Shown here one piece after another: positions 1-64,000 of a DNA stretch of 64,000 nucleotides. Positions within the stretch are counted from its first letter, which is position 1, and each line of letters begins with the position of its first letter. This DNA is from an uncultured Treponema sp. (GTDB lineage Bacteria > Spirochaetota > Spirochaetia > Treponematales > Treponemataceae). Under the pieces are notes generated by a model. That model worked only from the letters and a program-made list of their open reading frames with translations. It was not told the origin of the DNA and searched no databases. The DNA lies in the NCBI GenBank assembly GCA_947177175.1, contig CAMWTK010000004.1, positions 1 to 64,000 on the forward strand, given 5' to 3'. The position numbers were made by a program, and so were the translations under genes.

Positions 1-1348
1 TCCTAACGCAGAAGGATTGGAAAAAATGCTGCAAGCTTTTAATGCAGAAGAGGCAAAACAGGCTCTACAAGCTCTTGTCGCACAAACCGAAAAGAAAATC
101 ACTTTAACTAAGACAGAAAATAATGAACTACTAGGAAGTTTTGAAGATTTAAACGAACTAAATAAAGTACCAGATCCAAAGGATGGTAATAATTTATATA
201 TTTCTGCATCTGACGGATATACAGTTTCTTTATCTGGTGAATTTGATTATTTTGATAATCATATAAAATCATTAAAAGGTGATATTGATATTAGTAGACT
301 TGAAATTGTCTCTCATGAGGATCGTGGAGATAGAGTGTTAGTTGCGTCAAGTTCCCTAAGGGAAGAAATATATGAAAATCTTAACTTAGAAAATAAGGAA
401 GGCGATTCTTTACCTACATTAAAGTTTGGTTTAACTCATGATAAAGACCTTGGACTTAAACATTTCTTGAATATATACGAGAAATATAATAAGTCTGAAA
501 AATTACAGATAGATGCTCATTTCATATCTATGGATGGTAGTAAATTAGTTGATGTTGAAAATTATACTTTATTTAAAGAAGATGGTAATACAGCAAAAGC
601 AAATGACGATGCATCAATTAGATCTTTTGAAATAGATAAATTAGTAGAGTTTGCCAAAAAATATAAAATATCAGATATTAGTAATTTAATAATATACGGA
701 AATGCAAAAAAAGCAGATGTAGATTGGCAACTCACAAATATCATATTTGAAGGTGATATGAGCCAACTTACAAATACATCAGAAACTCACTTGAAAGGTA
801 TTGTATATTTTAAAGGTTTGCCTTATTATAATAGAACTACTGACAAGGGACAGGTTGTTGAGGGCGCTGTAAGATTAGATGAATTATCTTCAAGTATTAA
901 ACTAGTAAATGATTCTTATTCAATTTTGGATGTAAGAAACATTGACAAAGAAAAGTTGGATGCATATAATCAAGATAATAAATATATACATAGAGGTATA
1001 GGAGGTATGTACTTTAATGAACAACTAAAAGATCGTGCTGGAAATAATGATTTATTATATTCAAAGTTTACTGAAGGAGCAGATGGGGGGTATATCAATA
1101 ATGAATATTTTGGAGATAGAGATAGACAAGATTCTTTTAAAACTAAAGGATTTATTACATCAAAGAAACCAAGAACATTAAGTGAATTTGAATATTATGG
1201 AATTCATAGTAAGTTTGAAAATGCTGCAGTTAAGTCTTATAGCGAAACTGAGCTTGACAATTTTACACATTTAGAAAAAAGTAGACTTGAAAGTGATAGA
1301 GATGTTAAAACAATTGCGAAGGTCACCACCCTTTGCCCCTTGTGCTAG
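1..1348 (+). CDS. Partial AT-rich gene of unknown function
   Basis: The reading frame is open from the window edge, so the true start probably lies outside; the first possible internal starts are TTG at 17 and ATG at 26. About 440 residues are visible, hydrophilic and rich in Asn, Lys, Asp and Ile, with no membrane segment or family motif that I recognise. Base composition is roughly one third GC, against more than 60% in everything that follows, which suggests recent acquisition. The composition changes abruptly near 1316, and the last ten or so residues (ending TTLCPLC) come from GC-richer DNA, so the 3' end may be a truncation or fusion rather than the native C-terminus. A strong hairpin terminator follows. 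No function is proposed. Confidence 0.6.
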   Translation, partial: PNAEGLEKMLQAFNAEEAKQALQALVAQTEKKITLTKTENNELLGSFEDLNELNKVPDPKDGNNLYISASDGYTVSLSGEFDYFDNHIKSLKGDIDISRLEIVSHEDRGDRVLVASSSLREEIYENLNLENKEGDSLPTLKFGLTHDKDLGLKHFLNIYEKYNKSEKLQIDAHFISMDGSKLVDVENYTLFKEDGNTAKANDDASIRSFEIDKLVEFAKKYKISDISNLIIYGNAKKADVDWQLTNIIFEGDMSQLTNTSETHLKGIVYFKGLPYYNRTTDKGQVVEGAVRLDELSSSIKLVNDSYSILDVRNIDKEKLDAYNQDNKYIHRGIGGMYFNEQLKDRAGNNDLLYSKFTEGADGGYINNEYFGDRDRQDSFKTKGFITSKKPRTLSEFEYYGIHSKFENAAVKSYSETELDNFTHLEKSRLESDRDVKTIAKVTTLCPLC

Positions 1349-1356
1349 AAAACAAG

Positions 1357-1410
1357 CGGGTATGCGCACAAAAAAACGGATGCAGAAGCATCCGTTTTTT
1401 TGCGTACCCG
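1357..1410. terminator. Long inverted repeat, bidirectional intrinsic terminator
   Basis: Seven A, then CGGATGC, loop AGAA, GCATCCG and seven T form a perfect 14-bp stem at 1370-1401. Outer arms CGGGTA (1357-1362) and TACCCG (1405-1410) extend the inverted repeat. The A-run and T-run make it a terminator on either strand. It lies exactly where base composition shifts from AT-rich to GC-rich. Confidence 0.8.
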
Positions 1411-1460
1411 TCCGCCCGTTCGGGCAGTATTTTTTGCCCGCCGCCGGAAATTTAAATATG

Positions 1461-1580
1461 ATATATATGTTGCGTTCGTAAAGTATATACATTACGGCGC
1501 TAAAGTATATACTTTAAGGGTGCTAATGTATATACATTACGGTCGTACCATATATACCTTACGGGATTATCATATATACT
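1461..1580. repeat. Six tandem 22-bp repeats with palindromic TATATA cores
   Basis: Cores of the form GTATATAC or ATATATAC begin at 1461, 1483, 1505, 1528, 1550 and 1572, spacings of 22, 22, 23, 22 and 22 bp. Single units are near-perfect palindromes, such as TAAAGTATATACTTTA and TAATGTATATACATTA, and most continue with TTACGG or TTAAGG. Two helical turns between centres puts all cores on one DNA face. This fits an operator array for a small dimeric repressor, a partition site, or replication iterons. No intact regulator or replication gene is next to it. Confidence 0.75.
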
Positions 1581-1830
1581 ATAATTGAAATGCCCGCCGC
1601 GGCGGGAAAAAATAAAACTGGTGCATGATATTTTTGACGAACGGGCTAACAGGTTTTACGGAGCATTTTACACCGACAGAAATCCGCTTGAGGCAAAAAA
1701 ACTGAGTCCTATCAGCGGCTAGGTTTCCGAAGAAACGCACGGCATGAAAGCCGACTTTCACCAACCAAGGACTCTACCTGTATAATATCGTGTTTTTTGG
1801 GAAAAAGCAAGTGTTTTCCCCGCGCGGCGC
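1581..1830 (+). other. Intergenic stretch with a possible gene remnant
   Basis: A 14-bp palindrome CCCGCCGCGGCGGG lies at 1592-1605. A GTG at 1621 opens a 33-residue frame that stops at 1722, and the same frame stays open for about 20 more codons beyond the stop. The peptide does not resemble a family I know and there is no convincing ribosome-binding site, so I treat it as a degraded gene end rather than a gene. The rest up to the radical SAM stop codon shows nothing recognisable. Confidence 0.3.
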
Positions 1831-2715
1831 TCACAAATGCTTCAGGTTTGTGCGGTAGTGGCGCAGAGCGGCTTCGTCGTGGCGGGCAAGCAGGCCGTCG
1901 ATTGCCGAAAGCAGTGCGGCGCGGTCGGCGGGGAGGTTGCCGTGCAGTTGGACGGCGTTGGACGCGCCGAGCGCGGCAAAGTGCGTCCGTATCGTCAGCC
2001 CCTGGATGAGCAGTTTCAGCTCCTCGTATTTTTCGGTCTCGCCCGCTTCCGTCCAGTTCCCGTGCTGTATTTCGGCGTACAGCTCGGACGCGGGCTGGAC
2101 GGTCAGCATGGACGCGCCGATAATGCGGGGGCTGAGCCGATTGAGGATGTTCAGCGTGTTTTTGACCCCGCGCGCGCCGTTGCCTGTGCCGCAGATACCC
2201 GTGAGGTAGAAGACGTTGTATTCGATTCCCGCCTCGTCGAGCCGGCGGCATTGCGTCAGGATGTCGGCGGCGGCGTAGCCTTTGCGCATGAACGCCAGCG
2301 CGTCGTCGTCGCCCGTCTCCACACCGATCGTGATGCCGGTGTACCCGCAGGAGCGCAGGTGGCGCAGTTCCTCGTCGGTTTTGGGCGTGATGTCGGTTAT
2401 CCGCGCGAAGCAGCCGATCGTCCTCAGCCGCTGGAGGTGCTGCTTTGCCGTGTACGCGATGTTCCGCAGTTTTTCCGGCGAAAGCACGAACGGGTTTGCC
2501 CCGGTCAGGAACAGCCGCGTCACGTCGGGCGTAAGGCGGCGCAGTTCCCGCAGGTCCGCCTCGATTTCTTCCGCCGGGGACAGGCGGAATTTGAACGGAA
2601 TGTCGTCGTAGAGCGTGCAGAATTTGCAGGCGTGGTGCGTGCAGCCCGCCGTGACTTGCAGCAGCGCGGACCATGCCTCGTACGGCGGCCGCCAGATCGT
2701 GCCGGTGTAGTGCAT
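1831..2715 (-). CDS. Radical SAM protein
   Basis: The 294-residue product has the radical SAM cluster motif CTHHACKFC (CX4CX2C) about 25 residues from the N-terminus, within the context GC(S/T)HxxCxFCxxY that typifies a family of stand-alone Elp3/MiaB/NifB-fold radical SAM proteins. A glycine- and acid-rich segment (GITIGVETGDDDAL) and a conserved ICGTGNG motif follow, typical of the barrel core. The start at 2715 is fixed by a GGAGG site 7 nt upstream. Longer upstream extension of the frame runs through the divergent promoter region and is rejected. It is transcribed divergently from the HxlR regulator. The substrate cannot be deduced; no B12-binding domain is visible although a cobalamin operon lies nearby. 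Confidence 0.85.
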   Translation of the reverse strand: MHYTGTIWRPPYEAWSALLQVTAGCTHHACKFCTLYDDIPFKFRLSPAEEIEADLRELRRLTPDVTRLFLTGANPFVLSPEKLRNIAYTAKQHLQRLRTIGCFARITDITPKTDEELRHLRSCGYTGITIGVETGDDDALAFMRKGYAAADILTQCRRLDEAGIEYNVFYLTGICGTGNGARGVKNTLNILNRLSPRIIGASMLTVQPASELYAEIQHGNWTEAGETEKYEELKLLIQGLTIRTHFAALGASNAVQLHGNLPADRAALLSAIDGLLARHDEAALRHYRTNLKHL

Positions 2716-2749
2716 TTTGTACCTCCGAAAACGTCGTTTTGGTGCTTTC

Positions 2750-2778
2750 AGTATAAGCCGCTTGGTATGTGCGCGCAA
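2750..2778 (-). promoter_or_regulatory. Promoter for the radical SAM gene
   Basis: Reading leftward, TTGCGC (2773-2778), a 17-bp spacer and TATACT (2750-2755) lie about 35 nt before the start codon. The leader carries a good ribosome-binding site. Confidence 0.6.
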
Positions 2779-2805
2779 GTACGGTCTTTTTTTGGTGGTA
2801 GTGTC

Positions 2806-2853
2806 AAAAACGATACTGTGTCGGTTGCGTGTTGGGCGGCGATGCGGTAGAAT
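2806..2853 (+). promoter_or_regulatory. Promoter and candidate operator for hxlR-deoC
   Basis: TTGCGT (2825-2830), a 17-bp spacer and TAGAAT (2848-2853) precede the regulator start at 2872, with GGAG in between. Just upstream, GTGTCAAAAACGATAC (starting near 2802) sits between the two divergent promoters and is a plausible place for the regulator to bind. The promoter is read directly; the operator role is inferred. Confidence 0.5.
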
Positions 2854-2871
2854 GAAAACAGGAGCGGTGCG

Positions 2872-3312
2872 GTGGCGGACAACAAATTCACGAAAGAAGA
2901 CGTTATGGCGCGGTGCGTGCCGATGAGCACGTTGCAGTCGGTGCTGGGCGGCAAATGGAAATTCCTCATTCTGTGGTATATCGCCGTCAGCAAGGTGCAG
3001 CGGTTCGGCATGCTGTTGCGGCGGCTCGACGGGATCACGCAATCGACTTTGACAAAGCAGCTGCGCGAGCTGGAGGACGACGGCTTTATCCACCGCGAGG
3101 TTTACAAGGAAGTGCCGCCCAAAGTGGAGTACACGCTCACCGGGCGCGGGCGGAGCTTCGTCCCCGTGTTGGTGCAGATGCTGCGCTGGAGCCAGGCGCA
3201 TTTGTGCGACCGCGGCTATGTCAGCCCGTACACGGACGAGCAGATCGGCGCGCTGCTTAGCCATGCGGCAGGAGAAGCGGCGCACGGGGAGGCAGCGGCA
3301 TGCAAGCAGTGA
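2872..3312 (+). CDS. HxlR-family transcriptional regulator
   Basis: The 146-residue protein is a winged-helix regulator of the HxlR type: the conserved LGGKWKFLILW stretch near residue 26, the recognition helix region DGITQSTLTKQLRELEDDGFIHREVY, and the PPKVEYTLTGRG wing are all present. The start is GTG, chosen because GGAGC lies 7 nt upstream and the family N-terminus begins shortly after. HxlR proteins commonly sense aldehydes or other electrophiles through cysteine or direct binding; here Cys15 lies near the N-terminus. Its stop overlaps the region before deoC, whose reaction releases acetaldehyde, so control of the deoC unit or of the divergent radical SAM gene is a reasonable inference. 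Confidence 0.88.
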   Translation: MADNKFTKEDVMARCVPMSTLQSVLGGKWKFLILWYIAVSKVQRFGMLLRRLDGITQSTLTKQLRELEDDGFIHREVYKEVPPKVEYTLTGRGRSFVPVLVQMLRWSQAHLCDRGYVSPYTDEQIGALLSHAAGEAAHGEAAACKQ

Positions 3313-3323
3313 GGGAAACAGCG

Positions 3324-4028
3324 ATGAATATGGACAGAACCGCAGTGGCGCGGATGATTGACCACACGCAGCTTGCCGCCACGGCGACGCGCGGCGACAT
3401 CGAACGGCTCTGCGCTGAGGCGCGGCAGTACGGCTTTGCGTCCGTTTGCGTGAATCCCGTGCACGTGCCGCTTGCCGCGCGGCTGCTTGCCGGCTCGGAC
3501 GTGGCGGTTTGCACGGTGGTCGGCTTTCCGCTCGGTGCGGACGGCACGGAGGACAAGGCGGCGCAGGCGGCGAACGCGATCCGGCACGGCGCGGCGGAAG
3601 TGGACATGGTTATCGACATCGGCGCGGCAAAGGAACACCGCTGGGATGCCGTGGAGCAGGACATCGCGGCGGTCGTCCGCGTGGCGCATGGCGGGGTGGC
3701 GGCGGGCATCGTCAAGGTTATTCTGGAGACGTGCTACCTAACCGACGACGAGATTGCGCAGGCATGCCGGTGCGCGGTTCGTGCGGGCGCGGATTTCGTC
3801 AAGACGAGCACGGGATTCGCCACGCCCAAGGACGCGGACGGCAACGCGCTCCCCAACGGTGCGACGGTTTCTGCCGTGTCGCTGATGCGCACGGTCGTGT
3901 GCGCGGGCATGGGCGTAAAGGCGAGCGGCGGCATCCGCACGGCGCAGGCGGCGCGGGCGATGATTGCCGCCGGGGCGACGCGGATCGGCACGTCGAGCGG
4001 CGTGGCTATCCTCACGGCGTGGGAGTGA
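3324..4028 (+). CDS. deoC: Deoxyribose-phosphate aldolase
   Basis: The 234-residue protein catalyses reversible cleavage of 2-deoxyribose 5-phosphate to glyceraldehyde 3-phosphate and acetaldehyde in deoxynucleoside catabolism. It starts with the family signature MIDHTQL, contains VCTVVGFPLG and KVILETCYL, and has the Schiff-base lysine in ADFVKTSTGF and the second active-site lysine in VKASGGIRT. ATG 3324 is preferred to earlier codons overlapping the regulator because the family N-terminus fits and a purine-rich GAGGGA precedes it. The gene is 11 bp after the HxlR stop and presumably co-transcribed. Its last 17 bp overlap the convergent hydrolase gene. Confidence 0.93.
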   Translation: MNMDRTAVARMIDHTQLAATATRGDIERLCAEARQYGFASVCVNPVHVPLAARLLAGSDVAVCTVVGFPLGADGTEDKAAQAANAIRHGAAEVDMVIDIGAAKEHRWDAVEQDIAAVVRVAHGGVAAGIVKVILETCYLTDDEIAQACRCAVRAGADFVKTSTGFATPKDADGNALPNGATVSAVSLMRTVVCAGMGVKASGGIRTAQAARAMIAAGATRIGTSSGVAILTAWE

Positions 4029-4953
4029 CTTTTTTCCAGCGCATTTTGTTGCCGGTGATTTCGTAGGCGATCCGGCCTTCGGCATGGAGGCTCGAAAGAT
4101 AGGATCGCACGGTGCTGCCAATCAGCTCGAACTGGCTCACTTTGAGCGGTATCTGGTTGCGGTCCGCCACGGTCTTGAGGATTTCCTCAAAGGTGAGCGG
4201 CTCGGTCAGCGCGTCCTCAATCATCGCCTCGGTCTCTAGGACGGCAAGCAGGTTCAGCTCGACCAGCCCTTCGATTTCCGTCACCATATCCCCGTGACCG
4301 GGCACATAGGCATCTGCGCGGATGTCCTTGATTTTGAGGAGCGACGACTTGAATTCGTGCTCGTTGAACAGGTACTGGATCCAGTAGCGTTGTATCACGT
4401 TGCGCCCGGAAATGCCGTCCGCAAGGAAACAGACGCTGCGCTGCCCGTCCTGCACGCGGACGGCCGCCATGTCGATGTAATGGCCGGGCAGCGCGATCGG
4501 GTCGATGCGCAGGTGCTGTGCCAGCGGGATTTGCTCGCCCTCGCGCATGATGCGGTCAACGGGGCAGGGGTCGGCCTTGAGGTATTTCGATTCGATGTCC
4601 TTGATGGGCGAGCCGCCGTAGACGAGCGCGGTCTGCAAAATCGGCAGTTCCATGAGTACGCTTTCGCCCTTGGTCGCCCAGACGGCGCAGCCGGTCAGCT
4701 CCCGCAGAAAGACGTTCCCGCCGCAGTGGTCGGCATGCGAGTGCGTGTTGATGATCGCGTCCAGCCTGGGGCGCGGAAAACGCCGTTGCAGTTCGCCCCA
4801 CAGGCATTTGGTGAGCGCGACCGTGTTGGGCGTGTCCACCAGCCACAGCCGCGTGCCGTCGTCCTGCGGCTCGGCAATCACCCCGATGTTCGTCGCGCCC
4901 TTGAAATAGCCGACCCGTTCGGTGAGCGGCACGTATTCCAGTCCCGTCGTCAT
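4012..4953 (-). CDS. Metallo-beta-lactamase-fold hydrolase
   Basis: The 313-residue protein has the binuclear zinc motif HSHADHCGG near residue 95, a second ligand region LPGHY, a metal-bridging aspartate candidate in CFLADGI, and PGHGD near residue 225. These define the MBL fold shared by glyoxalase II, RNase Z-like and quorum-quenching hydrolases; the substrate is not evident. The C-terminal 70 residues (from about 245) look like a helical or winged-helix appendage seen in several MBL hydrolases. The start codon lies 6 nt after a TATACT hexamer on the leftward strand, so the transcript is predicted leaderless. It is divergent from cbiL and convergent with deoC. Confidence 0.85.
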   Translation of the reverse strand: MTTGLEYVPLTERVGYFKGATNIGVIAEPQDDGTRLWLVDTPNTVALTKCLWGELQRRFPRPRLDAIINTHSHADHCGGNVFLRELTGCAVWATKGESVLMELPILQTALVYGGSPIKDIESKYLKADPCPVDRIMREGEQIPLAQHLRIDPIALPGHYIDMAAVRVQDGQRSVCFLADGISGRNVIQRYWIQYLFNEHEFKSSLLKIKDIRADAYVPGHGDMVTEIEGLVELNLLAVLETEAMIEDALTEPLTFEEILKTVADRNQIPLKVSQFELIGSTVRSYLSSLHAEGRIAYEITGNKMRWKKVTPTP

Positions 4954-4959
4954 GGCACG

Positions 4960-4992
4960 AGTATAACAGAAAAGCGTTTTTTGTGGTATACT
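4960..4992. promoter_or_regulatory. Divergent -10 elements for the MBL gene and cbiL
   Basis: Leftward, TGTTATACT (hexamer 4960-4965) ends 6 nt before the MBL start codon. Rightward, TGGTATACT (hexamer 4987-4992) ends 6 nt before the cbiL ATG. Both are extended -10 elements with a TG one base upstream; -35 matches are weak. The whole intergenic region is 45 bp and contains no ribosome-binding site and no room for a cobalamin riboswitch. Confidence 0.65.
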
Positions 4993-4998
4993 GTCGCT

Positions 4999-5730
4999 AT
5001 GAGTGACGCGATTTTTTATGCGGTGGGCATCGGCGCGGGCGACCCCGAGCTGCTGACCGTGCGGGCAGTCCGGGTTTTGGACGGATGCGACGTGATTTGC
5101 TTTCCTGAGACGGGGCGTGGCGACGATACGCGCCACCTTGCGTATGATGCGGTGCGCGGCGCGGTCGATATGCGCGGAAAGGAGACGGTGTTCTGCCCCG
5201 TGCCGATGACGCGCGACCGGGAAAAAGTGGCGGCGGCGTACGGTCGGATTGCCGCTTCCTGCGCGGCGTTCCTGCGGCAGGGAAAAAACGTCGCGTTCGT
5301 CTCGTTGGGCGATGTGTCGCTCTATGCCACGGCGGCGCACGTTGTCGAGCGGGTGCGGGCGGCGGGATTTCCCGTGCAGTTCGTGGCGGGCGTGCATTCG
5401 TTTTCCGCCGCCGCGTGTGCCGCGTCCGTCAGCCTGTGCGGCCGGGACGAATGCGCCGCGATTATTCCGGCGGACGCATATTTTTCGGCAGGGAAACTGG
5501 AGGCAGCCCTCCGCGCGGACGGCACGAAAATCCTGATGAAAGCGGGGCGGCATTTGCGCGGCATCCTCGCCCTGATTGACGAATGCGGGCTGCTCGCGGA
5601 CACGGTGCTGGTGCAGCGGGCATCGCTTCCCGGTCAGCGCGTGCTGTGCGGCGCGGCGTTGCGCGACGCAGGCGACGATGTGTTCCGCGATGCATATCTT
5701 TCGGTCGTCATCGTGGGCGGTTCTCGATGA
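4999..5730 (+). CDS. cbiL: Precorrin-2/cobalt-factor II C20-methyltransferase
   Basis: The 243-residue enzyme belongs to the tetrapyrrole methylase family, with the N-terminal VGIGAGDPELLTVRAVRVL signature and the FVSLGDVSLYATA loop that binds S-adenosylmethionine. The pattern fits CbiL/CobI, which adds the C20 methyl group to cobalt-sirohydrochlorin. It is the first gene of the cobalamin cluster, read from a -10 element that touches the start codon. Its stop overlaps the next ATG (ATGA), suggesting coupled translation with the cbiF-cbiG fusion. Confidence 0.88.
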   Translation: MSDAIFYAVGIGAGDPELLTVRAVRVLDGCDVICFPETGRGDDTRHLAYDAVRGAVDMRGKETVFCPVPMTRDREKVAAAYGRIAASCAAFLRQGKNVAFVSLGDVSLYATAAHVVERVRAAGFPVQFVAGVHSFSAAACAASVSLCGRDECAAIIPADAYFSAGKLEAALRADGTKILMKAGRHLRGILALIDECGLLADTVLVQRASLPGQRVLCGAALRDAGDDVFRDAYLSVVIVGGSR

Positions 5731-7382
5731 TATATTTTGTAGGTGCGGGAAGCGGCGCGGCGGATTTGATTACCGTGCGCGGCATGCGGCTTTTGGAGCG
5801 GGCGGATATGGTCGTGTGGGCGGGCAGCCTTGTGAACGGCGAGCTGCTTTCGTACTGCAAGCCGGGCTGCGAGGTGCACGACAGCGCGCTGCTCACGCTT
5901 GATGAGACGGACGCGCTGCTGCAACGGGCGGCACGGGAAGGCAAGGACTGCGTGCGCCTGCATACGGGCGACCCCGCGCTGTTCGGCGCAATCCGCGAGC
6001 AAATGGAGCGGCTCGACGTGGCGGGCGTTGCCTATGAGGTCGTGCCGGGTGTCTCATCGCTGTTCGCCGCCGCCGCCGCGCTTAAAAGAGAGCTGACCGT
6101 GCCGGGCGTGAGCCAGACGGTGATTGTCAGCCGCATGGCGGGCAGGACACCCGTTCCCGAACGCGAATCTATCCGCGCGCTCAGCCGCCACGGCGCGACG
6201 ATGGTGCTGTTCCTCTCTGCCGGCATGATTGCCTCGTTGACCCGTGAGCTGCTTGTGGGCGGCACGTACACGGCGCGGACACCGTGCGCGGTGGTCTACA
6301 AGGCGAGCTGGCAGGACGAGCAAATCGTGCGCGGGACGCTGGGCGACATTGCGGAGCAGGCCGCCGCCGCAGGCATCACCAAGACCGCGCTCGTCCTTGT
6401 GGGCGATGTTTTGGGCGACCGTTCCGAGCCGAGCAAGCTCTACGACCGGCAGTTTGCCACCGCGTTCCGCCCGGCGCGCGTTTCGTTTGGTTTTGACCGC
6501 GTGGCGGTGGCGTGTTTCAGCGAAAAAGGCGCGGAACTCATGGAAAAAATCGTCGCGAGCGGTACGGACGGCGAGCCGGGGCATCCGCCGTTCATCACCG
6601 TGCGCTGTTTTGGCGACCGGCATCCGCCGCTTGCCGGTTTTTGCGCGGAACAGTTTGCCGCCGCACATGCCGGGACGCGGACGCTCATCGTGTTCGTGGG
6701 TGCGGCGGGCATTGCCGTGCGGGGCATCGCGCCGTTCGTGCGGGACAAGGCGCGCGATCCTGCCGTGGTCTGCCTGGACGAGGGCGGGCAGTTCGCCGTG
6801 CCGCTTTTGGGCGGGCACGGGGGCGGCGCGAACGAGGCGGCGCGGACGCTTGCACAGGCGGTCGGTGCTGTTCCCGTGGTAACGACGGCGACCGACGTGC
6901 GCGGGCTTTGGGCGGTTGACGACTGGGCAAAACGCCATGGCTTTGCGTTGCCCGACCGCGCGGCGGCGAAAAAAATCAGCGCGGCGGTGCTGGCGGGAAA
7001 AAAGGTGCTCGCCGTGGGAATCGGCTGCAAAAAAAATACGGACGGTCACGCGCTGTCCGCGTTCGTGCGATCGGTGTTCGCGGAGCGCGAACTGGACATC
7101 GCGCTGGTCGGCGTGGTCGCGAGCGTCGAGCTGAAAAAAGACGAGCGCGCGATTGCCGACTTCGCGTCGTCGCTTGCCGTTCCGTTCGTCACGTTCCCGG
7201 CGGCGGAGCTGGACGCGATTCCGGGCGACTTCGCTTCGTCCGATTTCGTGCGCCGGACGGCGGGAACGGACTGCGTGTGCGAGCGCGCGGCGGTACGGGC
7301 GGCGCGGACGACGGCGGACTGGCTTTTGGTGCGCAAGACGGCGCGGGACGGCATGACGGTTGCCGTTGCCGTTTTTGCGTGA
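5727..7382 (+). CDS. cbiFG: CbiF-CbiG fusion: precorrin-4 C11-methyltransferase and cobalt-precorrin-5A hydrolase
   Basis: The 551-residue protein carries a tetrapyrrole methylase domain at about 1-245 (N-terminal YFVGAGSGAADLITVRG, HTGDPALFGA loop, VPGVSSLFAAAAAL), which methylates C11, and a CbiG domain at about 250-551. The CbiG part contains FVGAAGIAVRGIAP, the LLGGHGGGANE loop and the C-terminal GIGCKKNTD motif; CbiG opens the delta-lactone of cobalt-precorrin-5A and releases acetaldehyde. Joining consecutive steps in one chain would channel the intermediate. The start at 5727 overlaps the cbiL stop. Longer upstream frames run inside cbiL and are rejected. Confidence 0.9.
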   Translation: MIYFVGAGSGAADLITVRGMRLLERADMVVWAGSLVNGELLSYCKPGCEVHDSALLTLDETDALLQRAAREGKDCVRLHTGDPALFGAIREQMERLDVAGVAYEVVPGVSSLFAAAAALKRELTVPGVSQTVIVSRMAGRTPVPERESIRALSRHGATMVLFLSAGMIASLTRELLVGGTYTARTPCAVVYKASWQDEQIVRGTLGDIAEQAAAAGITKTALVLVGDVLGDRSEPSKLYDRQFATAFRPARVSFGFDRVAVACFSEKGAELMEKIVASGTDGEPGHPPFITVRCFGDRHPPLAGFCAEQFAAAHAGTRTLIVFVGAAGIAVRGIAPFVRDKARDPAVVCLDEGGQFAVPLLGGHGGGANEAARTLAQAVGAVPVVTTATDVRGLWAVDDWAKRHGFALPDRAAAKKISAAVLAGKKVLAVGIGCKKNTDGHALSAFVRSVFAERELDIALVGVVASVELKKDERAIADFASSLAVPFVTFPAAELDAIPGDFASSDFVRRTAGTDCVCERAAVRAARTTADWLLVRKTARDGMTVAVAVFA

Positions 7383-7388
7383 TACAAT
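7360..7388 (+). promoter_or_regulatory. Internal promoter before cbiH
   Basis: TTGCCG (7360-7365), a 17-bp spacer and TACAAT (7383-7388, extended by TGA) lie in the last codons of cbiFG. The hexamer ends 6 nt before the cbiH ATG, so a transcript from here would be leaderless. Confidence 0.6.
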
Positions 7389-7394
7389 GCGGAT

Positions 7395-8144
7395 ATGGCA
7401 GACCTTTTTATTATCGGAATCGGCGGCGGCAGCCGTGACGGCATGACGCAGGCGGCGTGGGACGCGCTTTCGCTCTCGGACGTGATTGCGGGCTACACGG
7501 CGTACACGGATATGGTCGCCCCGCTGTTTCCGCACACGCCGGTCTGCGCCACAGGCATGACAAAGGAGCGCGAACGATGCGAGCGCGCGCTGCGTATGGC
7601 GACGGACGGAAAAACGGTCGCGCTCGTGTGCAGCGGGGACGCGGGCGTATACGGCATGGCGAGCCTTGCCTGTGAGATTGCCGCCGCGGACGACGCTTTT
7701 GCTGCCGTTCGGATTGAAGTTGTCGCGGGCGTGACGGCGGCATTGGCGGGCGCGGCATTGCTCGGCGCGCCGCTCGCGCACGATTTCTGCGTCATCTCAT
7801 TGAGCAACCTGCTCACGCCGCAGGCGACGATTGAAAAACGCCTCCGCGCGGCGGCGCAGGGCGATTTCTGCATCGCGCTGTACAACCCGCGCAGCGCGCA
7901 CCGCCCCGATTCGCTGCGGAATGCCTGCGCCATCCTGCTGGAGACTCGCGCGCCGCAGACACCGTGCGGGTGGGTGCGCAACGCCGGTCGGGCGGGGGAG
8001 ACGTGCCGCACCTGCACGCTCGCCGACCTCGCGCGCGCTGAGCTCGATATGTCCTGCACGGCTTTCGTCGGGAACAGCACGACAAAAATCCTGACGGTCA
8101 ACGGCACGGAAAAACTCGTCACGCCGCGGGGGTATCAGCCGTGA
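7395..8144 (+). CDS. cbiH: Precorrin-3B/cobalt-precorrin-3 C17-methyltransferase
   Basis: The 249-residue tetrapyrrole methylase has IIGIGGG at the N-terminus, VCSGDAGVYGMASL as its SAM-binding loop, HDFCVISLSNLLTP and ALYNPRS, the last two characteristic of CbiH/CobJ, the ring-contraction methyltransferase. It is 12 bp after cbiFG and has its own promoter. The stop overlaps the GTG start of cbiJ by four bases. The length is normal for a single-domain CbiH without a C-terminal extension. Confidence 0.9.
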   Translation: MADLFIIGIGGGSRDGMTQAAWDALSLSDVIAGYTAYTDMVAPLFPHTPVCATGMTKERERCERALRMATDGKTVALVCSGDAGVYGMASLACEIAAADDAFAAVRIEVVAGVTAALAGAALLGAPLAHDFCVISLSNLLTPQATIEKRLRAAAQGDFCIALYNPRSAHRPDSLRNACAILLETRAPQTPCGWVRNAGRAGETCRTCTLADLARAELDMSCTAFVGNSTTKILTVNGTEKLVTPRGYQP

Positions 8145-8953
8145 ATCTCCTCGTGTTCGCCGGGACGACCGAAGGCACCGCCTTTACGCAACAAGCCCTC
8201 GCCGCCAGGCATTCCGTCACCGTGAGCGTGGCGACCGATTATGGCGCGGACTTGCTGCGCAAAAACGTCCGGGATTCTGCGGGCGCGCTCCGTATTTTGC
8301 ACGGACGGCTTGACGCGGACGCAATCGCCGCGCTCGTGCCGCCGTTCGACGCAATCGTGGACGCGACGCATCCCTATGCCGCCGAAATCTCCCGCAACCT
8401 GCGCGCGGCAAGCCGCCGTGCCGCCGTGCCGTATTTCCGCCTCGCGCGTCCGGCTCAGCCCGTTTCGGCAGCGAATCTGCGCGAATTCGACGACCTTCCC
8501 GCGCTGGTCAGCGCGCTCGCCGGGACGACGGGCAATGTGTTCGTCGCCACGGGAAGCAGTACGCTCGCGCCGTTTACCGCGTTGCCCGGCTGGCAGGAGC
8601 GCCTGTACGTGCGCGTGCTCCCGTCGTCCGAATCGATCGAGGCGTGCCGCGCGGCAGGAATTGACCCGGCGCACATTATCGCCCTGCACGGCGCGTGCAG
8701 CACGGAGCTGAACAAATCGCTGTTCGCCGAGTACGACTGCCGTATTCTGGTGACCAAAGAAAGCGGCGCGGCGGGCGGATTCGCGGAGAAAATCGCTGCC
8801 GCGCAGGAACGCGGCATGGAAATCTTCGCGCTCCGCCCGCCCGCCGACTGCGCGGCGCAGGACGGGACGCTGTTCTTTTCGGCGGACGACCTGCTTGCCG
8901 CCCTGCGCGCGCGCGACTTTTTCGCCGCGCTGACCGGCTTGCTGGGGGACTGA
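8141..8953 (+). CDS. cbiJ: Precorrin-6A/cobalt-precorrin-6A reductase
   Basis: The 270-residue protein begins with a Rossmann-type LLVFAGTTEGTAF motif and has DAIVDATHPYAAEIS, the family signature of CbiJ/CobK, followed by ATGSSTLAPF and VTKESGAAGGFAEK. The enzyme reduces the macrocycle with NAD(P)H. GTG at 8141 is chosen because it overlaps the preceding stop (GTGA), in line with coupling throughout this operon. The next gene begins immediately after its stop. Confidence 0.9.
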   Translation: MNLLVFAGTTEGTAFTQQALAARHSVTVSVATDYGADLLRKNVRDSAGALRILHGRLDADAIAALVPPFDAIVDATHPYAAEISRNLRAASRRAAVPYFRLARPAQPVSAANLREFDDLPALVSALAGTTGNVFVATGSSTLAPFTALPGWQERLYVRVLPSSESIEACRAAGIDPAHIIALHGACSTELNKSLFAEYDCRILVTKESGAAGGFAEKIAAAQERGMEIFALRPPADCAAQDGTLFFSADDLLAALRARDFFAALTGLLGD

Positions 8954-10159
8954 ATGCGGACCTGTACGCTTATCGGAATCGGCATGGGAAATCCCGCCAC
9001 GCTCACGCAGGAAGCCCGCGACGCATTGGCTGCCGCGCCGCTCGTGGCGGGGGCGGAACGTGTGCTTGCCGCCGTGCAGCATCTCGTGCGGGGAAAGACG
9101 CTCGCCGCGTTCGACGCGCGGACGATTGCCGCCGCCTTTGCCGCCGCGGACGGAACCCCCTGCGCCGTCTTCAGCGGGGACACGGGCTTTTACAGCGGCG
9201 CGACCGGCCTGCGCGCGCTGCTGGAATCGGAGGGCTGGACGGTGCGGACGCTGTGCGGCATCACGACCGCCCAATATTTTGCCGCGCGGATCGGCGAGCC
9301 GTGGCAGGAGTGGCATCTTGCGAGCGCGCACGGCACGGACTGCGACCTCGGCATCGCGCTGTCCTACGCTCCCCGCACCTTTTTCCTCACCGGCGGCAGC
9401 ATCACCGTCCGTGCTATCGCCCAATTCCTGCTCGACCGCGAGTGCGACGCGACGCTGACCGTGGGAAGCCGCCTTTCATATTCGGCAGCAGAACATATTT
9501 TTTCCGGCTCGCCCGCCGAAATCCTTGCCCGCGACGACTACGACGAACGCCTCGCCTGCGTCCTCGTCACGCACGCCGTCCCCGACCTGCCGCGCGCCGC
9601 GCTCCCGGACGATTTTTTCGTCAGGAGCCGCGCCCCCCTCATTCCGATGACCAAGCAGTTCGTCCGCGCGGCGGCGCTCGCGCTCCTTGCCGTCCGCGAC
9701 GGCGAGACCGTATGGGACATCGGCGCGGGAACGGGTGCGGTCAGCATGGATCTTGCCCGCAGCGCGCACTGCGCCGTGTACGCTGTGGAACAGCTCGCCG
9801 CCGCCTGCGCCCTTATCCGCCAGAACCGCACCAAAGCGGGCGCGGTCAACGTGGCGGTCTGCCCCGGCCGTGCGCCCCAGGTGCTTTCCGGCTTGCCCGC
9901 GCCCGCTGCCGTTTTTGTCGGCGGCTCGGACGGCGACATGGACGCGATACTCCGCGCCGTGTACCAGAAAAATCCCGCCGCCCGCGTCGTCGCCGCCTGC
10001 GTCACGCTTGAGACGCTCGCGCAACTGCAAGCGACCGCCCGCGCACTTGGACGCGACTATGAGGCGGCGCAGCTTTCGGTGGCGCGGACGAAGGCGGCGG
10101 GCGCGTATCATCTTCTGGCGGCGCAGAATCCCGTGTGGTTGGTCACCCTGCATTCATGA
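8954..10159 (+). CDS. cbiET: CbiE-CbiT fusion: precorrin-6Y C5,15-methyltransferase (decarboxylating)
   Basis: The 401-residue protein joins CbiE (about 1-205; LIGIGMGNPATLTQEA, VFSGDTGFYSGATGL) with CbiT (about 215-401; SAM motif WDIGAGTGAVSMDLA, then FVGGSDGDMDAIL). It methylates C5 and C15 and decarboxylates the acetate side chain, as in the aerobic enzyme CobL. The ATG directly abuts the cbiJ stop and its own stop overlaps the cbiA start. The MTKQFVRA stretch introducing the CbiT domain is typical. Confidence 0.92.
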   Translation: MRTCTLIGIGMGNPATLTQEARDALAAAPLVAGAERVLAAVQHLVRGKTLAAFDARTIAAAFAAADGTPCAVFSGDTGFYSGATGLRALLESEGWTVRTLCGITTAQYFAARIGEPWQEWHLASAHGTDCDLGIALSYAPRTFFLTGGSITVRAIAQFLLDRECDATLTVGSRLSYSAAEHIFSGSPAEILARDDYDERLACVLVTHAVPDLPRAALPDDFFVRSRAPLIPMTKQFVRAAALALLAVRDGETVWDIGAGTGAVSMDLARSAHCAVYAVEQLAAACALIRQNRTKAGAVNVAVCPGRAPQVLSGLPAPAAVFVGGSDGDMDAILRAVYQKNPAARVVAACVTLETLAQLQATARALGRDYEAAQLSVARTKAAGAYHLLAAQNPVWLVTLHS

Positions 10160-11607
10160 GTACGCGCGTCATTCCCCGCATCCTGATTGCCGCTCCCGCC
10201 AGCGCGTCCGGCAAGACGACCGTAACGTGCGCCCTGCTCAGGCTGCTCGCGAACGCGGCGGCGGTCAAATGCGGCCCCGACTTCATCGACCCGCTGTTCC
10301 ACCGGCAGGTCTCCGGCCGTCCGGCGGGCACTATCGACCTGTTCTTTACGCCCCCCGCACAGGCGCGCACGCTGTTCGCCCGCCAGGTGCAGGGCGCGGA
10401 CGTTGCTGTCTGCGAGGGCGCGATGGGATTCTACGACGGCGTGGCGGGTACGGAATCCGCCAGTGCTTACGACGTTGCCCGCGCGCTTTCCTGCCCGGTG
10501 ATTCTCGTGGTCGATGCGAAAGGGAAGAGCCTTTCGCTGTGCGCGGAAATCAACGGCTTTGCCGCGTTCCGCGAGCGCGACGGCGACCGCAGCGGCATCC
10601 ATGGGGTCATCCTGAACCGCTGTTCCCCCGCGCAGTATGAACGCCTTGCGCCCGCGATTGCCCGCGAATGCGGCGTGTGCGCCGTGGGTTTTTTGCCGCC
10701 GGACGATGCGTTCTCCGTCGCAAGCCGTCATCTTGGTCTGGTCACGCCGGATGCCGTGCCGGACTTGCGGCAGAAACTTGACGCGCTTGCGCGTGTTTCG
10801 GCGCAGACGCTGGACGTGGCGGCACTCATGCGCATCGCGCAGTCCGCCGCGCCGCTGGAATACGATGATACTGCCGTGCCGGAGGAGACCGGCGCGCGCG
10901 TCCGCATTGCCCTTGCGCAGGACGAGGCGTTCTGCTTTTATTACCGCGAGAATTTGGACTTGCTCGCCGCGTTCGGCGCGGAACTCGTGCCGTTCTCCCC
11001 GCTGCGCGACCACCGCCTGCCGGACGGCTGCCAGGCACTCTACCTGGGCGGCGGCTATCCTGAGCTGTTCCCGGCGCAGCTGGCGGCGAACACGGCAATG
11101 CTCCAGAGCGTCCGCGCGTTCTGCCGCAGTGGTGCGCCCGTGCTTGCCGAATGCGGAGGCTTCCTCTATCTCAAGCTTGCGGGCGTTCTGGCGGGCACGT
11201 TCGAGAACACGGGGCATCTGGTGCGCTTCGGCTATGTCACGCTGACGGCGAACGAAGACACGTTCCTGTGCCGGAAAGGCGACCAGATCCGCGCGCACGA
11301 ATTCCACTATTTTGACACGACGCACAACGGCGGCGCGTTCACCGCGCAGAAACCCGACGGTACGGTGTGGCAGTGCATCGAGTCCGCCGCGCCGGTCGCG
11401 GACATGCGCCTGCCCTGCGGCACGTCCCGCACGGCGAACATCGTCGCGGGCTTCCCGCACCTGTATTTTCCGAGCAATCCCGCGTTCGCCCGCAATTTCG
11501 TCCGCGCCGCGCAGGATTTCAGCACATGCGGTCGGGCGGGATGCGCCAAGTGCGGCGGCAACGGCGGCTGTCCGGCGGGACATTCCTGCGGCGGGTGCGC
11601 ACGGTGA
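10156..11607 (+). CDS. cbiA: Cobyrinate a,c-diamide synthase with Cys-rich tail
   Basis: The 483-residue glutamine amidotransferase amidates the a and c carboxylates of cobyrinic acid. The N-terminal ATP-binding domain begins ILIAAPASASGKTT and has the KCGPDFIDPLFH family motif. The C-terminal GATase domain carries the Cys nucleophile in LAECGGFLYL. After the usual end of the family the chain continues about 27 residues with six cysteines and a histidine, spaced CX4CX2CX5CX5CX2C; this looks like a metal or iron-sulfur site. The start at 10156 overlaps the cbiET stop, and an earlier ATG at 10135 is less likely. Confidence 0.92.
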   Translation: MSTRVIPRILIAAPASASGKTTVTCALLRLLANAAAVKCGPDFIDPLFHRQVSGRPAGTIDLFFTPPAQARTLFARQVQGADVAVCEGAMGFYDGVAGTESASAYDVARALSCPVILVVDAKGKSLSLCAEINGFAAFRERDGDRSGIHGVILNRCSPAQYERLAPAIARECGVCAVGFLPPDDAFSVASRHLGLVTPDAVPDLRQKLDALARVSAQTLDVAALMRIAQSAAPLEYDDTAVPEETGARVRIALAQDEAFCFYYRENLDLLAAFGAELVPFSPLRDHRLPDGCQALYLGGGYPELFPAQLAANTAMLQSVRAFCRSGAPVLAECGGFLYLKLAGVLAGTFENTGHLVRFGYVTLTANEDTFLCRKGDQIRAHEFHYFDTTHNGGAFTAQKPDGTVWQCIESAAPVADMRLPCGTSRTANIVAGFPHLYFPSNPAFARNFVRAAQDFSTCGRAGCAKCGGNGGCPAGHSCGGCAR

Positions 11608-12149
11608 GGGCGGTCGTTTTTGCGCTGGCGGCGTGTCTGACCCTGTGTTCCTGCGTCATGGCGCATGACACGGCAGGTGCTGGCAGGACGGTTGACTGCC
11701 CGGCGGTCATTGCGGCGCAGGCATTCGCGTTTGCCGTGCAATACCGGGACGCGGAGACGGAATACGCATGGGGCGCTCAGGACGCATTGCGCGCGGCATT
11801 GCGCCTGGACTGTTCGGGACTGGTCGTCCGCTGTTACGGCTACGCGGTGGAAGATTCCCCGTACTGCCTCCTGTTTGACGATGCGTCGTCGGCGGATTTG
11901 TACGCGGACTATGCGCGTCTGGTGGCATTGGGCGACCTGCTGTTTATGGGCGAGCCGGGAACGGATCGGGTGACGCATATCGCGCTGTTTGACCGCGCCG
12001 AATCGGGCAACATCTTTTTTATCGACGCGACCAGAAAAGACACGGACGGCGACGGCATCGACGACATAAACGGCGTGACTGCCCGGCACTATGCGGCAGG
12101 CGACGAGCGGATAAAAGCATTCGGCATCATGCAAGTGAGGATAATATGA
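11604..12149 (+). CDS. NlpC/P60-family lipoprotein within the cobalamin operon
   Basis: The 181-residue product starts with a lipoprotein-like signal (hydrophobic AVVFALAACLTL, then LCSC). The NlpC/P60 cysteine-peptidase core is suggested by LDCSGLVVRCYG (catalytic Cys near residue 69), the DLLFMGEP segment, and THIALF with the catalytic His near 123. A calcium-loop-like DTDGDGIDD lies near residue 147. Family members cut peptidoglycan stem peptides. It overlaps both neighbours by four bases (GTGA with cbiA, ATGA with cobT), so it is translated with cobalamin enzymes. A role in passing corrinoids through the wall is speculative; it may simply be a passenger. Confidence 0.7.
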   Translation: MRAVVFALAACLTLCSCVMAHDTAGAGRTVDCPAVIAAQAFAFAVQYRDAETEYAWGAQDALRAALRLDCSGLVVRCYGYAVEDSPYCLLFDDASSADLYADYARLVALGDLLFMGEPGTDRVTHIALFDRAESGNIFFIDATRKDTDGDGIDDINGVTARHYAAGDERIKAFGIMQVRII

Positions 12150-13198
12150 CGGACGATATATTGACGGCGGTTTCCCCTGCCGACGCGCAGTATGCGGCAC
12201 GGGCGCGCGCCTGTTGGGACACGATTGCCAAGCCGCTCGGCGCGCTCGGGCTGCTGGAGGACGCGGTGTGCCGGCTGGCGGCAGTCCAGCGGACGGAACG
12301 GCCCGCGATTCCCCGCCGCGCGCTCGCGGTGTTCTGCGCGGACAACGGCATTGTGGCGGAGGGCGTGACGCAGACCGACTCGTCCGTGACGGCGGCGGTG
12401 GCGCGGAACATCTGCGCGGGTACGGCATCGGTGTGCGCCATGGCGCGCGTCGCGCGGTGCGACGTGTTCCCCGTCGATATGGGGATGCTCGCTCCCGTCG
12501 TGCACGAGAAGATGACCGACCAGCACGTCGCGCGCGGCACGCGCAACTTTCTGCATGAGGACGCGATGACGCGCGCGCAGGCGGAACAGGCGGTGCGGAC
12601 GGGCGCGCAGTTCGCGCAGGAGTTAATCGATCGGGGGTACGCGGTGATTGCCACGGGCGAAATGGGCATCGGCAACACGACCACGGCAAGCGCGGTCGCC
12701 TCGGTGCTGCTCGCGTTGCCGCCCCACGCCGTGACGGGCGCGGGCGCGGGGCTGAGCGCGGCGGGCGTGGCGCATAAAATCCGCGTGATTGAGCAGGGCA
12801 TTGCCGCGCGCGCCCCGGACGCTTCCGATCCGATTGACGTGCTTGCCAAGCTCGGCGGGTTCGACATCGCGGGCATGGCGGGCTGTATGCTCGGCGCGGC
12901 GGCGCGGCGGACGGCGGTCATCGTTGACGGGCTGATTTCGCAGGTTGCCGCGCTCGTTGCGGTGCGCCTGTGCCCGGCGGTGCGCGGCTACCTGTTTGCG
13001 AGCCACGTCGGCAGTGAACCGGCGAGCCGCCTGGTGCTTGCCGAACTGGGACTTGCCGCGCCCGTGCAGGCAGGCATGCACCTGGGCGAGGGGAGCGGCT
13101 GCATGACGCTGCTGCCGCTGCTGGACATGGCGCTCACGGTGTACGGCGGCGCGGCGACGTTCGGCGACCTGCGGATTCCGGCGTACCGTCCGCTATGA
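12146..13198 (+). CDS. cobT: Nicotinate-nucleotide--dimethylbenzimidazole phosphoribosyltransferase
   Basis: The 350-residue enzyme activates the lower-ligand base to its riboside phosphate. Family motifs include TIAKPLGALGLLE, VFCADNGIVAEGVTQTDSSVTAAVARNI, the GMGIGNTT-type loop GEMGIGNTTTASAV, and the C-terminal LGEGSGCMTLLPLLDMAL with its catalytic glutamate. The length is normal. No bluB or bza gene for making the base is in the window, so the base supply or the choice of another benzimidazole is unknown. Start and stop both overlap their neighbours. Confidence 0.93.
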   Translation: MTDDILTAVSPADAQYAARARACWDTIAKPLGALGLLEDAVCRLAAVQRTERPAIPRRALAVFCADNGIVAEGVTQTDSSVTAAVARNICAGTASVCAMARVARCDVFPVDMGMLAPVVHEKMTDQHVARGTRNFLHEDAMTRAQAEQAVRTGAQFAQELIDRGYAVIATGEMGIGNTTTASAVASVLLALPPHAVTGAGAGLSAAGVAHKIRVIEQGIAARAPDASDPIDVLAKLGGFDIAGMAGCMLGAAARRTAVIVDGLISQVAALVAVRLCPAVRGYLFASHVGSEPASRLVLAELGLAAPVQAGMHLGEGSGCMTLLPLLDMALTVYGGAATFGDLRIPAYRPL

Positions 13199-13734
13199 AC
13201 GTGCTGGTGCTCGGCGGCGCGGCAAGCGGCAAGAGCGCGTTTGCGGAGCGGCTTGCCTGCGCGCGCGCGGAACAATCGGGTGCGCCACTCGTGTACGTCG
13301 CCACGCTCGACCCCGCTTCCGGCGGCGACACGCGCGTGCGCATAGCGAAGCACCGCGCCGCCCGTGCGGGCAAGGGATTCGCCACGGTCGAATGGCAGGA
13401 CACGGACAGCGTTCCCGCCGTGCCGGACAACGCCGTCGTGCTCGTTGAGGACGGTGGCAACCTGACGGCGAATTTCCTCTATCCGTCGGGAAAGCCGCCC
13501 GCACCGTGCGCGGAACCGGCCGCCGCCGACGCGGTGACCGAAAAACTGTGCGCCCTTGCGGCGCGGTGCGCGGACTGCATCGTCGTCAGCAACGAAATCA
13601 CCCTCGGCGGCGACATTCCCGCCCCGTCGCGCCGCTACGCATTCGTGCTCGCCGCCGTGAACCGCCAGTGGGCGGCCGCCTGTGATGCTGTCTACGCCGT
13701 CGTCGCCGGCATCGCGCTCCCGCTGAAACCCTGA
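13195..13734 (+). CDS. cobU: Adenosylcobinamide kinase/guanylyltransferase
   Basis: The 179-residue protein has the P-loop LGGAASGKSAFAERL, YVATLDPASGGDTRVRIAKHRAAR with the GTP-binding histidine region, and LVEDGGNLTANFL and VVSNEITLGG motifs of CobU/CobP. It phosphorylates adenosylcobinamide and transfers GMP. In NEVGxGIVP the usual residues are replaced (NEITLGGDIPAPSR), a modest departure. A 42-bp repeat array begins 18 bp after its stop. A second, degenerate CobU-like domain lies in the fusion at 15058. Confidence 0.88.
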   Translation: MNVLVLGGAASGKSAFAERLACARAEQSGAPLVYVATLDPASGGDTRVRIAKHRAARAGKGFATVEWQDTDSVPAVPDNAVVLVEDGGNLTANFLYPSGKPPAPCAEPAAADAVTEKLCALAARCADCIVVSNEITLGGDIPAPSRRYAFVLAAVNRQWAAACDAVYAVVAGIALPLKP

Positions 13735-13751
13735 CGCACCCCCGCACGGAC

Positions 13752-14171
13752 GAATCCGTCGCGCCCGATGTCGTCGCGCAGGTTTGTATGGACGGATTCG
13801 GTGCGCAAAATTTCATCACACAGACTTGTGCGAAGGAATTTGGTGCAACAAATATCATCATACAGACTTGCGCGAACAAATTTGGTGCGCCCGATGTCAT
13901 CACACGGAGTTGTGCGAACGAATTTGGTACGCCAAATTTCACTTTGTCGAGTGCTGGGAAAAAATTTGTCGCACCAAATTTCATTTTGTCGAGTGCTGTG
14001 GACGAATTTGGTGCGCCAAATACCACTTTGTCGAGTGCTGGGAACGAATTTGGTACACCAAATTTCACTTTGTCGAGTGCTGCGGGCGAATTTGGTGCGC
14101 AAAATACCGCTTTGTCGAGTGCTGTGGGCGAATTTGGTGTACCAAATACCGCCTTGTGAATCCGTGGGGCG
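13752..14171. repeat. Ten tandem 42-bp repeats between cobU and cobS (array A)
   Basis: Ten contiguous units of exactly 42 bp start at 13752, 13794, 13836 and so on, with no spacers. Most begin GAATTTGGT and end GGGAAC or a close variant. Units from 13920 onward contain an inverted repeat, for example AATTTGG-TACG-CCAAATT, and a second dyad CACT-TTGTCG-AGTG; the first four units are more diverged. Because 42 is divisible by three and the unit lacks stops, all three forward frames are open, giving 14-residue peptide repeats such as NEFGTPNFTLSSAG. There is no ribosome-binding site or consistent frame preference, so I consider it non-coding. Confidence 0.9.
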
Positions 14172-14184
14172 GTTGCGGGGTGGC

Positions 14185-14214
14185 TTGCAACGGCGCGGGG
14201 GCGTGTTGTACAAT
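14185..14214 (+). promoter_or_regulatory. Promoter before cobS
   Basis: TTGCAA (14185-14190), an 18-bp spacer and TACAAT (14209-14214) lie after the repeat array and about 45 nt before the cobS start, restarting transcription after the array. A GGGGG stretch serves as ribosome-binding site. Confidence 0.55.
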
Positions 14215-14258
14215 AATGCGGCGGGCCGTGTGCGTATCGTCGCGGGCTGCTTGGGGGC

Positions 14259-15044
14259 ATGATGGCGTTTTTGAGGGCGGTCGCGCTTGCGTTCGGTCTG
14301 TTTTCCCGTATTCCCGTGCCGCGCGTGGCATGGAGCGCGCGGAACATGCGCTTCCTGCTGTGCGCGTTCCCGCTGGTGGGCGCGGTGGTGGGCGCGGCGG
14401 TTGCGGCGGCGGTGCTGTTCGTTCGTGACGGGTTGCTCGTGTCGCTGTGCGCGGTGGTTTTTCCCGTGGCGGTGACGGGCGGCATTCATTTTGACGGGTT
14501 TATGGACACGTGCGACGCGCTGGCGAGTCATGTCGGGCGCGAGCGGAAGCTGGCGATTATGCAGGACAGCCATGCGGGGGCGTTCGCGGTGCTCGGCTGT
14601 GTGCTGTACGTGCTCGCGCAGTTCGTGCTCGCGCTGGTGCTGTGGCGGCGGACGGACGGCGCGGTCGGGCGGGAGCGGCTCGCGCCGTGGCTGTGCGTCT
14701 GCGCGTCGTTCGTGCTGTCCCGGCTGCTCAGCGCGTGTTCCGTGGCGGTGTTCCCGGCGGCAAAGGACAGCGGCCTGGTGCGGACGTTTGCCGACGCGGC
14801 GGCGCGGCGGTGTACGGCGGTGTGGAGCGTTTGTTGGTTCGTGGCGGGCGGTGCGGCGATGACCTGGCTTTTCGGTCGGTACGGCGTTGCGGCGACGGGG
14901 GCGCAGGTCGTCGTGTTCGCCGGGTATTTTTGGCTGACGCGGCGGCAGTTCGGCGGCATTACGGGCGACACGGCGGGCTGGTTCGTGCAGGTTGCCGAGC
15001 TGGCGAGCCTTGCGGCGGTGACGCTGCTGGCGGCGCGGGCATGA
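14259..15044 (+). CDS. cobS: Adenosylcobinamide-GDP ribazoletransferase
   Basis: The 261-residue integral membrane enzyme joins adenosylcobinamide-GDP to alpha-ribazole (phosphate). It has the FSRIPVP motif near the N-terminus, the catalytic GGIHFDGFMDTCDAL acidic loop near residue 75, MQDSHAGAFAV, and C-terminal RRQFGGITGDTAG; about six hydrophobic segments fit CobS/CobV. Two ATG codons are adjacent (14259, 14262); either may be used. It has its own promoter beyond the repeat array. Confidence 0.92.
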   Translation: MMAFLRAVALAFGLFSRIPVPRVAWSARNMRFLLCAFPLVGAVVGAAVAAAVLFVRDGLLVSLCAVVFPVAVTGGIHFDGFMDTCDALASHVGRERKLAIMQDSHAGAFAVLGCVLYVLAQFVLALVLWRRTDGAVGRERLAPWLCVCASFVLSRLLSACSVAVFPAAKDSGLVRTFADAAARRCTAVWSVCWFVAGGAAMTWLFGRYGVAATGAQVVVFAGYFWLTRRQFGGITGDTAGWFVQVAELASLAAVTLLAARA

Positions 15045-15057
15045 GCGGGGGAACGCG

Positions 15058-16083
15058 ATGATTTTGGTGCTGGGCGGCGAACACAGCGGGCGGCACGATT
15101 TTTGCCGGTCGATTGGCGTTGCGGCGGCGGACTGCCGCACGGTGACGGCGGACGACGCGCGCGATTTTGCGGCGGAGCATGCGCCGTGCCCGGCATTTTC
15201 GTCCGTGTGCTGCCGCATTGCGTCCTACCGCGCGGTCATCGCGACCGAAACGGGGCTGGGCATCATTCCGGCGGACGCGGCTGCCCGCGCTGACCGTGAG
15301 GCGAACGGTCGGCTGAACATCGCGCTCGCGTCCCTTGCGGACTGCGTGGTGCTTGTGGTGGCGGGCGTTGCCCGTGTCATCAAGGGCAGCCTTGCCGGGC
15401 AGGAGCGGGCGGACTGGCAGTTGCTGGTGTTCCGCCACGGCGCGACGCAGGCGAATCTGGAACGGCGGTATGCGGGCTGCATGACGGACGAGGATCTGTG
15501 CGCGCAGGGCAGGGAGCAGGTGGCGCGCGGTCGGGAGCGGCTTGCCGCCTTTGCGCGGGAGGTTTCGCCCACCGTCCGCGCGCAGATGCTGTCGCCGCGC
15601 GTCGTGTACGTCTCTCCGCTGCGGCGGGCGGTGCAGACGGCGGCGCTGTTGTTCCCGCAGGCGGAACAGCGCGTCGTCGCTGACCTGCGCGAGATGGATT
15701 TTGGATTGTTCGAGAACCGCACGGCGGACGAATTGTGTGCCGATCCTGCGACGGCCGCGGCGTACCGGGCATTTGTGGACGGCGGCGGGAACGTTCCTTG
15801 TCCGCCGTCGGCGGTCAGTCCCGGCGAGCGTGTCGCGGATTTTCGGGTGCGGCAGGCGGCGGCGTTCGCGCATATCGTGCGGGAGCAGGTGGCGGCGGAC
15901 GACGGGACGCATTTGGTGACGGTCGTCGCGCACGGCGGCACGCAGATGGCGTTGTTCAGCCAGTTCTGCCCTTGGCCGTTCTGCGGCGCGGAGACCGACC
16001 CGTACTATGCCTGGCAGACTCCGTGCGGCGGCTTCCGCTGGGGGCGCGTGGCGGTGGACGGCGTGGCGGGTGTGTCGTGGTGA
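15058..16083 (+). CDS. cobC: Degenerate CobU-like domain fused to alpha-ribazole phosphatase
   Basis: The 341-residue protein has two parts. Residues 1-105 resemble a shortened CobU: LVLGGEHSGRHDF aligns with the P-loop GGxxSGKS, but the Lys and Ser are Arg and His, and the segment ETGLGIIPADAAARADREAN matches the CobU C-terminal motif followed by LVVAGV. Residues 118-341 are a histidine phosphatase with FRHGATQAN (phospho-His near 126), YVSPLRRAVQTA and VVAHGGTQM, the pattern of CobC, which dephosphorylates alpha-ribazole or adenosylcobalamin 5'-phosphate. The CobU part probably cannot bind nucleotide normally. GGGGGA lies 6 nt before the start; CbiB follows 10 bp later. Confidence 0.82.
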   Translation: MILVLGGEHSGRHDFCRSIGVAAADCRTVTADDARDFAAEHAPCPAFSSVCCRIASYRAVIATETGLGIIPADAAARADREANGRLNIALASLADCVVLVVAGVARVIKGSLAGQERADWQLLVFRHGATQANLERRYAGCMTDEDLCAQGREQVARGRERLAAFAREVSPTVRAQMLSPRVVYVSPLRRAVQTAALLFPQAEQRVVADLREMDFGLFENRTADELCADPATAAAYRAFVDGGGNVPCPPSAVSPGERVADFRVRQAAAFAHIVREQVAADDGTHLVTVVAHGGTQMALFSQFCPWPFCGAETDPYYAWQTPCGGFRWGRVAVDGVAGVSW

Positions 16084-16093
16084 GGATGAGCGC

Positions 16094-17137
16094 ATGAAGT
16101 GGTTTCTGTGGTATCAGCTGTTCCGCCTGCCGGTGGCGTTTGCGTTGGACGCGCTGCTGGGCGACCCGCGCTGGCTGCCCCATCCGGCGGTGTGGTTCGG
16201 GCGGCTGATTGTGCGGCTGGAGCGGGTGTTCAGGGCGGCGTTCCCGGCGACGGCGCGGGGCGAGCGGCTTGCGGGGGCGTTGTTCGCGGCGGTGACGTGC
16301 GCGTATGCGTTCGCCGTGCCGTTCCTGCTGCTGTACGGGCTGGCTTTTGCGGGGGCGCGGCTGCACTGCCGTCCGCTGCTGGCGGCGGCCTGCCTGCTTG
16401 ACGTGTTCTGGGGCTATCAGTGCCTTGCCGCGCGCAGCCTGCGGGACGAGGCGATGCACGTGGACGCACAGGCGGGAACGTCGGTGGCGGCAGGGCGCGT
16501 GGCGGTCGCCCGGATTGTCGGGCGCGATACGGATCGTCTGGACGAGGAGGGCATCGTCAGGGCGTGTGTGGAGAGCGTCGCCGAAAGCACGTGCGACGGC
16601 GTGGTCGCCCCGATGATTGCCTATGCCGCCGGGGGCGCGCCGCTCGCGCTGCTGTGCAAGGCGGTCAGCACGATGGACAGCATGGTCGGCTACAAAAACG
16701 ACCGCTACCGCTTTTTCGGCACGGCCGCCGCGCGGCTGGACGATGTGGTGAACTACCTGCCCGCGCGGATTTCTGCGTTCTGCCTGATTGTCGGTGCGGG
16801 CGTGCTGCGCGGGCTTGCGCTGTTTTCCCGGCGGCTGTTCCGCTATGATTTCGTCCGTGCCGTCAGCACGTATCTGCGCGACCGTTCCCAGCACCAAAGT
16901 CCTAATGCCGCCCACAGCGAATCTGCCGTTGCCGGTGCGCTCGGTTTGCGGCTCGGCGGCGGCGCGTATTACGGCGGGGTGTTTGAGGCGCGTCCGCCGT
17001 TGGGCAATGCCGTCCGCGCCCCGGAGCGAGCCGACATCCGCCGCGCCGTCACGCTGATGCAGGCGGCTGCCGTCATCGCGCTGGTCGTCTGTACGATTGT
17101 CAAGCTGGCGGCGTTGCGGCACGGGATGGGACGGTGA
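16094..17137 (+). CDS. cbiB: Adenosylcobinamide-phosphate synthase
   Basis: The 347-residue membrane protein joins adenosylcobyric acid to aminopropanol or its phosphate. Family motifs are ALDALLGDPRWLPHPAVWFGRLI at the N-terminus, ARSLRDEAMHV, the conserved VAESTCDGVVAPMIAYAAGG near residue 160, STMDSMVGYKNDRY and DDVVNYLPAR. Four to five hydrophobic segments are visible. ATG 16094 is chosen because TGAGGATG lies just upstream and the family N-terminus begins there. The following cobD-cbiP fusion supplies both of its substrates. Confidence 0.92.
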   Translation: MKWFLWYQLFRLPVAFALDALLGDPRWLPHPAVWFGRLIVRLERVFRAAFPATARGERLAGALFAAVTCAYAFAVPFLLLYGLAFAGARLHCRPLLAAACLLDVFWGYQCLAARSLRDEAMHVDAQAGTSVAAGRVAVARIVGRDTDRLDEEGIVRACVESVAESTCDGVVAPMIAYAAGGAPLALLCKAVSTMDSMVGYKNDRYRFFGTAAARLDDVVNYLPARISAFCLIVGAGVLRGLALFSRRLFRYDFVRAVSTYLRDRSQHQSPNAAHSESAVAGALGLRLGGGAYYGGVFEARPPLGNAVRAPERADIRRAVTLMQAAAVIALVVCTIVKLAALRHGMGR

Positions 17138-17161
17138 AACGATGACAAGGAGCGAACGACG

Positions 17162-19840
17162 ATGAGCCACGGCGGCGCACAGCCCGGTCTGCTTGATTTT
17201 TCCGCGAACGTCGCGCCGCTGGGCGTACATCCCGCCACGCAGTCGGCGTTGGCCGCGCTCGCGCTCGATACGGATTCGCTGGCGCGCTATCCCGATTCGT
17301 CGTGCACGGAATTGCGCTCGCTGCTCGCGCAGTTCTGGTCGCTGGGCGTATGTCCGGCTGCCGCGCTTGACGCGGACTGTGTTGTCTGCGGCGCGGGTGC
17401 GGTTGACGTGCTGTACGCGCTCATCCGCTCGGCTGCCCCGCGCAAGAAAATCGTCGTCATCGAGCCGGCGTTCAGCGAGTATGCGCGCGCCGCGCACCTG
17501 CACGGTTGCGCGGTGGATCATTTCCTGCCCGCGCCGGAACACGGCTTTGCGCTTGTCACGGCGGATTTGCCGCGCCTTGCGCCCCTGCTTGACGGCGCGG
17601 ATTTGCTGTTTTTGGCAAGCCCCGCCAATCCTGCGGGCACGGTCACTGATATTGATACGATCCGCGCCCTTGCCGCGCTCTGCGCGCAGAAATCGGTGCT
17701 GTTAGTTGTGGACGCGTGCTTCGCGCCGTTTTCGGCGGCGGCAGAGGACGGTATCCGCGCGTTGCTTTCCTGCCGCCACGAATTCCCGGATGTGGTCGTG
17801 GTGGGCGCGTTCACCAAGTTTTACGGCATGGCGGGCATCCGGCTGGGCTACGCGCTGTGCGGTTCGGCTGCCGTCGCGCGGCGGCTTGCGGATTCACTGC
17901 GCCCTTGGGCGGTCGGAGCGGTGGCGCAGGCGGCGGGCTGTGCCGTCATGCGCGCGGAACTGGCGGAAAAACAGTCCGCGCCGGGGCAGTGCGGCGCGTC
18001 GTCCTGGGAAACACGGGTGCGCGAACTCGTCGCTGCTGAACGCGCGCGGCTTGCGGATTTTTTGCGTTCCTGCGGCTGTCAGGTCGTCGCGGGCGCGGCA
18101 AATTATCTGCTGTTCCGTGCCGACGACCCGCACCTTGCGCAAGCCTTGCTCCGCTGTGGCATCGCCATCCGTTCCTGCGCGGATTTTTTCGCCCTTGACG
18201 CGCACTGGTACCGCATCGCCGTCCGCACGGAGGCGGAGAACGAACGCCTCATCGCCGCGCTATCCGCGTGTTTGAAGACAGCCGCGCCGCCCGTGCGGAA
18301 ATCGCCGCGCACCCGGCCGCAGGCGGCGAACATCATGATTCAGGGGACGATGAGCAACGCGGGCAAATCGGTGCTGGTCGCCGCGCTGTGCCGCATTTTC
18401 GCGCAAGACGGCTACCGCGTCGCGCCGTTCAAGAGCCAGAACATGGCGCTCAACAGCGGCGTGACGGCGGACGGGCTGGAGATGGGACGCGCGCAGATCA
18501 TGCAGGCGGCGGCGGCGGGCATTGCGGCGGACGTGCGCATGAATCCGATTCTGCTCAAGCCGACGGGCGAGACAGGCAGTCAGGTGGTGGTGAACGGCGT
18601 GCCGACGGGGACGATGAGCGCGCGCGACTATTTTGCGCGGCGCACGTCGCTCGTGCCGCAGATTATGGCGGCGTACCAATCGCTCGCGGCGGAGAACGAC
18701 ATCATCGTGCTGGAGGGCGCGGGCAGCCCGGCGGAAATCAACCTGCGCGACGGCGACATCGTGAACATGGGGCTTGCCGCGCTGACGGACGCGCCCGTGC
18801 TGCTCGCCGGGGACATCGACCGCGGCGGCGTGTTCGCGAGCCTGTACGGAACGGCCGCGCTCGTGAGCGCGCAGGAGCGCAAGCGGATCAAAGGCTTTGT
18901 CATCAACAAATTCCGCGGCGACGTGTCGCTGCTGCGCGGCGGGCTGGACGAACTGCACGCGCTGACGGGCATTCCCGTGCTCGGCGTCGTCCCGTTCCTC
19001 CCGGACCTGCTCATTGATGACGAGGACAGCCTGTGCGACATCGAATCGCGCGGCGCGGACGGCAAGGACGATGCCGTGCTTCACGTCGGCGTGGTGCGCC
19101 TGCCGTATCTGTCGAACGCCACCGACCTGCTGCCGTTCGCCCGCCTGCCGTCCGTGCGCGTCACTTTTTTCGACACGGCGGCATCGTGCGCGGCCGCAGT
19201 TGATGCGTCCAATACAACCGATTCGCTCGACCTGCTCGTGCTTCCCGGCACAAAGAACGCCGTGCGCGCCATGGACTGGCTGCGCGAAACCGGGCTTGAC
19301 AGGATTATCGTGCGCACGGCACACAGCGGCGTGCCGGTCATCGGCATTTGCGGCGGCTTCCAGCTGCTGGGGAACGCCCTGCACGACCCGGACGGAAACG
19401 AGGACGAATCCGCCCGCCCTTCGCTCGCCGCGCTCGGACTGCTTCCCGTCCGGACGACATTCACGCCGCAGAAGACGCGCGCGCGCGTGAGCGGGGAACT
19501 GCCCGCGCTCGGCGGCATGTTCTCCGCGCTGTCGGGGTGCGCGGCGGAGGGCTACGAAATCCACCACGGGCAGACGACATTCCTTGACGGGAGCGCGTGT
19601 CCCCGCGCCGTCGTACACGGCACCGTCCTCGGCACGTATCTCCACGGGTTTTTTGACGGCGACGCAGTGTTCCGCGCCGTCCTCACGGTGCTGTGCGCGC
19701 GCCGGGGCATTCCCGTGCCGTCCTACCGCCCGTATCAGGACGAGCGCGAAGCCGCCTTTGACCGCCTCGCCGCCGCCGTGCGCGCGTCGCTCGACATGGA
19801 CGCGGTGTACCGGATTATCTTCGGCGAAGGGCGGTCATAA
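17162..19840 (+). CDS. cobD-cbiP: CobD-CbiP fusion: threonine-phosphate decarboxylase-like domain plus cobyric acid synthase
   Basis: The 892-residue protein begins with a PLP-dependent fold I domain (1 to about 370): MSHGG, LLDFSANVAPLG, ASPANPAGTVTD and the Schiff-base lysine (Lys219) in FTKFYGMAGIRLGYAL, as in L-threonine-O-3-phosphate decarboxylase CobD. From about 388 it is cobyric acid synthase: MIQGTMSNAGKSVLVAALCRIF (ATP site), FKSQNMALNSGVT, LEGAGSPAEINL, and the GATase Cys in GICGGFQLLGNAL near 729, ending with HGFFD. CbiP amidates four side chains; CobD makes aminopropanol phosphate. CbiB, just upstream, uses both products. The linker is Arg- and Pro-rich. The normal combined length supports a real fusion, not a missed stop. 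Confidence 0.92.
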   Translation: MSHGGAQPGLLDFSANVAPLGVHPATQSALAALALDTDSLARYPDSSCTELRSLLAQFWSLGVCPAAALDADCVVCGAGAVDVLYALIRSAAPRKKIVVIEPAFSEYARAAHLHGCAVDHFLPAPEHGFALVTADLPRLAPLLDGADLLFLASPANPAGTVTDIDTIRALAALCAQKSVLLVVDACFAPFSAAAEDGIRALLSCRHEFPDVVVVGAFTKFYGMAGIRLGYALCGSAAVARRLADSLRPWAVGAVAQAAGCAVMRAELAEKQSAPGQCGASSWETRVRELVAAERARLADFLRSCGCQVVAGAANYLLFRADDPHLAQALLRCGIAIRSCADFFALDAHWYRIAVRTEAENERLIAALSACLKTAAPPVRKSPRTRPQAANIMIQGTMSNAGKSVLVAALCRIFAQDGYRVAPFKSQNMALNSGVTADGLEMGRAQIMQAAAAGIAADVRMNPILLKPTGETGSQVVVNGVPTGTMSARDYFARRTSLVPQIMAAYQSLAAENDIIVLEGAGSPAEINLRDGDIVNMGLAALTDAPVLLAGDIDRGGVFASLYGTAALVSAQERKRIKGFVINKFRGDVSLLRGGLDELHALTGIPVLGVVPFLPDLLIDDEDSLCDIESRGADGKDDAVLHVGVVRLPYLSNATDLLPFARLPSVRVTFFDTAASCAAAVDASNTTDSLDLLVLPGTKNAVRAMDWLRETGLDRIIVRTAHSGVPVIGICGGFQLLGNALHDPDGNEDESARPSLAALGLLPVRTTFTPQKTRARVSGELPALGGMFSALSGCAAEGYEIHHGQTTFLDGSACPRAVVHGTVLGTYLHGFFDGDAVFRAVLTVLCARRGIPVPSYRPYQDEREAAFDRLAAAVRASLDMDAVYRIIFGEGRS

Positions 19841-19871
19841 CGGCTGCCTGTCAAAAATCCGCGCGGTGTGG

Positions 19872-19877
19872 TATACT
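19872..19877 (+). promoter_or_regulatory. Extended -10 element for cobA, leaderless
   Basis: TGGTATACT ends 6 nt before the cobA ATG (19884) and no ribosome-binding site is present. A weak CTGTCA -35 lies at 19848-19853. Confidence 0.6.
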
Positions 19878-19883
19878 GGGCGC

Positions 19884-20399
19884 ATGGTGCATTTGTATTA
19901 TGGCGGCGGTAAGGGAAAGACGACTGCCGCGCTCGGCCTTGCGGTGCGGGCGGCGGGGAACGGGTGGCGCGTGGTCATCGTACAGTTCCTCAAGGGGCGG
20001 CGGACGGGCGAGCTTGCCGCGCTCGAAACGCTGGGGGCGGTCGTCCTGCGCGGCAAGGCGGGCGGGCGTTTCGTGGCGCAGATGACGGCGGTTCAGCGTA
20101 CGGAGACACGGGCGATCTGCGACGCGCATTTCACGCGGGCAAGGGAGTTGTGTGCGGGCAGTTCCGCTCCGGTCCTGCTCGTGCTGGACGAAATCTGCGC
20201 CGCCTACCGCAGCGCGCTCGTCGATACCGGCGCGGTGGACGCGTTCCTTGCCGCCGTGCCTGAGCGGGTGGAGGTGGTGCTGACCGGGCGCGAGCCGCCG
20301 GAGGGCTTTTTTGCGCGCGCCGATTACGTCACGGAAATGCGGTGCGTCAGGCATCCGTTTGACGCGGGCGTGGCGGCGCGCGCGGGGGTGGAGTTTTGA
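19884..20399 (+). CDS. cobA: Cob(I)yrinic acid a,c-diamide adenosyltransferase (CobA/BtuR type)
   Basis: The 171-residue P-loop protein has YYGGGKGKTTAALGLAVRAAG at its N-terminus, VVIVQFLKG, a Walker B-like LLVLDEICAAYRS and VVLTGREPP, all typical of the CobA/CobO/BtuR adenosyltransferase, which attaches the 5'-deoxyadenosyl group to cobalt. It lacks the longer N-terminal helix of the Salmonella enzyme, starting directly at the P-loop strand, consistent with a leaderless start at 19884. Its stop overlaps the TTG start of cbiC. Confidence 0.92.
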   Translation: MVHLYYGGGKGKTTAALGLAVRAAGNGWRVVIVQFLKGRRTGELAALETLGAVVLRGKAGGRFVAQMTAVQRTETRAICDAHFTRARELCAGSSAPVLLVLDEICAAYRSALVDTGAVDAFLAAVPERVEVVLTGREPPEGFFARADYVTEMRCVRHPFDAGVAARAGVEF

Positions 20400-21079
20400 G
20401 CGCGCTGGAGCTGTTCCCCGCTGGCGCGCTGGCGCGCTATCCGTCCGTGCGGGAGTTCGCGCCGCGCGACATTGAGCCGGCAAGCTTCCGGGTGATTGCT
20501 GATGAGCTTGCCGCGCGGGGAATCGTCGTCCCGCCGGAGCGGCAGGCGGTCGTGTTCCGTGCCATCCACGCGAGCGCGGACTTTGACTATGCGGAAAGCC
20601 TCGTCTTTTCTCCCGGCGCGCTGGATGCCGCGCGGGACGTGCTTTCCCGCCGCTCGGTCATCGTGACCGACACGAACATGGCGCGGTCGGGCATCAGCGC
20701 GCTTTCGTGCGAGCGGCTCGGCATAGAGACGTGCTGCTTTATGGCGGACGACGATGTGGCGGAAGCGAGCCAGCGCAGCGGTCTGACGCGGGCGGCATGC
20801 GCGGTGGACAAGGCGGCGCGGCTGTTTGCGGACGGTAGCCGACCCGTGCTGTTTGCCTGCGGGAACGCGCCGACGGCATTGGTGCGGCTGCGGCAGCTGC
20901 ATGACGCGGGGTTTTTCTCGCCCGCGTTCGTGGTGGGCGTGCCCGTGGGCTTCGTGAACGTGACGGCCGCCAAGGAGCTTATCCTAAACAGCGACTTGCC
21001 GCATATCGTCGCGCGCGGGCGCAAGGGCGGTTCGTCGGTGGCCGCGGCAATCGTGAACGCGCTGCTGTCTCAGGCGTGA
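20396..21079 (+). CDS. cbiC: Precorrin-8X/cobalt-precorrin-8 methylmutase
   Basis: The 227-residue protein moves the C11 methyl group to C12. Motifs include ASADFDYAESLVFSPGALDAARDVL (with the family His and acidic residues), VIVTDTNMARSGIS, FACGNAPTALVRL, VGVPVGFVNVTAAKELI and ARGRKGGSSVAAAIVNAL. The start is TTG at 20396, which overlaps the cobA stop (TTGA); no ATG or GTG fits better. It is the last recognisable cobalamin gene. Confidence 0.93.
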   Translation: MSALELFPAGALARYPSVREFAPRDIEPASFRVIADELAARGIVVPPERQAVVFRAIHASADFDYAESLVFSPGALDAARDVLSRRSVIVTDTNMARSGISALSCERLGIETCCFMADDDVAEASQRSGLTRAACAVDKAARLFADGSRPVLFACGNAPTALVRLRQLHDAGFFSPAFVVGVPVGFVNVTAAKELILNSDLPHIVARGRKGGSSVAAAIVNALLSQA

Positions 21080-21108
21080 TTTTACTGGCGCGGCGCGTCG
21101 TCCCGTGG

Positions 21109-21114
21109 TATACT
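21109..21114 (+). promoter_or_regulatory. Extended -10 element before the LRR gene
   Basis: TGGTATACT at 21106-21114 lies about 38 nt before the start codon at 21153. Unlike its near-identical copy at cobA, here the leader holds a strong GGGGAGG ribosome-binding site. Confidence 0.5.
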
Positions 21115-21152
21115 GGGCGGGACGGCGGAGATGAGGAGCGGGGAGGTGCTGT

Positions 21153-21737
21153 ATGAGAAGGTATTCGCGGCTTGCCATCGTGTTTTCCCATGACAGCCCC
21201 GACGACGTGGAGTCGGGGACGACCGTTCAGCTGACGAACGGCGCGAACGTGATTGATGTCTCTGATTTCCGGGTCGCGCTCGGCCTGCTGCCGCCGGGGA
21301 GCGAGGTGGTCGTCGTGGCGAACGGCACGGTCGGCGGCAAGACGGTGCAGCGTATCAGCGATGCCGTGCGTGAGAGCCGTGTGCTCGTCTCCCTTGATTT
21401 GTCCGCGGTCACCGAATGCTCGCGCGTGTCGGGCAGCCCGTTTGTGGGTAACCGGCAGCTTGCCTCCATCCGCTTTCCGGGCAACCTTGCCGTGATTGGC
21501 CGGGGCGCGTTCGCGGGCTGCACGGCGTTGGCTTCCGTTTCTATTCCCGCTGCGTGCCGTGAACTTGGCGCGGAGGCGTTCAGCGGTTGTGCCGCCCTGC
21601 GGCAGCTGGAATTTGATGACCCGGACGGCTGGCAGTGCGGCGGCGTGTCCGTCACGGATCTGGCGCGGGCGGCGGAAAACCCGCCGAAATTCGTCAGCGC
21701 GGGCGGCGCGTATCATTCGGTCGTGCTGACGAAATAG
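21153..21737 (+). CDS. Short BspA-type leucine-rich-repeat protein
   Basis: The 194-residue protein contains two to three LRR_5/BspA-type repeats between about residues 85 and 160, recognisable as LASIRFPGNLAVIGRGAFAGCTALASVSIPAA and AFSGCAALRQLEF with the GxxAFxGCxxL core. It has no signal peptide or lipobox, so it is predicted cytoplasmic, unlike most BspA surface proteins of treponemes. GGGGAGG lies 5 nt before the start. The ligand is unknown. Confidence 0.7.
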   Translation: MRRYSRLAIVFSHDSPDDVESGTTVQLTNGANVIDVSDFRVALGLLPPGSEVVVVANGTVGGKTVQRISDAVRESRVLVSLDLSAVTECSRVSGSPFVGNRQLASIRFPGNLAVIGRGAFAGCTALASVSIPAACRELGAEAFSGCAALRQLEFDDPDGWQCGGVSVTDLARAAENPPKFVSAGGAYHSVVLTK

Positions 21738-21760
21738 CGCGTTTGTGCTACCATTGCCGT

Positions 21761-22597
21761 ATGAAGATTATCTCGTGGAACGTGAACGGCATTCGTGCCG
21801 TGGAAAAGAAAGGGTTTGTGGACTGGCTCCTGCGCAGTGATGCCGACGTGGTGTGCGTTCAGGAGACCAAGGCGCATCCGTCGCAGCTCTCGCAGGCAGT
21901 GCTCGCGCCAGGAAGCGGGGAGGACAGCCGCTTTGCCGCTCCCGGAAAGGACGCGGTTTCGCCCGTGGCGGTCGCGGACGGCGCGGCGGTGTTCCGCTCC
22001 TACTGGTCGTCGGCAAAAAAAGCCGGGTATTCGGGAACGGCGATTTATTCGCGCCGCGAGCCGGATGCCATCGAGCTTTTGGGCGACCCGGCTTACGACG
22101 ATGAGGGCAGGGTAATTGCCGCTTATTTCGGGAAGCTGGTCGTCGTCAGCGCGTATTTTCCCAACAGCCAGGGACCGGGGCTGCGGCTCGGCTACAAGCT
22201 AGGGTTCTGCGACGCGATGTTCGCCTATCTGAACGCGCGCGTCGCGGACGGCTATGATGTCGTGCTTTGCGGCGACTACAACATTGCCCACAAGCCGATT
22301 GACTTGGCGAATCCCAAGGCGAACGAGGGGAACGCCGGTTATCTTCCCGAAGAGCGCGCCTGGATGGATTTTTTCACTGCGAACGGCTACGCCGACGTTT
22401 TCCGCGCGCAGCATCCCGAACCGGCGTTGTACACCTGGTGGAGTTACCGATTCCATGCCCGCGAGAAGAACATCGGGTGGCGCATTGACTACACCTGCGT
22501 CAACGACGCGCTCGTGCCTGCCGTATCGTCCACGCGCATTCTTGCCGATGTGCCCGGCTCAGACCACTGCCCCGTGGAAATTACGGTGGACGCATAA
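21761..22597 (+). CDS. exoA: Exodeoxyribonuclease III / AP endonuclease
   Basis: The 278-residue enzyme of base-excision repair has the Xth-family motifs: WNVNGIRAVEKKG at the start, VCVQETK with the metal-binding Glu, FPNSQG, LCGDYNIAH, and the C-terminal GSDHCPVEI with its catalytic Asp-His pair. Between QETK and YWSS there is an insertion of about 25 residues (around 47-75) compared with the usual enzyme. The start codon is 6 nt after TACCAT (extended TGC) with a CTGACG -35 at 21726-21731, so the transcript is predicted leaderless. It converges on greA. Confidence 0.92.
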   Translation: MKIISWNVNGIRAVEKKGFVDWLLRSDADVVCVQETKAHPSQLSQAVLAPGSGEDSRFAAPGKDAVSPVAVADGAAVFRSYWSSAKKAGYSGTAIYSRREPDAIELLGDPAYDDEGRVIAAYFGKLVVVSAYFPNSQGPGLRLGYKLGFCDAMFAYLNARVADGYDVVLCGDYNIAHKPIDLANPKANEGNAGYLPEERAWMDFFTANGYADVFRAQHPEPALYTWWSYRFHAREKNIGWRIDYTCVNDALVPAVSSTRILADVPGSDHCPVEITVDA

Positions 22598-22621
22598 AAA
22601 AGCCCCGCGCGGGCGGGGCTT
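22596..22621 (-). terminator. Intrinsic terminator of greA
   Basis: AAGCCCCGC (22600-22608), a 4-nt loop and GCGGGGCTT (22613-22621) form a GC-rich hairpin. The A-run at 22596-22601 becomes the U-tract for leftward transcription, so it chiefly ends greA mRNA five bases after its stop codon. Confidence 0.8.
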
Positions 22622-22626
22622 CCTGC

Positions 22627-25326
22627 TTAGAACTTCGCGATGTTTATTGCCTTGACGGTAAACCGGTAGGCATGACCGTTGATCTCAAAGTCCAGCTCGT
22701 CGCCGAGTTTGTGGTCGAGCAGCTCGTTCCCGAACGGCGACATATAGGAGATGATACCGTTGTCGGTGTCCGATTCCCACGGTCCCAAAATCGTGTAGGT
22801 CTCGTCCTTGCCCGTGTCCTTGTTGGTGAGCGTGACCATCGTGCCGAACGAAATGTATGACGTGGTTGCCGTCGTGGGGTCAAAGATGACCGCGCGCGCA
22901 AGCTCGCCTTGCAGCTGAGACAGCTTTTTGTTCAGGTAGTGCTGGTGTTCCTTTGCCGCCTGGTATTCGGCGTTCTCTTTCAGGTCGCCTTTCGCGCGCG
23001 CCTCGGAGACTTCCTGCGCGTTCTGCGGAATCTGCACGGTCTGCAAGTCGGTCTCCTCGTCCTGCTTTTCCTTGAGCTTCTTTGCCGTGACCAGCATTCC
23101 CTTAGGCGCGGCGGACTTCTCCTCGGCCTTGTGGAATTTGTAGTCCGGGTATTTCTCAAGGATCTTGTTGCGCAGCTGCGCCTTGATGCTGCCCTCAAGG
23201 TCGGCGATGTCGTCCACGAGCGTGTACAGGTGGCTCATCGTCGCTTCGTCGCTGTCGAGCATATAGCCGAGCAGCGTGCCGTTGTCGAACAGGAGCCGCT
23301 CCGCGTTCCTGATGACCTTGCGGTTTTCCGTGGTGTCCACGTGGCTGTTGATCTCGCGGTAGGAGTGCGCGATGATGTTCAGCAGCGCGATGAGCTGTTT
23401 CTGGAACGGAATGCCCGCCTGCACGAACCAGTCCTCGTCGCGGCAGTGCTCGAAGAAATAGAGGATCGCGTCGCGGTAGCCGCGGAAGTCGTCGAACGCC
23501 GTGACGGCGAGTTTCTGCACCTTTTCGGTCTCGCCCGCCTTGATGAGCGTGTCGAGCATACGTTTTTCGAGCACGGCGGGGAACAGCATGATGTACTGGT
23601 CAACCCAGTCCGGCAGCATCTTGATGTCGTTCAGGTAGTCCTCGCGCAGCGTGGTGTTCTTGGTGTCCTTCAGCTCGTCGTACATGGCGCGCGGGTTCTT
23701 GATGCGGCGGTAGAGCTTGTCGAAGCTGTATTTTGCCGGGACGGAGAGGTTGGGGCAGCGCGCGGTCACTTTCTGCACGACCAGATATGAGGCGACGACC
23801 TGCTCGTTCGCGTCGTTCGTGGTGGCGAACGACTTGACGTAGCCCGTGAAATAGCTGAACATGTCGGCGAACAGGTCGCTTTCCTTTTCGGTCGCCTCGT
23901 CGTTCAGGTAGCGCATCAAAATGTCGATGCGCTCGAAGAATTTTTTCTGCGCCTTGAATTCGCTGTTCAGCTTCTCTTCCGTGGTGATCTCGCGGTCGCG
24001 CACGATGTATTCGTTGATGTCGTTCGGGTTCACGCCGAACGTGGCGTCGTTCTCCAGGATTTTCTTTGCCGCGCTGTTCCAGCCGGTCCATTCGCCCGGC
24101 GTGAGGATTGCGGGGACGAGCTCCGCCTTGATGCGCTTGAAGTCGCAGCTGCCGTTGAAGCTCTTGATGATCGTCTTGAGCGCCCATGCCTTGTCGGCCT
24201 TGACCTGCTTTGCCAGCTCGTCCTTTGCCTTGGTCGCCTTGAGCACCCAGATATGGTCGGCGGCGAGCGGCTGGAGCGCGTCCACCGCCATTTTGAGCGA
24301 CATCTCGCGCACGCCGTTTTTCTTGCCGAAGTTGATCGTGAGCGTGTCGTTCTCCACCTTGCGGATAATGCCCACGTGCCAGGTGCGGTGGAACACAAAG
24401 TGCTTCACGTCGAACGCGATATGCTTCTCAAAGTCGTTGATTGCCTCGAACACGTTGCGGAAACTCTGGCCCAGGTTTGACGAGCGGATATAGTCCGCCA
24501 CGTTGCTGTGGTCGGCGTATTTTCCCGTGTAGCATTCGACCAGCTCGCGCCGCGCCCAGTTGTCCTTGGGGTCAATCGAGAGGATGAGCTTGAGGATGTC
24601 GATGGCGATGTCCCACTTCTTGGTGTCCTTGTACCAGCCGTACAGGTCCTGCATCAGGAGCGCGCTCTTGTCCGCGCTGATGGTCTTTGCGATCTTGCGC
24701 TGCACGAGCATGAAGAAGTCGATTTCCTCCGGGACGAGCAGGACGAGCTTTTTCCAGACTTCGCTCACGGCGGTGTAGTTCTTCGCGTTCACGTAGCGCA
24801 GCAGCGCCTTTTTGTAGTAGTCGATCGCAAGCTCTTTGTCGGTCGGCTCGTAATGGTCGCCCAGCAGCTTTGCGGCGTCCGCTTCCTCAAAGTCGATTTT
24901 TACGAGCCGCTCGTAGATGTCCCAGATTTTTTCGTTCTTGTCCTCGCGGTAGCAGCTTGCGAGCGTGCGCAGCGCGAATTTGTTGGACGGGTCGTCCTCA
25001 AGGATTGTCTCACACAGGTAGACGACCACGTTCTCCTTATGGTTTTTCCGGAAGATGTCCACGAGCGTTTCGAGCGCGGAGGTGTCCAGCGTGCCTTTCT
25101 TGAGTGCGAGCATACCGGAAATATACAGGGCGATGATGCTGTCCCGGTTGCTTGCCAGCTGCTCGTCGCAGATTGCCTTCACCTCGTCGGCGACGTCCTC
25201 TTTTTTTGCCTGCTCAAGGATATTCGCCAGTTCAATCAAATTGTTCTTGGTGTAGTTGCTGATTGTTGCACGAGTCCACGTCTCTTCTTTGAGCATCTCC
25301 TGAACTTTTGTTACGAGTTCTGACAT
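22627..25326 (-). CDS. greA: Transcription elongation factor GreA with giant N-terminal extension
   Basis: The 899-residue protein ends in a GreA module (about 735-899): EVSEARAKGDLKENAEYQAAKEHQ, the coiled-coil tip with acidic residues, and the FKBP-like C-terminal domain ending ISYMSPFGNELLDHKLGDELDF. GreA rescues backtracked RNA polymerase by stimulating transcript cleavage. The preceding 730 residues are largely helical and TPR-like at about 60-300, as in GreA proteins annotated across treponemes. AGGAGA precedes the start at 25326. It follows a TPR gene by 17 bp and shares its promoter; a terminator follows its stop. Confidence 0.9.
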   Translation of the reverse strand: MSELVTKVQEMLKEETWTRATISNYTKNNLIELANILEQAKKEDVADEVKAICDEQLASNRDSIIALYISGMLALKKGTLDTSALETLVDIFRKNHKENVVVYLCETILEDDPSNKFALRTLASCYREDKNEKIWDIYERLVKIDFEEADAAKLLGDHYEPTDKELAIDYYKKALLRYVNAKNYTAVSEVWKKLVLLVPEEIDFFMLVQRKIAKTISADKSALLMQDLYGWYKDTKKWDIAIDILKLILSIDPKDNWARRELVECYTGKYADHSNVADYIRSSNLGQSFRNVFEAINDFEKHIAFDVKHFVFHRTWHVGIIRKVENDTLTINFGKKNGVREMSLKMAVDALQPLAADHIWVLKATKAKDELAKQVKADKAWALKTIIKSFNGSCDFKRIKAELVPAILTPGEWTGWNSAAKKILENDATFGVNPNDINEYIVRDREITTEEKLNSEFKAQKKFFERIDILMRYLNDEATEKESDLFADMFSYFTGYVKSFATTNDANEQVVASYLVVQKVTARCPNLSVPAKYSFDKLYRRIKNPRAMYDELKDTKNTTLREDYLNDIKMLPDWVDQYIMLFPAVLEKRMLDTLIKAGETEKVQKLAVTAFDDFRGYRDAILYFFEHCRDEDWFVQAGIPFQKQLIALLNIIAHSYREINSHVDTTENRKVIRNAERLLFDNGTLLGYMLDSDEATMSHLYTLVDDIADLEGSIKAQLRNKILEKYPDYKFHKAEEKSAAPKGMLVTAKKLKEKQDEETDLQTVQIPQNAQEVSEARAKGDLKENAEYQAAKEHQHYLNKKLSQLQGELARAVIFDPTTATTSYISFGTMVTLTNKDTGKDETYTILGPWESDTDNGIISYMSPFGNELLDHKLGDELDFEINGHAYRFTVKAINIAKF

Positions 25327-25343
25327 AAAATCTCCTATCAGCC

Positions 25344-26273
25344 TTATTTTGCGTCGTACAGGCTGTAAATATTCCTATCTATCATTTTTATTTTGAGCAG
25401 TATCTCATTGGTCTTGTCCCGGTTGTCCTCCGTGTGGACGTAATGGTCAATCAACCAGAAATACATGTTTATCAGCTTGGGCGTCAGGACGGCAAGGTCG
25501 CTTGACGGATCGCAGCGTTCGGATTCCATCGCGTAGATGTTCCGCTTGAGGATGCCGACTTCCTGCCCCTTGAGCTTGCGCTTCGCGCTGAACACGCCGT
25601 ACACCGTGCCGTACACGGGAATCCATTCCTGCAACGCCGCGCCCGTGTAGCCTTTGCCCCGCACCTGACGGATCAGGCAGCAGATAAGCTCGCTGTCCAA
25701 AAAGTCGAGGTCAACCGCCTGCGCGTCCTGGAAGAACGCCTCGCGGAAGAGCACCCGCGCTTTCTTCTCCTCGCCGCACAGCGCGTAGCAGTCCGCCATT
25801 TCCGCTATGATCGGCGCGGAAAGCGGCATGCGCCGGTTCGCCTCGGTAAGGCAGCTGAATGCGTCGGCGTAGTTCCCCAGCTTCTTATGGCACAGCCCGG
25901 TCTTCCGGAACGTCTCCGCCTGCTGCTGCGCGTCCTGCTTGTCCGCGGCCGCATAGCTGGCGAGCGAGAGCGAGAACACGCCCCGCTGCGTGGCGTACAC
26001 GGCTTTTTCCGTCGTGTCGTCGCGGAGCGCGATGTCGCGGAGGAATGCTTTCCAGTGCGTGACCAACTCCTCGCCGCGCTCAAAGGCATCCATCGCTTTC
26101 AGGGAAGCGATGAAACGCTCCCAGAACGAGCAGCACCACAACGCAAACGGCGCTTCCTTGTTCTCCAGGTCATACTGGATGGCTTCCGCCAGCACGTTCC
26201 GTGCCTGCGCGGGGTCGCCTGCCTCAAGCAGCGCGTATGCCTTTGTCAATGCTTCTTCCGACTGATAGCCCAT
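25344..26273 (-). CDS. TPR-repeat protein upstream of greA
   Basis: The 309-residue cytoplasmic protein has helical TPR-like units, clearest at 8-45 (KAYALLEAGDPAQARNVLAEAI) and 120-185 (GLCHKKLGNYADAFSCLTEANRRMP, then MADCYALCGEEKKARVLFREAFF). No signal peptide is present. It forms an operon with greA, whose N-terminal extension is also TPR-like, so the two may act together, for instance as a scaffold near RNA polymerase; that is inference. A strong promoter precedes it. Confidence 0.7.
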   Translation of the reverse strand: MGYQSEEALTKAYALLEAGDPAQARNVLAEAIQYDLENKEAPFALWCCSFWERFIASLKAMDAFERGEELVTHWKAFLRDIALRDDTTEKAVYATQRGVFSLSLASYAAADKQDAQQQAETFRKTGLCHKKLGNYADAFSCLTEANRRMPLSAPIIAEMADCYALCGEEKKARVLFREAFFQDAQAVDLDFLDSELICCLIRQVRGKGYTGAALQEWIPVYGTVYGVFSAKRKLKGQEVGILKRNIYAMESERCDPSSDLAVLTPKLINMYFWLIDHYVHTEDNRDKTNEILLKIKMIDRNIYSLYDAK

Positions 26274-26287
26274 AGCGTATACCGTCC

Positions 26288-26315
26288 ATTATATCAGAAT
26301 GCAGGTTTTAGTCAA
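26288..26315 (-). promoter_or_regulatory. Promoter of the TPR-greA operon
   Basis: Leftward, TTGACT (26310-26315), a 16-bp spacer and TATAAT (26288-26293, extended by TGA) give a near-consensus promoter 14 nt before the start codon. Confidence 0.75.
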
Positions 26316-26452
26316 TAAGATACGGCGGTTTTGCAAAATGCGGGCAAACAGTAAACTGCTTTTTTCGCGTTGTGTCAATATACCCCGGCCGGCTCGCGGT
26401 TGGGCATGAAAAAAACGCGCGTCCGTGCCGCTTGTGCCCGCCGCGTGGTCGG
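26316..26452. other. Intergenic region between divergent units
   Basis: Apart from the flanking promoters, this stretch holds only a small CAGT/ACTG dyad near 26347 followed by a T-run; no gene or RNA is recognised. Confidence 0.4.
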
Positions 26453-26482
26453 TTGACATGCTCCGCCGGTTTCTATTATAAT
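26453..26482 (+). promoter_or_regulatory. Consensus promoter of rpoZ
   Basis: Perfect TTGACA (26453-26458) and TATAAT (26477-26482) hexamers are separated by 18 bp, the strongest promoter in the window. Confidence 0.85.
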
Positions 26483-26502
26483 GCCGCATACGAGGTGACG
26501 AG

Positions 26503-26697
26503 ATGATATTCCCCCTAGAGGCGTTGGTCAAATTTTCCGGGAACGTGTACGAGATTACGTGCGCGTCCAGCCGCCGTGCGTTCCAGATGTCAAAGATCGA
26601 GGATCCGGCAATCGAGGAGAACGACGGGAAGGTCGTCTCGCTCGCGGCGAGCCAGCTGTTCAACGAAAAAGTGCAGTACCGCATCGAAAAACAGTAG
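26503..26697 (+). CDS. rpoZ: RNA polymerase omega subunit, spirochete type
   Basis: The 64-residue protein begins MIFPLEALVKFSGNVYEITCASSRRAFQM, which matches the omega fold pattern in which a short helix precedes the conserved (A/S)xRRAxQL motif; it ends after a VSLAASQLFNEKVQYRIE segment. Omega helps assemble RNA polymerase by binding the beta-prime subunit. The start follows GAGGTGACG. It has a consensus promoter, as expected of a highly expressed gene. The very short length makes homology evidence modest. Confidence 0.65.
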   Translation: MIFPLEALVKFSGNVYEITCASSRRAFQMSKIEDPAIEENDGKVVSLAASQLFNEKVQYRIEKQ

Positions 26698-26715
26698 CGG
26701 TCAGCGGAACGCCAC

Positions 26716-26743
26716 TTGACGAAACTGCGTTTTCTGCTATAAT
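26716..26743 (+). promoter_or_regulatory. Promoter of the COX24-like gene and dxs operon
   Basis: TTGACG (26716-26721), a 16-bp spacer and TATAAT (26738-26743) lie 31 nt before the small gene. Confidence 0.8.
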
Positions 26744-26774
26744 GATAACATATCTTTATTAAGGAGTGCCGAAC

Positions 26775-26864
26775 GTGCCCTGCGGAAAGAAACGAAAACG
26801 CCAGAAGATGGCGACGCACAAGCGAAAGAAGATGCTGCGACGCAACCGTCATAAGAGCAAGTAA
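26775..26864 (+). CDS. 29-residue AURKAIP1/COX24-domain ribosomal protein
   Basis: This short gene begins at GTG 26775 with AAGGAG 8 nt upstream and encodes a 29-residue, extremely basic peptide starting MPCGKKRKRQKMATHKRKK and ending in Arg-, Asn- and His-rich sequence. The pattern GKKRKRxKxxTHKRKKxLRxNRHKxK is that of bacterial AURKAIP1/COX24-domain proteins, relatives of mitochondrial small-subunit protein mS38. It most likely binds rRNA. A promoter and a terminator bracket it. The length, SD and composition make it a real gene despite its size. Confidence 0.85.
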   Translation: MPCGKKRKRQKMATHKRKKMLRRNRHKSK

Positions 26865-26885
26865 GCTCTTTTGCGACGGACTTTG

Positions 26886-26924
26886 AAAGACCGCGAAAGT
26901 AATCGTACTGCGCGGTCTTTTTTT
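26886..26924 (+). terminator. Terminator or attenuator between the COX24-like gene and dxs
   Basis: AAAGACCGCG (26886-26895) and CGCGGTCTTT (26911-26920) pair around a 15-nt loop and are followed by further T residues. The dxs ribosome-binding site starts just two bases after the T-run, so read-through at this hairpin would set dxs expression. Confidence 0.8.
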
Positions 26925-26940
26925 CGGGAGGACGGTTACG

Positions 26941-28836
26941 ATTCTTTCAGGCATTCACTCACCGGACGACCTCAAGCGTGTGCCGGAATCCGCGCTTCCC
27001 GAGCTCACTGACGAAATCAGGCGGACGATTCTCGCCGTCGTCGCGAAAAACGGCGGGCATCTGGCGAGTAATCTGGGGGCGGTCGAATTGACCGTCGCCC
27101 TGCACCGCGTGTTCTCATCCCCCTCCGACGCGATTATTTTTGACGTGAGCCATCAGTGCTATGCCCACAAGATTCTGACGGGCAGGTACGGTGCGATCAG
27201 CACGCTGCGGAAGCACGGCGGGCTGTCCGGCTTTACGCGCACGAAAGAAAGCCCCCACGATTTTTTTGACAACGGCCATGCGTCCACGTCCATATCGCAG
27301 GCGCTGGGGCTGCTGACGGCGTGGGAACTGCGGGGGAAGGCGGGGAAAGCGGTCGCGGTGATCGGCGACGGCGCGCTGACGGGCGGTATGGCGTTCGAGG
27401 CGTTGTCGCACGCGGGGCAGCTCTCCAAGAATCTCATCGTCGTGCTGAACGACAACCAGATGTCCATCAGCGCAAGCACCGGCTCGCTCTCGCGCTATCT
27501 GAGCCGGCTCACGATGTCGCGCACGTACCAGTCGTTCCGTTCCTGGGTGGACGGCATTGTGGACAAAATCCCGTATTCCGAGCGGCATCTGGGCAAATTC
27601 ATCTATCGTTTTAAGCGCGCGCTGAAAGGGCTTCTGCTCTCCAACAATTTTTTCACCGATTTAGGCATGGAATACGTCGGTCCGCTAGACGGGCATGACA
27701 TCGCTGAACTGGAGAACGTGTTCCGGCGTGTGCGCAGCCTGCCCAAGCCCGTCGTGGTGCACGTGCGGACGGTCAAGGGCAAGGGCTATTCTCCTGCTGA
27801 GAACGACCCGGCGACGTTCCATGGGGTCGGTTCGTTCCAGATTTCCGACGGCACGTTCGAGCGGTTCGATACGGTCAGTTTTACTGAAAGTTTCAGCCGC
27901 TCGCTCGTCGCGTTGGCGGAGGAATGCCCGCAGGTCGTGGCGATTACGGCGGCGATGCAGAAAGGCACGGGGCTGGACGCGTTCTCGCGCCGTTTTCCGG
28001 GCCGCTTTTTTGACGTGGGGATTGCCGAGGAACACGCGGTGACGTTTGCGGGCGGCCTTGCGGCGGGCGGTCTGATTCCCGTGGTGGCGATTTATGCGAC
28101 GTTCATTCAGCGATCGGTTGACCAGATTATCCATGACGTGGCGTTGAGCGGGCGGGGGGTGGTCATTTGCCTTGACCGGGCGGGCATCGTTCCCGGCGAC
28201 GGCGAGACGCACCAGGGGCTGTTCGACATCGCGCTGCTGCGCCCCGTTCCCGGCCTGACCCTGCTCGCGCCGGTCTCCGCGGCGGATTTGTCGCGGTGTC
28301 TGTCCTGGGCGGTCGCGCAGCAGTCGCCTATCGTCATCCGCTATCCCAAGCTGTCGTGCCCGACGGAGACGGCCGTGTTTGACGGTGCGATTGCGGTGGG
28401 GCGGGGCATTCTTGTCCGTTGCGAGGATTACGCGCCGTCGCTTTCGGCGGGGAGAACGCCGTCGGTGCTGTTCGTGACGACGGGCGGCTATTACGGCGAG
28501 GTGGTGCAGGCTGCCCGCGCGCTCGCGATTGACGGCATCTGCGCCGACGTGTACAGTCTGCGTTTTGTCAAGCCCGTGGACGAGGAGTATTTTGCGGGCA
28601 TTGCGCGGGGCTATGCCGCCGTCGTGTTCGTGGAGGACGGCGTGCGTTCCGGCGGCGTGGGCGTTTATTTGCAGAACGTGCTCTATGCGCGCGGCATGAC
28701 GCATACGGCGGTGCTCGCCTTTCCCGACGCGTTCCTGGCACACGGCACGCGCGAGGAGATTGCCGCGGACGCGCGGATGAGCCCCCGGCATATCGCGCAG
28801 GCGGCACGGGACGTGCTTGCCGCGGCGGGGGCGTAG
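26941..28836 (+). CDS. dxs: 1-deoxy-D-xylulose-5-phosphate synthase, probable ATT start
   Basis: The 631-residue thiamine-diphosphate enzyme makes DXP from pyruvate and glyceraldehyde 3-phosphate for isoprenoid synthesis. Motifs: HLASNLGAVELTVALH, ILTGR, GDGALTGGMAFEAL with DNQMSIS (ThDP-Mg site), FDVGIAEEHAVTFAGG with the catalytic Glu, and DRAGIVPGDGETHQG. Homology (IHSPDDLKRV, matching the usual INSPxDLKxL) extends upstream of the first standard start (GTG 26980). The only fitting start is ATT 26941, nine bases after GGGAGG; ACG 26938 is an alternative. The GTG has no ribosome-binding site and would cut off the conserved N-terminus. Confidence 0.85.
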   Translation: MLSGIHSPDDLKRVPESALPELTDEIRRTILAVVAKNGGHLASNLGAVELTVALHRVFSSPSDAIIFDVSHQCYAHKILTGRYGAISTLRKHGGLSGFTRTKESPHDFFDNGHASTSISQALGLLTAWELRGKAGKAVAVIGDGALTGGMAFEALSHAGQLSKNLIVVLNDNQMSISASTGSLSRYLSRLTMSRTYQSFRSWVDGIVDKIPYSERHLGKFIYRFKRALKGLLLSNNFFTDLGMEYVGPLDGHDIAELENVFRRVRSLPKPVVVHVRTVKGKGYSPAENDPATFHGVGSFQISDGTFERFDTVSFTESFSRSLVALAEECPQVVAITAAMQKGTGLDAFSRRFPGRFFDVGIAEEHAVTFAGGLAAGGLIPVVAIYATFIQRSVDQIIHDVALSGRGVVICLDRAGIVPGDGETHQGLFDIALLRPVPGLTLLAPVSAADLSRCLSWAVAQQSPIVIRYPKLSCPTETAVFDGAIAVGRGILVRCEDYAPSLSAGRTPSVLFVTTGGYYGEVVQAARALAIDGICADVYSLRFVKPVDEEYFAGIARGYAAVVFVEDGVRSGGVGVYLQNVLYARGMTHTAVLAFPDAFLAHGTREEIAADARMSPRHIAQAARDVLAAAGA

Positions 28837-28839
28837 CGC

Positions 28840-29682
28840 GTGGGCAGGGCTGGTGGCGCGGCGTTGCGCTTTGAACTGGCGGATCGGGTCATCACGACGG
28901 AGCGTCCCGCGTTCGTGATGGGCATCGTGAACGCCACGCCCGATTCGTTCTTTGCGGAAAGCCGCGGCACTGCCGACCGTGCGCTGCGGCTTATCGACGA
29001 GGGCGCGGACATACTGGACATCGGCGGGGAATCCACGCGGCCGGGCGCGGACTATGTGGATGCCGACGAGGAAATCCGCCGTATCGTGCCGGTGCTGCGC
29101 GCGGTGCGCAGGCACAGTTCAGTCCCGGTAAGCGTGGACACGCGGAAATCCGCCGTCCTGCGCGCGGCGTTGGATGAGGGCGCGGATATGCTGAACGACG
29201 TTTCGGCGTTGGAGGATGATGAGCAGTCGGCTGCCGTTGCCGCGCACGCGAAAATTCCCGTCATACTGATGCACAAACGCGGCGTTCCTGCTATAATGCA
29301 GGAGGACACCGCTTATGGCGACGTGTTCGCCGAGGTCGATGCGTATCTGCACGGCCGCGTCCGGTATGCGCGTTCGCGCGGAATTGCCGATAATAAGATT
29401 GTCCTTGACCCCGGAATCGGCTTTGGCAAGGATGCCGGGGCAAATTGCACGCTTGTCCGCCGGTGCGGGCAGCTGTGCGGCGGGCGGTATCCCGTGCTGA
29501 TGGCGCTTTCGCGCAAGATCGTTATCGGCGCGCTGACGGGACGCGCGGCGGACGGGCGGCTTGCGGGGACGCTCGCGGCGAATCTGCTTGCGGTCATGGC
29601 GGGCGCGTCCCTGCTCCGGGTGCATGACGTGCAGGAGACGGTGGATGCGATGGCAGTTTTGGGCGGAATAGGATATAATTGA
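28840..29682 (+). CDS. folP: Dihydropteroate synthase
   Basis: The 280-residue enzyme of folate synthesis has MGIVNATPDSFF, DIGGESTRPGAD, VSVDTRKSAV, LNDVSAL, LMHKRG and DPGIGFGKDAG, the full set of pterin- and sulfate-binding motifs. The start is GTG at 28840, three bases after the dxs stop, so translation is probably coupled. The product is about 280 residues, the normal size. Confidence 0.93.
   Translation: MGRAGGAALRFELADRVITTERPAFVMGIVNATPDSFFAESRGTADRALRLIDEGADILDIGGESTRPGADYVDADEEIRRIVPVLRAVRRHSSVPVSVDTRKSAVLRAALDEGADMLNDVSALEDDEQSAAVAAHAKIPVILMHKRGVPAIMQEDTAYGDVFAEVDAYLHGRVRYARSRGIADNKIVLDPGIGFGKDAGANCTLVRRCGQLCGGRYPVLMALSRKIVIGALTGRAADGRLAGTLAANLLAVMAGASLLRVHDVQETVDAMAVLGGIGYN
29674..29679 (+). 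promoter_or_regulatory. Possible -10 element before cdaA
   Basis: TATAAT lies at the end of folP, 22 nt before the cdaA start, with only a poor -35 match; AAAGGAAG serves as ribosome-binding site in the leader. Confidence 0.4.
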
Positions 29683-29701
29683 GCAGGAAAAGGAAGCGAA
29701 C

Positions 29702-30520
29702 GTGAACGCGTTGGATGTTTTTTTACGCATATACAATCAGTATTTCAGCCCGGTGATCGACATCGGGATTATGGCGTTTCTGCTGTACAAAGTGCACCAG
29801 CTGTTCATTAAGACGAACGCCGTGCTACTGATAAAGGCGGCGGGGCTGGTGGCGGGGGCTTACGTGCTCGCGGTCGCGCTCAACCTGCAAATGCTCCGCT
29901 GGCTCATGAATATCCTCGCGCCCGCGCTCGCCATCTGCTTTGCCATCGTGTTCCAGCCTGAGCTGCGCAAGATTTTCCTCAAGCTCGGGCAGACGGAATG
30001 GCTCACGTTCGGCAACCGATCGCGCCACACCTACGTGGATTCGGTCATCATCGCGGCGGAGATGCTTTCCAAGCAGCGGCGGGGAATGCTCGCCGTGTTC
30101 ATGCGCCACACCAAAATGGACGACATCATGGACACGGGGACGCGCATCAACGCGGACGTGTCGTCGGCGCTGCTCGTGACGATTTTCGGGCATGACACGC
30201 CGCTGCACGACGGCGCGTGTTTCATTCAGAACGGGAAGGTCGTCTCGGCGGGGTGCTTCCTGCCGCTTTCGGAGCAGTACGACATCAAGAAGACGTTCGG
30301 GACGCGCCACCGTGCCGCGCTCGGCCTGAGCGAGGTGAGTGATTCCGTGGTGCTCGTCGTCTCGGAGGAATCCGGGGCACTCAGCCTTGCCTACGACTCG
30401 AAGCTGCACTACGACCTGAGCACCGACCAGCTGACCAAAATCCTGGAGAACCTCCTGGAGCTCACCCCCGACCAATATACGATTGAGGATACCGTCGATG
30501 AAAGCGCGTCGAATTGTTGA
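29702..30520 (+). CDS. cdaA: Diadenylate cyclase (c-di-AMP synthase)
   Basis: The 272-residue membrane protein has three N-terminal hydrophobic helices (about 15-35, 40-62, 65-85) and a DAC domain with the DGA motif in HDGACFI and RHR in GTRHRAALG, the two ATP-binding signatures. It condenses two ATP to cyclic di-AMP, which governs potassium and osmolyte homeostasis. GTG at 29702 is chosen because AAAGGAAG precedes it. Its 3' end overlaps the YbbR gene by 23 bp, the classical cdaA-cdaR arrangement. Confidence 0.94.
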   Translation: MNALDVFLRIYNQYFSPVIDIGIMAFLLYKVHQLFIKTNAVLLIKAAGLVAGAYVLAVALNLQMLRWLMNILAPALAICFAIVFQPELRKIFLKLGQTEWLTFGNRSRHTYVDSVIIAAEMLSKQRRGMLAVFMRHTKMDDIMDTGTRINADVSSALLVTIFGHDTPLHDGACFIQNGKVVSAGCFLPLSEQYDIKKTFGTRHRAALGLSEVSDSVVLVVSEESGALSLAYDSKLHYDLSTDQLTKILENLLELTPDQYTIEDTVDESASNC

Positions 30521-31481
30521 TTCCGTCAGGAAGAACTGGCTTCCTATCGTCGTGTGCGTGGCGCTCGCGCTGCCGTTCTATATGTTTTACCTGTTCTCCA
30601 CGATGGACCGGAAGTCGTTTGTCGTGCCGCTGGCGATTGACGCGCAGAACGGCATGGTGGCGGCAAGCCCGTTCCCGCGTACCGTGCGCGTGATGGTGCG
30701 CGGCAAGCCGGAGAGCATCTCCACGCTGCATGAGAGCGATTTTTCCGCCTACCTCGACCTGAATTACGTCGCGCGGGAGGGTGAGTCCAGTTTTCCCGTG
30801 CTGATCGCGCTGAGCGAGAACGCGATGCTCATCGAGCCGATGGAAATCCGGGTCAGCCCCGAGGAAGTGCTGCTGACGGTGGAGGAGCAGATCAGCGCGT
30901 TCGTCCCGGTGAGCGCGCTCATTTCGGGCGAGCCGGCGCACGGTTATGAGAAAGGCGCGGTCACGCTGAGCCCAGACGAGGCGAAGGTGACCGGGCCGCG
31001 CTCGATGGTCGAGCATTGCACGCGCCTTCAGACGCGGCAGGTTTCCGTCGATGGCGCGCGGAGCGACGTGACGACGAAAGTGTCGCTCGACAATCCCGGC
31101 ATCTTCCTGAAAGTCGCGCAGGGCACGGTGGTTTCGGTGACGGTGAAAGTGGCGGAAGCCATGACGACCCGGACGTTCACGTCCGTTCCCGTCCAGTTCT
31201 CCGCGCTCAACGGCACGCTCGAGCCGGCGGGAAGCATCGCCCCTGTCACGCTGACCCTGCGCGGGCCGGTGCTCGTGTTGGAACAGTACCGCCCGGGCGT
31301 TTCCACGGTGCTCGCCGATTGCAGCGGCATTTCCGCGGCGGGAACGCATACGGTGCCGCTGCGGTTTTCCCTGCCCGCGGGCGTGACGGCAGAGGACGGC
31401 ACGCGGTCGGTTTCCGTCACGGTGACGGCGCGGTCGCTTGAGCCGGATGCCGGTGCGGCGCAGGACGGGGGCGGCGAATGA
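30498..31481 (+). CDS. cdaR: YbbR-domain protein, probable CdaA regulator
   Basis: The 327-residue protein has one N-terminal membrane helix (LPIVVCVALALPFYMFYLF, about 14-33) followed by extracytoplasmic YbbR-type beta repeats: recurring VxVxGPxxxL-like segments such as AKVTGPRSMVEHC and TLRGPVLVLEQY. YbbR/CdaR binds and modulates CdaA. ATG 30498 lies after GAGGATACCG and overlaps cdaA; the earlier TTG at 30483 is less likely. Its stop overlaps acpS by four bases. Confidence 0.82.
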   Translation: MKARRIVDSVRKNWLPIVVCVALALPFYMFYLFSTMDRKSFVVPLAIDAQNGMVAASPFPRTVRVMVRGKPESISTLHESDFSAYLDLNYVAREGESSFPVLIALSENAMLIEPMEIRVSPEEVLLTVEEQISAFVPVSALISGEPAHGYEKGAVTLSPDEAKVTGPRSMVEHCTRLQTRQVSVDGARSDVTTKVSLDNPGIFLKVAQGTVVSVTVKVAEAMTTRTFTSVPVQFSALNGTLEPAGSIAPVTLTLRGPVLVLEQYRPGVSTVLADCSGISAAGTHTVPLRFSLPAGVTAEDGTRSVSVTVTARSLEPDAGAAQDGGGE

Positions 31482-31885
31482 TCTACGGCATCGGCACGGA
31501 CATCGCGAAAGTGAGCCGCTTTGAAAAATGGGTGCGGGACGATGATTTGCTTTCCCGTTTCTTTGCGGATGCAGAACGCTGCGCGGCTTCGCCCCGGAAT
31601 ATCGCCTCGGCGAGCCAGCATTACGCGGTGCGCTTTGCGGCAAAAGAGGCGTTCGCCAAGGCACTGGGAACGGGGTTTGCCGGGCTGTCGCTCAAGGATA
31701 TGTGGGTCGTCAACGATGAGAGCGGCAACCCGTCGCTCGCGTTCGGGGAGGACACGCGGCGGATTCTTGCCGAGCGGGTCGGCCCGTGTGCCGTGCACCT
31801 TTCGTTGAGCCACGAAAAAGAATTTGCGACGGCGTTTGTCGTGATAGAAAAAGAGGGGGGCGGCGATGTACGCGAATGTCTCTAA
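31478..31885 (+). CDS. acpS: Holo-[acyl-carrier-protein] synthase
   Basis: The 135-residue enzyme transfers 4'-phosphopantetheine from CoA to acyl carrier protein. IYGIGTDIAKVSRF holds the magnesium-binding Asp and RFAAKEAFAKALGTGF the conserved Glu and Lys, followed by VHLSLSHEKEFATAFVV. Its ATG overlaps the ybbR stop and its own end overlaps the DUF2225 gene by 20 bp. Confidence 0.93.
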   Translation: MIYGIGTDIAKVSRFEKWVRDDDLLSRFFADAERCAASPRNIASASQHYAVRFAAKEAFAKALGTGFAGLSLKDMWVVNDESGNPSLAFGEDTRRILAERVGPCAVHLSLSHEKEFATAFVVIEKEGGGDVRECL

Positions 31886-32786
31886 GAAGCCGGCGGTGGA
31901 CGACGGCAAGAAAGCCAAGATTTCGTACTGGTCAAAGACGAAGGTGCGCTGTCCGTGCTGCCAGCGCGATTTTGCCCGCGAGGAGATGCTTTCGGGGAGC
32001 GGGCGCATGATTGCGGGCGAGCTGACCGACGAGCTGCACCGCCTGTACGAGCCGTCGGCAAAGTACGGCAAGGTTTATCCGCTCATCTATGCGGTCGGGG
32101 CATGCCCGCGCTGCCATATCGCGTTTTTCTGGAACGATTTCCCCGTGATAACGGACAAGGCTTCGATTGACGCGCTGCGCGCCGACGAGGAACAGCGCAT
32201 CAAGACGGTGAGCAATATCTTCCCGCATTATCAGCTGGACACGGAGCGCTCGCTGCTGGACGGCGCGGCGATGTATTTCCTTGCCCTGCTTTCCTACGGC
32301 AAGGTCGATCTGGGCTACGCGCCGACGGTCAAGCGCGCCGTGCTTTCGCTCCGCCTCGCCTGGCTGTGCAATCACCTGAACGAGGAAGTGCCGGGCCACA
32401 ATTATGACTGGGTTGCCAAGGCGTTTTACCGCAAGGCACTCTTTTTTTACGAGCAGACGCTGATAAACGAGATGGCGCGCACCGAATCGCTCGGCGTGAT
32501 GACCAACCTTGGGCCGGACACCGACAAGAACTACGGCTACGACGGGCTGATTTATGAGGTGGGGCTGCTGGAATTCAAGTACGGGCAGACCGACGACATG
32601 CAGCAGCGGCTCAAGAAACTGGACGAGTGCAAGCGTTCGATTGCGCGCGGCTTCGGGCTGGGGCGGTCGTCAAAGTCAAAGCCCGGTCCGCTCCTCGAGA
32701 AGTCGCGCGAGCTGTACGAGCAGATTACCAAGGTGCTCGCCGACGCGAACGGCCTTGATTTTGTGCCGTCGGACGACGATGCGTAA
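31866..32786 (+). CDS. DUF2225 family protein
   Basis: The 306-residue cytoplasmic protein begins with a probable zinc ribbon (KVRCPCCQRDF and GACPRCHIAFF, two CxxC pairs) and continues with TPR-like helical segments containing the family motif RLAWLCNHLNEE and YGQTDDMQQRLKKLDECKRSIARGFGLGRSS. This is the pattern of DUF2225, common in spirochetes and Firmicutes and of unknown function. It is translated in overlap with both acpS and truA. Confidence 0.8.
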   Translation: MYANVSKKPAVDDGKKAKISYWSKTKVRCPCCQRDFAREEMLSGSGRMIAGELTDELHRLYEPSAKYGKVYPLIYAVGACPRCHIAFFWNDFPVITDKASIDALRADEEQRIKTVSNIFPHYQLDTERSLLDGAAMYFLALLSYGKVDLGYAPTVKRAVLSLRLAWLCNHLNEEVPGHNYDWVAKAFYRKALFFYEQTLINEMARTESLGVMTNLGPDTDKNYGYDGLIYEVGLLEFKYGQTDDMQQRLKKLDECKRSIARGFGLGRSSKSKPGPLLEKSRELYEQITKVLADANGLDFVPSDDDA

Positions 32787-33555
32787 CATCCTGCTCACGC
32801 TGTCGTATGACGGCACCGATTTTTGCGGCTGGCAGCGGCAGGACCGGGCTGCGGGCGGCAAGGCAGTGCGTACCGTGCAGGCGGCGGTGGAGACCGCGCT
32901 CCAGAAAATCCACAAGCAGCCCACGCCGCTCTACGGCAGCGGACGGACTGACAGCGGCGTGCATGCGGCGGCGCAGGCGGCGAATTTTTTCAGCCCGGTC
33001 GATTCGATTCCGGCAGAGAACTACGTGCCGGCGCTCAACGCCTTTCTGCCGCATGACGTGCGCATCAATGCCGCGCGGTGCGTGGACGAGCATTTCAACG
33101 CGCGGTTCAGCGCGACAGCGCGCACCTACCGCTATGTCATCTACTGCGGAAAAAGCGCGCGCGCGACGGAAATGCGCTATGTGTGGCAGATTCATCATCA
33201 GCCGGATATTCGCGTGCTGAACGAGATGGCGGCGCACCTGCACGGCGAGATTGACTGCGCGACCTTTGCCGCCGCCGGGGACGCGAGCGCATCGACATTC
33301 CGCTTTATCGAGCAGGCCGTTTTTTGTCCCGACGGCGACAAGCTCGTCTTTGAGATCACCGCGAACGCATTTCTCTGGAAAATGGTGCGCAGCTTGACCG
33401 GGACGCTGATTCAGTTTGAGAGAGAAAAACGAAGCCCCGATTATTTCCGGCACGTGCTCGACAGCCGCGACCGCAGGAAAGCCGGCGCGACCGCCCCTGC
33501 GTCAGGGCTGTTCCTGTGGAACGTGCGCTTTGACGGCGTGCGCCGCCACGTCTAA
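32779..33555 (+). CDS. truA: tRNA pseudouridine38-40 synthase
   Basis: The 258-residue enzyme has the N-terminal LTLSYDGTDFCGWQRQ and the catalytic aspartate in YGSGRTDSGVHA, then NAFLPHDVRI, FSATARTYRYVIY and AFLWKMVRSLTGTLI. It modifies the anticodon arm of tRNAs. The start overlaps the DUF2225 stop by eight bases. It converges with priA, five bases apart, without a visible terminator. Confidence 0.93.
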   Translation: MRNILLTLSYDGTDFCGWQRQDRAAGGKAVRTVQAAVETALQKIHKQPTPLYGSGRTDSGVHAAAQAANFFSPVDSIPAENYVPALNAFLPHDVRINAARCVDEHFNARFSATARTYRYVIYCGKSARATEMRYVWQIHHQPDIRVLNEMAAHLHGEIDCATFAAAGDASASTFRFIEQAVFCPDGDKLVFEITANAFLWKMVRSLTGTLIQFEREKRSPDYFRHVLDSRDRRKAGATAPASGLFLWNVRFDGVRRHV

Positions 33556-33560
33556 TTCAT

Positions 33561-35564
33561 TCAGAGCAGGGCGACGGGATCCACGTCGCATTCAATGTGG
33601 ACGTCGCTGTCGTGCTTGTAGTTGTAGAGCAAATCGGCGGCGACGGTCTGCATGGTAGCGCGGCTGTTGCCGCGCAACAGGATTTGGTATCGCCAGTTTG
33701 CGGCGATTTTTGCGATCGGGCAGGCGGCTGGACCAAGGATTTCCGGCTCGTCGGCGCGCGCGTTCTTTCTGAGCGATTCGCGCAGGATTGCCGCCGCGCC
33801 CGCCGCCGCCTGTTCGGCCTGCGCTTCGGTGGGCGCGCGGAACACTAGCCGTACTAGGCGCGAGAACGGCGGAAAATCAAGCGCGGCGCGCTGCTTGAGC
33901 TCTTCGTCGTAAAACTGGGCGGTCGCGCCCTGGACGGCGCAGGCAATCGGCATACGGTCGGGGGCATAGGTCTGCACCAGCACGCGCCCGTCGGGAAAGA
34001 ACCTGCCCGCGCGCCCCGCCACCTGCGTGATGAGCGCGAACGTCCGCTCCTGCGCGCGGAAGTCGGGCAGGTGCAGCCCCGTGTCCGCAAGGATAACGCC
34101 GACCAGCTGGAGGCGGGGAAAATTCAGTCCCTTGGCGACCATCTGTGTGCCGAGCATGATGTCGTACTCGCCCCGGCGGAACGCATCCAGCTTTTCCTGC
34201 AATTCGCCCTTGTGAGTCACGTTGTCGGTATCGACGCGGGCGACGCGGGCGTGGGGGAATTTCGCGCGGACTTCCTGCTCGATGAATTCCGTGCCGAAGC
34301 CCGAATAGCCCACGTCGAGCGAGCCGCATTCGGGGCATTCCTGCGGGGGAACGGTCTGCCAGCCGCAGTAATGGCAGCGCAGCCGTTTTTCGTTTTTGTG
34401 GAACGTGAGCGCGACCGAGCAGTTCTTGCACTTCATCTCAAATCCGCACGAGTTGCAGCGGAAAAAATGCGTGAAGCCGCGCCGGTTCAGGAAGAGGATG
34501 ACCTGCCGTTCCTGCGCGAGCGTCTCCGTGATTGCCCCGGCGAGTTCGGGGGAGATACAGCCGTCCAGCGCGAGCGCGGAGAGGTCTATCGCCCTGACGA
34601 CCGGCTCCGCGCCGCCGGCGAGCCGCCTCGTGAGCGTGTGGCGTATGATCGTGCCGTTTGCCATGGCGTGCCATGCCTCCGCGCTCGGTGTCGCGCTGCC
34701 CATGACGAGCGGGATGCCGCGTTTTGCCGCGCGGTACATTGCCACCTGCCGCGCGTGGTAGCGCGGGGTCGAGCCGCCTTTGTACGAGCCGTCGTGCTCT
34801 TCGTCGATGATGATCATGCCGAGGTCGGGAACGGGCGCGAACACCGCGCTCCGCGCACCGATGACCACGCGCGCCTCGCGGCGCAGGATGCGCTTCCATT
34901 CGCCGAGCCGTTGGCTGGGAGTCAGCCCCGAATGCAGCACCGCCGCCGTCTGCCCGAAGCGCGCGACCACGGCTTCGATGACCTGATTGGTCAGCCCGAT
35001 TTCGGGCACGAGGTAGATGACCCCCTTGCCCTGCGCGAGCAGGGCTTCCGCCGCCTGCAAGAAGACTTCGGTCTTTCCCGTGCCGGTCGGACCGTACAGG
35101 TAGTGCAGGTGCGTTGTTGTCCGCGCGTCAAGGATGCCTTGCACGGCGGCCGTCTGCTCGTCGCTCAGGGTGCGGGCGGTGGTGTCGGGGGCTTCTTCGG
35201 CGAACGAGAAGCTGCCAGCGTCGGTTTCGCGCTTTCCGCCGGGGAGCATGGCGGCGAGCGCCTCGCCCGTGGAGCAGAGGTAGAACCGCGCGACCCACCG
35301 GGCAAGGTCGATCAGCTCGCTCGTGAACAGCGGCTCGCGGTCGAGCAGGCGCAGGATAGGACGGATTTTCGCCTCGTCCACGCCGCAGTCCGCCGGGAGC
35401 GTGTCTGATTCCCCGATGATGAAGCCCGTGGTGCGCCGGTTGCCGAATTTGATGTCCGCACGGTAGCCGACGCGGCTTTCCGTCTCCGTGCCGTCCGCGC
35501 AGTCAAGGTACGTGAACGCCCGGTTGACCGGCACGTTCAGCACGATGTGCAGGTATCGTTTCAT
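33561..35564 (-). CDS. priA: Primosomal protein N' (replication restart helicase)
   Basis: The 667-residue superfamily 2 helicase has the N-terminal 3'BD domain (AFTYLDCADG), Walker A YGPTGTGKTEVF near residue 155, Walker B IIIDEEHDGSYK, and a zinc-binding stretch with eight cysteines (CNSCGFEMKCKNC and CHYCGWQTVPPQECPEC) around 370-420, then ILADTGLHLPDFRAQERTF and QVAGRAGR. PriA reloads the replisome at stalled forks. Its ATG overlaps the stop of the upstream glycosylase gene. Confidence 0.94.
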   Translation of the reverse strand: MKRYLHIVLNVPVNRAFTYLDCADGTETESRVGYRADIKFGNRRTTGFIIGESDTLPADCGVDEAKIRPILRLLDREPLFTSELIDLARWVARFYLCSTGEALAAMLPGGKRETDAGSFSFAEEAPDTTARTLSDEQTAAVQGILDARTTTHLHYLYGPTGTGKTEVFLQAAEALLAQGKGVIYLVPEIGLTNQVIEAVVARFGQTAAVLHSGLTPSQRLGEWKRILRREARVVIGARSAVFAPVPDLGMIIIDEEHDGSYKGGSTPRYHARQVAMYRAAKRGIPLVMGSATPSAEAWHAMANGTIIRHTLTRRLAGGAEPVVRAIDLSALALDGCISPELAGAITETLAQERQVILFLNRRGFTHFFRCNSCGFEMKCKNCSVALTFHKNEKRLRCHYCGWQTVPPQECPECGSLDVGYSGFGTEFIEQEVRAKFPHARVARVDTDNVTHKGELQEKLDAFRRGEYDIMLGTQMVAKGLNFPRLQLVGVILADTGLHLPDFRAQERTFALITQVAGRAGRFFPDGRVLVQTYAPDRMPIACAVQGATAQFYDEELKQRAALDFPPFSRLVRLVFRAPTEAQAEQAAAGAAAILRESLRKNARADEPEILGPAACPIAKIAANWRYQILLRGNSRATMQTVAADLLYNYKHDSDVHIECDVDPVALL

Positions 35565-36337
35565 GGGCGGTATTCGGGGGCGATTTCTTGCAGGCGCGCG
35601 CGCATCATCTTCAGGTCCTCCCAGGCGAACCGTTTCTGGCTCGCGTCGCGCAGCAGCGCGCTCGGGTGGAACGTGACCGCCACGGGAATGCCGTTCCAGT
35701 CATAGAACTGTCCGCGCAGCCGCGTCACGCCGTTCTTGGTTTTGAGCAGGTTTTTTGCCGCCGTGCTGCCCGCGCACAGGATCATCTTCGGCCTGAGCGC
35801 GAACAGCTGCGCGTGCAGGAACGATTCGCAGGCGGCGGCCTCTTCGGGCAGGGGAACGCGGTTGTTCGGCGGGCGGCACTTGACGATGTTGGCGATGAAG
35901 CAGTTTTCCGTGCGCGAAAGCCCGATTGACGCAAGCATTTTGTCGAGCAGCTGCCCCGCCGGCCCGACGAACGGCTCGCCGCGCTTGTCCTCCTCGTAGC
36001 CCGGTCCTTCGCCGATGACGGCGACGAGCGGGCTGGTCACGCCGGTGCCGGGCACGACGTTCGTCCGCGTCCGTGCGAGCACGCAGCGGTCGCAGACGGC
36101 AATTTTCTGCGCGATGGCAGCGATCTGGCTTCCCGCGGACGGCACGGCGTTTTCCGTCTGCGCGGGGATTTCCGTCCGTGCCGGGGGATTCCGCGTTTCG
36201 TCTGCGCTCTGCGCGGCGGCTTCGTCGTCCGCAAAGGGCGGCATGTCGCCGGAGAATGCGGGCGGTACGTAGCCGTATGCGTTTGTCGCCGCCGTCTTGA
36301 GGAGCGTGTAGAGAGTCGTTTTTTCTTCCGCCGTCAT
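35561..36337 (-). CDS. Uracil-DNA glycosylase, type 4/5-like iron-sulfur enzyme
   Basis: The 258-residue protein has an approximately 75-residue low-complexity N-terminus and then a family 4 UDG domain: CDRCVLARTRTNVVPGTG, the active-site GEGPGYEEDKRGEPFVGPAGQLLD, NCFIANIVKCRPPNNR with another cluster cysteine, ILCAGSTAAKNLL and TFHPSALLRD. Four cysteines would bind a [4Fe-4S] cluster. It removes uracil from DNA. The start is 7 nt after a TACAAT on the leftward strand, so it is predicted leaderless. priA follows with a four-base overlap. Confidence 0.9.
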   Translation of the reverse strand: MTAEEKTTLYTLLKTAATNAYGYVPPAFSGDMPPFADDEAAAQSADETRNPPARTEIPAQTENAVPSAGSQIAAIAQKIAVCDRCVLARTRTNVVPGTGVTSPLVAVIGEGPGYEEDKRGEPFVGPAGQLLDKMLASIGLSRTENCFIANIVKCRPPNNRVPLPEEAAACESFLHAQLFALRPKMILCAGSTAAKNLLKTKNGVTRLRGQFYDWNGIPVAVTFHPSALLRDASQKRFAWEDLKMMRARLQEIAPEYRP

Positions 36338-36344
36338 GGGGTCG

Positions 36345-36387
36345 ATTGTACCAAATCCTTGAAATTCGTGCAACAATTTGGTAGGAT
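36345..36387. promoter_or_regulatory. Overlapping divergent promoters, udg and glycosyltransferase
   Basis: Leftward: TTGCAC (36368-36373), 17-bp spacer, TACAAT (36345-36350, extended by TGG), 7 nt to the udg start. Rightward: TTGAAA (36359-36364), 17-bp spacer, TAGGAT (36382-36387, extended by TGG), 10 nt to the glycosyltransferase start. The two promoters interleave in 43 bp, so only one polymerase can bind at a time. Confidence 0.75.
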
Positions 36388-36397
36388 AGCAGACGCT

Positions 36398-37630
36398 ATG
36401 AACATCGCGTTGTTTTCTGATTCCTATCTGCCGACGAAAAGCGGGGTCGTGACGGTGGTGGTGCAATTGCGGAAAATCCTGACCGAGCTGGGGCATCATG
36501 TCGTCATCGTGACGGTCTCTTCGCATGAATCCGGGGGCGGTGAGGCTGACCCCGACGTGCTGCGCGTGCATTCCATTCCCTCGCCGTTCGGCGACAATCA
36601 GTACATCGGATTCCCGCACAAGCGCGCGGTGGTCGCATTCCTGAAAGCGCATGGCGTACAGATTATTCATTCGCACACGGAATTTTTTATCGCCCACGTG
36701 GCAAAGCAGGCGGGAAAGGCGCTGCGCATTCCGGTCGTCGCGACGACGCACACGATGTGGGAGGATTTCTACCGGTATTATCTCATGGGCGGGCGGCTGA
36801 TCCCGGTAAAGGTCATCAGGAAACTGGTGCAGCGGCTGTACAAGAAATTCTACGCGCTCATCAACGTGTCGGAGAAGGCGCACGATTATTTCAAGTCGCC
36901 CGCGATGCTGCCGCGCACGCCTTCGGCAGTCATTCCGAACGCAATCGACACGAAATCGTTCCTCGCGAAGAAGCCCACGGACGAAGCACTGCTCAGCCTG
37001 CGCAGGAGCCTTGCGATTGGCGATGACGACGTGACGCTCGTGTTCATCGGGCGCGTGGTGGAGGAGAAGCGCGTCGAGGAGCTGTTCTCGGTCATCGTGC
37101 AGGTGCTCGATCAGCGTCCGCAGGTGAAGATGCTGTTCGTCGGTTCGGGCGGCGCGATTTATGACCTGGAACAGGCGACGCACCATCGGCATCTGGAGCA
37201 GCGCATCATCTTCACGGGATTCATCAACTGGGACGCGCTTTCGCTGTATTATCGGCTGGGCGATATTTTCGTGACGGCCTCGCTTTCCGAAATGCATTCG
37301 ATGACCGTGCTTGAGGCGCTGGTCTCGCGGCTGCCCGTCGTGTGCCGCCGGGATGAGAGTTTTTTCGACACCGTGTTCCACGGGGAGAACGGCTATCTTG
37401 CGGACAGCGACGAGGCGATGGTCTCCCACATCATCGATTTGGTTGACCATCCCGAACGGCGCGCGGCATTCGCGGCGCGCAGCCATGAGATTGCCAAGCA
37501 TTTTTCGCTCAGGACGCACGGACTCCGCACGGTCGCGTTCTACGAGGCGGCGCTCGCGCGGTATCCGCAGGCGGTTTCTGACGCGGAGCTTCGTGCGGCG
37601 GTTGCTGCCGTGCAGCAGGAAGAGGACTAG
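36398..37630 (+). CDS. Family 4 glycosyltransferase
   Basis: The 410-residue GT-B enzyme has the N-terminal NIALFSDSYLPTKSGVVTVV, IIHSHTEFF and TTHTMWEDFYRYY of the diacylglycerol/phosphatidylinositol glycosyltransferase branch of GT4, FIGRVVEEKRVEEL, and the EX7E-type nucleotide-sugar motif EMHSMTVLEALVSRLPVV. Such enzymes often make membrane glycolipids. A SD-less start within 10 nt of the -10 element indicates a very short leader. Two outer-membrane protein genes follow in the same direction. Confidence 0.85.
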   Translation: MNIALFSDSYLPTKSGVVTVVVQLRKILTELGHHVVIVTVSSHESGGGEADPDVLRVHSIPSPFGDNQYIGFPHKRAVVAFLKAHGVQIIHSHTEFFIAHVAKQAGKALRIPVVATTHTMWEDFYRYYLMGGRLIPVKVIRKLVQRLYKKFYALINVSEKAHDYFKSPAMLPRTPSAVIPNAIDTKSFLAKKPTDEALLSLRRSLAIGDDDVTLVFIGRVVEEKRVEELFSVIVQVLDQRPQVKMLFVGSGGAIYDLEQATHHRHLEQRIIFTGFINWDALSLYYRLGDIFVTASLSEMHSMTVLEALVSRLPVVCRRDESFFDTVFHGENGYLADSDEAMVSHIIDLVDHPERRAAFAARSHEIAKHFSLRTHGLRTVAFYEAALARYPQAVSDAELRAAVAAVQQEED

Positions 37631-37642
37631 TAAGGAGCAATC

Positions 37643-39364
37643 ATGCGGAAAACTTTGCTTGCCGTGCTGTGGCTCGGCTTTTTTGCCGTGCTTTCGATTG
37701 GCGCGGTGCCGCGCGGCCGCCGCCGGGGCGGGCAGGAGCTGATTCCGAGCGGGCACTGGATTTATGACGCGCTCATGGCGGTTTCGCTGGAAAGCCGCAC
37801 CGTCAATTTTGCCGACAGCGCGCCGCTGACCGTGCAGGAACTCACCTTGTATTTGGACGAAATCGACTACGACGCGCTGAGCGAGGGCGGCCGGGCGCAG
37901 TATGACCGCATCCGCGCGTATTTTGCCGAGCCGGTGTTCTCGTTCGGGTCGGATTTGATTTCCGCGGGGGTCGAGCCATCGGTCAATCCCGAGGCGTTCT
38001 TCAAGACGAACAAGGGCATCGACTGGACGTTCGACCGCTACCAGCGGCTGCCGCTCGTCTCCGTGCCGGTCAGCATAACGGTCGGCGACTGGGTGTCGAT
38101 GAAAGTGGACGTGTCGCTCGGTGAGAACAAGGGCGCGATGCTGCACCACGACAACTACACGAACATTCCGTCCGTGCCGAGCGAGGTGGACGTCAATTTC
38201 CCGTCCTACGGCTACCTGAGCGCGGGCACGAAGATTTCGGAGAAGACGGGCGTCGGCTTTCAGATTGCGCTCGGTCCGCAGTCAATCGGGCGGTCGCTCA
38301 ACGGCTCGGTCATCATGTCGGACTACCTGACGGGGACGACCGCCGCAAAACTGCTGTTCTATTCGCCGAACATCAAGTACACGGGATCGGTCACCGAATT
38401 CAACGTGGACAAGTACCTGTATATGCACCAGTTCGACGTGCGGCTGTTCAGGCGCGTCACGTTCACGGTGCTGGAGGGCGTATTGGTCTACGCGCCGCTT
38501 GAGCTGCGCTTTCTGAACCCGCTGACGATTTTCCACGGCTATTCCCCGTGGCGCGACTACGGCGACGACGAGGGCAACAAGGACGTGGACGACGTGGAGT
38601 CGCACGTCTGCGCGTACCTGGGGCTGAAGTCGGAATTCGTGCCGTTCGACGGGCTGCGTTTTTACGGCATGTTCGCGATGACGCAGTTCCAGACTCCCTA
38701 CGAGCGCAGCAACTGGCCGGACGACAAGACGCCGAACGGCATGGGCGGGCAGCTCGGCTCGGAGGCTTTTGTCCCGTTCCGCGGCGGCTACCTGCACTTC
38801 GCGCTGGAAGGCTACTACGCGCAGCCGTTTTTGTACATCAAGGAAGGACCGAACTGGACGCTCGTGCGCACGTACAGCGAGAACATCGGCGACCACGCGC
38901 TCTTCTATGAGTGGGTCGGCTCGCCGTTCGGGCCGGACACCGTGTCCTGCGAGTTGACGGCGGGCTACGAGAAGCCGGGCGTGTTTTCCGTGGACGGTAT
39001 GTACCTGTTCATGGCGCGCGGCGAGTACTGCTCGGGCAGCCGCGCGTTCACCAAGGAGCTTGACTGGGGCGGCACGGATTCCGTGGTCGGCTCGGGCAAT
39101 ACGGATGAGGACTTCAAGAACTGGATTTATCCGCGCAAGAACCAGGACGACTGGCGCGAGCGGCGCGACTGGATAACGCCGACGGGAACGCCCGAATTCG
39201 TCAACCGGATTGCGGTGCGCGGCAGCTGGTACGCGAAGCCCTGGCTCAAGCTTTCCGCGCAGCCGGCGTATGTGTTCGTGTTCAACCATAACCATGAGCG
39301 CGGTGCGTTCGCGCACGGGTTTGAGATGTCGCTCGGCGTGGAATGTTCGTTCTTCCGCCTTTAA
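37643..39364 (+). CDS. Putative outer-membrane beta-barrel protein, Wzi-like, first of a pair
   Basis: The 573-residue protein has a signal sequence (RKTLLAVLWLGFFAVLSIGA), a helical N-terminal segment (HWIYDALMAVSLESRT, LTVQELTLYLDEID) reminiscent of capsule-assembly Wzi proteins, and many alternating aromatic/glycine strands ending in SFFRL, as expected of a beta-barrel with a C-terminal aromatic. AAGGAG precedes ATG 37643. It is 12 bp after the glycosyltransferase and 17 bp before a related gene. Exact function is unknown. Confidence 0.65.
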   Translation: MRKTLLAVLWLGFFAVLSIGAVPRGRRRGGQELIPSGHWIYDALMAVSLESRTVNFADSAPLTVQELTLYLDEIDYDALSEGGRAQYDRIRAYFAEPVFSFGSDLISAGVEPSVNPEAFFKTNKGIDWTFDRYQRLPLVSVPVSITVGDWVSMKVDVSLGENKGAMLHHDNYTNIPSVPSEVDVNFPSYGYLSAGTKISEKTGVGFQIALGPQSIGRSLNGSVIMSDYLTGTTAAKLLFYSPNIKYTGSVTEFNVDKYLYMHQFDVRLFRRVTFTVLEGVLVYAPLELRFLNPLTIFHGYSPWRDYGDDEGNKDVDDVESHVCAYLGLKSEFVPFDGLRFYGMFAMTQFQTPYERSNWPDDKTPNGMGGQLGSEAFVPFRGGYLHFALEGYYAQPFLYIKEGPNWTLVRTYSENIGDHALFYEWVGSPFGPDTVSCELTAGYEKPGVFSVDGMYLFMARGEYCSGSRAFTKELDWGGTDSVVGSGNTDEDFKNWIYPRKNQDDWRERRDWITPTGTPEFVNRIAVRGSWYAKPWLKLSAQPAYVFVFNHNHERGAFAHGFEMSLGVECSFFRL

Positions 39365-39381
39365 AATCTGACGAGGTGTCT

Positions 39382-41202
39382 ATGCAGAAACGATGTTTTT
39401 TTTGTGCAGTTCTTTTTTGCGCGCTTGCCGCCGCAGGCGCGCAGGTCTCTGTCGATCCCGGCGATCCGTTCTACCTGACGGCGCAGGCGTGGGAGATACA
39501 GGGCTTGGTCTCGCCTCTGCCGCAGTTGCGCCCGTACCCGGCGAACGCGATCCGGCGCATTATCGATGAGGTGATTGCGGCGGGAACGGACGAGGACGGC
39601 GCGGTCATTCCGCAGTACGCGCGTGAGGTCGCGCGCGCGAAGGACGAGTACGAGCGCATTTTCTCGCGCCCGTACCACGTGTCGGTCGCCGTCGGCGGCA
39701 CGCTCCGCGCCGAGTCGGACATGACGAACGATGACAGCGCGCTGCGCAAGCAGGTGGAGGGCGAGGTCGCCGCGGAGGGAGACGTGGTGTTGCCGTTCAC
39801 CCGCATTGTGACGGCGGGCTATCACTTCGGCATCTGGGGGACGACCACGGAGTACGCCAACGTCGCGCAGCGGTACGTGAACCAGGGGCAGGATTCCGTG
39901 TACGACGCGGCGACCGTCGGTCCGGTGGACGGCTACCTGAACGTGAACTGCAATATCGCGCTCGGCACCGACCGCTACTATGCGACGGGCGGCATCCACC
40001 GCGTGGGCTACGGGCCGTTCCTGGGCGACGGGCTTGCGCTCAACGACACGGCATACCATGCGGCGAACGTCACGCTCAACGTGAGCCGCCCGCGCTGGGA
40101 CTTCACGACGCTGTATGAGATCATCGGCGCGACCAACAACCTGGGTGAGGATCTGAGCGACAACAAATTTCTTGCGTTCCACGCGCTCCGCCTGAACATC
40201 ACGCCGAAATTCTCGCTCTCCTATTATGAGAACCTCACGATGGGACCGCAGTCATCGTTCCTGTACGCGCTGCCCGCCCCGTACATGGTCATCCAGAACC
40301 TCGGCGGCGCGAACGCGAATTTGCAGATGGGCCTGCTCCTCGAGTACAAGCCGGTGCGGACGGTCAAGCTTGCCGCCGATATTTTCGTGGACGACTTTGA
40401 CGTGGAGGAAGTGGCGAAGCTCAACTTTGACAGCAAGATCCGGCTTGCGGGACAGGTGGGCGCGACGTATACGCCGCTCGGCTCGCCGCTTTCGCTCATG
40501 TCGTTCTCCTACCAGATCGTGCTGCCCTATGTCTACGCGCACTGGGAGTATGACTCGGAGTCGAGCGGGCACGTGTCCGGCTCGTCCTGGAACTACCAGA
40601 ACTACACGAACAACGGCATCTGCATGGGCGCGTCCATTCCGCCGGACTCGGACAAGGTGTCGTTCTTCGCGCGCTTCAACCCGATCAGCCGCCTGCAGCT
40701 TGACGTGAACGCGAATTTTATCCGCCACCAGAACGTGGCGGAGTCCTTTTCGGACGACGACAAGGTGGGCTATATGCTCGCGGAGAAGGAGCAGTACCGC
40801 ACGGACGGCTCGGTGTTCACGCACCAGCAGTTCGCGCAGGGCGAGCATGTGGACGCGGCCTGGAACCACCTGAGCTTCATGTCGGGCGCACACTCCATGC
40901 TCGTGTGCCAGTTCGGGGTGTCGGGGCAGTACACGTTCCCGCGCGTGCTGAAAGGCCGGCTGTCGCTCAAGTTGGGCTACGCCCTGGAGTACATCCACAA
41001 CGACGGCGTACAGAACGACATCTATCCGGGAAAAAGGGCTGATTATCTGAACTATTTTGATGAGAACGGTAACCTCAATCTCAATGACGACGATCGGAAG
41101 AAAGTGCTTGATGACGCGAAAGTCGCCTATGAAAAATGGGTCGGCAAGCTGACCGACAAGGTGAACCATTTCGTCACGCTGTCGGTCAAGTACACATACT
41201 AG
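39382..41202 (+). CDS. Putative outer-membrane beta-barrel protein, second of a pair
   Basis: The 606-residue protein has a signal peptide (CFFCAVLFCALAAAGA, cleaved before QVSV), the same type of helical N-terminal segment (FYLTAQAWEIQGLVSPLPQLRPYP) as its neighbour, and a long strand-rich barrel ending FVTLSVKYTY. ATG 39382 follows GAGGTG. The earlier frame extension to 39343 would bury the signal peptide and is rejected. The stop codon TAG shares CTAG with the convergent thiI stop. Confidence 0.65.
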   Translation: MQKRCFFCAVLFCALAAAGAQVSVDPGDPFYLTAQAWEIQGLVSPLPQLRPYPANAIRRIIDEVIAAGTDEDGAVIPQYAREVARAKDEYERIFSRPYHVSVAVGGTLRAESDMTNDDSALRKQVEGEVAAEGDVVLPFTRIVTAGYHFGIWGTTTEYANVAQRYVNQGQDSVYDAATVGPVDGYLNVNCNIALGTDRYYATGGIHRVGYGPFLGDGLALNDTAYHAANVTLNVSRPRWDFTTLYEIIGATNNLGEDLSDNKFLAFHALRLNITPKFSLSYYENLTMGPQSSFLYALPAPYMVIQNLGGANANLQMGLLLEYKPVRTVKLAADIFVDDFDVEEVAKLNFDSKIRLAGQVGATYTPLGSPLSLMSFSYQIVLPYVYAHWEYDSESSGHVSGSSWNYQNYTNNGICMGASIPPDSDKVSFFARFNPISRLQLDVNANFIRHQNVAESFSDDDKVGYMLAEKEQYRTDGSVFTHQQFAQGEHVDAAWNHLSFMSGAHSMLVCQFGVSGQYTFPRVLKGRLSLKLGYALEYIHNDGVQNDIYPGKRADYLNYFDENGNLNLNDDDRKKVLDDAKVAYEKWVGKLTDKVNHFVTLSVKYTY

Positions 41203-42443
41203 TCGCCCGCCGTCAGGCTTTTTCCGTTCTCCGCCGCAAGGCGCGCCGCGTTCTCGCGCGTGCCGAACTGCCCCGCAACGATGCCCGCGCAGTCGAACCG
41301 CTTGATTTCGCGCTGCTCGTATGCCGCGCGGATAAGTTCCTCCGCCTCAAGCGACGCATAAATGCGCTTCGCCTCCGCAAGGTCGGCGTGCAGGACGGGG
41401 TGGCGCGGGGAGAAGAGCACGCAGCAGTCCTCATAGGGCAAAATCGATGTCTCATACGTGCCGATACGCTGCGCCGTGGCGATGATCTCTTCCTTGTCCA
41501 TGCCGACGAGCGGGCGCAGCAGCGGGTACTGCGCCATGCTCTCGGTGACGGCGAGGTTCTGTATCGTCTGGCTCGCCACCTGGCCGAGGCTCTCGCCCGT
41601 CACGATGCAGTCCGCGCCGAGCCGCCCGGCGAGCATGTTCGCGCACTGCATCATGCACATGCGGAGCATGAGCGTCGTGAATTCCGCCGGGGCGCGCTGC
41701 TTTATCCGCAGCTGCACGTCGGTGAACGGGATTACGTTGATGTGCGTGGTCAGCCCGTAGGCGGCGAGGATTTCCGCCAGCCGCTCCACTTTCTGCTGCG
41801 CCTCCTGCGACGTGTACGGGTAGGCGTGGAAATAGCAGCATTCGATTCTCATGCCGCGGCTCATCATGCGGTAGCCCGCCACGGGGCTGTCAAGCCCGCC
41901 GCTCAGCAGGAGCAGCCCCTTGCCGCTGCACCCCACGGGCAGCCCGCGGTGTCCCCTGTTCTTGTTCGAGTAGACGAAGCAGCGGTCGCGCACCTCCACG
42001 CAGATCGTCACGTCGGGGCGGTGCACGTCAACGGCGAGGATGCCCTGCTCGCAGACAAGCGACGGCGCTTCGCGGCAGATGCCGTAGGAATCGAGGCAGA
42101 ATCCCTTGTCGCTGCGCTTCGCCTCAATCTTGAACGTCTTCGCGCCTTTCTCCCGCGCCCCGGCCGCCTCCCGCAGCACCTGTTCACGGATCGCGTCGAT
42201 GTCCTTTTCCACGACCGCCGCCTCCGACCAGCCCGTAATGCCGATTAGGTGGTCGAGCGCGAATTCCACGGCGGGCGCGCTTTCGTCCGCGCACTCCACG
42301 TAGAGCCTTCCCGCGTACAGCGACACTTTCGCCTCCACGGACTGCAAGAACCGCCGCGCGTTCCCCGTGAGCAGCCGCTCAAAATCACGGATATTCGAGC
42401 CTTTCAGCACCAGCTCGCCCAGTCTTCCCAAATATGTTCGCAT
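41199..42443 (-). CDS. thiI: tRNA 4-thiouridine synthase, ThiI without rhodanese domain
   Basis: The 414-residue protein has an N-terminal ferredoxin-like and THUMP region (1 to about 165) and a PP-loop ATPase with LLLSGGLDSPVAGYRM near residue 185, then CYFHAYPYTS and CVLFSPRHP. It adenylates U8 of tRNA for sulfur transfer. No C-terminal rhodanese domain is present, so a partner sulfur carrier is needed. ATG 42443 starts MRTYLGRLGELVLKGSN, the usual N-terminus; extension into the repeat array is rejected. The start is 6 nt after TATACT, hence leaderless. Confidence 0.92.
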   Translation of the reverse strand: MRTYLGRLGELVLKGSNIRDFERLLTGNARRFLQSVEAKVSLYAGRLYVECADESAPAVEFALDHLIGITGWSEAAVVEKDIDAIREQVLREAAGAREKGAKTFKIEAKRSDKGFCLDSYGICREAPSLVCEQGILAVDVHRPDVTICVEVRDRCFVYSNKNRGHRGLPVGCSGKGLLLLSGGLDSPVAGYRMMSRGMRIECCYFHAYPYTSQEAQQKVERLAEILAAYGLTTHINVIPFTDVQLRIKQRAPAEFTTLMLRMCMMQCANMLAGRLGADCIVTGESLGQVASQTIQNLAVTESMAQYPLLRPLVGMDKEEIIATAQRIGTYETSILPYEDCCVLFSPRHPVLHADLAEAKRIYASLEAEELIRAAYEQREIKRFDCAGIVAGQFGTRENAARLAAENGKSLTAGD

Positions 42444-42449
42444 GGGAAG

Positions 42450-42478
42450 AGTATAGTGTAATCCGGCGTTTTTGGGAA
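42450..42478 (-). promoter_or_regulatory. thiI promoter, leaderless
   Basis: Leftward TTCCCA (42473-42478), 17-bp spacer and TATACT (42450-42455), which ends 6 nt before the start codon. Confidence 0.6.
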
Positions 42479-42496
42479 TAAGTATGGGCGGGGAAC

Positions 42497-42874
42497 GAAT
42501 TTCACCCGTGCGAAATGTTGCCGCCGTTTGGGGAGAGCGAATTTCACCCGTGCGAGACGTTCCCGCCGGTTGCGGGGAACGAATTTCACCCGTGCGAAAC
42601 ATTCCCGCCGATTGGGGAGAACGAATTTCACCCCTGCGAAACGTTTCCGCCGATTGGGGAGAAAGAATTTCAGGCAGTTTCTAGCGTCCCGCCGATTGCG
42701 GAGAAGGAATTTCATGCAGTTGATGGTCTCCCGTCGATTGCGGAGAAGGAATTTCATGCAGTTGCTAGTCTCCCGCCAATTGCTGTGAAGGAATTTCAGC
42801 CTGTTTCTAGCGTTCCGTCAATTGCGGGCATCGAATCTCACCCCGTTTCCTGTCTCCCGCCGTTTGCGGGGAAG
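42497..42874. repeat. Nine tandem 42-bp repeats upstream of thiI and the acyl-CoA synthetase (array B)
   Basis: Nine contiguous 42-bp units start at 42497, 42539, 42581 and so on. Units begin GAATTTCA; the first four continue CCCGTGCGAAA, later ones CAGTT or similar, and several contain the hairpin CCCGC-N5-GCGGG. Units end GGGGAAC, GGAGAAG or similar. Frames on both strands are open, giving 14-residue peptides such as NEFHPCETFPPIGE, but no start signal or consistent codon bias supports a gene. The array fills most of the gap between two divergent genes and shares unit length and junction with array A. Confidence 0.9.
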
Positions 42875-42902
42875 CCGCCTGCTTTTTTTCCTACTGACCG
42901 GC

Positions 42903-42932
42903 TAGACAAAGTGCGGGGAAATACGGTAGTGT
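42903..42932 (+). promoter_or_regulatory. Promoter of the acyl-CoA synthetase gene
   Basis: TAGACA (42903-42908), an 18-bp spacer and TAGTGT (42927-42932) end 6 nt before ATG 42939; no ribosome-binding site is visible. Confidence 0.5.
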
Positions 42933-42938
42933 ACTGGC

Positions 42939-44897
42939 ATGATTGACGAGAATGCTATGGACAAGTCGCTCGGCGCGACGCTCCCGATTTTGCTGAGGAA
43001 TAAGGTTTCCGAGATCCCGAACTATACGTTGCAGGCGGAAAAGAACAAGAGCGGCGTGTTCGTGCGGTACAGCTATTCGCAGGTGTACCAGCGCGTGATC
43101 GAGCTTGCCGCGTCGCTCAGGAAGCTGGGCGTGAAGAAGGGCGACCACGTGGGGCTGATCTCCGACAACCGGCGCGAATGGCTCGTGACGGACTACGCGC
43201 TCCTTTCGCTCGGCGCGGCGGACGTGCCGCGCGGGTGCGATTCGATGGGCGTGGAGATCCGCTTCATTCTGGGCTACGCGGAATGCGCGGTCAGTTTCTT
43301 CGAGAACGCCCGCCAGCTGCAGAAAGTGCTGGAGGACGTGTCGGAGGTGCCGCTGCTGAAGACGGCGATCCTGTACGAGCATCCCGACGAGAAGACCGTG
43401 CGGCAGGCGAACGAGGCGGGAATCGAGGTCATCAACTATTCGCTGTTGGAGAGCGAGGGCACGGCGGTCACCCGCGAAGAGTGGCTTGCTATCGAGCGCG
43501 GCATGGACGACGTGAAGCCGGACGACGTGGCGACGATTATCTTTACGTCGGGGACGACGGGCGTGCCCAAGGGCGTGCAGCTGACGCACGACAACTACAT
43601 CGCGCAGTGCGAGGTGGCGCATACCGTGCTCGGGCTGATGCAGCCGGGCGACATCTGGCTGACCGTCCTGCCGATCTGGCACAGCTTTGAGCGGGCGTTC
43701 TGCTATATGGTCATCGGGCTGAAGGGCGGCTTTGCCTACTCAAAGCCGATCGCGTCCGTCATGTTGCAGGACATGGCGCTCGTGCAGCCGCAGTGGATGA
43801 ACGGCGTGCCGCGCCTGTGGGAGGCGGTGGCGCAGGGGCTGCTGCGCGAGGTGAAGAAGCAGGATGCGTTGCAGAAGACCGTGTTCTACCAGTTCGTCGC
43901 CGTGGGCAAGCTCTACTACAAGTTCAAGGAGCGGGTGTGCGGGCTGCGCTGCCGGTACCGCTGGTATCCGCGCGTGCTCGACGTTATCGTCGGCATCATT
44001 CCGTTCAGCCTGCTGTGGCCGTTCCATAAGCTGGGCGAGCTGGTGGTGTACAAGAAAGTCCTCGCCAAGTTCGGCGGGAAATTCCGCGCGGCGATCAGCG
44101 GCGGCGGCGCGTTGCAGCCGGAGACCGAGGCGTTCTACCACGCGGTCGGCTTCAAGCTGCTTGAGGGCTACGGGATGACCGAGACGGCGCCCGTCATTTC
44201 CGTGCGCAGCTCAAAGAAGCCGCGCTCGAACAACGTGGGGTGGGTGTTCCCCAGCCTTGACGTGAAGATCGTGGCGGAAAAGGACGGGCAGATTGCCGAC
44301 GGCGAGCCGCTCAAGCCGGGCAAGCGCGGGCTGATTTTGGTCAGGGGGCGGCAGGTGATGAAAGGTTACTACAAGCGCGACGACCTGACGGCGGAGATCA
44401 TCGACAAGGACGGCTGGCTCAACACGGGCGACCTGGGCATGCTCAGCTGCGACGAGGAGCTGAAGATCGTCGGGCGCGCGAAAGACACGATCGTCCTGCT
44501 CGGCGGCGAGAACATCGAGCCGCAGGTAATCGAGAAGGCGGTGAACGCTTCCCCGTACATCGAGCGCACGGTGGTGGTGGGGCAGGACAAGAAATACATC
44601 GCCGCGCTCATCGTCCCCGACCAGCAGAACGTGCTCGCCTACGCGGAGGAGAACAATATCCTGTACGACAACTACGAGGAGCTGCTCAGGACGAGCGAGA
44701 TCCAGAACCTGTTCCGCACGGAGATCGACGCGCTGGACAACGCGAAGACGGGTTTCCGCACCTGCGAGCGCATCTCAAAGTTCGTGCTGCTGACCAAGCC
44801 GTTCGAGATCGGCGTGGAGATCAACGCGAAGCAGGAGCTGATGCGCCACAAAATCGCCAAGCTGTACAAAAAAGAATGCAACGCGCTGTTCGACTAG
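42939..44897 (+). CDS. Long-chain acyl-CoA synthetase (AMP-forming)
   Basis: The 652-residue ANL-superfamily enzyme activates fatty acids with ATP and CoA. The AMP-binding P-loop IIFTSGTTGVPKGV lies near residue 202, followed by WLTVLPIWHSFERAF, the adenine-binding LEGYGMTETAPVISV near 405, WLNTGDLG and GRAKDTIVLLGGENIEP. The length and the VPRGCDSMG region suit FadD-type ligases. ATG 42939 is preferred from the leaderless promoter; an in-frame ATG at 42957 is the alternative. Confidence 0.9.
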   Translation: MIDENAMDKSLGATLPILLRNKVSEIPNYTLQAEKNKSGVFVRYSYSQVYQRVIELAASLRKLGVKKGDHVGLISDNRREWLVTDYALLSLGAADVPRGCDSMGVEIRFILGYAECAVSFFENARQLQKVLEDVSEVPLLKTAILYEHPDEKTVRQANEAGIEVINYSLLESEGTAVTREEWLAIERGMDDVKPDDVATIIFTSGTTGVPKGVQLTHDNYIAQCEVAHTVLGLMQPGDIWLTVLPIWHSFERAFCYMVIGLKGGFAYSKPIASVMLQDMALVQPQWMNGVPRLWEAVAQGLLREVKKQDALQKTVFYQFVAVGKLYYKFKERVCGLRCRYRWYPRVLDVIVGIIPFSLLWPFHKLGELVVYKKVLAKFGGKFRAAISGGGALQPETEAFYHAVGFKLLEGYGMTETAPVISVRSSKKPRSNNVGWVFPSLDVKIVAEKDGQIADGEPLKPGKRGLILVRGRQVMKGYYKRDDLTAEIIDKDGWLNTGDLGMLSCDEELKIVGRAKDTIVLLGGENIEPQVIEKAVNASPYIERTVVVGQDKKYIAALIVPDQQNVLAYAEENNILYDNYEELLRTSEIQNLFRTEIDALDNAKTGFRTCERISKFVLLTKPFEIGVEINAKQELMRHKIAKLYKKECNALFD

Positions 44898-44899
44898 CC

Positions 44900-44905
44900 G
44901 ATAAT
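44900..44905 (+). promoter_or_regulatory. Possible -10 element before the secreted-protein gene
   Basis: GATAAT ends 6 nt before GTG 44912, just after the synthetase stop codon; the -35 match is weak. Confidence 0.35.
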
Positions 44906-44911
44906 TGAAAG

Positions 44912-45955
44912 GTGAAAAAATCCTTTCTGCTGTCAGCGGCCGTTCTCCTCGCGTGCGCCGCCGCCGCGCAAGTCCTGCGCCCGTCCGAGGCGGTCAGGGA
45001 GCGGGAGGCGCGTGCCGACATTCCCGATTTGCTTGCGGGCGTGTGGCAGGGAAACGACCGGCTCGTGCTGTTCGGGAAGGACGGGAACGAATTTGCGGCG
45101 GTGCTGCGTGTGTTTTCCGGGCGGTATGCCGACCGCGCCGCCGCGCCTGCCGCGTATGCCGAATACGCCACGCGCGACCGCAACGACGCGACGGGCCGCG
45201 CCGCCGAGCACATTGAAATCTCATACATCACGATTGCGGAGAACGTGTCGCGCACGGCGGGCGCGTATGAGCTGCAAATCTTGTATCCGGGGAGCAGGGA
45301 ATACGCCTACGTGCCGCTCGCGGTCATCGGCGGGGACATCTACCTCGACTTTCTGGTCAAGGGGAGCGCGCGCGACGGCGATTATGCCGTGCAGCCGCCC
45401 GTCACGGCGGACGGCTCGCCCGACCTGGAAGGCTTTTGGCGCGACTGCGGCGCGGCGGCGGGGCTGTTGGTCTCCCCGCCGTCCGTCAAGAAAGAGCGGA
45501 CGGGTTATTATTTTTCCGGCGGCACGTTCTATCATATCCGCTACTGGGAGACGGATATGCCGTACACGTATGAGCAGGCGGGCTTTACGGACGGCGATCA
45601 GTCGTTCGTGGTGGACAAATACGTGCGCTCGGCGGGAAAGGTCTACACGAACTGCACGGGGCGGCGCACGCAGATCCGCAACATCAAGAAATCGTCGGAG
45701 CTTCCCGGCACGGCGCATTTTGACCGCGACGGCGTTATCTGCGCGTTCGGCTCGCCGTATTTGGTGCGGCTTGACGGGCGGGAAAACCGCGCGGACTTGC
45801 AGCAGCTGACCGATGAGACGAATGCCGCGCCCCGTCCGCCGCGCAAGCCCGTGTTTCCCGTCACGTTCCCGGACGTGCGCTGGCCGGACTACGACGCGCT
45901 GGACATCTATGACCCCGCCACCTGGAACCGGCGGATGCTCGACGTGGGAAAATGA
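44912..45955 (+). CDS. Secreted protein of unknown function
   Basis: The 347-residue product has a signal peptide (KKSFLLSAAVLLACAAAA, cleavage before QVLRP) and a soluble, probably periplasmic body rich in beta-strand. There is a repeated WQGNDRLVLFGKDGNEFA-like start and a YYFSGGTFYHIRYWETDMPY segment near 200. I do not recognise a family. It starts at GTG 15 bp after the acyl-CoA synthetase. Its stop touches the convergent addA stop. Confidence 0.7.
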   Translation: MKKSFLLSAAVLLACAAAAQVLRPSEAVREREARADIPDLLAGVWQGNDRLVLFGKDGNEFAAVLRVFSGRYADRAAAPAAYAEYATRDRNDATGRAAEHIEISYITIAENVSRTAGAYELQILYPGSREYAYVPLAVIGGDIYLDFLVKGSARDGDYAVQPPVTADGSPDLEGFWRDCGAAAGLLVSPPSVKKERTGYYFSGGTFYHIRYWETDMPYTYEQAGFTDGDQSFVVDKYVRSAGKVYTNCTGRRTQIRNIKKSSELPGTAHFDRDGVICAFGSPYLVRLDGRENRADLQQLTDETNAAPRPPRKPVFPVTFPDVRWPDYDALDIYDPATWNRRMLDVGK

Positions 45956-48900
45956 CTAGCGCATGCCGGTGACTTCCACGGCCATATCATAGCGCAGATA
46001 ATACAGGTAACAGCGGACGGCGCGTTCCTCGCAGCCGAGCAGCCGTGCGGCGGCGGTGCGGTAACATGCCTGCTGGGCGGCGTACTGGCTAGGTCGTATC
46101 GTCTGGTCGCTTTTGTAGTCCACGATCGTATATGTGCCGTCCTCCCGCTCGAACAGCGCGTCGATTGTCCCTGTCACGAGCAGCGCGTCGTCCGTTCCCG
46201 TGAGCGCGCGGTCGGCGATGAGCGTGCGGAATGCGTATTCGCTTTTGACGAGGCGATGATGCGCGCGCGCGTCCTGCAACGCCATTCCCAGTTCGCTGCG
46301 GGCAAAGGCGGCGGTCATTGCCGCGCACACGTCCCGCATGGTCTGTGTCTCGGCTTCTTTCAGATTTTTGAACAGCCTGCGCGCCGGATCGAAGTCCTGC
46401 GGCGCGATGCCGTTCGCGGACGCTTCCAGGTAGGCGTGGGCGAGCGTGCCGAAGTCGGCATACGAAAAGACGGCGTGCCGAAGCGTGTCGCCGTCTGTGT
46501 CGGGCGCGTCGGCGGCGGATGGGGATTTTGCGGCGTATGCTTCGATGATCGGGTTGACGACGGCCGCATAGGGGTCGTCCTTTGGCGCGGGAATGCTTGG
46601 CGCGTCCGCCGATTCCAGCTCATGCGGCGTGATGCGCAGGTCGCGGTCGCGCTCGGTCGTGACGGTAGGGGCGGCGGCGTAACTGTCCTGCCAGCGGGCG
46701 ATGCAGTCGGCGCGCGCCTGTCGCATCGATGTTTGCGTGGTCAGCGCGGCACGGGCGGTCGTGCGGTCAACGGGCTTGAGCAACTGCACGTCGAACGGCG
46801 CGCCTGCGGCATAGTCGGCGTGTCCGTCCGCCGGGTCGTCCTGCCGCGTCGGATAGTAGTGGTCGAGCTGGTCTTTGAGGAACGGCGCGTCCGATGAGCC
46901 GACGACGTACACGCTTTTTTCGGCGCGGGTGATGGCGACGTACAGCAAACGGCGGAATTCGGCGATTTTTTTCTGCTTGGCGCGTTCTTTTTGGAGCAGC
47001 ACGAAATAATTTTCGCTTCCTTTTGTCGGCCTGACGGTCGCGCCGTAGGTATTGTCAAAGAACACGGTGTCGCTTTCGCCCCTGGCGGTCATGCTCATGC
47101 AGCCGGTGACGAACACGTGCCGGTACTGCAAGCCCTTGCTTTTGTGGACGGTCAGGATCTGGACGGCATCGCTTTTTTCGACGGGATAGGTGATGTCCTG
47201 CACGCTCAGCTCCTCGTCCTCGCCGCCGGACGATTTTTTGAGCAGGGCGAGCTGGTCCACGAACCATGCCGCGCTCTTTCCGTTCGCGTCGCACTGGCGC
47301 GCAAGCTCAAAGAGCATGTCGAACTGCTCGGCGGAAAGCGCGGTGCTTCTGCTCAGGAATGTCTCGTAGCGGTAGCCGGTTTCGTACCAAAGGGTCTGGA
47401 GCGTTCGGGTGAGCGGCTGGCACAGCGCGGTTTTGCGCAGCCTGGCAAGAAAGCCGAGCGCGTCGCGCAGGCGTTTTTCGTCGTCGGCAGGGAGGGCGGC
47501 AGCCTGGCAGCCGCTGGCAAGGTAGGTCTCGACGGCGTTCTCGCCGAGTGCGGCAAAGGGCGAGGTCAGATAGGCGGCGAGCGCGTTCTGGTCGGACGGG
47601 TAGACGCACAGCCGCAGGACATTGTACAGGTCGAACACCAGCCCCGAGGCGAACGGGTCTTTCTGCTGGTCAAGGCTATAGGGCAGGCCGAACGCATTGA
47701 GCCACTTGGTGATGATGCCGTAGTCGGTGCGGGATTTGTTCAGGATGGCGATGTCCGCGTATTTCACGCCCGATTTGTGCAGCCCGGCTATTTTTTGCGC
47801 GATGAAATAGGCGTGCTGTTCTTTTTCGCTGAGCATGTCGTCGCGGTCGTCGGGGGGAATCTGCCGATCGTCGGTCAGGCAGACGTGCAGGGCGACGTTC
47901 GCGGCGGTCAGCGTTTCGGGCGGGCATTCGCGCGCGTTTTTGACGTCATACGTCTTGGTCTCTTCCGTGTACTGCGCTTCGTAATCGGGGGCGTTCTGCG
48001 CCGGGGGGATAAAGATGCCGTGTTCGCCGCCGAACAGCCGGTTGAAACTCGTGACGAGCGCGGGCGACGAGCGGTAGTTGTAGGTCATGCGCTGTACGCT
48101 GTCCGCGCCGAACGTCCGGGTGAACGCGTGTTGCAGCGCGTTGAAGACGGACACGTCCGCCCCGCGGAACTGGTAAATCGACTGCTTTTCGTCGCCCACG
48201 AAGAACAGCCGCTCGCGCTCGATGTCGTCCACTGACGGGCGGTCGCCCGCCGTCGCCTTTGAGCAGATGAGGAACAGCAGGTCGCGGTTGTCGCCGTTGT
48301 TGTCCTGGAATTCGTCGATCATGATGGCGTCGTAGGCGTTGTATTCCTGCGTGCGCAGGTCGTCGTGTTCCCGCAGCGCGCGCAGTGCCAGCTTCTGGAT
48401 GTCGCCAAAGCTCAGCTTGCCTGAAATGCGTTTCTGTCGCTTGACCTGCGCATGGAATTCGTCGAGCAGCGCGAACAGCGCGGCGATGGTGCTGTCGTTG
48501 GCGCGGTAGTCGAGCAGCGCGGCGAGGTAGGGCAGCGTGTTTTCCCGCAGCGATTTGACGGCGGCGCGCAGGGACGGGGTGTAGCCTTTTTTCGGCAGCG
48601 TTCCGATAATCGCCTTGATTCGGTTTGTTTCGTCGCCCAACGTTGCCGTATCCTCGTCGTTCCCGTCCAAAATGCGTTTCAGGCATTCGGCGATGCGCCG
48701 GCACGAATCCGTGTAGCTGCCCGGCTTCGCATCGTGCAGGCTTTCCGTAATGGTGTCGTATGCCGTGGCGACGCTTTCCGCCTGCTCGAATTCGCCGGGC
48801 TTCGTTCCTGTCCCGGTGATGAACCAGGCAAGGTCTGCCCCGATTTTTTGCCGCTGCGTTCCGAGCCAGCCGGAAAAGAACGTGTCGCTGTCGGCGACCG

Positions 48901-49456
48901 TGGCGTACTGGTGGACGGTCTTGGCAATCACGCCCTCGGCGAATTCCTGCAACCTGCCCGCCTCAGCGAACGCGCGCACGGCGGGATTGTCGCGGTGTGC
49001 GAGGACGAACGGCAGCGCGGTGGCTTTGATGCCGCTTTCGGCATCCGCGCTGCCTTCCGTAAAGTCGGGGCGGATTCCGTAACGGTTCGCCACCTGCCGC
49101 ACGATGCCCGCGCAGTACGAGTCGAATGTCTGGATATGCGTCTCACCGAAGGAATCCAGCGCGTCCTGCGCGCGTTTTTTTTCCGCGTCCGGCGTACCGT
49201 CGTTCTGCGCGAAGAACGCGAGAGTCTGGTAAATGCGCTCGTACATCTCGCCCGCCGCCTTTTTGGTGAACGTAATGGTGAGGATGTTCGGCGCGGGGAT
49301 TGCCTTGCTCATCACGAGCCAGGCGAAGCGCGTGGCGAGCACGTGCGTCTTGCCGCTGCCCGCGCCCGCCGCGACGACGGTGTTCGCGGTGCGGCAGCAG
49401 ACGCGCTTCTGGCGGTCGTCGAGCTTGCGCTCAAGCAAATCGAGGTATTCGTACAT
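45956..49456 (-). CDS. addA: ATP-dependent helicase/nuclease subunit A
   Basis: The 1166-residue protein is a UvrD-type helicase fused to a RecB-family nuclease. Walker A is AAGAGSGKTHVLATRF near residue 29; TITFTKKAAGEMYERI, MIDEFQDNNGDNRDL and GDEKQSIYQFRGADVSVF are helicase motifs; QILTVHKSKGLQYRHVFV follows; the C-terminal nuclease has GTIDALFEREDGTYTIVDYKSDQ. With AddB it processes double-strand breaks for recombination. AGGAGG lies 7 nt before ATG 49456, which overlaps the addB stop (TGATG). Confidence 0.92.
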   Translation of the reverse strand: MYEYLDLLERKLDDRQKRVCCRTANTVVAAGAGSGKTHVLATRFAWLVMSKAIPAPNILTITFTKKAAGEMYERIYQTLAFFAQNDGTPDAEKKRAQDALDSFGETHIQTFDSYCAGIVRQVANRYGIRPDFTEGSADAESGIKATALPFVLAHRDNPAVRAFAEAGRLQEFAEGVIAKTVHQYATVADSDTFFSGWLGTQRQKIGADLAWFITGTGTKPGEFEQAESVATAYDTITESLHDAKPGSYTDSCRRIAECLKRILDGNDEDTATLGDETNRIKAIIGTLPKKGYTPSLRAAVKSLRENTLPYLAALLDYRANDSTIAALFALLDEFHAQVKRQKRISGKLSFGDIQKLALRALREHDDLRTQEYNAYDAIMIDEFQDNNGDNRDLLFLICSKATAGDRPSVDDIERERLFFVGDEKQSIYQFRGADVSVFNALQHAFTRTFGADSVQRMTYNYRSSPALVTSFNRLFGGEHGIFIPPAQNAPDYEAQYTEETKTYDVKNARECPPETLTAANVALHVCLTDDRQIPPDDRDDMLSEKEQHAYFIAQKIAGLHKSGVKYADIAILNKSRTDYGIITKWLNAFGLPYSLDQQKDPFASGLVFDLYNVLRLCVYPSDQNALAAYLTSPFAALGENAVETYLASGCQAAALPADDEKRLRDALGFLARLRKTALCQPLTRTLQTLWYETGYRYETFLSRSTALSAEQFDMLFELARQCDANGKSAAWFVDQLALLKKSSGGEDEELSVQDITYPVEKSDAVQILTVHKSKGLQYRHVFVTGCMSMTARGESDTVFFDNTYGATVRPTKGSENYFVLLQKERAKQKKIAEFRRLLYVAITRAEKSVYVVGSSDAPFLKDQLDHYYPTRQDDPADGHADYAAGAPFDVQLLKPVDRTTARAALTTQTSMRQARADCIARWQDSYAAAPTVTTERDRDLRITPHELESADAPSIPAPKDDPYAAVVNPIIEAYAAKSPSAADAPDTDGDTLRHAVFSYADFGTLAHAYLEASANGIAPQDFDPARRLFKNLKEAETQTMRDVCAAMTAAFARSELGMALQDARAHHRLVKSEYAFRTLIADRALTGTDDALLVTGTIDALFEREDGTYTIVDYKSDQTIRPSQYAAQQACYRTAAARLLGCEERAVRCYLYYLRYDMAVEVTGMR

Positions 49457-52400
49457 CAGCAGTCCTCCTGTCCCGGCATGTCCCGCGCGCCGACGGTGAA
49501 CGTGGTGCGGCAGATGCCGTTGTACGGGCAGGGCGCGCATACTTCGTGCGGCTTCACGTGCACGAACGCCCGCTGTTTTTGGCGGGGATTGACGGGCGAG
49601 AATCGTCCCTGCGCGACGCGCGCGGCAAAATCCCTAACGTACTCGTCGAACAGCCGCACCGTGCCCGCCATGAACACATCGTAGTGCCGCGGGTTCTGCC
49701 TGCCGGATTCTTTTTCGGCTTTGCTCAGCCCTTTGTAGGCGTCAATCGCGCACCGCTTGTCGTCGTCCTTGATCGCGTAGAAATACGCCGCCTCAACCGG
49801 CTTTCCTGCGAGCGTCACGTACATCGGCATCTGGAAGTCGCCAAGCAGCCCATGGTCGTCCTCGGTCAGTGCCTTTGCCCCGGGCAGCGCGCCCGCCGTG
49901 TTCTTGTAGTCCAAAATGACGCAATCGCCGGTCTCCGGGTCGGAAAGCAGGCAGTCGATGCTCCCGCGCAGCGCGATGCCGTCTGCCGCCTGCGCGCACC
50001 GGTCAGTCTCCGCGCCCAGAATGCTGAAGCCGCCGAATCCGCCGATGCCCGAATGGGGATTCGTATCTTCCGGCGCGGGGCGGCTCGGCGTGGCGCACAG
50101 GCGGTGCAGGAAGCGCAGGATGTCGTCCGCGATCAGGTCGCGCTGTGCGTCGAGCGCGCGCAGGACAAGCGGGCTGTCCCTGAAATGCATCGACCTGTCC
50201 TGGATCGCCCGTCCTGCCAGTTCCGTCAGCTCCGTGCGGATCGCATCCTCGCCGTCGAACACTCCGTCCGCGTTCGTCACGGGAAGGCACGTCCCCCCCC
50301 GCGCGCGCATGAACAGCTCGAGCACCTTGTGGTTGACGTTCCCCATGTCGAACGCCTGCATGAGGTTCGTGTCCAGCGATTCCTCGCGCAGCCCGAGCAC
50401 CCGGCCGAGCACCCATTTGCGGGGGCAGGGGTAGAACAGCCGTAGGTCGCTCTGCGTCACCACGATGCCCGTGCCCCGGTCGTCCGAAATCTTCGCGCGG
50501 ACTTTCTCCGTGAGCGCGTCCCCCGCCGTAGCGGGCAGCCGCTCCTCAAAATGCCGCGTCCGTTCCGCCCATGCCACGAACGACGAACGCTGCAATGCCG
50601 TGATGCCGGGCGTTCCCGCCTGCGGCGGTCGGGCTATCCGCGGTTCCGCTGACGCTCCATTGCCGTGCGGCAACGCGGGCGCGCCGCTCCTATCCCTAAC
50701 GCGCTGACGCTCCTGCACGAAAAAATCCGTTCCGTCCAGCTCCGCGCGCGGCGCGTCGTTTTTTTCGACGGCAAGCGCGCTGTGCGCGATCGCGAATCCC
50801 GCGAACGTCTCTTCCGCGCAGGAAAAATACACGTCGTCGCCCGCGGATTTCGCGTACAGCCGCAGGAACGCCGCGGAGACGTTCGTACTTTTGTCCGCCT
50901 CCACGCCCAGGAACAGCTTCCGTTTTTCCGCGTGCAGGAATCCGAGTTTTTTGTACGACACATCAAGGTTTTTCTGGCTCGCGTCAATCACGAACTGGCA
51001 GGCAATCTGCGCCGCCGCCGAAAGCCGGTACGGGAACAGCGAGATGCCGTCCAGTTTCTCCTGCGGGCGGTAGGTCTTTGCGTTCAGCTCGTTCAGGAAA
51101 AACGCGAACGGCTGTGCCGTCTTCAACCCGAGCCGCTCCGCGTAGCGCGCTTCAATGTCGATGATGTCGTTCAGTTCGCTCAGGCAGCGGCCGAGGATAT
51201 TGTTCGCGTCCGTCGTAAAATGCCGGTCGTCCAGAAACTGCTGCCGGAAGATGAGCCACGCCGTGTGCAGCGCGCCGAACGTCGCCGCCTCGCACAGCCG
51301 CGTGACCTCATGCTTCAGGCTCTGGTAGAACGCCAGCTCGCGCACGTCCGTCGCGATGGGGCGCATCGCCTCGATCCAGCTGTCAACCTGCGTGCCGCCG
51401 TCCTCGTAGCCACAGACGGTGCGGAGTCGGTTTCCCTCGCGGATCAGGTTTTCCCTGACTTCCGTGATGTCGGCTTTCCAGGGCACGTATTCGTTCTGCA
51501 ACAGCGCGCGCACGCTGTCGTAGGAGAAGTGGCTCGCGTAGCAGTCATGTATCTGGCTGAAAATCATGCCCGCGCAGTTTTTGGTGAGCGGCTCGCCCGA
51601 GCGGATGTTCACGGGAATGCAGTACAGCGCGCACTCGCGCCTGATATATGGGCGGTAGGTCTCCAAATCGGGGACGCTCACCGCGATGTCCGTCCAGCGT
51701 ACGCCGCGCTCGTGCAGTTCGCGCAGGCGCAGCAGAAGTCGGCGCAGTTCAGTGCGCGAATCGGGGAATCGGTAGGCGCGGGGGCGGAACGCGGCGGCTT
51801 CTTGCAGCGTCACGGCGATTACGTTGGCCGCGCCGGAAAGGGCCTCCTCATAGTCGCAGAAGTCCTCGAGCAGTTCGGGAAAGAAAATCACGATCGTCCG
51901 TTCCTGCTCCACATATTCCGGCGTGAGCCATGCCGGCTCAAAAAAGCCGTTCGCCGTCAGGAATGCGTCGTACCGTGCGAACAGCGCGGCATAGTCGCGG
52001 TTCTCGCCGTCCGGGTCGGTTGCTGCGGTCAGCTTGTGGGACGCGAGGTAGGCTTCGTATTTTTCATGCCACAGCTTGAGCGACGGCAGGATTCCGGCGA
52101 GCCAGTCCGTGAACGCGAACGCCGTTTCCGCGTCGTCGGCGGGGACAATGCCGGTGATGAACCGCTCGCGCACGTTCTGCTGCATCAGGTTGCGGACGAA
52201 CAGCTTGCGCAGCAGGGCGGGAATGCATGTCTTTTCCTGCATGCTGCCCGCAAGGTACGCGCCCTTGAACGCGTCCCACGCGGTAAAGTCCTCCAGCGCG
52301 ACCGCCTGCGCGCCCGATTCGGCAGGATTGCGTGCCGCCCATGCCGACCAGGAGTCCGCCGCGATGTCCGTCGGAAACACGAACAGCGGGTGCTCGGCAC

Positions 52401-52473
52401 GGGCTGCCTTGCGGCGCAGGTGGTCGGCGAGTATCTGCGGAATGTCGTCCGCGTCGGCAGGGAAGAATCGCAT
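49456..52473 (-). CDS. addB: ATP-dependent nuclease subunit B
   Basis: The 1005-residue protein has an inactivated helicase-like N-terminus without a Walker A, and a C-terminal PD-(D/E)XK nuclease (LRGSIDCLLSDPETGDCVILDYKNT near 820). The iron-sulfur cysteines are placed as in AddB: one in FYPCPRKW and CX2CX5C near the C-terminus (CAPCPYNGIC). ATG 52473 is 6 nt after TATAGT, and the longer frame start would lie in the promoter. Confidence 0.85.
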   Translation of the reverse strand: MRFFPADADDIPQILADHLRRKAARAEHPLFVFPTDIAADSWSAWAARNPAESGAQAVALEDFTAWDAFKGAYLAGSMQEKTCIPALLRKLFVRNLMQQNVRERFITGIVPADDAETAFAFTDWLAGILPSLKLWHEKYEAYLASHKLTAATDPDGENRDYAALFARYDAFLTANGFFEPAWLTPEYVEQERTIVIFFPELLEDFCDYEEALSGAANVIAVTLQEAAAFRPRAYRFPDSRTELRRLLLRLRELHERGVRWTDIAVSVPDLETYRPYIRRECALYCIPVNIRSGEPLTKNCAGMIFSQIHDCYASHFSYDSVRALLQNEYVPWKADITEVRENLIREGNRLRTVCGYEDGGTQVDSWIEAMRPIATDVRELAFYQSLKHEVTRLCEAATFGALHTAWLIFRQQFLDDRHFTTDANNILGRCLSELNDIIDIEARYAERLGLKTAQPFAFFLNELNAKTYRPQEKLDGISLFPYRLSAAAQIACQFVIDASQKNLDVSYKKLGFLHAEKRKLFLGVEADKSTNVSAAFLRLYAKSAGDDVYFSCAEETFAGFAIAHSALAVEKNDAPRAELDGTDFFVQERQRVRDRSGAPALPHGNGASAEPRIARPPQAGTPGITALQRSSFVAWAERTRHFEERLPATAGDALTEKVRAKISDDRGTGIVVTQSDLRLFYPCPRKWVLGRVLGLREESLDTNLMQAFDMGNVNHKVLELFMRARGGTCLPVTNADGVFDGEDAIRTELTELAGRAIQDRSMHFRDSPLVLRALDAQRDLIADDILRFLHRLCATPSRPAPEDTNPHSGIGGFGGFSILGAETDRCAQAADGIALRGSIDCLLSDPETGDCVILDYKNTAGALPGAKALTEDDHGLLGDFQMPMYVTLAGKPVEAAYFYAIKDDDKRCAIDAYKGLSKAEKESGRQNPRHYDVFMAGTVRLFDEYVRDFAARVAQGRFSPVNPRQKQRAFVHVKPHEVCAPCPYNGICRTTFTVGARDMPGQEDC

Positions 52474-52479
52474 GGGAAT

Positions 52480-52509
52480 ACTATAATAGAAAACGAAGCG
52501 GAATGTCAA
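52480..52509 (-). promoter_or_regulatory. addB-addA promoter, leaderless
   Basis: Leftward, perfect TTGACA (52504-52509), an 18-bp spacer and TATAGT (52480-52485); the hexamer ends 6 nt before the start codon. This is the best-matching example of the leaderless arrangement. Confidence 0.75.
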
Positions 52510-52574
52510 AACCGTAGACTTTTTTGCCGTTTTATTTTATCATAAATTGAAATTTTATTGGCACGGGGATTATT

Positions 52575-55500
52575 GTGTACAAGCCAGTTGACGCAAAGGT
52601 CGATTTTCCTCAGCAGGAAGAGGAAATGTTACGGTTTTGGGAGGCGCACGACACGTTCAAAAAGTCGGTCGCGCAGCGCGAGGGCGGCGAGGAATTCATT
52701 TTTTTTGACGGTCCGCCGTTCGCCACGGGACTGCCGCATTTCGGGCATTTCATCCCTTCGACCATAAAGGACATTATCCCGCGGTACCAGACGATGAAGG
52801 GCAAGAAAGTGGACCGCCGATTCGGCTGGGACTGCCACGGTCTGCCCGTCGAAAACCTGATCGAAAAAGAACTCGGCATCAACTCAAAGCATGAGATTGA
52901 GGCGTACGGCGTGGCGAATTTCAACGACAAGTGCCGCGCGTCCGTCCTCAAATACACGAACGAATGGCGCAAGACGATTACGCGCATGGGGCGGTGGGTC
53001 GATTTTGACAACGACTACAAGACCATGCAGCCCGATTTCATGGAGTCGATTTGGTGGGTCGCCAAGTCGCTGTGGGACAAGGGGCTGATATACGAGGGAA
53101 AATATATCCTGCCGTACTGCCCGCGCTGCGCCACGGTGCTTTCCACCCACGAGCTTGCGCAGGGCTACAAGGAAAAGCAGGATCCCGCCGTTACGGTTCG
53201 CTTTAAGGTGACCAAAGCCCCGCCCGCGATTGCGGATGCCGGCATGGCGGACGGCAGGACGTATTTCCTTGCCTGGACGACCACGCCCTGGACGCTCCCG
53301 TCGAACCTGGGGCTGTGCATGGGACCTGACATCGACTACGTGAAGGTCGCGGACAAGGCGACCGGCGCCCGCTATATCCTTGCCGAGAGCCGCCTTTCCG
53401 CCTATTACAAGAGCGCGGACGACTACGAGGTTCTGTACCGGCACAAGGGCGCGGACTTTTTGGGCGCGGAATACGAGCCGCTGTTCCCGTATTTCGCGGC
53501 GCTCAAGGATGCCGCTACGTGCGAGCAGCAGAGCGGACAGCATTGCGAGCGGGGCGCGTTCCGCCTGTTCAATGCGGATTATGTTTCGACCGAGGACGGC
53601 ACGGGCATCGTGCACATCGCGCCCGCGTTCGGCGAGGATGACAGCAAGGTGTTCGCGGGGACGGGCGTTCCGTTCGTCGAGCCGATTGACGCAGAGTGCC
53701 GGTTTACGGCGGAAGTCCCGGACTATGCCGGCGTGTTCGTCAAGGATGCCGACAAGGCCATCATGGAGCGGCTCAAAAAAGAGGGCAAGCTTGTCAGGCG
53801 CGACACGGTGCTGCACCAGTATCCGCACTGCTGGCGGTGCGGCTCGCCGCTCATCTACCGCGGCATCGGTTCCTGGTTCGTCAGGGTCGCTGACCAGCAC
53901 GAGCGGCTGTTGCGGGCGAACAGCCAGATTCAGTGGCAGCCCGCGCACATCAAGGACGGCCGCTTCGGCAAATGGCTGGCGGGCAGCCGCGACTGGGCAA
54001 TCAGCCGCAACCGCTACTGGGGAAACCCGATTCCGATCTGGAAATGCGCTGACTGCGGCGCAAAAATCTGTATCGGCAGCCGCGCCGAGCTGAAAGAGAA
54101 GAGCGGCGTTGATTTAGACGATTTGCACAAGCAGTTCGTCGATGCAGTCACCATTCCGTGTTCCTGCGGCGGCACGATGCGCCGTATTCCCGAAGTGTTC
54201 GACTGCTGGTTCGAGTCCGGCTCCATGCCGTATGCGCAGCAGCATTATCCGTTTGAGAACAAGGCGTATTTTGAGCGGCATTTCCCCGCCGACTTCATTT
54301 CGGAGGGGCTTGACCAGACGCGGGGCTGGTTCTATACGCTCACGGTTCTTGCGGCGGAGCTGTTCGACAAGCCCGCGTTCAAGCACTGTATCGTGAGCGG
54401 GCTGATGCTGGCGGAAGACGGGCGCAAGATGAGCAAGTCGCTCAAGAACTACACCGATCCTATCGACGCAATCAATATGTTCGGCGCGGACGCGATTCGC
54501 CTGTTCCTCACGCATTCGGCAGTCGTCAAGGCGGACGATTTGCGCTACAGCGACAACGGAGTCCGCGAGGTGCTGAAGAACGTGCTTATCCCGCTGTGGA
54601 GCGGCTATTCGTTCTTCGTCACGTACGCGAACATCGACGGCTATACCGCGAAAGGCACGGTGTTTGCCGGTCAGCAGCCGACGAATCCGCTCGATGCCTG
54701 GATTGTATCGATTACGCAGAAAATGATTGCGGATGTCACCGCCGCGCTCGACGATTACGATTTGAGCACGGCAATCGACCCGCTCGTCAATTTTATCGAC
54801 CAGCTCAACAACTGGTATATCCGCCGGTCGCGCCGCCGTTTCTGGAAAAGCGGGAACGACGACGACAAAACCGGGGCGTATGAGTCGCTGTACTACGCGC
54901 TCAAGTCGTTCTCATTGGTCGCCGCGCCGTTCATTCCGTTCGTCACGGAGAGCATGTGGCAGAACCTGCGCATGGACGGCGACGCGGAATCGGTGCACCT
55001 GGCGGACTTCCCCATATACCGCGCGTCGCTGCGGGACGAAAAACTGGAATTCCGTATGAGCACCGTGCAGAAGGCGGTCTCAATGGGGCGGAGCCTGCGC
55101 AACCAGTTCAACCTGAAAAACCGCCAGCCGCTTGCCGCCACGCAGCTGGTAACGCGCAATGCCGAGGAGCGCAAAGTGCTTGAGGGCATGATCGACACGA
55201 TTCGCGAGGAGCTGAACGTCAAGGAAGTCATTTTCCACGAGCGCGAGGACGAGCTGGTCGAATACAGCGCGAAGGCGAATTTCCGCAGCCTCGGAAAGGA
55301 GCTTGGCGCAAAGATGAAGGCCGCCGCCGCAAAGATTGCCGCGCTCAAGAATCAGGCGATTGCGGACATCATCAGCGGGAAGCGCGTGACGATTGATGTG
55401 GACGGGCAGCCGGTCGCGCTGGATGCCGAGAAAATCATCGTCGAGCGGATTGAGAAAGAAGACCTCAAAATCGTCAATGACGGCACGCTCACGGTGGGGC

Positions 55501-55781
55501 TTGACACCAAGGTGACCGACGAACTGAAAAAAGAGGGCTACGTGCGCGATTTGATTCGCGGCATTCAGAACCTGCGCAAGGAAAGCGGATTCGCGGTGAC
55601 CGACCGTATCCGACTGACCGTCTCCGGCGATGCGGATTTGCGGGATGCGTTCGACACGTTCCGCGCGTTCATCGCGGGCGAGACGCTTGCTTCCGAGCAG
55701 GAATGGAAAGCGTCGGTCGAAAACCCGACGCTTGTCGAGGCCGACGACAAGACTTGGAGCATCGCCATTGAGAAACGCTAG
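52575..55781 (+). CDS. ileS: Isoleucyl-tRNA synthetase, eukaryote-like type
   Basis: The 1068-residue class I synthetase has the HIGH-type signature HFGHF near residue 54, GWDCHGLPVE, the editing domain TTTPWTLPSNLG near 235, and KMSKSLKNY near 620. Length and C-terminal extension match the long eukaryote-like IleRS typical of spirochetes, which is usually insensitive to mupirocin. GTG 52575 begins YKPVDAKVDFPQQEE; GGGG lies 5-8 nt upstream. The 65 bp before it are AT-rich without a confident promoter. Confidence 0.93.
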   Translation: MYKPVDAKVDFPQQEEEMLRFWEAHDTFKKSVAQREGGEEFIFFDGPPFATGLPHFGHFIPSTIKDIIPRYQTMKGKKVDRRFGWDCHGLPVENLIEKELGINSKHEIEAYGVANFNDKCRASVLKYTNEWRKTITRMGRWVDFDNDYKTMQPDFMESIWWVAKSLWDKGLIYEGKYILPYCPRCATVLSTHELAQGYKEKQDPAVTVRFKVTKAPPAIADAGMADGRTYFLAWTTTPWTLPSNLGLCMGPDIDYVKVADKATGARYILAESRLSAYYKSADDYEVLYRHKGADFLGAEYEPLFPYFAALKDAATCEQQSGQHCERGAFRLFNADYVSTEDGTGIVHIAPAFGEDDSKVFAGTGVPFVEPIDAECRFTAEVPDYAGVFVKDADKAIMERLKKEGKLVRRDTVLHQYPHCWRCGSPLIYRGIGSWFVRVADQHERLLRANSQIQWQPAHIKDGRFGKWLAGSRDWAISRNRYWGNPIPIWKCADCGAKICIGSRAELKEKSGVDLDDLHKQFVDAVTIPCSCGGTMRRIPEVFDCWFESGSMPYAQQHYPFENKAYFERHFPADFISEGLDQTRGWFYTLTVLAAELFDKPAFKHCIVSGLMLAEDGRKMSKSLKNYTDPIDAINMFGADAIRLFLTHSAVVKADDLRYSDNGVREVLKNVLIPLWSGYSFFVTYANIDGYTAKGTVFAGQQPTNPLDAWIVSITQKMIADVTAALDDYDLSTAIDPLVNFIDQLNNWYIRRSRRRFWKSGNDDDKTGAYESLYYALKSFSLVAAPFIPFVTESMWQNLRMDGDAESVHLADFPIYRASLRDEKLEFRMSTVQKAVSMGRSLRNQFNLKNRQPLAATQLVTRNAEERKVLEGMIDTIREELNVKEVIFHEREDELVEYSAKANFRSLGKELGAKMKAAAAKIAALKNQAIADIISGKRVTIDVDGQPVALDAEKIIVERIEKEDLKIVNDGTLTVGLDTKVTDELKKEGYVRDLIRGIQNLRKESGFAVTDRIRLTVSGDADLRDAFDTFRAFIAGETLASEQEWKASVENPTLVEADDKTWSIAIEKR

Positions 55782-56652
55782 CCTGTGCGGCGCGCTTGCC
55801 GCGTGTGTTGCGCTGTTTTTTGGCTGTGCGTCCGCGCCGCACCCCGCCGCCGTTGACCCGCTCGCGCTCATCGACCGTGATGCCGCGCTGTACCTGTCCA
55901 TTCCCGCGCAGAGTCATCTGCCGCTGGTGACCAAGGTGCTTGCCCGGATTGGCGGCATGGACGAAAAGGACGCGGAAAAAATTGCCGTGCGTACGCAGAA
56001 CATTTACATTGCCGAAGAATCCACGCGCGCGCGGACGCTGCTCCAGCTTGCGGCGACCGGCTCGTTTCCGTCGGCACTGGCAAAGCTCGCGCTCACGCCG
56101 CGCAACGGTTGGCTTTCGCAGACGGCGGAGGGGCTTTCGTTGCCGTACACATATTATCAGCACACGTCGTCGCCGGTGCAGGTTTCCCTGCCGTCCTCGG
56201 CGAACGCGCTGGTGTCGTATGCGGTCGAGCCGCAGCTCGCGCTGTACGATGCTGCCCTTGCCGCGCCGGACGCGGGCGGCATTCCGGATGGCTTTGACCG
56301 GGCTGCCTACGAATTCCTGACGACCGGCAATCCCGATGACATTCGTTTTTACGAGCGCAAGGCGGATGCTTTTTTTCAGGACATCGTGGGTGTCAACCTG
56401 CGGCTGCCGCTTTTGGCGGTGAGCGGCGTGCTGGAGCATTCCAAGAAAACGGACGACCAGTATTACGTCACGCTCATGCTGGATGTCGCCGAGGAGGGCG
56501 CGACTCCGGCAAAGATGAAGGCACTGCTCTCAAGCATCAAAATCGCGCTGTTCGGCATTCCGGCGAAGGTCACGCAGACGGGCGCGCGGCGCATTACGAT
56601 CGTGGATCTGGAAATCAGCAAAGAGATGCTGCTCGGCACGATTGCGTGGTAG
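55768..56652 (+). CDS. Lipoprotein of unknown function
   Basis: The 294-residue product begins at TTG 55768, overlapping the ileS stop by 14 bases, and has a lipoprotein signal (LCGALAACVALFFGC, lipid attachment at the Cys near residue 20). The body alternates strands and helices (DPLALIDRDAALYLSIP, RITIVDLEISKEMLLG). I do not recognise a family. It is in an operon with ileS and a TPR lipoprotein. Confidence 0.65.
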   Translation: MRNASLCGALAACVALFFGCASAPHPAAVDPLALIDRDAALYLSIPAQSHLPLVTKVLARIGGMDEKDAEKIAVRTQNIYIAEESTRARTLLQLAATGSFPSALAKLALTPRNGWLSQTAEGLSLPYTYYQHTSSPVQVSLPSSANALVSYAVEPQLALYDAALAAPDAGGIPDGFDRAAYEFLTTGNPDDIRFYERKADAFFQDIVGVNLRLPLLAVSGVLEHSKKTDDQYYVTLMLDVAEEGATPAKMKALLSSIKIALFGIPAKVTQTGARRITIVDLEISKEMLLGTIAW

Positions 56653-56655
56653 GTC

Positions 56656-57318
56656 ATGGAACGGACGGACGGCAAGGCGGGGCGAAAAAGCGTCCTGGGC
56701 GTGTTTTTGTGCGGGACGCTTGCGCTGCTCGCGGGCGGCTGTGCGGCGAGCGGTGGGATGCTCGTGCCGGGGCAGCAGAAAATCATCCTGCAAAATCTCG
56801 CGGTCGAATATTATACCGTTGCCGAAGCCTATGCGGGCGTGCAGAATTATGCCAAGGCGGCGGAATATTACCAGCGCGCCATGCGCGACGAAACGCTGTA
56901 TCTGACGGCGTATTACAAGCTGGCTCGTTCCTACGCGCTCGCCAAGGACTGGGACAATGCGCTGCCGATTTATGCGGACTTGCTTTCGAGGGATCCCGAA
57001 AACGCTGAGCTTGCCGCGTCGTGCGCGTACATTTTGGCGATGAGCGGCGATACCGACGAGGCGTTCAGGCAATATCAGGAGTTGATCGCGAAAAATCCCA
57101 ACGAGCAGTCGTTTCTGGAAAACTACGTGGCATTGCTGGTCGATAGCGGCCGCGGCGAACTTGCCGAAGCGCAGTTTTTCCTGCTGAAAGAGCAATTCCC
57201 CGACAGCAAGATGATTTCGTCGCTCGCGCCCAAAATCGCCGAGCTGGTGGACAATCCCGACCCGAACGCCGCGCAGGCGGCGGAATCTGCCAAAACGAAC
57301 GGAACGCAAGCCCCATGA
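56656..57318 (+). CDS. TPR-repeat lipoprotein
   Basis: The 220-residue protein has a lipobox (LALLAGGC) and four to five TPR units: VAEAYAGVQNYAKAAEYYQRAMRDE, YKLARSYALAKDWDNALPIYADLLSRDPEN, AYILAMSGDTDEAFRQYQELIAKNPNE and a fourth at about 145-175. Anchored in a membrane facing the periplasm, it probably scaffolds an envelope complex. It is three bases after the previous lipoprotein gene. It converges on the next gene. Confidence 0.8.
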   Translation: MERTDGKAGRKSVLGVFLCGTLALLAGGCAASGGMLVPGQQKIILQNLAVEYYTVAEAYAGVQNYAKAAEYYQRAMRDETLYLTAYYKLARSYALAKDWDNALPIYADLLSRDPENAELAASCAYILAMSGDTDEAFRQYQELIAKNPNEQSFLENYVALLVDSGRGELAEAQFFLLKEQFPDSKMISSLAPKIAELVDNPDPNAAQAAESAKTNGTQAP

Positions 57319-57339
57319 CGGCATTCCGCGCCGGGGCGG

Positions 57340-58764
57340 TCAGACTTCTTGCAGGTATTCCTTGTATTTCTCCGGGTTCGCGCGGAATGCGATGACCGGG
57401 TTTTCGTCATCGGCATGGAGCGCGGCCTGCTCGGCTTCGGTCAGCAGGCGGTCGGCATTTATCATGCGGAACGCCCGTGCCGAAATCCCGATGGCAGTCT
57501 GCGCGCGTTGCCCGCTACGCTGCAAAATGACCGAAATCGCATTGTTCAGTGACTGTGCGAAAGCAATCGCCGTGTCAAGGGTGGTATTCTTGACGATGAG
57601 GGCGAGGGCGGCATTGTGCTCGCCGATAATGCCCTGCTTGCCCAGACGGTCGGTGAGCAATTTCTTGAGCTGCGTTACCGGCGTACTGTCCGCCGCTAGC
57701 CCGTGCAGCTGGATGATGAGCGTTGCAAGATCCTGCCCGTTCGCGATTGCGTCCACCAGTTCGTTTTCGAGGGCGATTGTCAGGGCATCAGGCTCGGCGC
57801 TGTCCCGCTCGCTTTCTGTGGCAAAGGTATCGGCTTGCGCCGGGGAGGCGGTGTTGTCGTCCGTCGTCGGCTGCTCTTCCGCGTTCAGCCGGTTGTCCTC
57901 TTCCATTTCGCCAATCGGGTCAAAATCGGTCGGCGCGTCATACACCGGGGCTTCTGTCGGGACAACGCGATCCGTTGCGTCGACCGCCGGGGGAACGCTG
58001 TTTTTTTCGTCTGATGAAGCGGCAAACGCGGCTTCGCTTGTCGGGGGGAAAAAGGTGCGATTATCATCAATTGTCTGCCCGCCGTCGTGTTCTTCCGCCG
58101 CTTGTGCGGTCTCATTGATTGGCATGGCTCGGTCGGTCTGCCAGTCGGTCGTGTCATTGTCGTCTGCCGTCTCGTATGCATCCGCGTCGTCTTCGGGCTG
58201 TCCGGGAACTTCTTCTTCGTCTGCTTCATCATACGCTTCGACAACAAGGTCGTCGGTGCGCTTTGCCGTTTTCGGGAATTTCTGCGGCGTAATCAGCAGG
58301 AGCACGATTGCCGTCACCGTACCGAGCAGGATGAGCGCGAACGAGATTTTTGCATGGGCGACTGCCGCCTGCGGACCGCCCATGAGGAGCACCCCGGAGA
58401 TTTCAAGGTTGTTTCCGAACAGCGTCTTGGCATATTCCGTCATGCGGGCGGTCGGCGCGGTTTCATCCGCCTGCGCCGACTGGTAGTCAAATACCAGCTG
58501 ATTGTTCACGTACAGCTGCAAGGCGGCAAATCCGCCGATATGCTCGGTCAGCACCGGGGCGATTGCCGTTCTGAACGTGTCGCTTGTCGGCTCATAGGTC
58601 GCCGCAAGGTTGCGCGTCTCATACGCGAATGCGTCAAACCGTTCCTGCGCTTTTATCGGCCCCGTTTTTTTATCGACGACAAAGCCTGCGACAAAATAGA
58701 TGACCGCGAGCGCGAACACGCCTCCGATAATTCCCTGCACGGTTCGGCTTGTTGATGTTGTCAT
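57340..58764 (-). CDS. Two-helix membrane protein with a possible degenerate GGDEF-like C-terminus
   Basis: The 474-residue protein has an N-terminal membrane helix (GGVFALAVIYFVAGFVV), an extracytoplasmic domain of about 120 residues, a second helix (ISFALILLGTVTAIVLLLI), a long acidic low-complexity linker (about 180-330), and a C-terminal domain ending AIGISARAFRMINADRLLTEAEQAALHAD, which resembles the end of a GGDEF domain but lacks GGDEF. ATG 58764 overlaps the upstream stop (ATGA) after GGGAG. The domain assignment is tentative. Confidence 0.6.
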   Translation of the reverse strand: MTTSTSRTVQGIIGGVFALAVIYFVAGFVVDKKTGPIKAQERFDAFAYETRNLAATYEPTSDTFRTAIAPVLTEHIGGFAALQLYVNNQLVFDYQSAQADETAPTARMTEYAKTLFGNNLEISGVLLMGGPQAAVAHAKISFALILLGTVTAIVLLLITPQKFPKTAKRTDDLVVEAYDEADEEEVPGQPEDDADAYETADDNDTTDWQTDRAMPINETAQAAEEHDGGQTIDDNRTFFPPTSEAAFAASSDEKNSVPPAVDATDRVVPTEAPVYDAPTDFDPIGEMEEDNRLNAEEQPTTDDNTASPAQADTFATESERDSAEPDALTIALENELVDAIANGQDLATLIIQLHGLAADSTPVTQLKKLLTDRLGKQGIIGEHNAALALIVKNTTLDTAIAFAQSLNNAISVILQRSGQRAQTAIGISARAFRMINADRLLTEAEQAALHADDENPVIAFRANPEKYKEYLQEV

Positions 58765-60239
58765 ACGGACTCCCACATTTTTGTGTATGCACGGCGCACA
58801 AGGCTCTCAAAATCCTGCTGATTCTGATGCGTTTTGAGCCAGGCGATGTACGGCAGGAGCGTCAGGAATGCGCCGGTGTTCCGGTTGATGCCGTCTGCGA
58901 TGGTTTCGTCCAGCGATTGCCGGTACGCCCGCCTGAATGCGTCATAGTCAAACGGTCTGACCGCAAGCGGCGTGTGCCTGCCTTGGACAAAATCCCCTTG
59001 CCGTATATATACATTGTCGGCATTTTTTTTGAAATTGTTTGCATCCAAAAGGCTTTCGAGCGAATTTTTGTAGGATTCCAGCAGCCCGGTTGTCAGCAGC
59101 CCGTTCCCCTTGTCCTGCAATTCCGTGCGGAACAAAAGCCGGACGAACTGTTGCTCCGCCGGATTGAGCCGGTTGCCGGATACCTGATACAGGTCGTCGA
59201 GGTACGTGCCTTTGGCATACGCCTTGCCGTCCGCGTAGCAGAAATCCGCGCCGAAAAACCGTATGCGCGAGAATCCTGCCCGGATTGCGAACGACGCGGC
59301 GGCAACCGTCACCGTGCCGCTGCCCGCGCTGATAGGCGGGAACGTTTCCGTGCCGTTGTCGGCGAACGCCGCGAGCGGATGCCCCGTCTGCACGAACAGC
59401 ATTCGTTGCCGCCCCGTGGCGTGGCGCGCGGTTGCCGGATTCGCGTCAAGGTCGAATACGCAGAGCGTCTGCGGCGCAAGGGCAAAAAAATGCGCGTGCG
59501 AGACCATTTGTGCGTCCGTGCAGATGACGGCATCGCTTGCTATGCCGCGGCGGAGCAGGGCGCGGTAGCCGGTGTCGGTGGCGATGATGTAGTATGCGTC
59601 CCGTTTTTGCGCAAGCTGCCGCCACGTTTTGTCGAGCGTGGGACCTGCTGCGATGATTGCCGCCGTTTTTTCGGTCGGGAACGTGAGCGTCGCCGCGTCT
59701 TGTTTCGCCGCATGCCGCAGGTTCAGCAGGATATTGCGCTGCCAGATGCTGCCAAAATGGCTCTGCACCGAATAGTCCGCGCTGATGACGGCGAGCGTCT
59801 GGCTGAGGATCGTCTTAATCGCCGTCGCCTGCGCCGGGAACGTGTCCTCCCATGCGCGAAGCACTGCAACCTGCAACGCCGTATGCTCGGCGGGAACAAA
59901 ATGCTGGAGCAGCGTGTGCGCCAGCCGTTCCGTCGTCGTTATGATGACGCGCGGAGATTGCCTGAGGTACTGCACGCAGGGCAATGGTGACAGGAAATCG
60001 ATGTCGTCGTCCGTTTCTTCCACGGCGATGATGGTCGCGCGGGGAAAACGCCGCGCCAGTGCCGCAAGGTGGTAGCCGCCGCACACGCCGGGCACGACGA
60101 AAAATGAGCTGCCGTCGGCAAAAGGCGCGGCAAACCGTTCGCCCTCACGCTCCGGGTTGTACGTCGAGTGAAAGCAGACCGCGCCGCGTACCGGCACGGG
60201 ACTGCCGTTTTTTGCCGTGATGAAGCCGGTGTAGTTCAT
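58761..60239 (-). CDS. DUF115/MptE-like protein, downstream copy
   Basis: The 492-residue protein has FFVVPGVCGGYHLAAL near the start and a central AAIIAAGPTLDKTWRQL near residue 190, ATDTGYRALLRRGIASDAVICTDAQ and RFFGADFCY, the nucleotide-binding pattern of DUF115 (6-hydroxymethylpterin diphosphokinase MptE-like, also the core of motility accessory factors). In flagellated bacteria such proteins help glycosylate flagellin. Start and stop overlap both neighbours by four bases. Confidence 0.78.
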   Translation of the reverse strand: MNYTGFITAKNGSPVPVRGAVCFHSTYNPEREGERFAAPFADGSSFFVVPGVCGGYHLAALARRFPRATIIAVEETDDDIDFLSPLPCVQYLRQSPRVIITTTERLAHTLLQHFVPAEHTALQVAVLRAWEDTFPAQATAIKTILSQTLAVISADYSVQSHFGSIWQRNILLNLRHAAKQDAATLTFPTEKTAAIIAAGPTLDKTWRQLAQKRDAYYIIATDTGYRALLRRGIASDAVICTDAQMVSHAHFFALAPQTLCVFDLDANPATARHATGRQRMLFVQTGHPLAAFADNGTETFPPISAGSGTVTVAAASFAIRAGFSRIRFFGADFCYADGKAYAKGTYLDDLYQVSGNRLNPAEQQFVRLLFRTELQDKGNGLLTTGLLESYKNSLESLLDANNFKKNADNVYIRQGDFVQGRHTPLAVRPFDYDAFRRAYRQSLDETIADGINRNTGAFLTLLPYIAWLKTHQNQQDFESLVRRAYTKMWESV

Positions 60240-61711
60240 AGCAGGTTCAGCAGCTCCCGCACGAACTGCGCTTTGCCCTGCGAGACGGTGCGCCCGTAGG
60301 CAATCAGTTCGGCTTCTGTCGCGGCGCGCTGCTGCATGAGCGTCTCAATCGGATACAGTTCCCGGTCATACCGATCCGTCGCAAAAAGTTCCGGCAGCAG
60401 TTCCGCAAGCACGTTCTTTCGCTCAGCCGGTGTCAGCCGGATTTGCTCAATTGAAGGAAAGTGTTGATTTTTCTTCGCGTCGCTCGCTGAAAAAAAATCC
60501 CAGCCGACATCCCGGATTTTTCCGAGGCGGTGCGCAAAATCATACGAATCAGAAAGGCGGAACACGCGGTTTTCCCATCGTTCCGACACCGACACGAACC
60601 AGTCGCGGTAGACGGCGAGAGAGCCTTGCGCGGCGATTGCACTGGCGGCAAGGCGCGTGTGCTTGGTGCGCAGGCGGTCGTCGTGCGCCGCATGGTGTTG
60701 TTCGAGCGCGTTCGGCTGCGTGTGCTGAAATCCTTGCGCCGTTGCCAGATCAAGCCCGCACAGATAGACGTTTCCGCTTGTGAGCGCAAGGGCAAAGTCA
60801 AGTGCCGTGCCGCTTACCGTGCCGTTCCGTGCCGCGCGCATCGCCGGTATGTTGCACGCGCGGAGCATCGGCACGGCGATGCTGTCGTCATACCAGAGTG
60901 GCACGACCGTCTGCGTTTCGAGCAGGGCGGCGGGTGCTGCGCCTTCGGCGGCAAGCGCGAACGGAATTCGCGGGAATCCGTCGCCGCAACACGCAAAGTG
61001 CTTTTTTGCCCAAAAGCCGCCGTCGGTGGAAAGCACCAGGTCGGGCGTGATGCCTTTATGCAGGAGCGGGAACAGCGCGGAGGAGAGCGCGATGACAAAA
61101 AAACGCGCGCGGAATGCCGCGATGTGGGGAAGCGACGTGCGCAGACTCGGTCCGGATGCGGCGATGAGGATGTCCGCCGTGCCTTTGTGCAGGAGCGCGG
61201 GATGCTGTATGCGCGCACAGAAACGGACGGCGTTTTTTATCCATCGCTTTGCAAAAAAAGAACGTGTGGCGAGCACGTCACGGCTTTTGAGCACGGCGGT
61301 TTTTATCGCTTGCCACGCCAGTTTCGTTTCGTCAGGAAAAAGGCGCTCGGACGGCGGCCATGCGATAAAAAGCGTGGAGCAGATTGTCTCTTCGCCCAGC
61401 CGCTCGAACAGCCGGTTGCCCAGCGTGTCGTCTGTGGCAAAGACGGCATCCCATGCGCCGTCGTCTGCGGAGAACGCCGCGCTCGTTCGGATAGCGTAAA
61501 GCGCGGTTTGGGGAAACCGTGTGCGCAGAAACGGCGCGCAGTAGGAAAGCGCCGGCTCGATGATGACGACGGCAGCCGGATTGAACGGGGCGGAAAGCCC
61601 CGCGACGAACTGTTCGGCTTCTTTGGACGGATTATAGGCTGAATGCACGTATTTGCCGCCGAGCGAGCACGTCCGCTCGCCGTTTTTCGCGTCGGAAAAA
61701 ACGATTGCCAT
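60236..61711 (-). CDS. DUF115/MptE-like protein, upstream copy
   Basis: The 491-residue protein parallels its neighbour: YVHSAYNPSKEAEQF at the N-terminus, VVIIEPALSYCAPFL, the core ILIAASGPSLRTSLPHIAAF, LSSALFPLLHKGITPDLVLSTDGGFWAKKH and YLCGLDLATAQGFQHT. The conserved AAGPSL/TDG pattern identifies DUF115. ATG 61711 is preferred (MAIVFSDAKN matches the start of the copy downstream); only a weak GGGCG site precedes it. The tandem copies may act as a heteromer. Confidence 0.75.
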   Translation of the reverse strand: MAIVFSDAKNGERTCSLGGKYVHSAYNPSKEAEQFVAGLSAPFNPAAVVIIEPALSYCAPFLRTRFPQTALYAIRTSAAFSADDGAWDAVFATDDTLGNRLFERLGEETICSTLFIAWPPSERLFPDETKLAWQAIKTAVLKSRDVLATRSFFAKRWIKNAVRFCARIQHPALLHKGTADILIAASGPSLRTSLPHIAAFRARFFVIALSSALFPLLHKGITPDLVLSTDGGFWAKKHFACCGDGFPRIPFALAAEGAAPAALLETQTVVPLWYDDSIAVPMLRACNIPAMRAARNGTVSGTALDFALALTSGNVYLCGLDLATAQGFQHTQPNALEQHHAAHDDRLRTKHTRLAASAIAAQGSLAVYRDWFVSVSERWENRVFRLSDSYDFAHRLGKIRDVGWDFFSASDAKKNQHFPSIEQIRLTPAERKNVLAELLPELFATDRYDRELYPIETLMQQRAATEAELIAYGRTVSQGKAQFVRELLNLL

Positions 61712-61731
61712 GATTCGCCCGTTCGTGCCTG

Positions 61732-62613
61732 TCAGTCCTGCAAGAACGACATGATTCCCTGCGTGTCGGGGCTGCTGCCGGCGGTCCGTAAAGTCACGTC
61801 TTTTTCGGGCAGCGCAATGGCCGAGGCAAGCGCCTGCGCAATGTGGAAGCGCAGCAGCTGTTCGTCCGTGCCATTTTTTGAGAAGAACGCGATTTTCAGC
61901 TCGCCGTTTTTGCCGGGCATACAGCAATTCGGGCGTTGGAACAGCAGGGCACACGTGCGGAAGATTTCATGGTAGATAGTCTGAAGGATTTTTTCCTTTG
62001 CCGTCTCGTCGCGGAGAGAAACCGGTTTGATTGCGTTTTCGACGGCAGTCCGCACCGACAGCACGAGCAACGCCGCGTCCGCAATCTGCAATCCTTTGAC
62101 CACCGCCGCGGCGGTCGCATGCATATCTTCCGGCGCGGGCTGTGTGCGCAGGATTTGGATGATGTCACGCTTGACGGTCTCGGAATTGGCGGCGAGCGTA
62201 AAGTCGTCGTCCTCCTGCACGAGCATCAGCACGGAATCTTCCAACTTGATAAAATGCAGGGTCTGCGCCTTGTTCCGCACGTCGTCCGACAAAAACTGGT
62301 TGAAACTGGCAAACGCGGCTTCTTCGCGGGAAACGCTCTGCCATCCGGCTTCCGTCTGGAGCGTTCCGTCCCAAAAATCCTTTGACGAGTAGGAGCGGGC
62401 AATCGTCTCTGCGTCCAAGCCGACTGCTTTTATGATGTAAAAAACGTCGCCGTCGCGCCGGAACAATGCCGCATGAGAAAAATTCTGTTTTTCGCACCAT
62501 GCATAAAAGTCATTGCTTTTGCTCTCATAGTGCGCCGCGGCGGCATTCAGAGCCTGTTCTTTTGCCGCCGCCCACTGCCGTTCCAGTTCAAGGATGTGAC
62601 TCAGTAATCCCAT
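61732..62613 (-). CDS. Unknown protein between the acidic protein and DUF115 genes
   Basis: The 293-residue cytoplasmic protein starts with a helical LLSHILELERQWAAAKEQAL segment and has two similar-looking halves (about 30-140 and 155-285). No signal peptide or known motif is visible. Its ATG overlaps the upstream stop (TAATG), so it is co-translated with the acidic protein. It probably works with the DUF115 proteins, but that rests on context alone. Confidence 0.6.
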   Translation of the reverse strand: MGLLSHILELERQWAAAKEQALNAAAAHYESKSNDFYAWCEKQNFSHAALFRRDGDVFYIIKAVGLDAETIARSYSSKDFWDGTLQTEAGWQSVSREEAAFASFNQFLSDDVRNKAQTLHFIKLEDSVLMLVQEDDDFTLAANSETVKRDIIQILRTQPAPEDMHATAAAVVKGLQIADAALLVLSVRTAVENAIKPVSLRDETAKEKILQTIYHEIFRTCALLFQRPNCCMPGKNGELKIAFFSKNGTDEQLLRFHIAQALASAIALPEKDVTLRTAGSSPDTQGIMSFLQD

Positions 62614-64000
62614 TATGCCAGTCCCAAGTCTTTGAACAGTTTTTTGTACGCCTCAAACTGTTCCGATTGCGCGAATTCGGTGATTTTGTCTTCAGGCAGG
62701 TTTTCAAGGAGCTGATCCATATACGTCAGCACCGATTTGATTTCTTGCTTCAGATTGGCCGAAATAGCATCGGACGTGCCGGTCGTTTCCTCGTCAGCCG
62801 GCTCTGCGATTGCCGGAGCGTCAACCGGCGGTTCTTCTTGTGCCGGGGCAATCTCGTCTTCGGCGGGCGGAACGATATCCGCCGGAATCTCGCCGATCGC
62901 TTCGGCGGCTTCCGGCTCTGCCGCTTCGTCCGTCTTGGGAACGGAAATTTCCTCGGGCAAATCCGACGCTTCGCCTTGTTCAAGCGTGTCGAATGAGAAG
63001 TCGTCTTCGCCTGTCTCTTCCGTCGGCTCGGCGACCGTTTCTGCCTCAATGGTTTCCGTCTGCACTTCGGCATTGTTTAGGATATTGCTTAGCTCGTCGG
63101 TGGAAAGCGAAATGATTTCATCGTCGCTGTTGTCGTCAAAAAATCCGCCCGTTTCCGTCTCGGTCTGTTCGGGCACGGGGATTTCGGGAATGTCGGCGGT
63201 TGCCGTTTTTTCCGCAGTTTCCTCCGTGATTGCCGGTATTTCTTCGGCGACAGTTTCGCCCGGTACGTCGTCGGTGCTTGCCGTGTCGTCCGGCTGTTCG
63301 GCGGCAAAGGAGGAGAACAGTCCCGTTTCCTTGCTGTCAAAGAAATCGTTCGCGTCCATGACGGTCGGCGCGGATTCAGCGGCATCGCATGGTTGCGGTT
63401 GCTCCGTCTGGTCGGGCTGTGCCACGGCTTCGGGGATTCCCTTGCTTTTCATTTCCGCAAAATCATTTTTCAGCTGTGCGATTTCGCCGCGCAGTGCGTC
63501 AAGCTCGCCGACAATCTTGCTCAGGAGCGCGGTCGCCGCCGGATTCGGTTCTGCCTGCGCGGCGGGTTGTTCTGCCGTCGTTTCGGTTGCGGCAGGAGCG
63601 GCTTCTTCGGGAGCGGGCGCGCTTGCTTGCGGTACGGCAAGCGGCTGGGCGGAATCGTCATCGACCGTAACGGTCATCTCATAATCTTCCTGCCCGCCCG
63701 TTTTCTTTGCGCCGTCCTTCACTTCACCCTGATTCTCCGTCGAGTCGTCGTCAAAGCCGAAGTCCGACAAATCGACCGTTTCTTCCCCGGATGCAGCGGG
63801 CGGCTCGGCAGCCGGTGCGCTTTCTGCGGGGGCGTCTGACGGCTCGTCGTCAAAGAATGCGCTCGCGTCCAACGTGCCGCCATTGTCCAGCGCGTTGAAC
63901 ATATCGTCAAAGGAAGCCGCGCTCGTCTCGGTTGCCGCCGGTTCGTCGGGCGCGGGCGGTTCGGCAGCCGGCGCATCGCCGTCGTCAAAGCCGAATGCGC
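62613..64000 (-). CDS. Acidic FDD-repeat protein, partial at the window edge
   Basis: The frame stays open past the first internal ATG (63902) to the window end, so the 5' end is missing. The visible 460 residues are dominated by Glu, Asp, Ala, Pro and Thr, with spaced acidic-aromatic motifs (FGFDD, SFDDMF, AFFDDE, FGFDDD, FFDS, FFDDNSDDE, FSFDT). A coiled-coil segment lies around LSKIVGELDALRGEIAQLKNDFAEMK and a helical C-terminus ends YMDQLLENLPEDKITEF. Such proteins can be docking scaffolds. It is the first visible gene of the leftward block. Confidence 0.7.
   Translation of the reverse strand, partial: AFGFDDGDAPAAEPPAPDEPAATETSAASFDDMFNALDNGGTLDASAFFDDEPSDAPAESAPAAEPPAASGEETVDLSDFGFDDDSTENQGEVKDGAKKTGGQEDYEMTVTVDDDSAQPLAVPQASAPAPEEAAPAATETTAEQPAAQAEPNPAATALLSKIVGELDALRGEIAQLKNDFAEMKSKGIPEAVAQPDQTEQPQPCDAAESAPTVMDANDFFDSKETGLFSSFAAEQPDDTASTDDVPGETVAEEIPAITEETAEKTATADIPEIPVPEQTETETGGFFDDNSDDEIISLSTDELSNILNNAEVQTETIEAETVAEPTEETGEDDFSFDTLEQGEASDLPEEISVPKTDEAAEPEAAEAIGEIPADIVPPAEDEIAPAQEEPPVDAPAIAEPADEETTGTSDAISANLKQEIKSVLTYMDQLLENLPEDKITEFAQSEQFEAYKKLFKDLGLA

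Follow-up and report, generated by a model that had tools for sequence, protein, structure and literature searches.

Tandem arrays of 40-42-bp units and DUF6261 genes form one system in Treponema and Bacteroidetes

Introduction

Ribbon-helix-helix (RHH) repressors such as Arc, MetJ, CopG and ParG read DNA with a short extended N-terminal segment that precedes a helix. Their operators are short dyads, set in tandem in phase with the DNA helix and often located upstream of the repressor's own gene. The system described here consists of tandem arrays and genes for DUF6261 proteins (PF19775), and it may resemble these repressors in two ways: DUF6261 is modelled with an extended N-terminal segment before a helix, which would read DNA, and phased dyads lie upstream of its own gene. 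However, no match of DUF6261 to an RHH profile or solved structure was detected. Its proteins are acidic and about 230 residues long, they form large families in which distinct array types number in the dozens, and an array can contain as many as about 20 units, each of 42 bp.

Other described systems share some of these features. REP/BIME repeats and their RAYT (TnpA-REP) proteins also combine a multi-copy protein gene with adjoining palindromic repeats and many repeats elsewhere in the genome, but the DUF6261 repeats run head-to-tail at a fixed 41-42 bp, a Y1 (HUH) transposase was not found, and the arrays of one genome are unrelated in sequence between copies. Iterons and parS/parC-type centromere arrays are likewise tandem, helix-phased sites adjoining the gene of a presumed binding protein, whereas the DUF6261 arrays are chromosomal and number dozens of sites per genome, each with a different sequence. 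CRISPR arrays have a regular period and an adjoining protein family, but the units described here are contiguous and related over their full length, with no alternation of repeat and spacer, and Cas genes were not noticed. Finally, bacterial VNTRs or minisatellites are intergenic tandem repeats of variable copy number; unlike them, the DUF6261 arrays are defined by period, dyads and partner gene, not by sequence.

We found no match in Pfam, Rfam, the PDB or the literature that explains the DUF6261-array system, and a search of open-licence papers found neither the arrays nor a function of DUF6261 described. To our knowledge, there is no described family in which arrays are defined by period, symmetry and partner gene while their sequence is free, and we therefore rate the architecture as new in kind. 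If DUF6261 turns out to be an ordinary operator-binding repressor, the architecture would instead be a novel form within a known kind.

Results

Arrays A and B in the window

We analysed a window of 64,000 nucleotides from an uncultured Treponema sp. (contig CAMWTK010000004.1, positions 1 to 64,000). The features that concern us are the following.

13195..13734, plus strand: cobU (PF02283, 4.9e-28), left of array A
13752..14157, plus strand: array A, nine complete 42-bp units plus part of a tenth; an orphan array between cobU and cobS
14259..15044, plus strand: cobS (PF02654, 7.2e-48), starting about 100 bp after array A
41199..42443, minus strand: thiI (PF02568, E=1.1e-72), starting 54 bp from array B
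42491..42496, plus strand: the sequence GGGAAC before unit 1 of array B
42497..42874, plus strand: array B, nine 42-bp units; an orphan array (DUF6261 not adjacent) that fills a divergent promoter region
42939..44897, plus strand: long-chain acyl-CoA synthetase (AMP-binding; PF00501, E=1e-74), starting 65 bp past array B

These coordinates and Pfam matches agree with the earlier note on this DNA, which had described array B as nine units of exactly 42 bp between divergent thiI and acyl-CoA synthetase genes. The units start at 42497, 42539, 42581, 42623, 42665, 42707, 42749, 42791 and 42833, the last base is 42874, and the 42-bp register is unbroken in all nine. Units 1-4 are of one subtype (CACCCGTGCGAAACGTTCCCGCC) and units 5-9 of another (CAGGCAGTTTCTAGCGTCCCGCC). 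The CCCGC-N5-GCGGG hairpins that had been ascribed to array B are present but imperfect; the dyad arms score 7/7 and 6/7 in array A, and 6/7 and 5/7 in array B. Both arrays have a period of 40-42 bp in at least three copies. The window has 19 occurrences of GGGAACGAATTT with up to two mismatches, where chance predicts 5.6; none of 100 shuffles reached 19. The earlier note had also proposed that the two arrays share a junction, GGGAAC followed by GAATTT. This junction is exact at only two places in array B and one in array A; its stable part is GAATTT, which starts eight of the nine units of array B. Elsewhere in the window, at 1479-1579, a 22-23-bp repeat (TAAAGTATATACATTACGGCGC) is present in roughly four copies that do not match perfectly.

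Further arrays in the genome and in relatives

A genome-wide scan for the 42-bp period found GAATTT-N36-GAATTT 57 times in the source genome (2.38 Mb, 111 contigs), compared with once for a reversed-pattern control. These occurrences fall in about a dozen arrays, about ten of them in addition to A and B. Among 200 genomes of the same genus, six had at least two matches to a three-fold 42-bp pattern, and the controls were zero in all. When a four-fold pattern was run against 84,980 species genomes, intergenic 21/42-bp arrays of Bacteroidetes, mostly termite-gut, were among the matches listed. Arrays A and B belong to one repeat family and are not chance tandem duplications, as had been suggested; no named family was found for them.

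The site of array B is occupied in two relatives. In G082 it holds 14 units, and in G133 it holds 42-bp units of other sequence, one of which has a P-L-T-type core (CCGAGGCCTCGG). G082 carries further GAATTT arrays of another layout (G082:C23:21175-21348 and 43679-43936), where CCATGTGCAGAATTTGATTCTGCACATGG is one long palindrome spanning the 42-bp unit.

Most DUF6261 loci examined have an array upstream

The gene found beside arrays (MKEIQTVYVGGMNNAAHF...) encodes DUF6261 (L066:2999-3727, E=3.4e-46, 157 bits against a cut-off of 27), and all arrays examined beside it lie directly upstream. The source genome has 17 reported DUF6261 matches, none of them on the contig of the window. As neither array A nor array B adjoins a DUF6261 copy, this link is invisible from the window alone. 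DUF6261 was found in 21 of 200 genomes of the genus, including all six array genomes (Fisher p=7e-7), and in 10 of 12 genomes picked for their arrays (up to 30 copies), compared with 5 of 295 further genomes sampled from the Bacteroidota (p=1e-13).

The association is directional. We compared 73 distinct DUF6261 loci that had 400 bp or more of upstream sequence; most came from genomes that had been selected for arrays. An array with a 40-42-bp period lies within 1 kb upstream of 63 of them, whereas 3 of 75 loci have one downstream (p=6e-27). The period is 42 bp in 40 of the 63, 41 bp in 21 and 40 bp in two. Ten loci came from genus genomes that were not array-selected: seven have arrays (L224-L227, L229, L232 and L233), L223 and L231 have none, and L228 has too little upstream sequence. 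In randomly drawn Bacteroidota, two of eight DUF6261 loci have a 41-bp array. DUF6261 can therefore exist without an array, since one is absent upstream at 10 of the 73 loci and at six of the eight random ones. Several DUF6261 copies of one Tannerellaceae genome have the array downstream instead. In a cultured Prevotella nigrescens, FDAARGOS_1486, the gene for the DUF6261 protein WP_004367630.1 is preceded by a 41-bp array of 3.6 copies (L386:2700-2848), and one DUF6261 copy lies on a 568-kb replicon of this species listed as a plasmid. We conclude that the arrays and DUF6261 are one system.

Arrays beside other DUF6261 copies have neither GGGAAC nor GAATTT (examples are TCCGAGGCCTCCGA, ACTTGAAGTG and AATCATTATGATT). 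The idea of a fixed boundary with a variable core, which the window alone had suggested, thus falls, and the GAATTT boundary marks one sub-family only.

We made several observations on the surroundings of these loci. Genes with 69-bp repeats (LRR_5/BspA-like) often follow DUF6261 (L213, L214, L249, L250, L284, L286 and others); by motif count, such repeats lie downstream at 18 of 65 loci compared with 0 of 61 window stretches. Ankyrin-type 99-bp repeats lie downstream at L236 and L245. A hairpin-rich element (CTTGGGG..CCCCAAGACCCC and TTCCGCTTGGAAGCGG..) caps the far end of the array at L061, L063, L066, L069, L249, L250, L251 and L254; it occurs with both 42-bp and 41-bp arrays, and 60-bp stretches of it match by as much as 98% from one locus to another. 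At L318 (Tannerellaceae), positions 69-616 contain a further 42-bp tandem family (CGTCATTGCGAACAAAGTGACGCAATCCGAAACAGC..) next to the DUF6261 array; it recalls a dispersed CGTCATTGCGAG repeat of other bacteria. In Prevotella nigrescens, 3.3 copies of a 120-bp repeat, 98% identical, occupy 2165-2560 of L386, immediately upstream of the 41-bp array and beside a GxxExxY gene. A phage or plasmid origin was considered and rejected: array B searched against phages gave no match, and the DUF6261 matches there were an unverified 4-kb 'bacteriophage' scaffold and the Prevotella replicon.

Period, dyads and rhythm are fixed

Unit sequences are often unrelated between loci: after removal of redundancy, 53 of 75 array consensuses remain, with few 7-mers in common. 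What is fixed across Treponema and Bacteroidetes is the 41-42-bp period, the dyads, a 10.4-bp rhythm and the adjoining DUF6261 gene. The period tracks the protein clade, being 42 bp at 46 of 47 clade-1 loci and 40-41 bp at 37 of 38 clade-2 loci (p=9e-22). The units are palindromic, with a best arm of at least 6/7 in 81% of units compared with 30% of shuffled ones. When both partners of a dyad pair deviate from the consensus, they are complementary in 65 of 131 cases, compared with 16-26% for shifted partners.

Purines and pyrimidines alternate in four cycles per unit, or every 10.4 bp (z=10 over 53 non-redundant units). The rhythm is present in both groups (z 6.7 in Treponema and 7.1 in Bacteroidetes) and stands out against a palindrome-preserving shuffle (z 8.8). 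Purine power is 2.38 in units compared with 1.16 in intergenic control 42-mers, from which the rhythm is absent, and autocorrelation inside units peaks at lags 10, 20-21 and 31. Only the purine and G/T signals are raised at 10.4 bp. Phased A/T bending was rejected as a common signal, as A/T power at this period is not raised (z 0.9).

The DUF6261 protein

DUF6261 proteins have a median pI of 5.4. The AlphaFold2 model of a clade 1 protein is all-helical (mean pLDDT 91), with residues 1-13 extended and followed by the first helix; clade 2 gives a similar model (mean pLDDT 86). Profile searches with whole proteins and N-terminal fragments found no known DNA-binding domain. The N-terminal fragments gave no RHH match in Pfam or PDB sequences; an RHH strand forms in the dimer only. 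A fold search found nothing but generic helical bundles, the best with Z 10 and rmsd 5.7; one of them was an S23/four-helix-bundle protein (90 residues, Z 8.9). For helical models such hits mean little, and the lack of a match is equally uninformative. The modelled order of extended segment, helix and helix may recall RHH proteins, as a lead only. Some Bacteroidetes have DUF6261 proteins of 307-316 residues (L284, L266, L267, L274, L275 and L290). Their extra C-terminal segment (DFTVTYKNN..GTATLVIHGKGAYKG..VTF.I) looks like an Ig-like domain of surface proteins, and a signal peptide is not apparent.

The N-terminal arm covaries with the array

In clade 1, a variable arm sits between conserved MKEIQ and MNNAAHF, and its residues vary in step with the array. 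The arm (L/I)PLT goes with TCCGAGGCCTCCGA units at 14 of 14 loci, Y-x-G-G with GAATTTGGTGCACC units at 12 of 12, FLGN with ACTTGAAGTG units at 9 of 9, LVN with TCAAATCGCATTTGA units at 3 of 3, and TH with GTTGACGG units at 2 of 2. SH goes with GAAATTCGTTCCCGC units at 3 of 4; the exception is L063, which has a distal array of the Y-x-G-G type and a short proximal array of the SH type.

The lists of arm motifs were drawn up post hoc, so three further tests were run without them. A partial Mantel test of array against arm, given core and leader (the DNA from the array to the start codon), gave a correlation of 0.39 with p=0.0005, which is as low as the test can go. Between pairs matched for core identity, array similarity is 0.37-0.54 when the arm is the same and 0.11-0.12 otherwise. 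In a scan of 177 testable columns of clade 1, residues 6-11 alone track the array (z 9-24, next best 4.4), residue 8 most strongly, and in 204 columns of clade 2, residues 5-7 rank first. At 39 of 44 loci the locus with the most similar array also shares the arm, whereas permutation gave a mean rate of 0.19 and a maximum of 0.48; all five misses involve L063. The same-arm rate is 0.43 when the nearest neighbour is taken by core and 0.61 when it is taken by leader.

The source genome encodes both of the arm types that concern the window, Y-x-G-G in L061, L066 and L069, and SH in L063. Unit similarity places both orphan arrays in the DUF6261-associated family, clearly for array A and more weakly for array B. 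For array A, all nine full units resemble arrays that belong to Y-x-G-G-arm copies of DUF6261. Seven of the nine units of array B are closest to the arrays of SH-arm copies, several only weakly so; array B may belong to the SH class, with modest scores.

Discussion

We think it probable, on balance, that DUF6261 proteins bind the arrays, that each reads its own array through its N-terminal arm, and that orphan arrays are bound in trans and modulate promoters. Arm-mediated recognition of DNA is the best-supported mechanism, as judged from covariation and anatomy, although the protein is acidic and no DNA-binding domain was detected in it. We propose that the arrays are DNA scaffolds recognized by DUF6261 proteins, and that the arm (residues 6-11) of each protein would contact DNA directly and read the dyad-symmetric element repeated in its own upstream array. 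Each unit would span four helical turns (41 or 42 bp, depending on the protein clade), with dyads phased to the DNA helix and perhaps one protein (or dimer) per turn. Because the dyads are helix-phased, many DUF6261 copies could line up on one face of the DNA, and a change in copy number would leave the phase intact. As each paralogue has its own array sequence, the family would be a set of largely separate protein-array pairs.

Covariation of arm and array could also arise by linkage only. On this view the array, the leader and the first eleven codons move as a block while gene conversion evens out the remainder of DUF6261; the arm would have no part in reading DNA, and the arrays would serve some other host protein. 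We regard this as unlikely, but as an explanation to be taken seriously. The leader also tracks array type, moderately (z 1-8.8), so part of the covariation could be linkage; the signal stops sharply, with background reached by codon 12, and the nearest leader neighbour is in the same arm class in 61% of cases. However, at the nucleotide level the signal peaks at the amino-acid-changing sites of codons 6-11 (z 8-17), whereas in codons 2-5, which separate the leader from the arm, third positions are more weakly associated (z 0.7-4.8). The correlation between arm similarity and leader similarity is close to zero (0.05), columns of equal variability elsewhere (26, 43, 91 and 184) carry no array signal, and clade 2 independently yields the same part of the arm. 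Linkage probably contributes to the covariation, yet it would not account well for the peak at the arm.

A mobile or self-spreading cassette is a more doubtful explanation. Array and DUF6261 would multiply together, the arrays would serve as ends or as a substrate for recombination, and orphans A and B would be remnants. Up to 30 copies per genome, a patchy distribution over two phyla, the copy on the Prevotella nigrescens replicon listed as a plasmid and the common occurrence of orphan arrays are all in keeping with this. On the other hand, DUF6261 has no transposase, integrase or nuclease signature (in Pfam only DUF6261 itself is above the cut-off, and the model is all-helical). Close paralogues have unrelated arrays, which would not be expected if they were copies of a single element, and the site of array B is kept in two relatives although the units differ.

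It is very improbable that the arrays act as RNA, with one or two hairpins per unit in the transcript. Palindromic units with compensatory changes would suit such a role, but G.T and A.C mismatches of the dyads are equally frequent in the gene sense (199 and 190), with no strand bias, which favours double-stranded DNA over a transcript. Moreover, an exact four-turn period with a 10.4-bp rhythm has no obvious meaning for RNA, and Rfam 15 gave no match in the window at the gathering threshold. Neutral minisatellites that grow by replication slippage are still harder to credit. Unit number does differ between close relatives at one site (9 in the source genome and 14 in G082), but the 40-42-bp period is locked over unrelated sequences in two phyla, the arrays associate with DUF6261 upstream at 63 of 73 loci, and they covary with the arm. 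Least credible of all is a coding role as 14-residue protein repeats (EFxxx...): although 42 is divisible by three and most arrays of the source genome are free of stops in the GAA-TTT frame, this is excluded because many arrays have a 41-bp period (21 of the 63 upstream arrays and 34 of 85 clade-assigned loci), and there are stops in the GAA-TTT frame of the G021 and G122 arrays.

Arm-mediated recognition, the mechanism that we prefer, has consequences for the window. Arrays A (Y-x-G-G class) and B (SH class) would be bound in trans by paralogues encoded elsewhere. Most likely they modulate the promoters of thiI, acyl-CoA synthetase and cobS, although this is the least certain step of our model. 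An effect on promoters is the simplest reading because array B fills the divergent gap, with 54 and 65 bp to the two gene starts, and array A ends about 100 bp before cobS.

DUF6261 reaches up to 30 copies in some gut genomes, and these results offer an initial clue to its function. The arrays are unusual in that their sequence is free while length, symmetry and helical phase are constrained, and the dozens of paralogue-array pairs are a natural data set for testing a protein-DNA recognition code. The positions upstream of metabolic genes (thiI, cobS and acyl-CoA synthetase) suggest a genome-wide role. More tentatively, and with some doubt, we suggest that these may be chromosomal nucleoprotein scaffolds found across phyla, with dozens of DUF6261-array pairs per genome, in which the geometry of the protein sets the period and a hypervariable arm of six residues constitutes a recognition code. 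If true, this would be a previously unrecognised cross-phylum class of scaffolds with a readable residue-to-DNA code.
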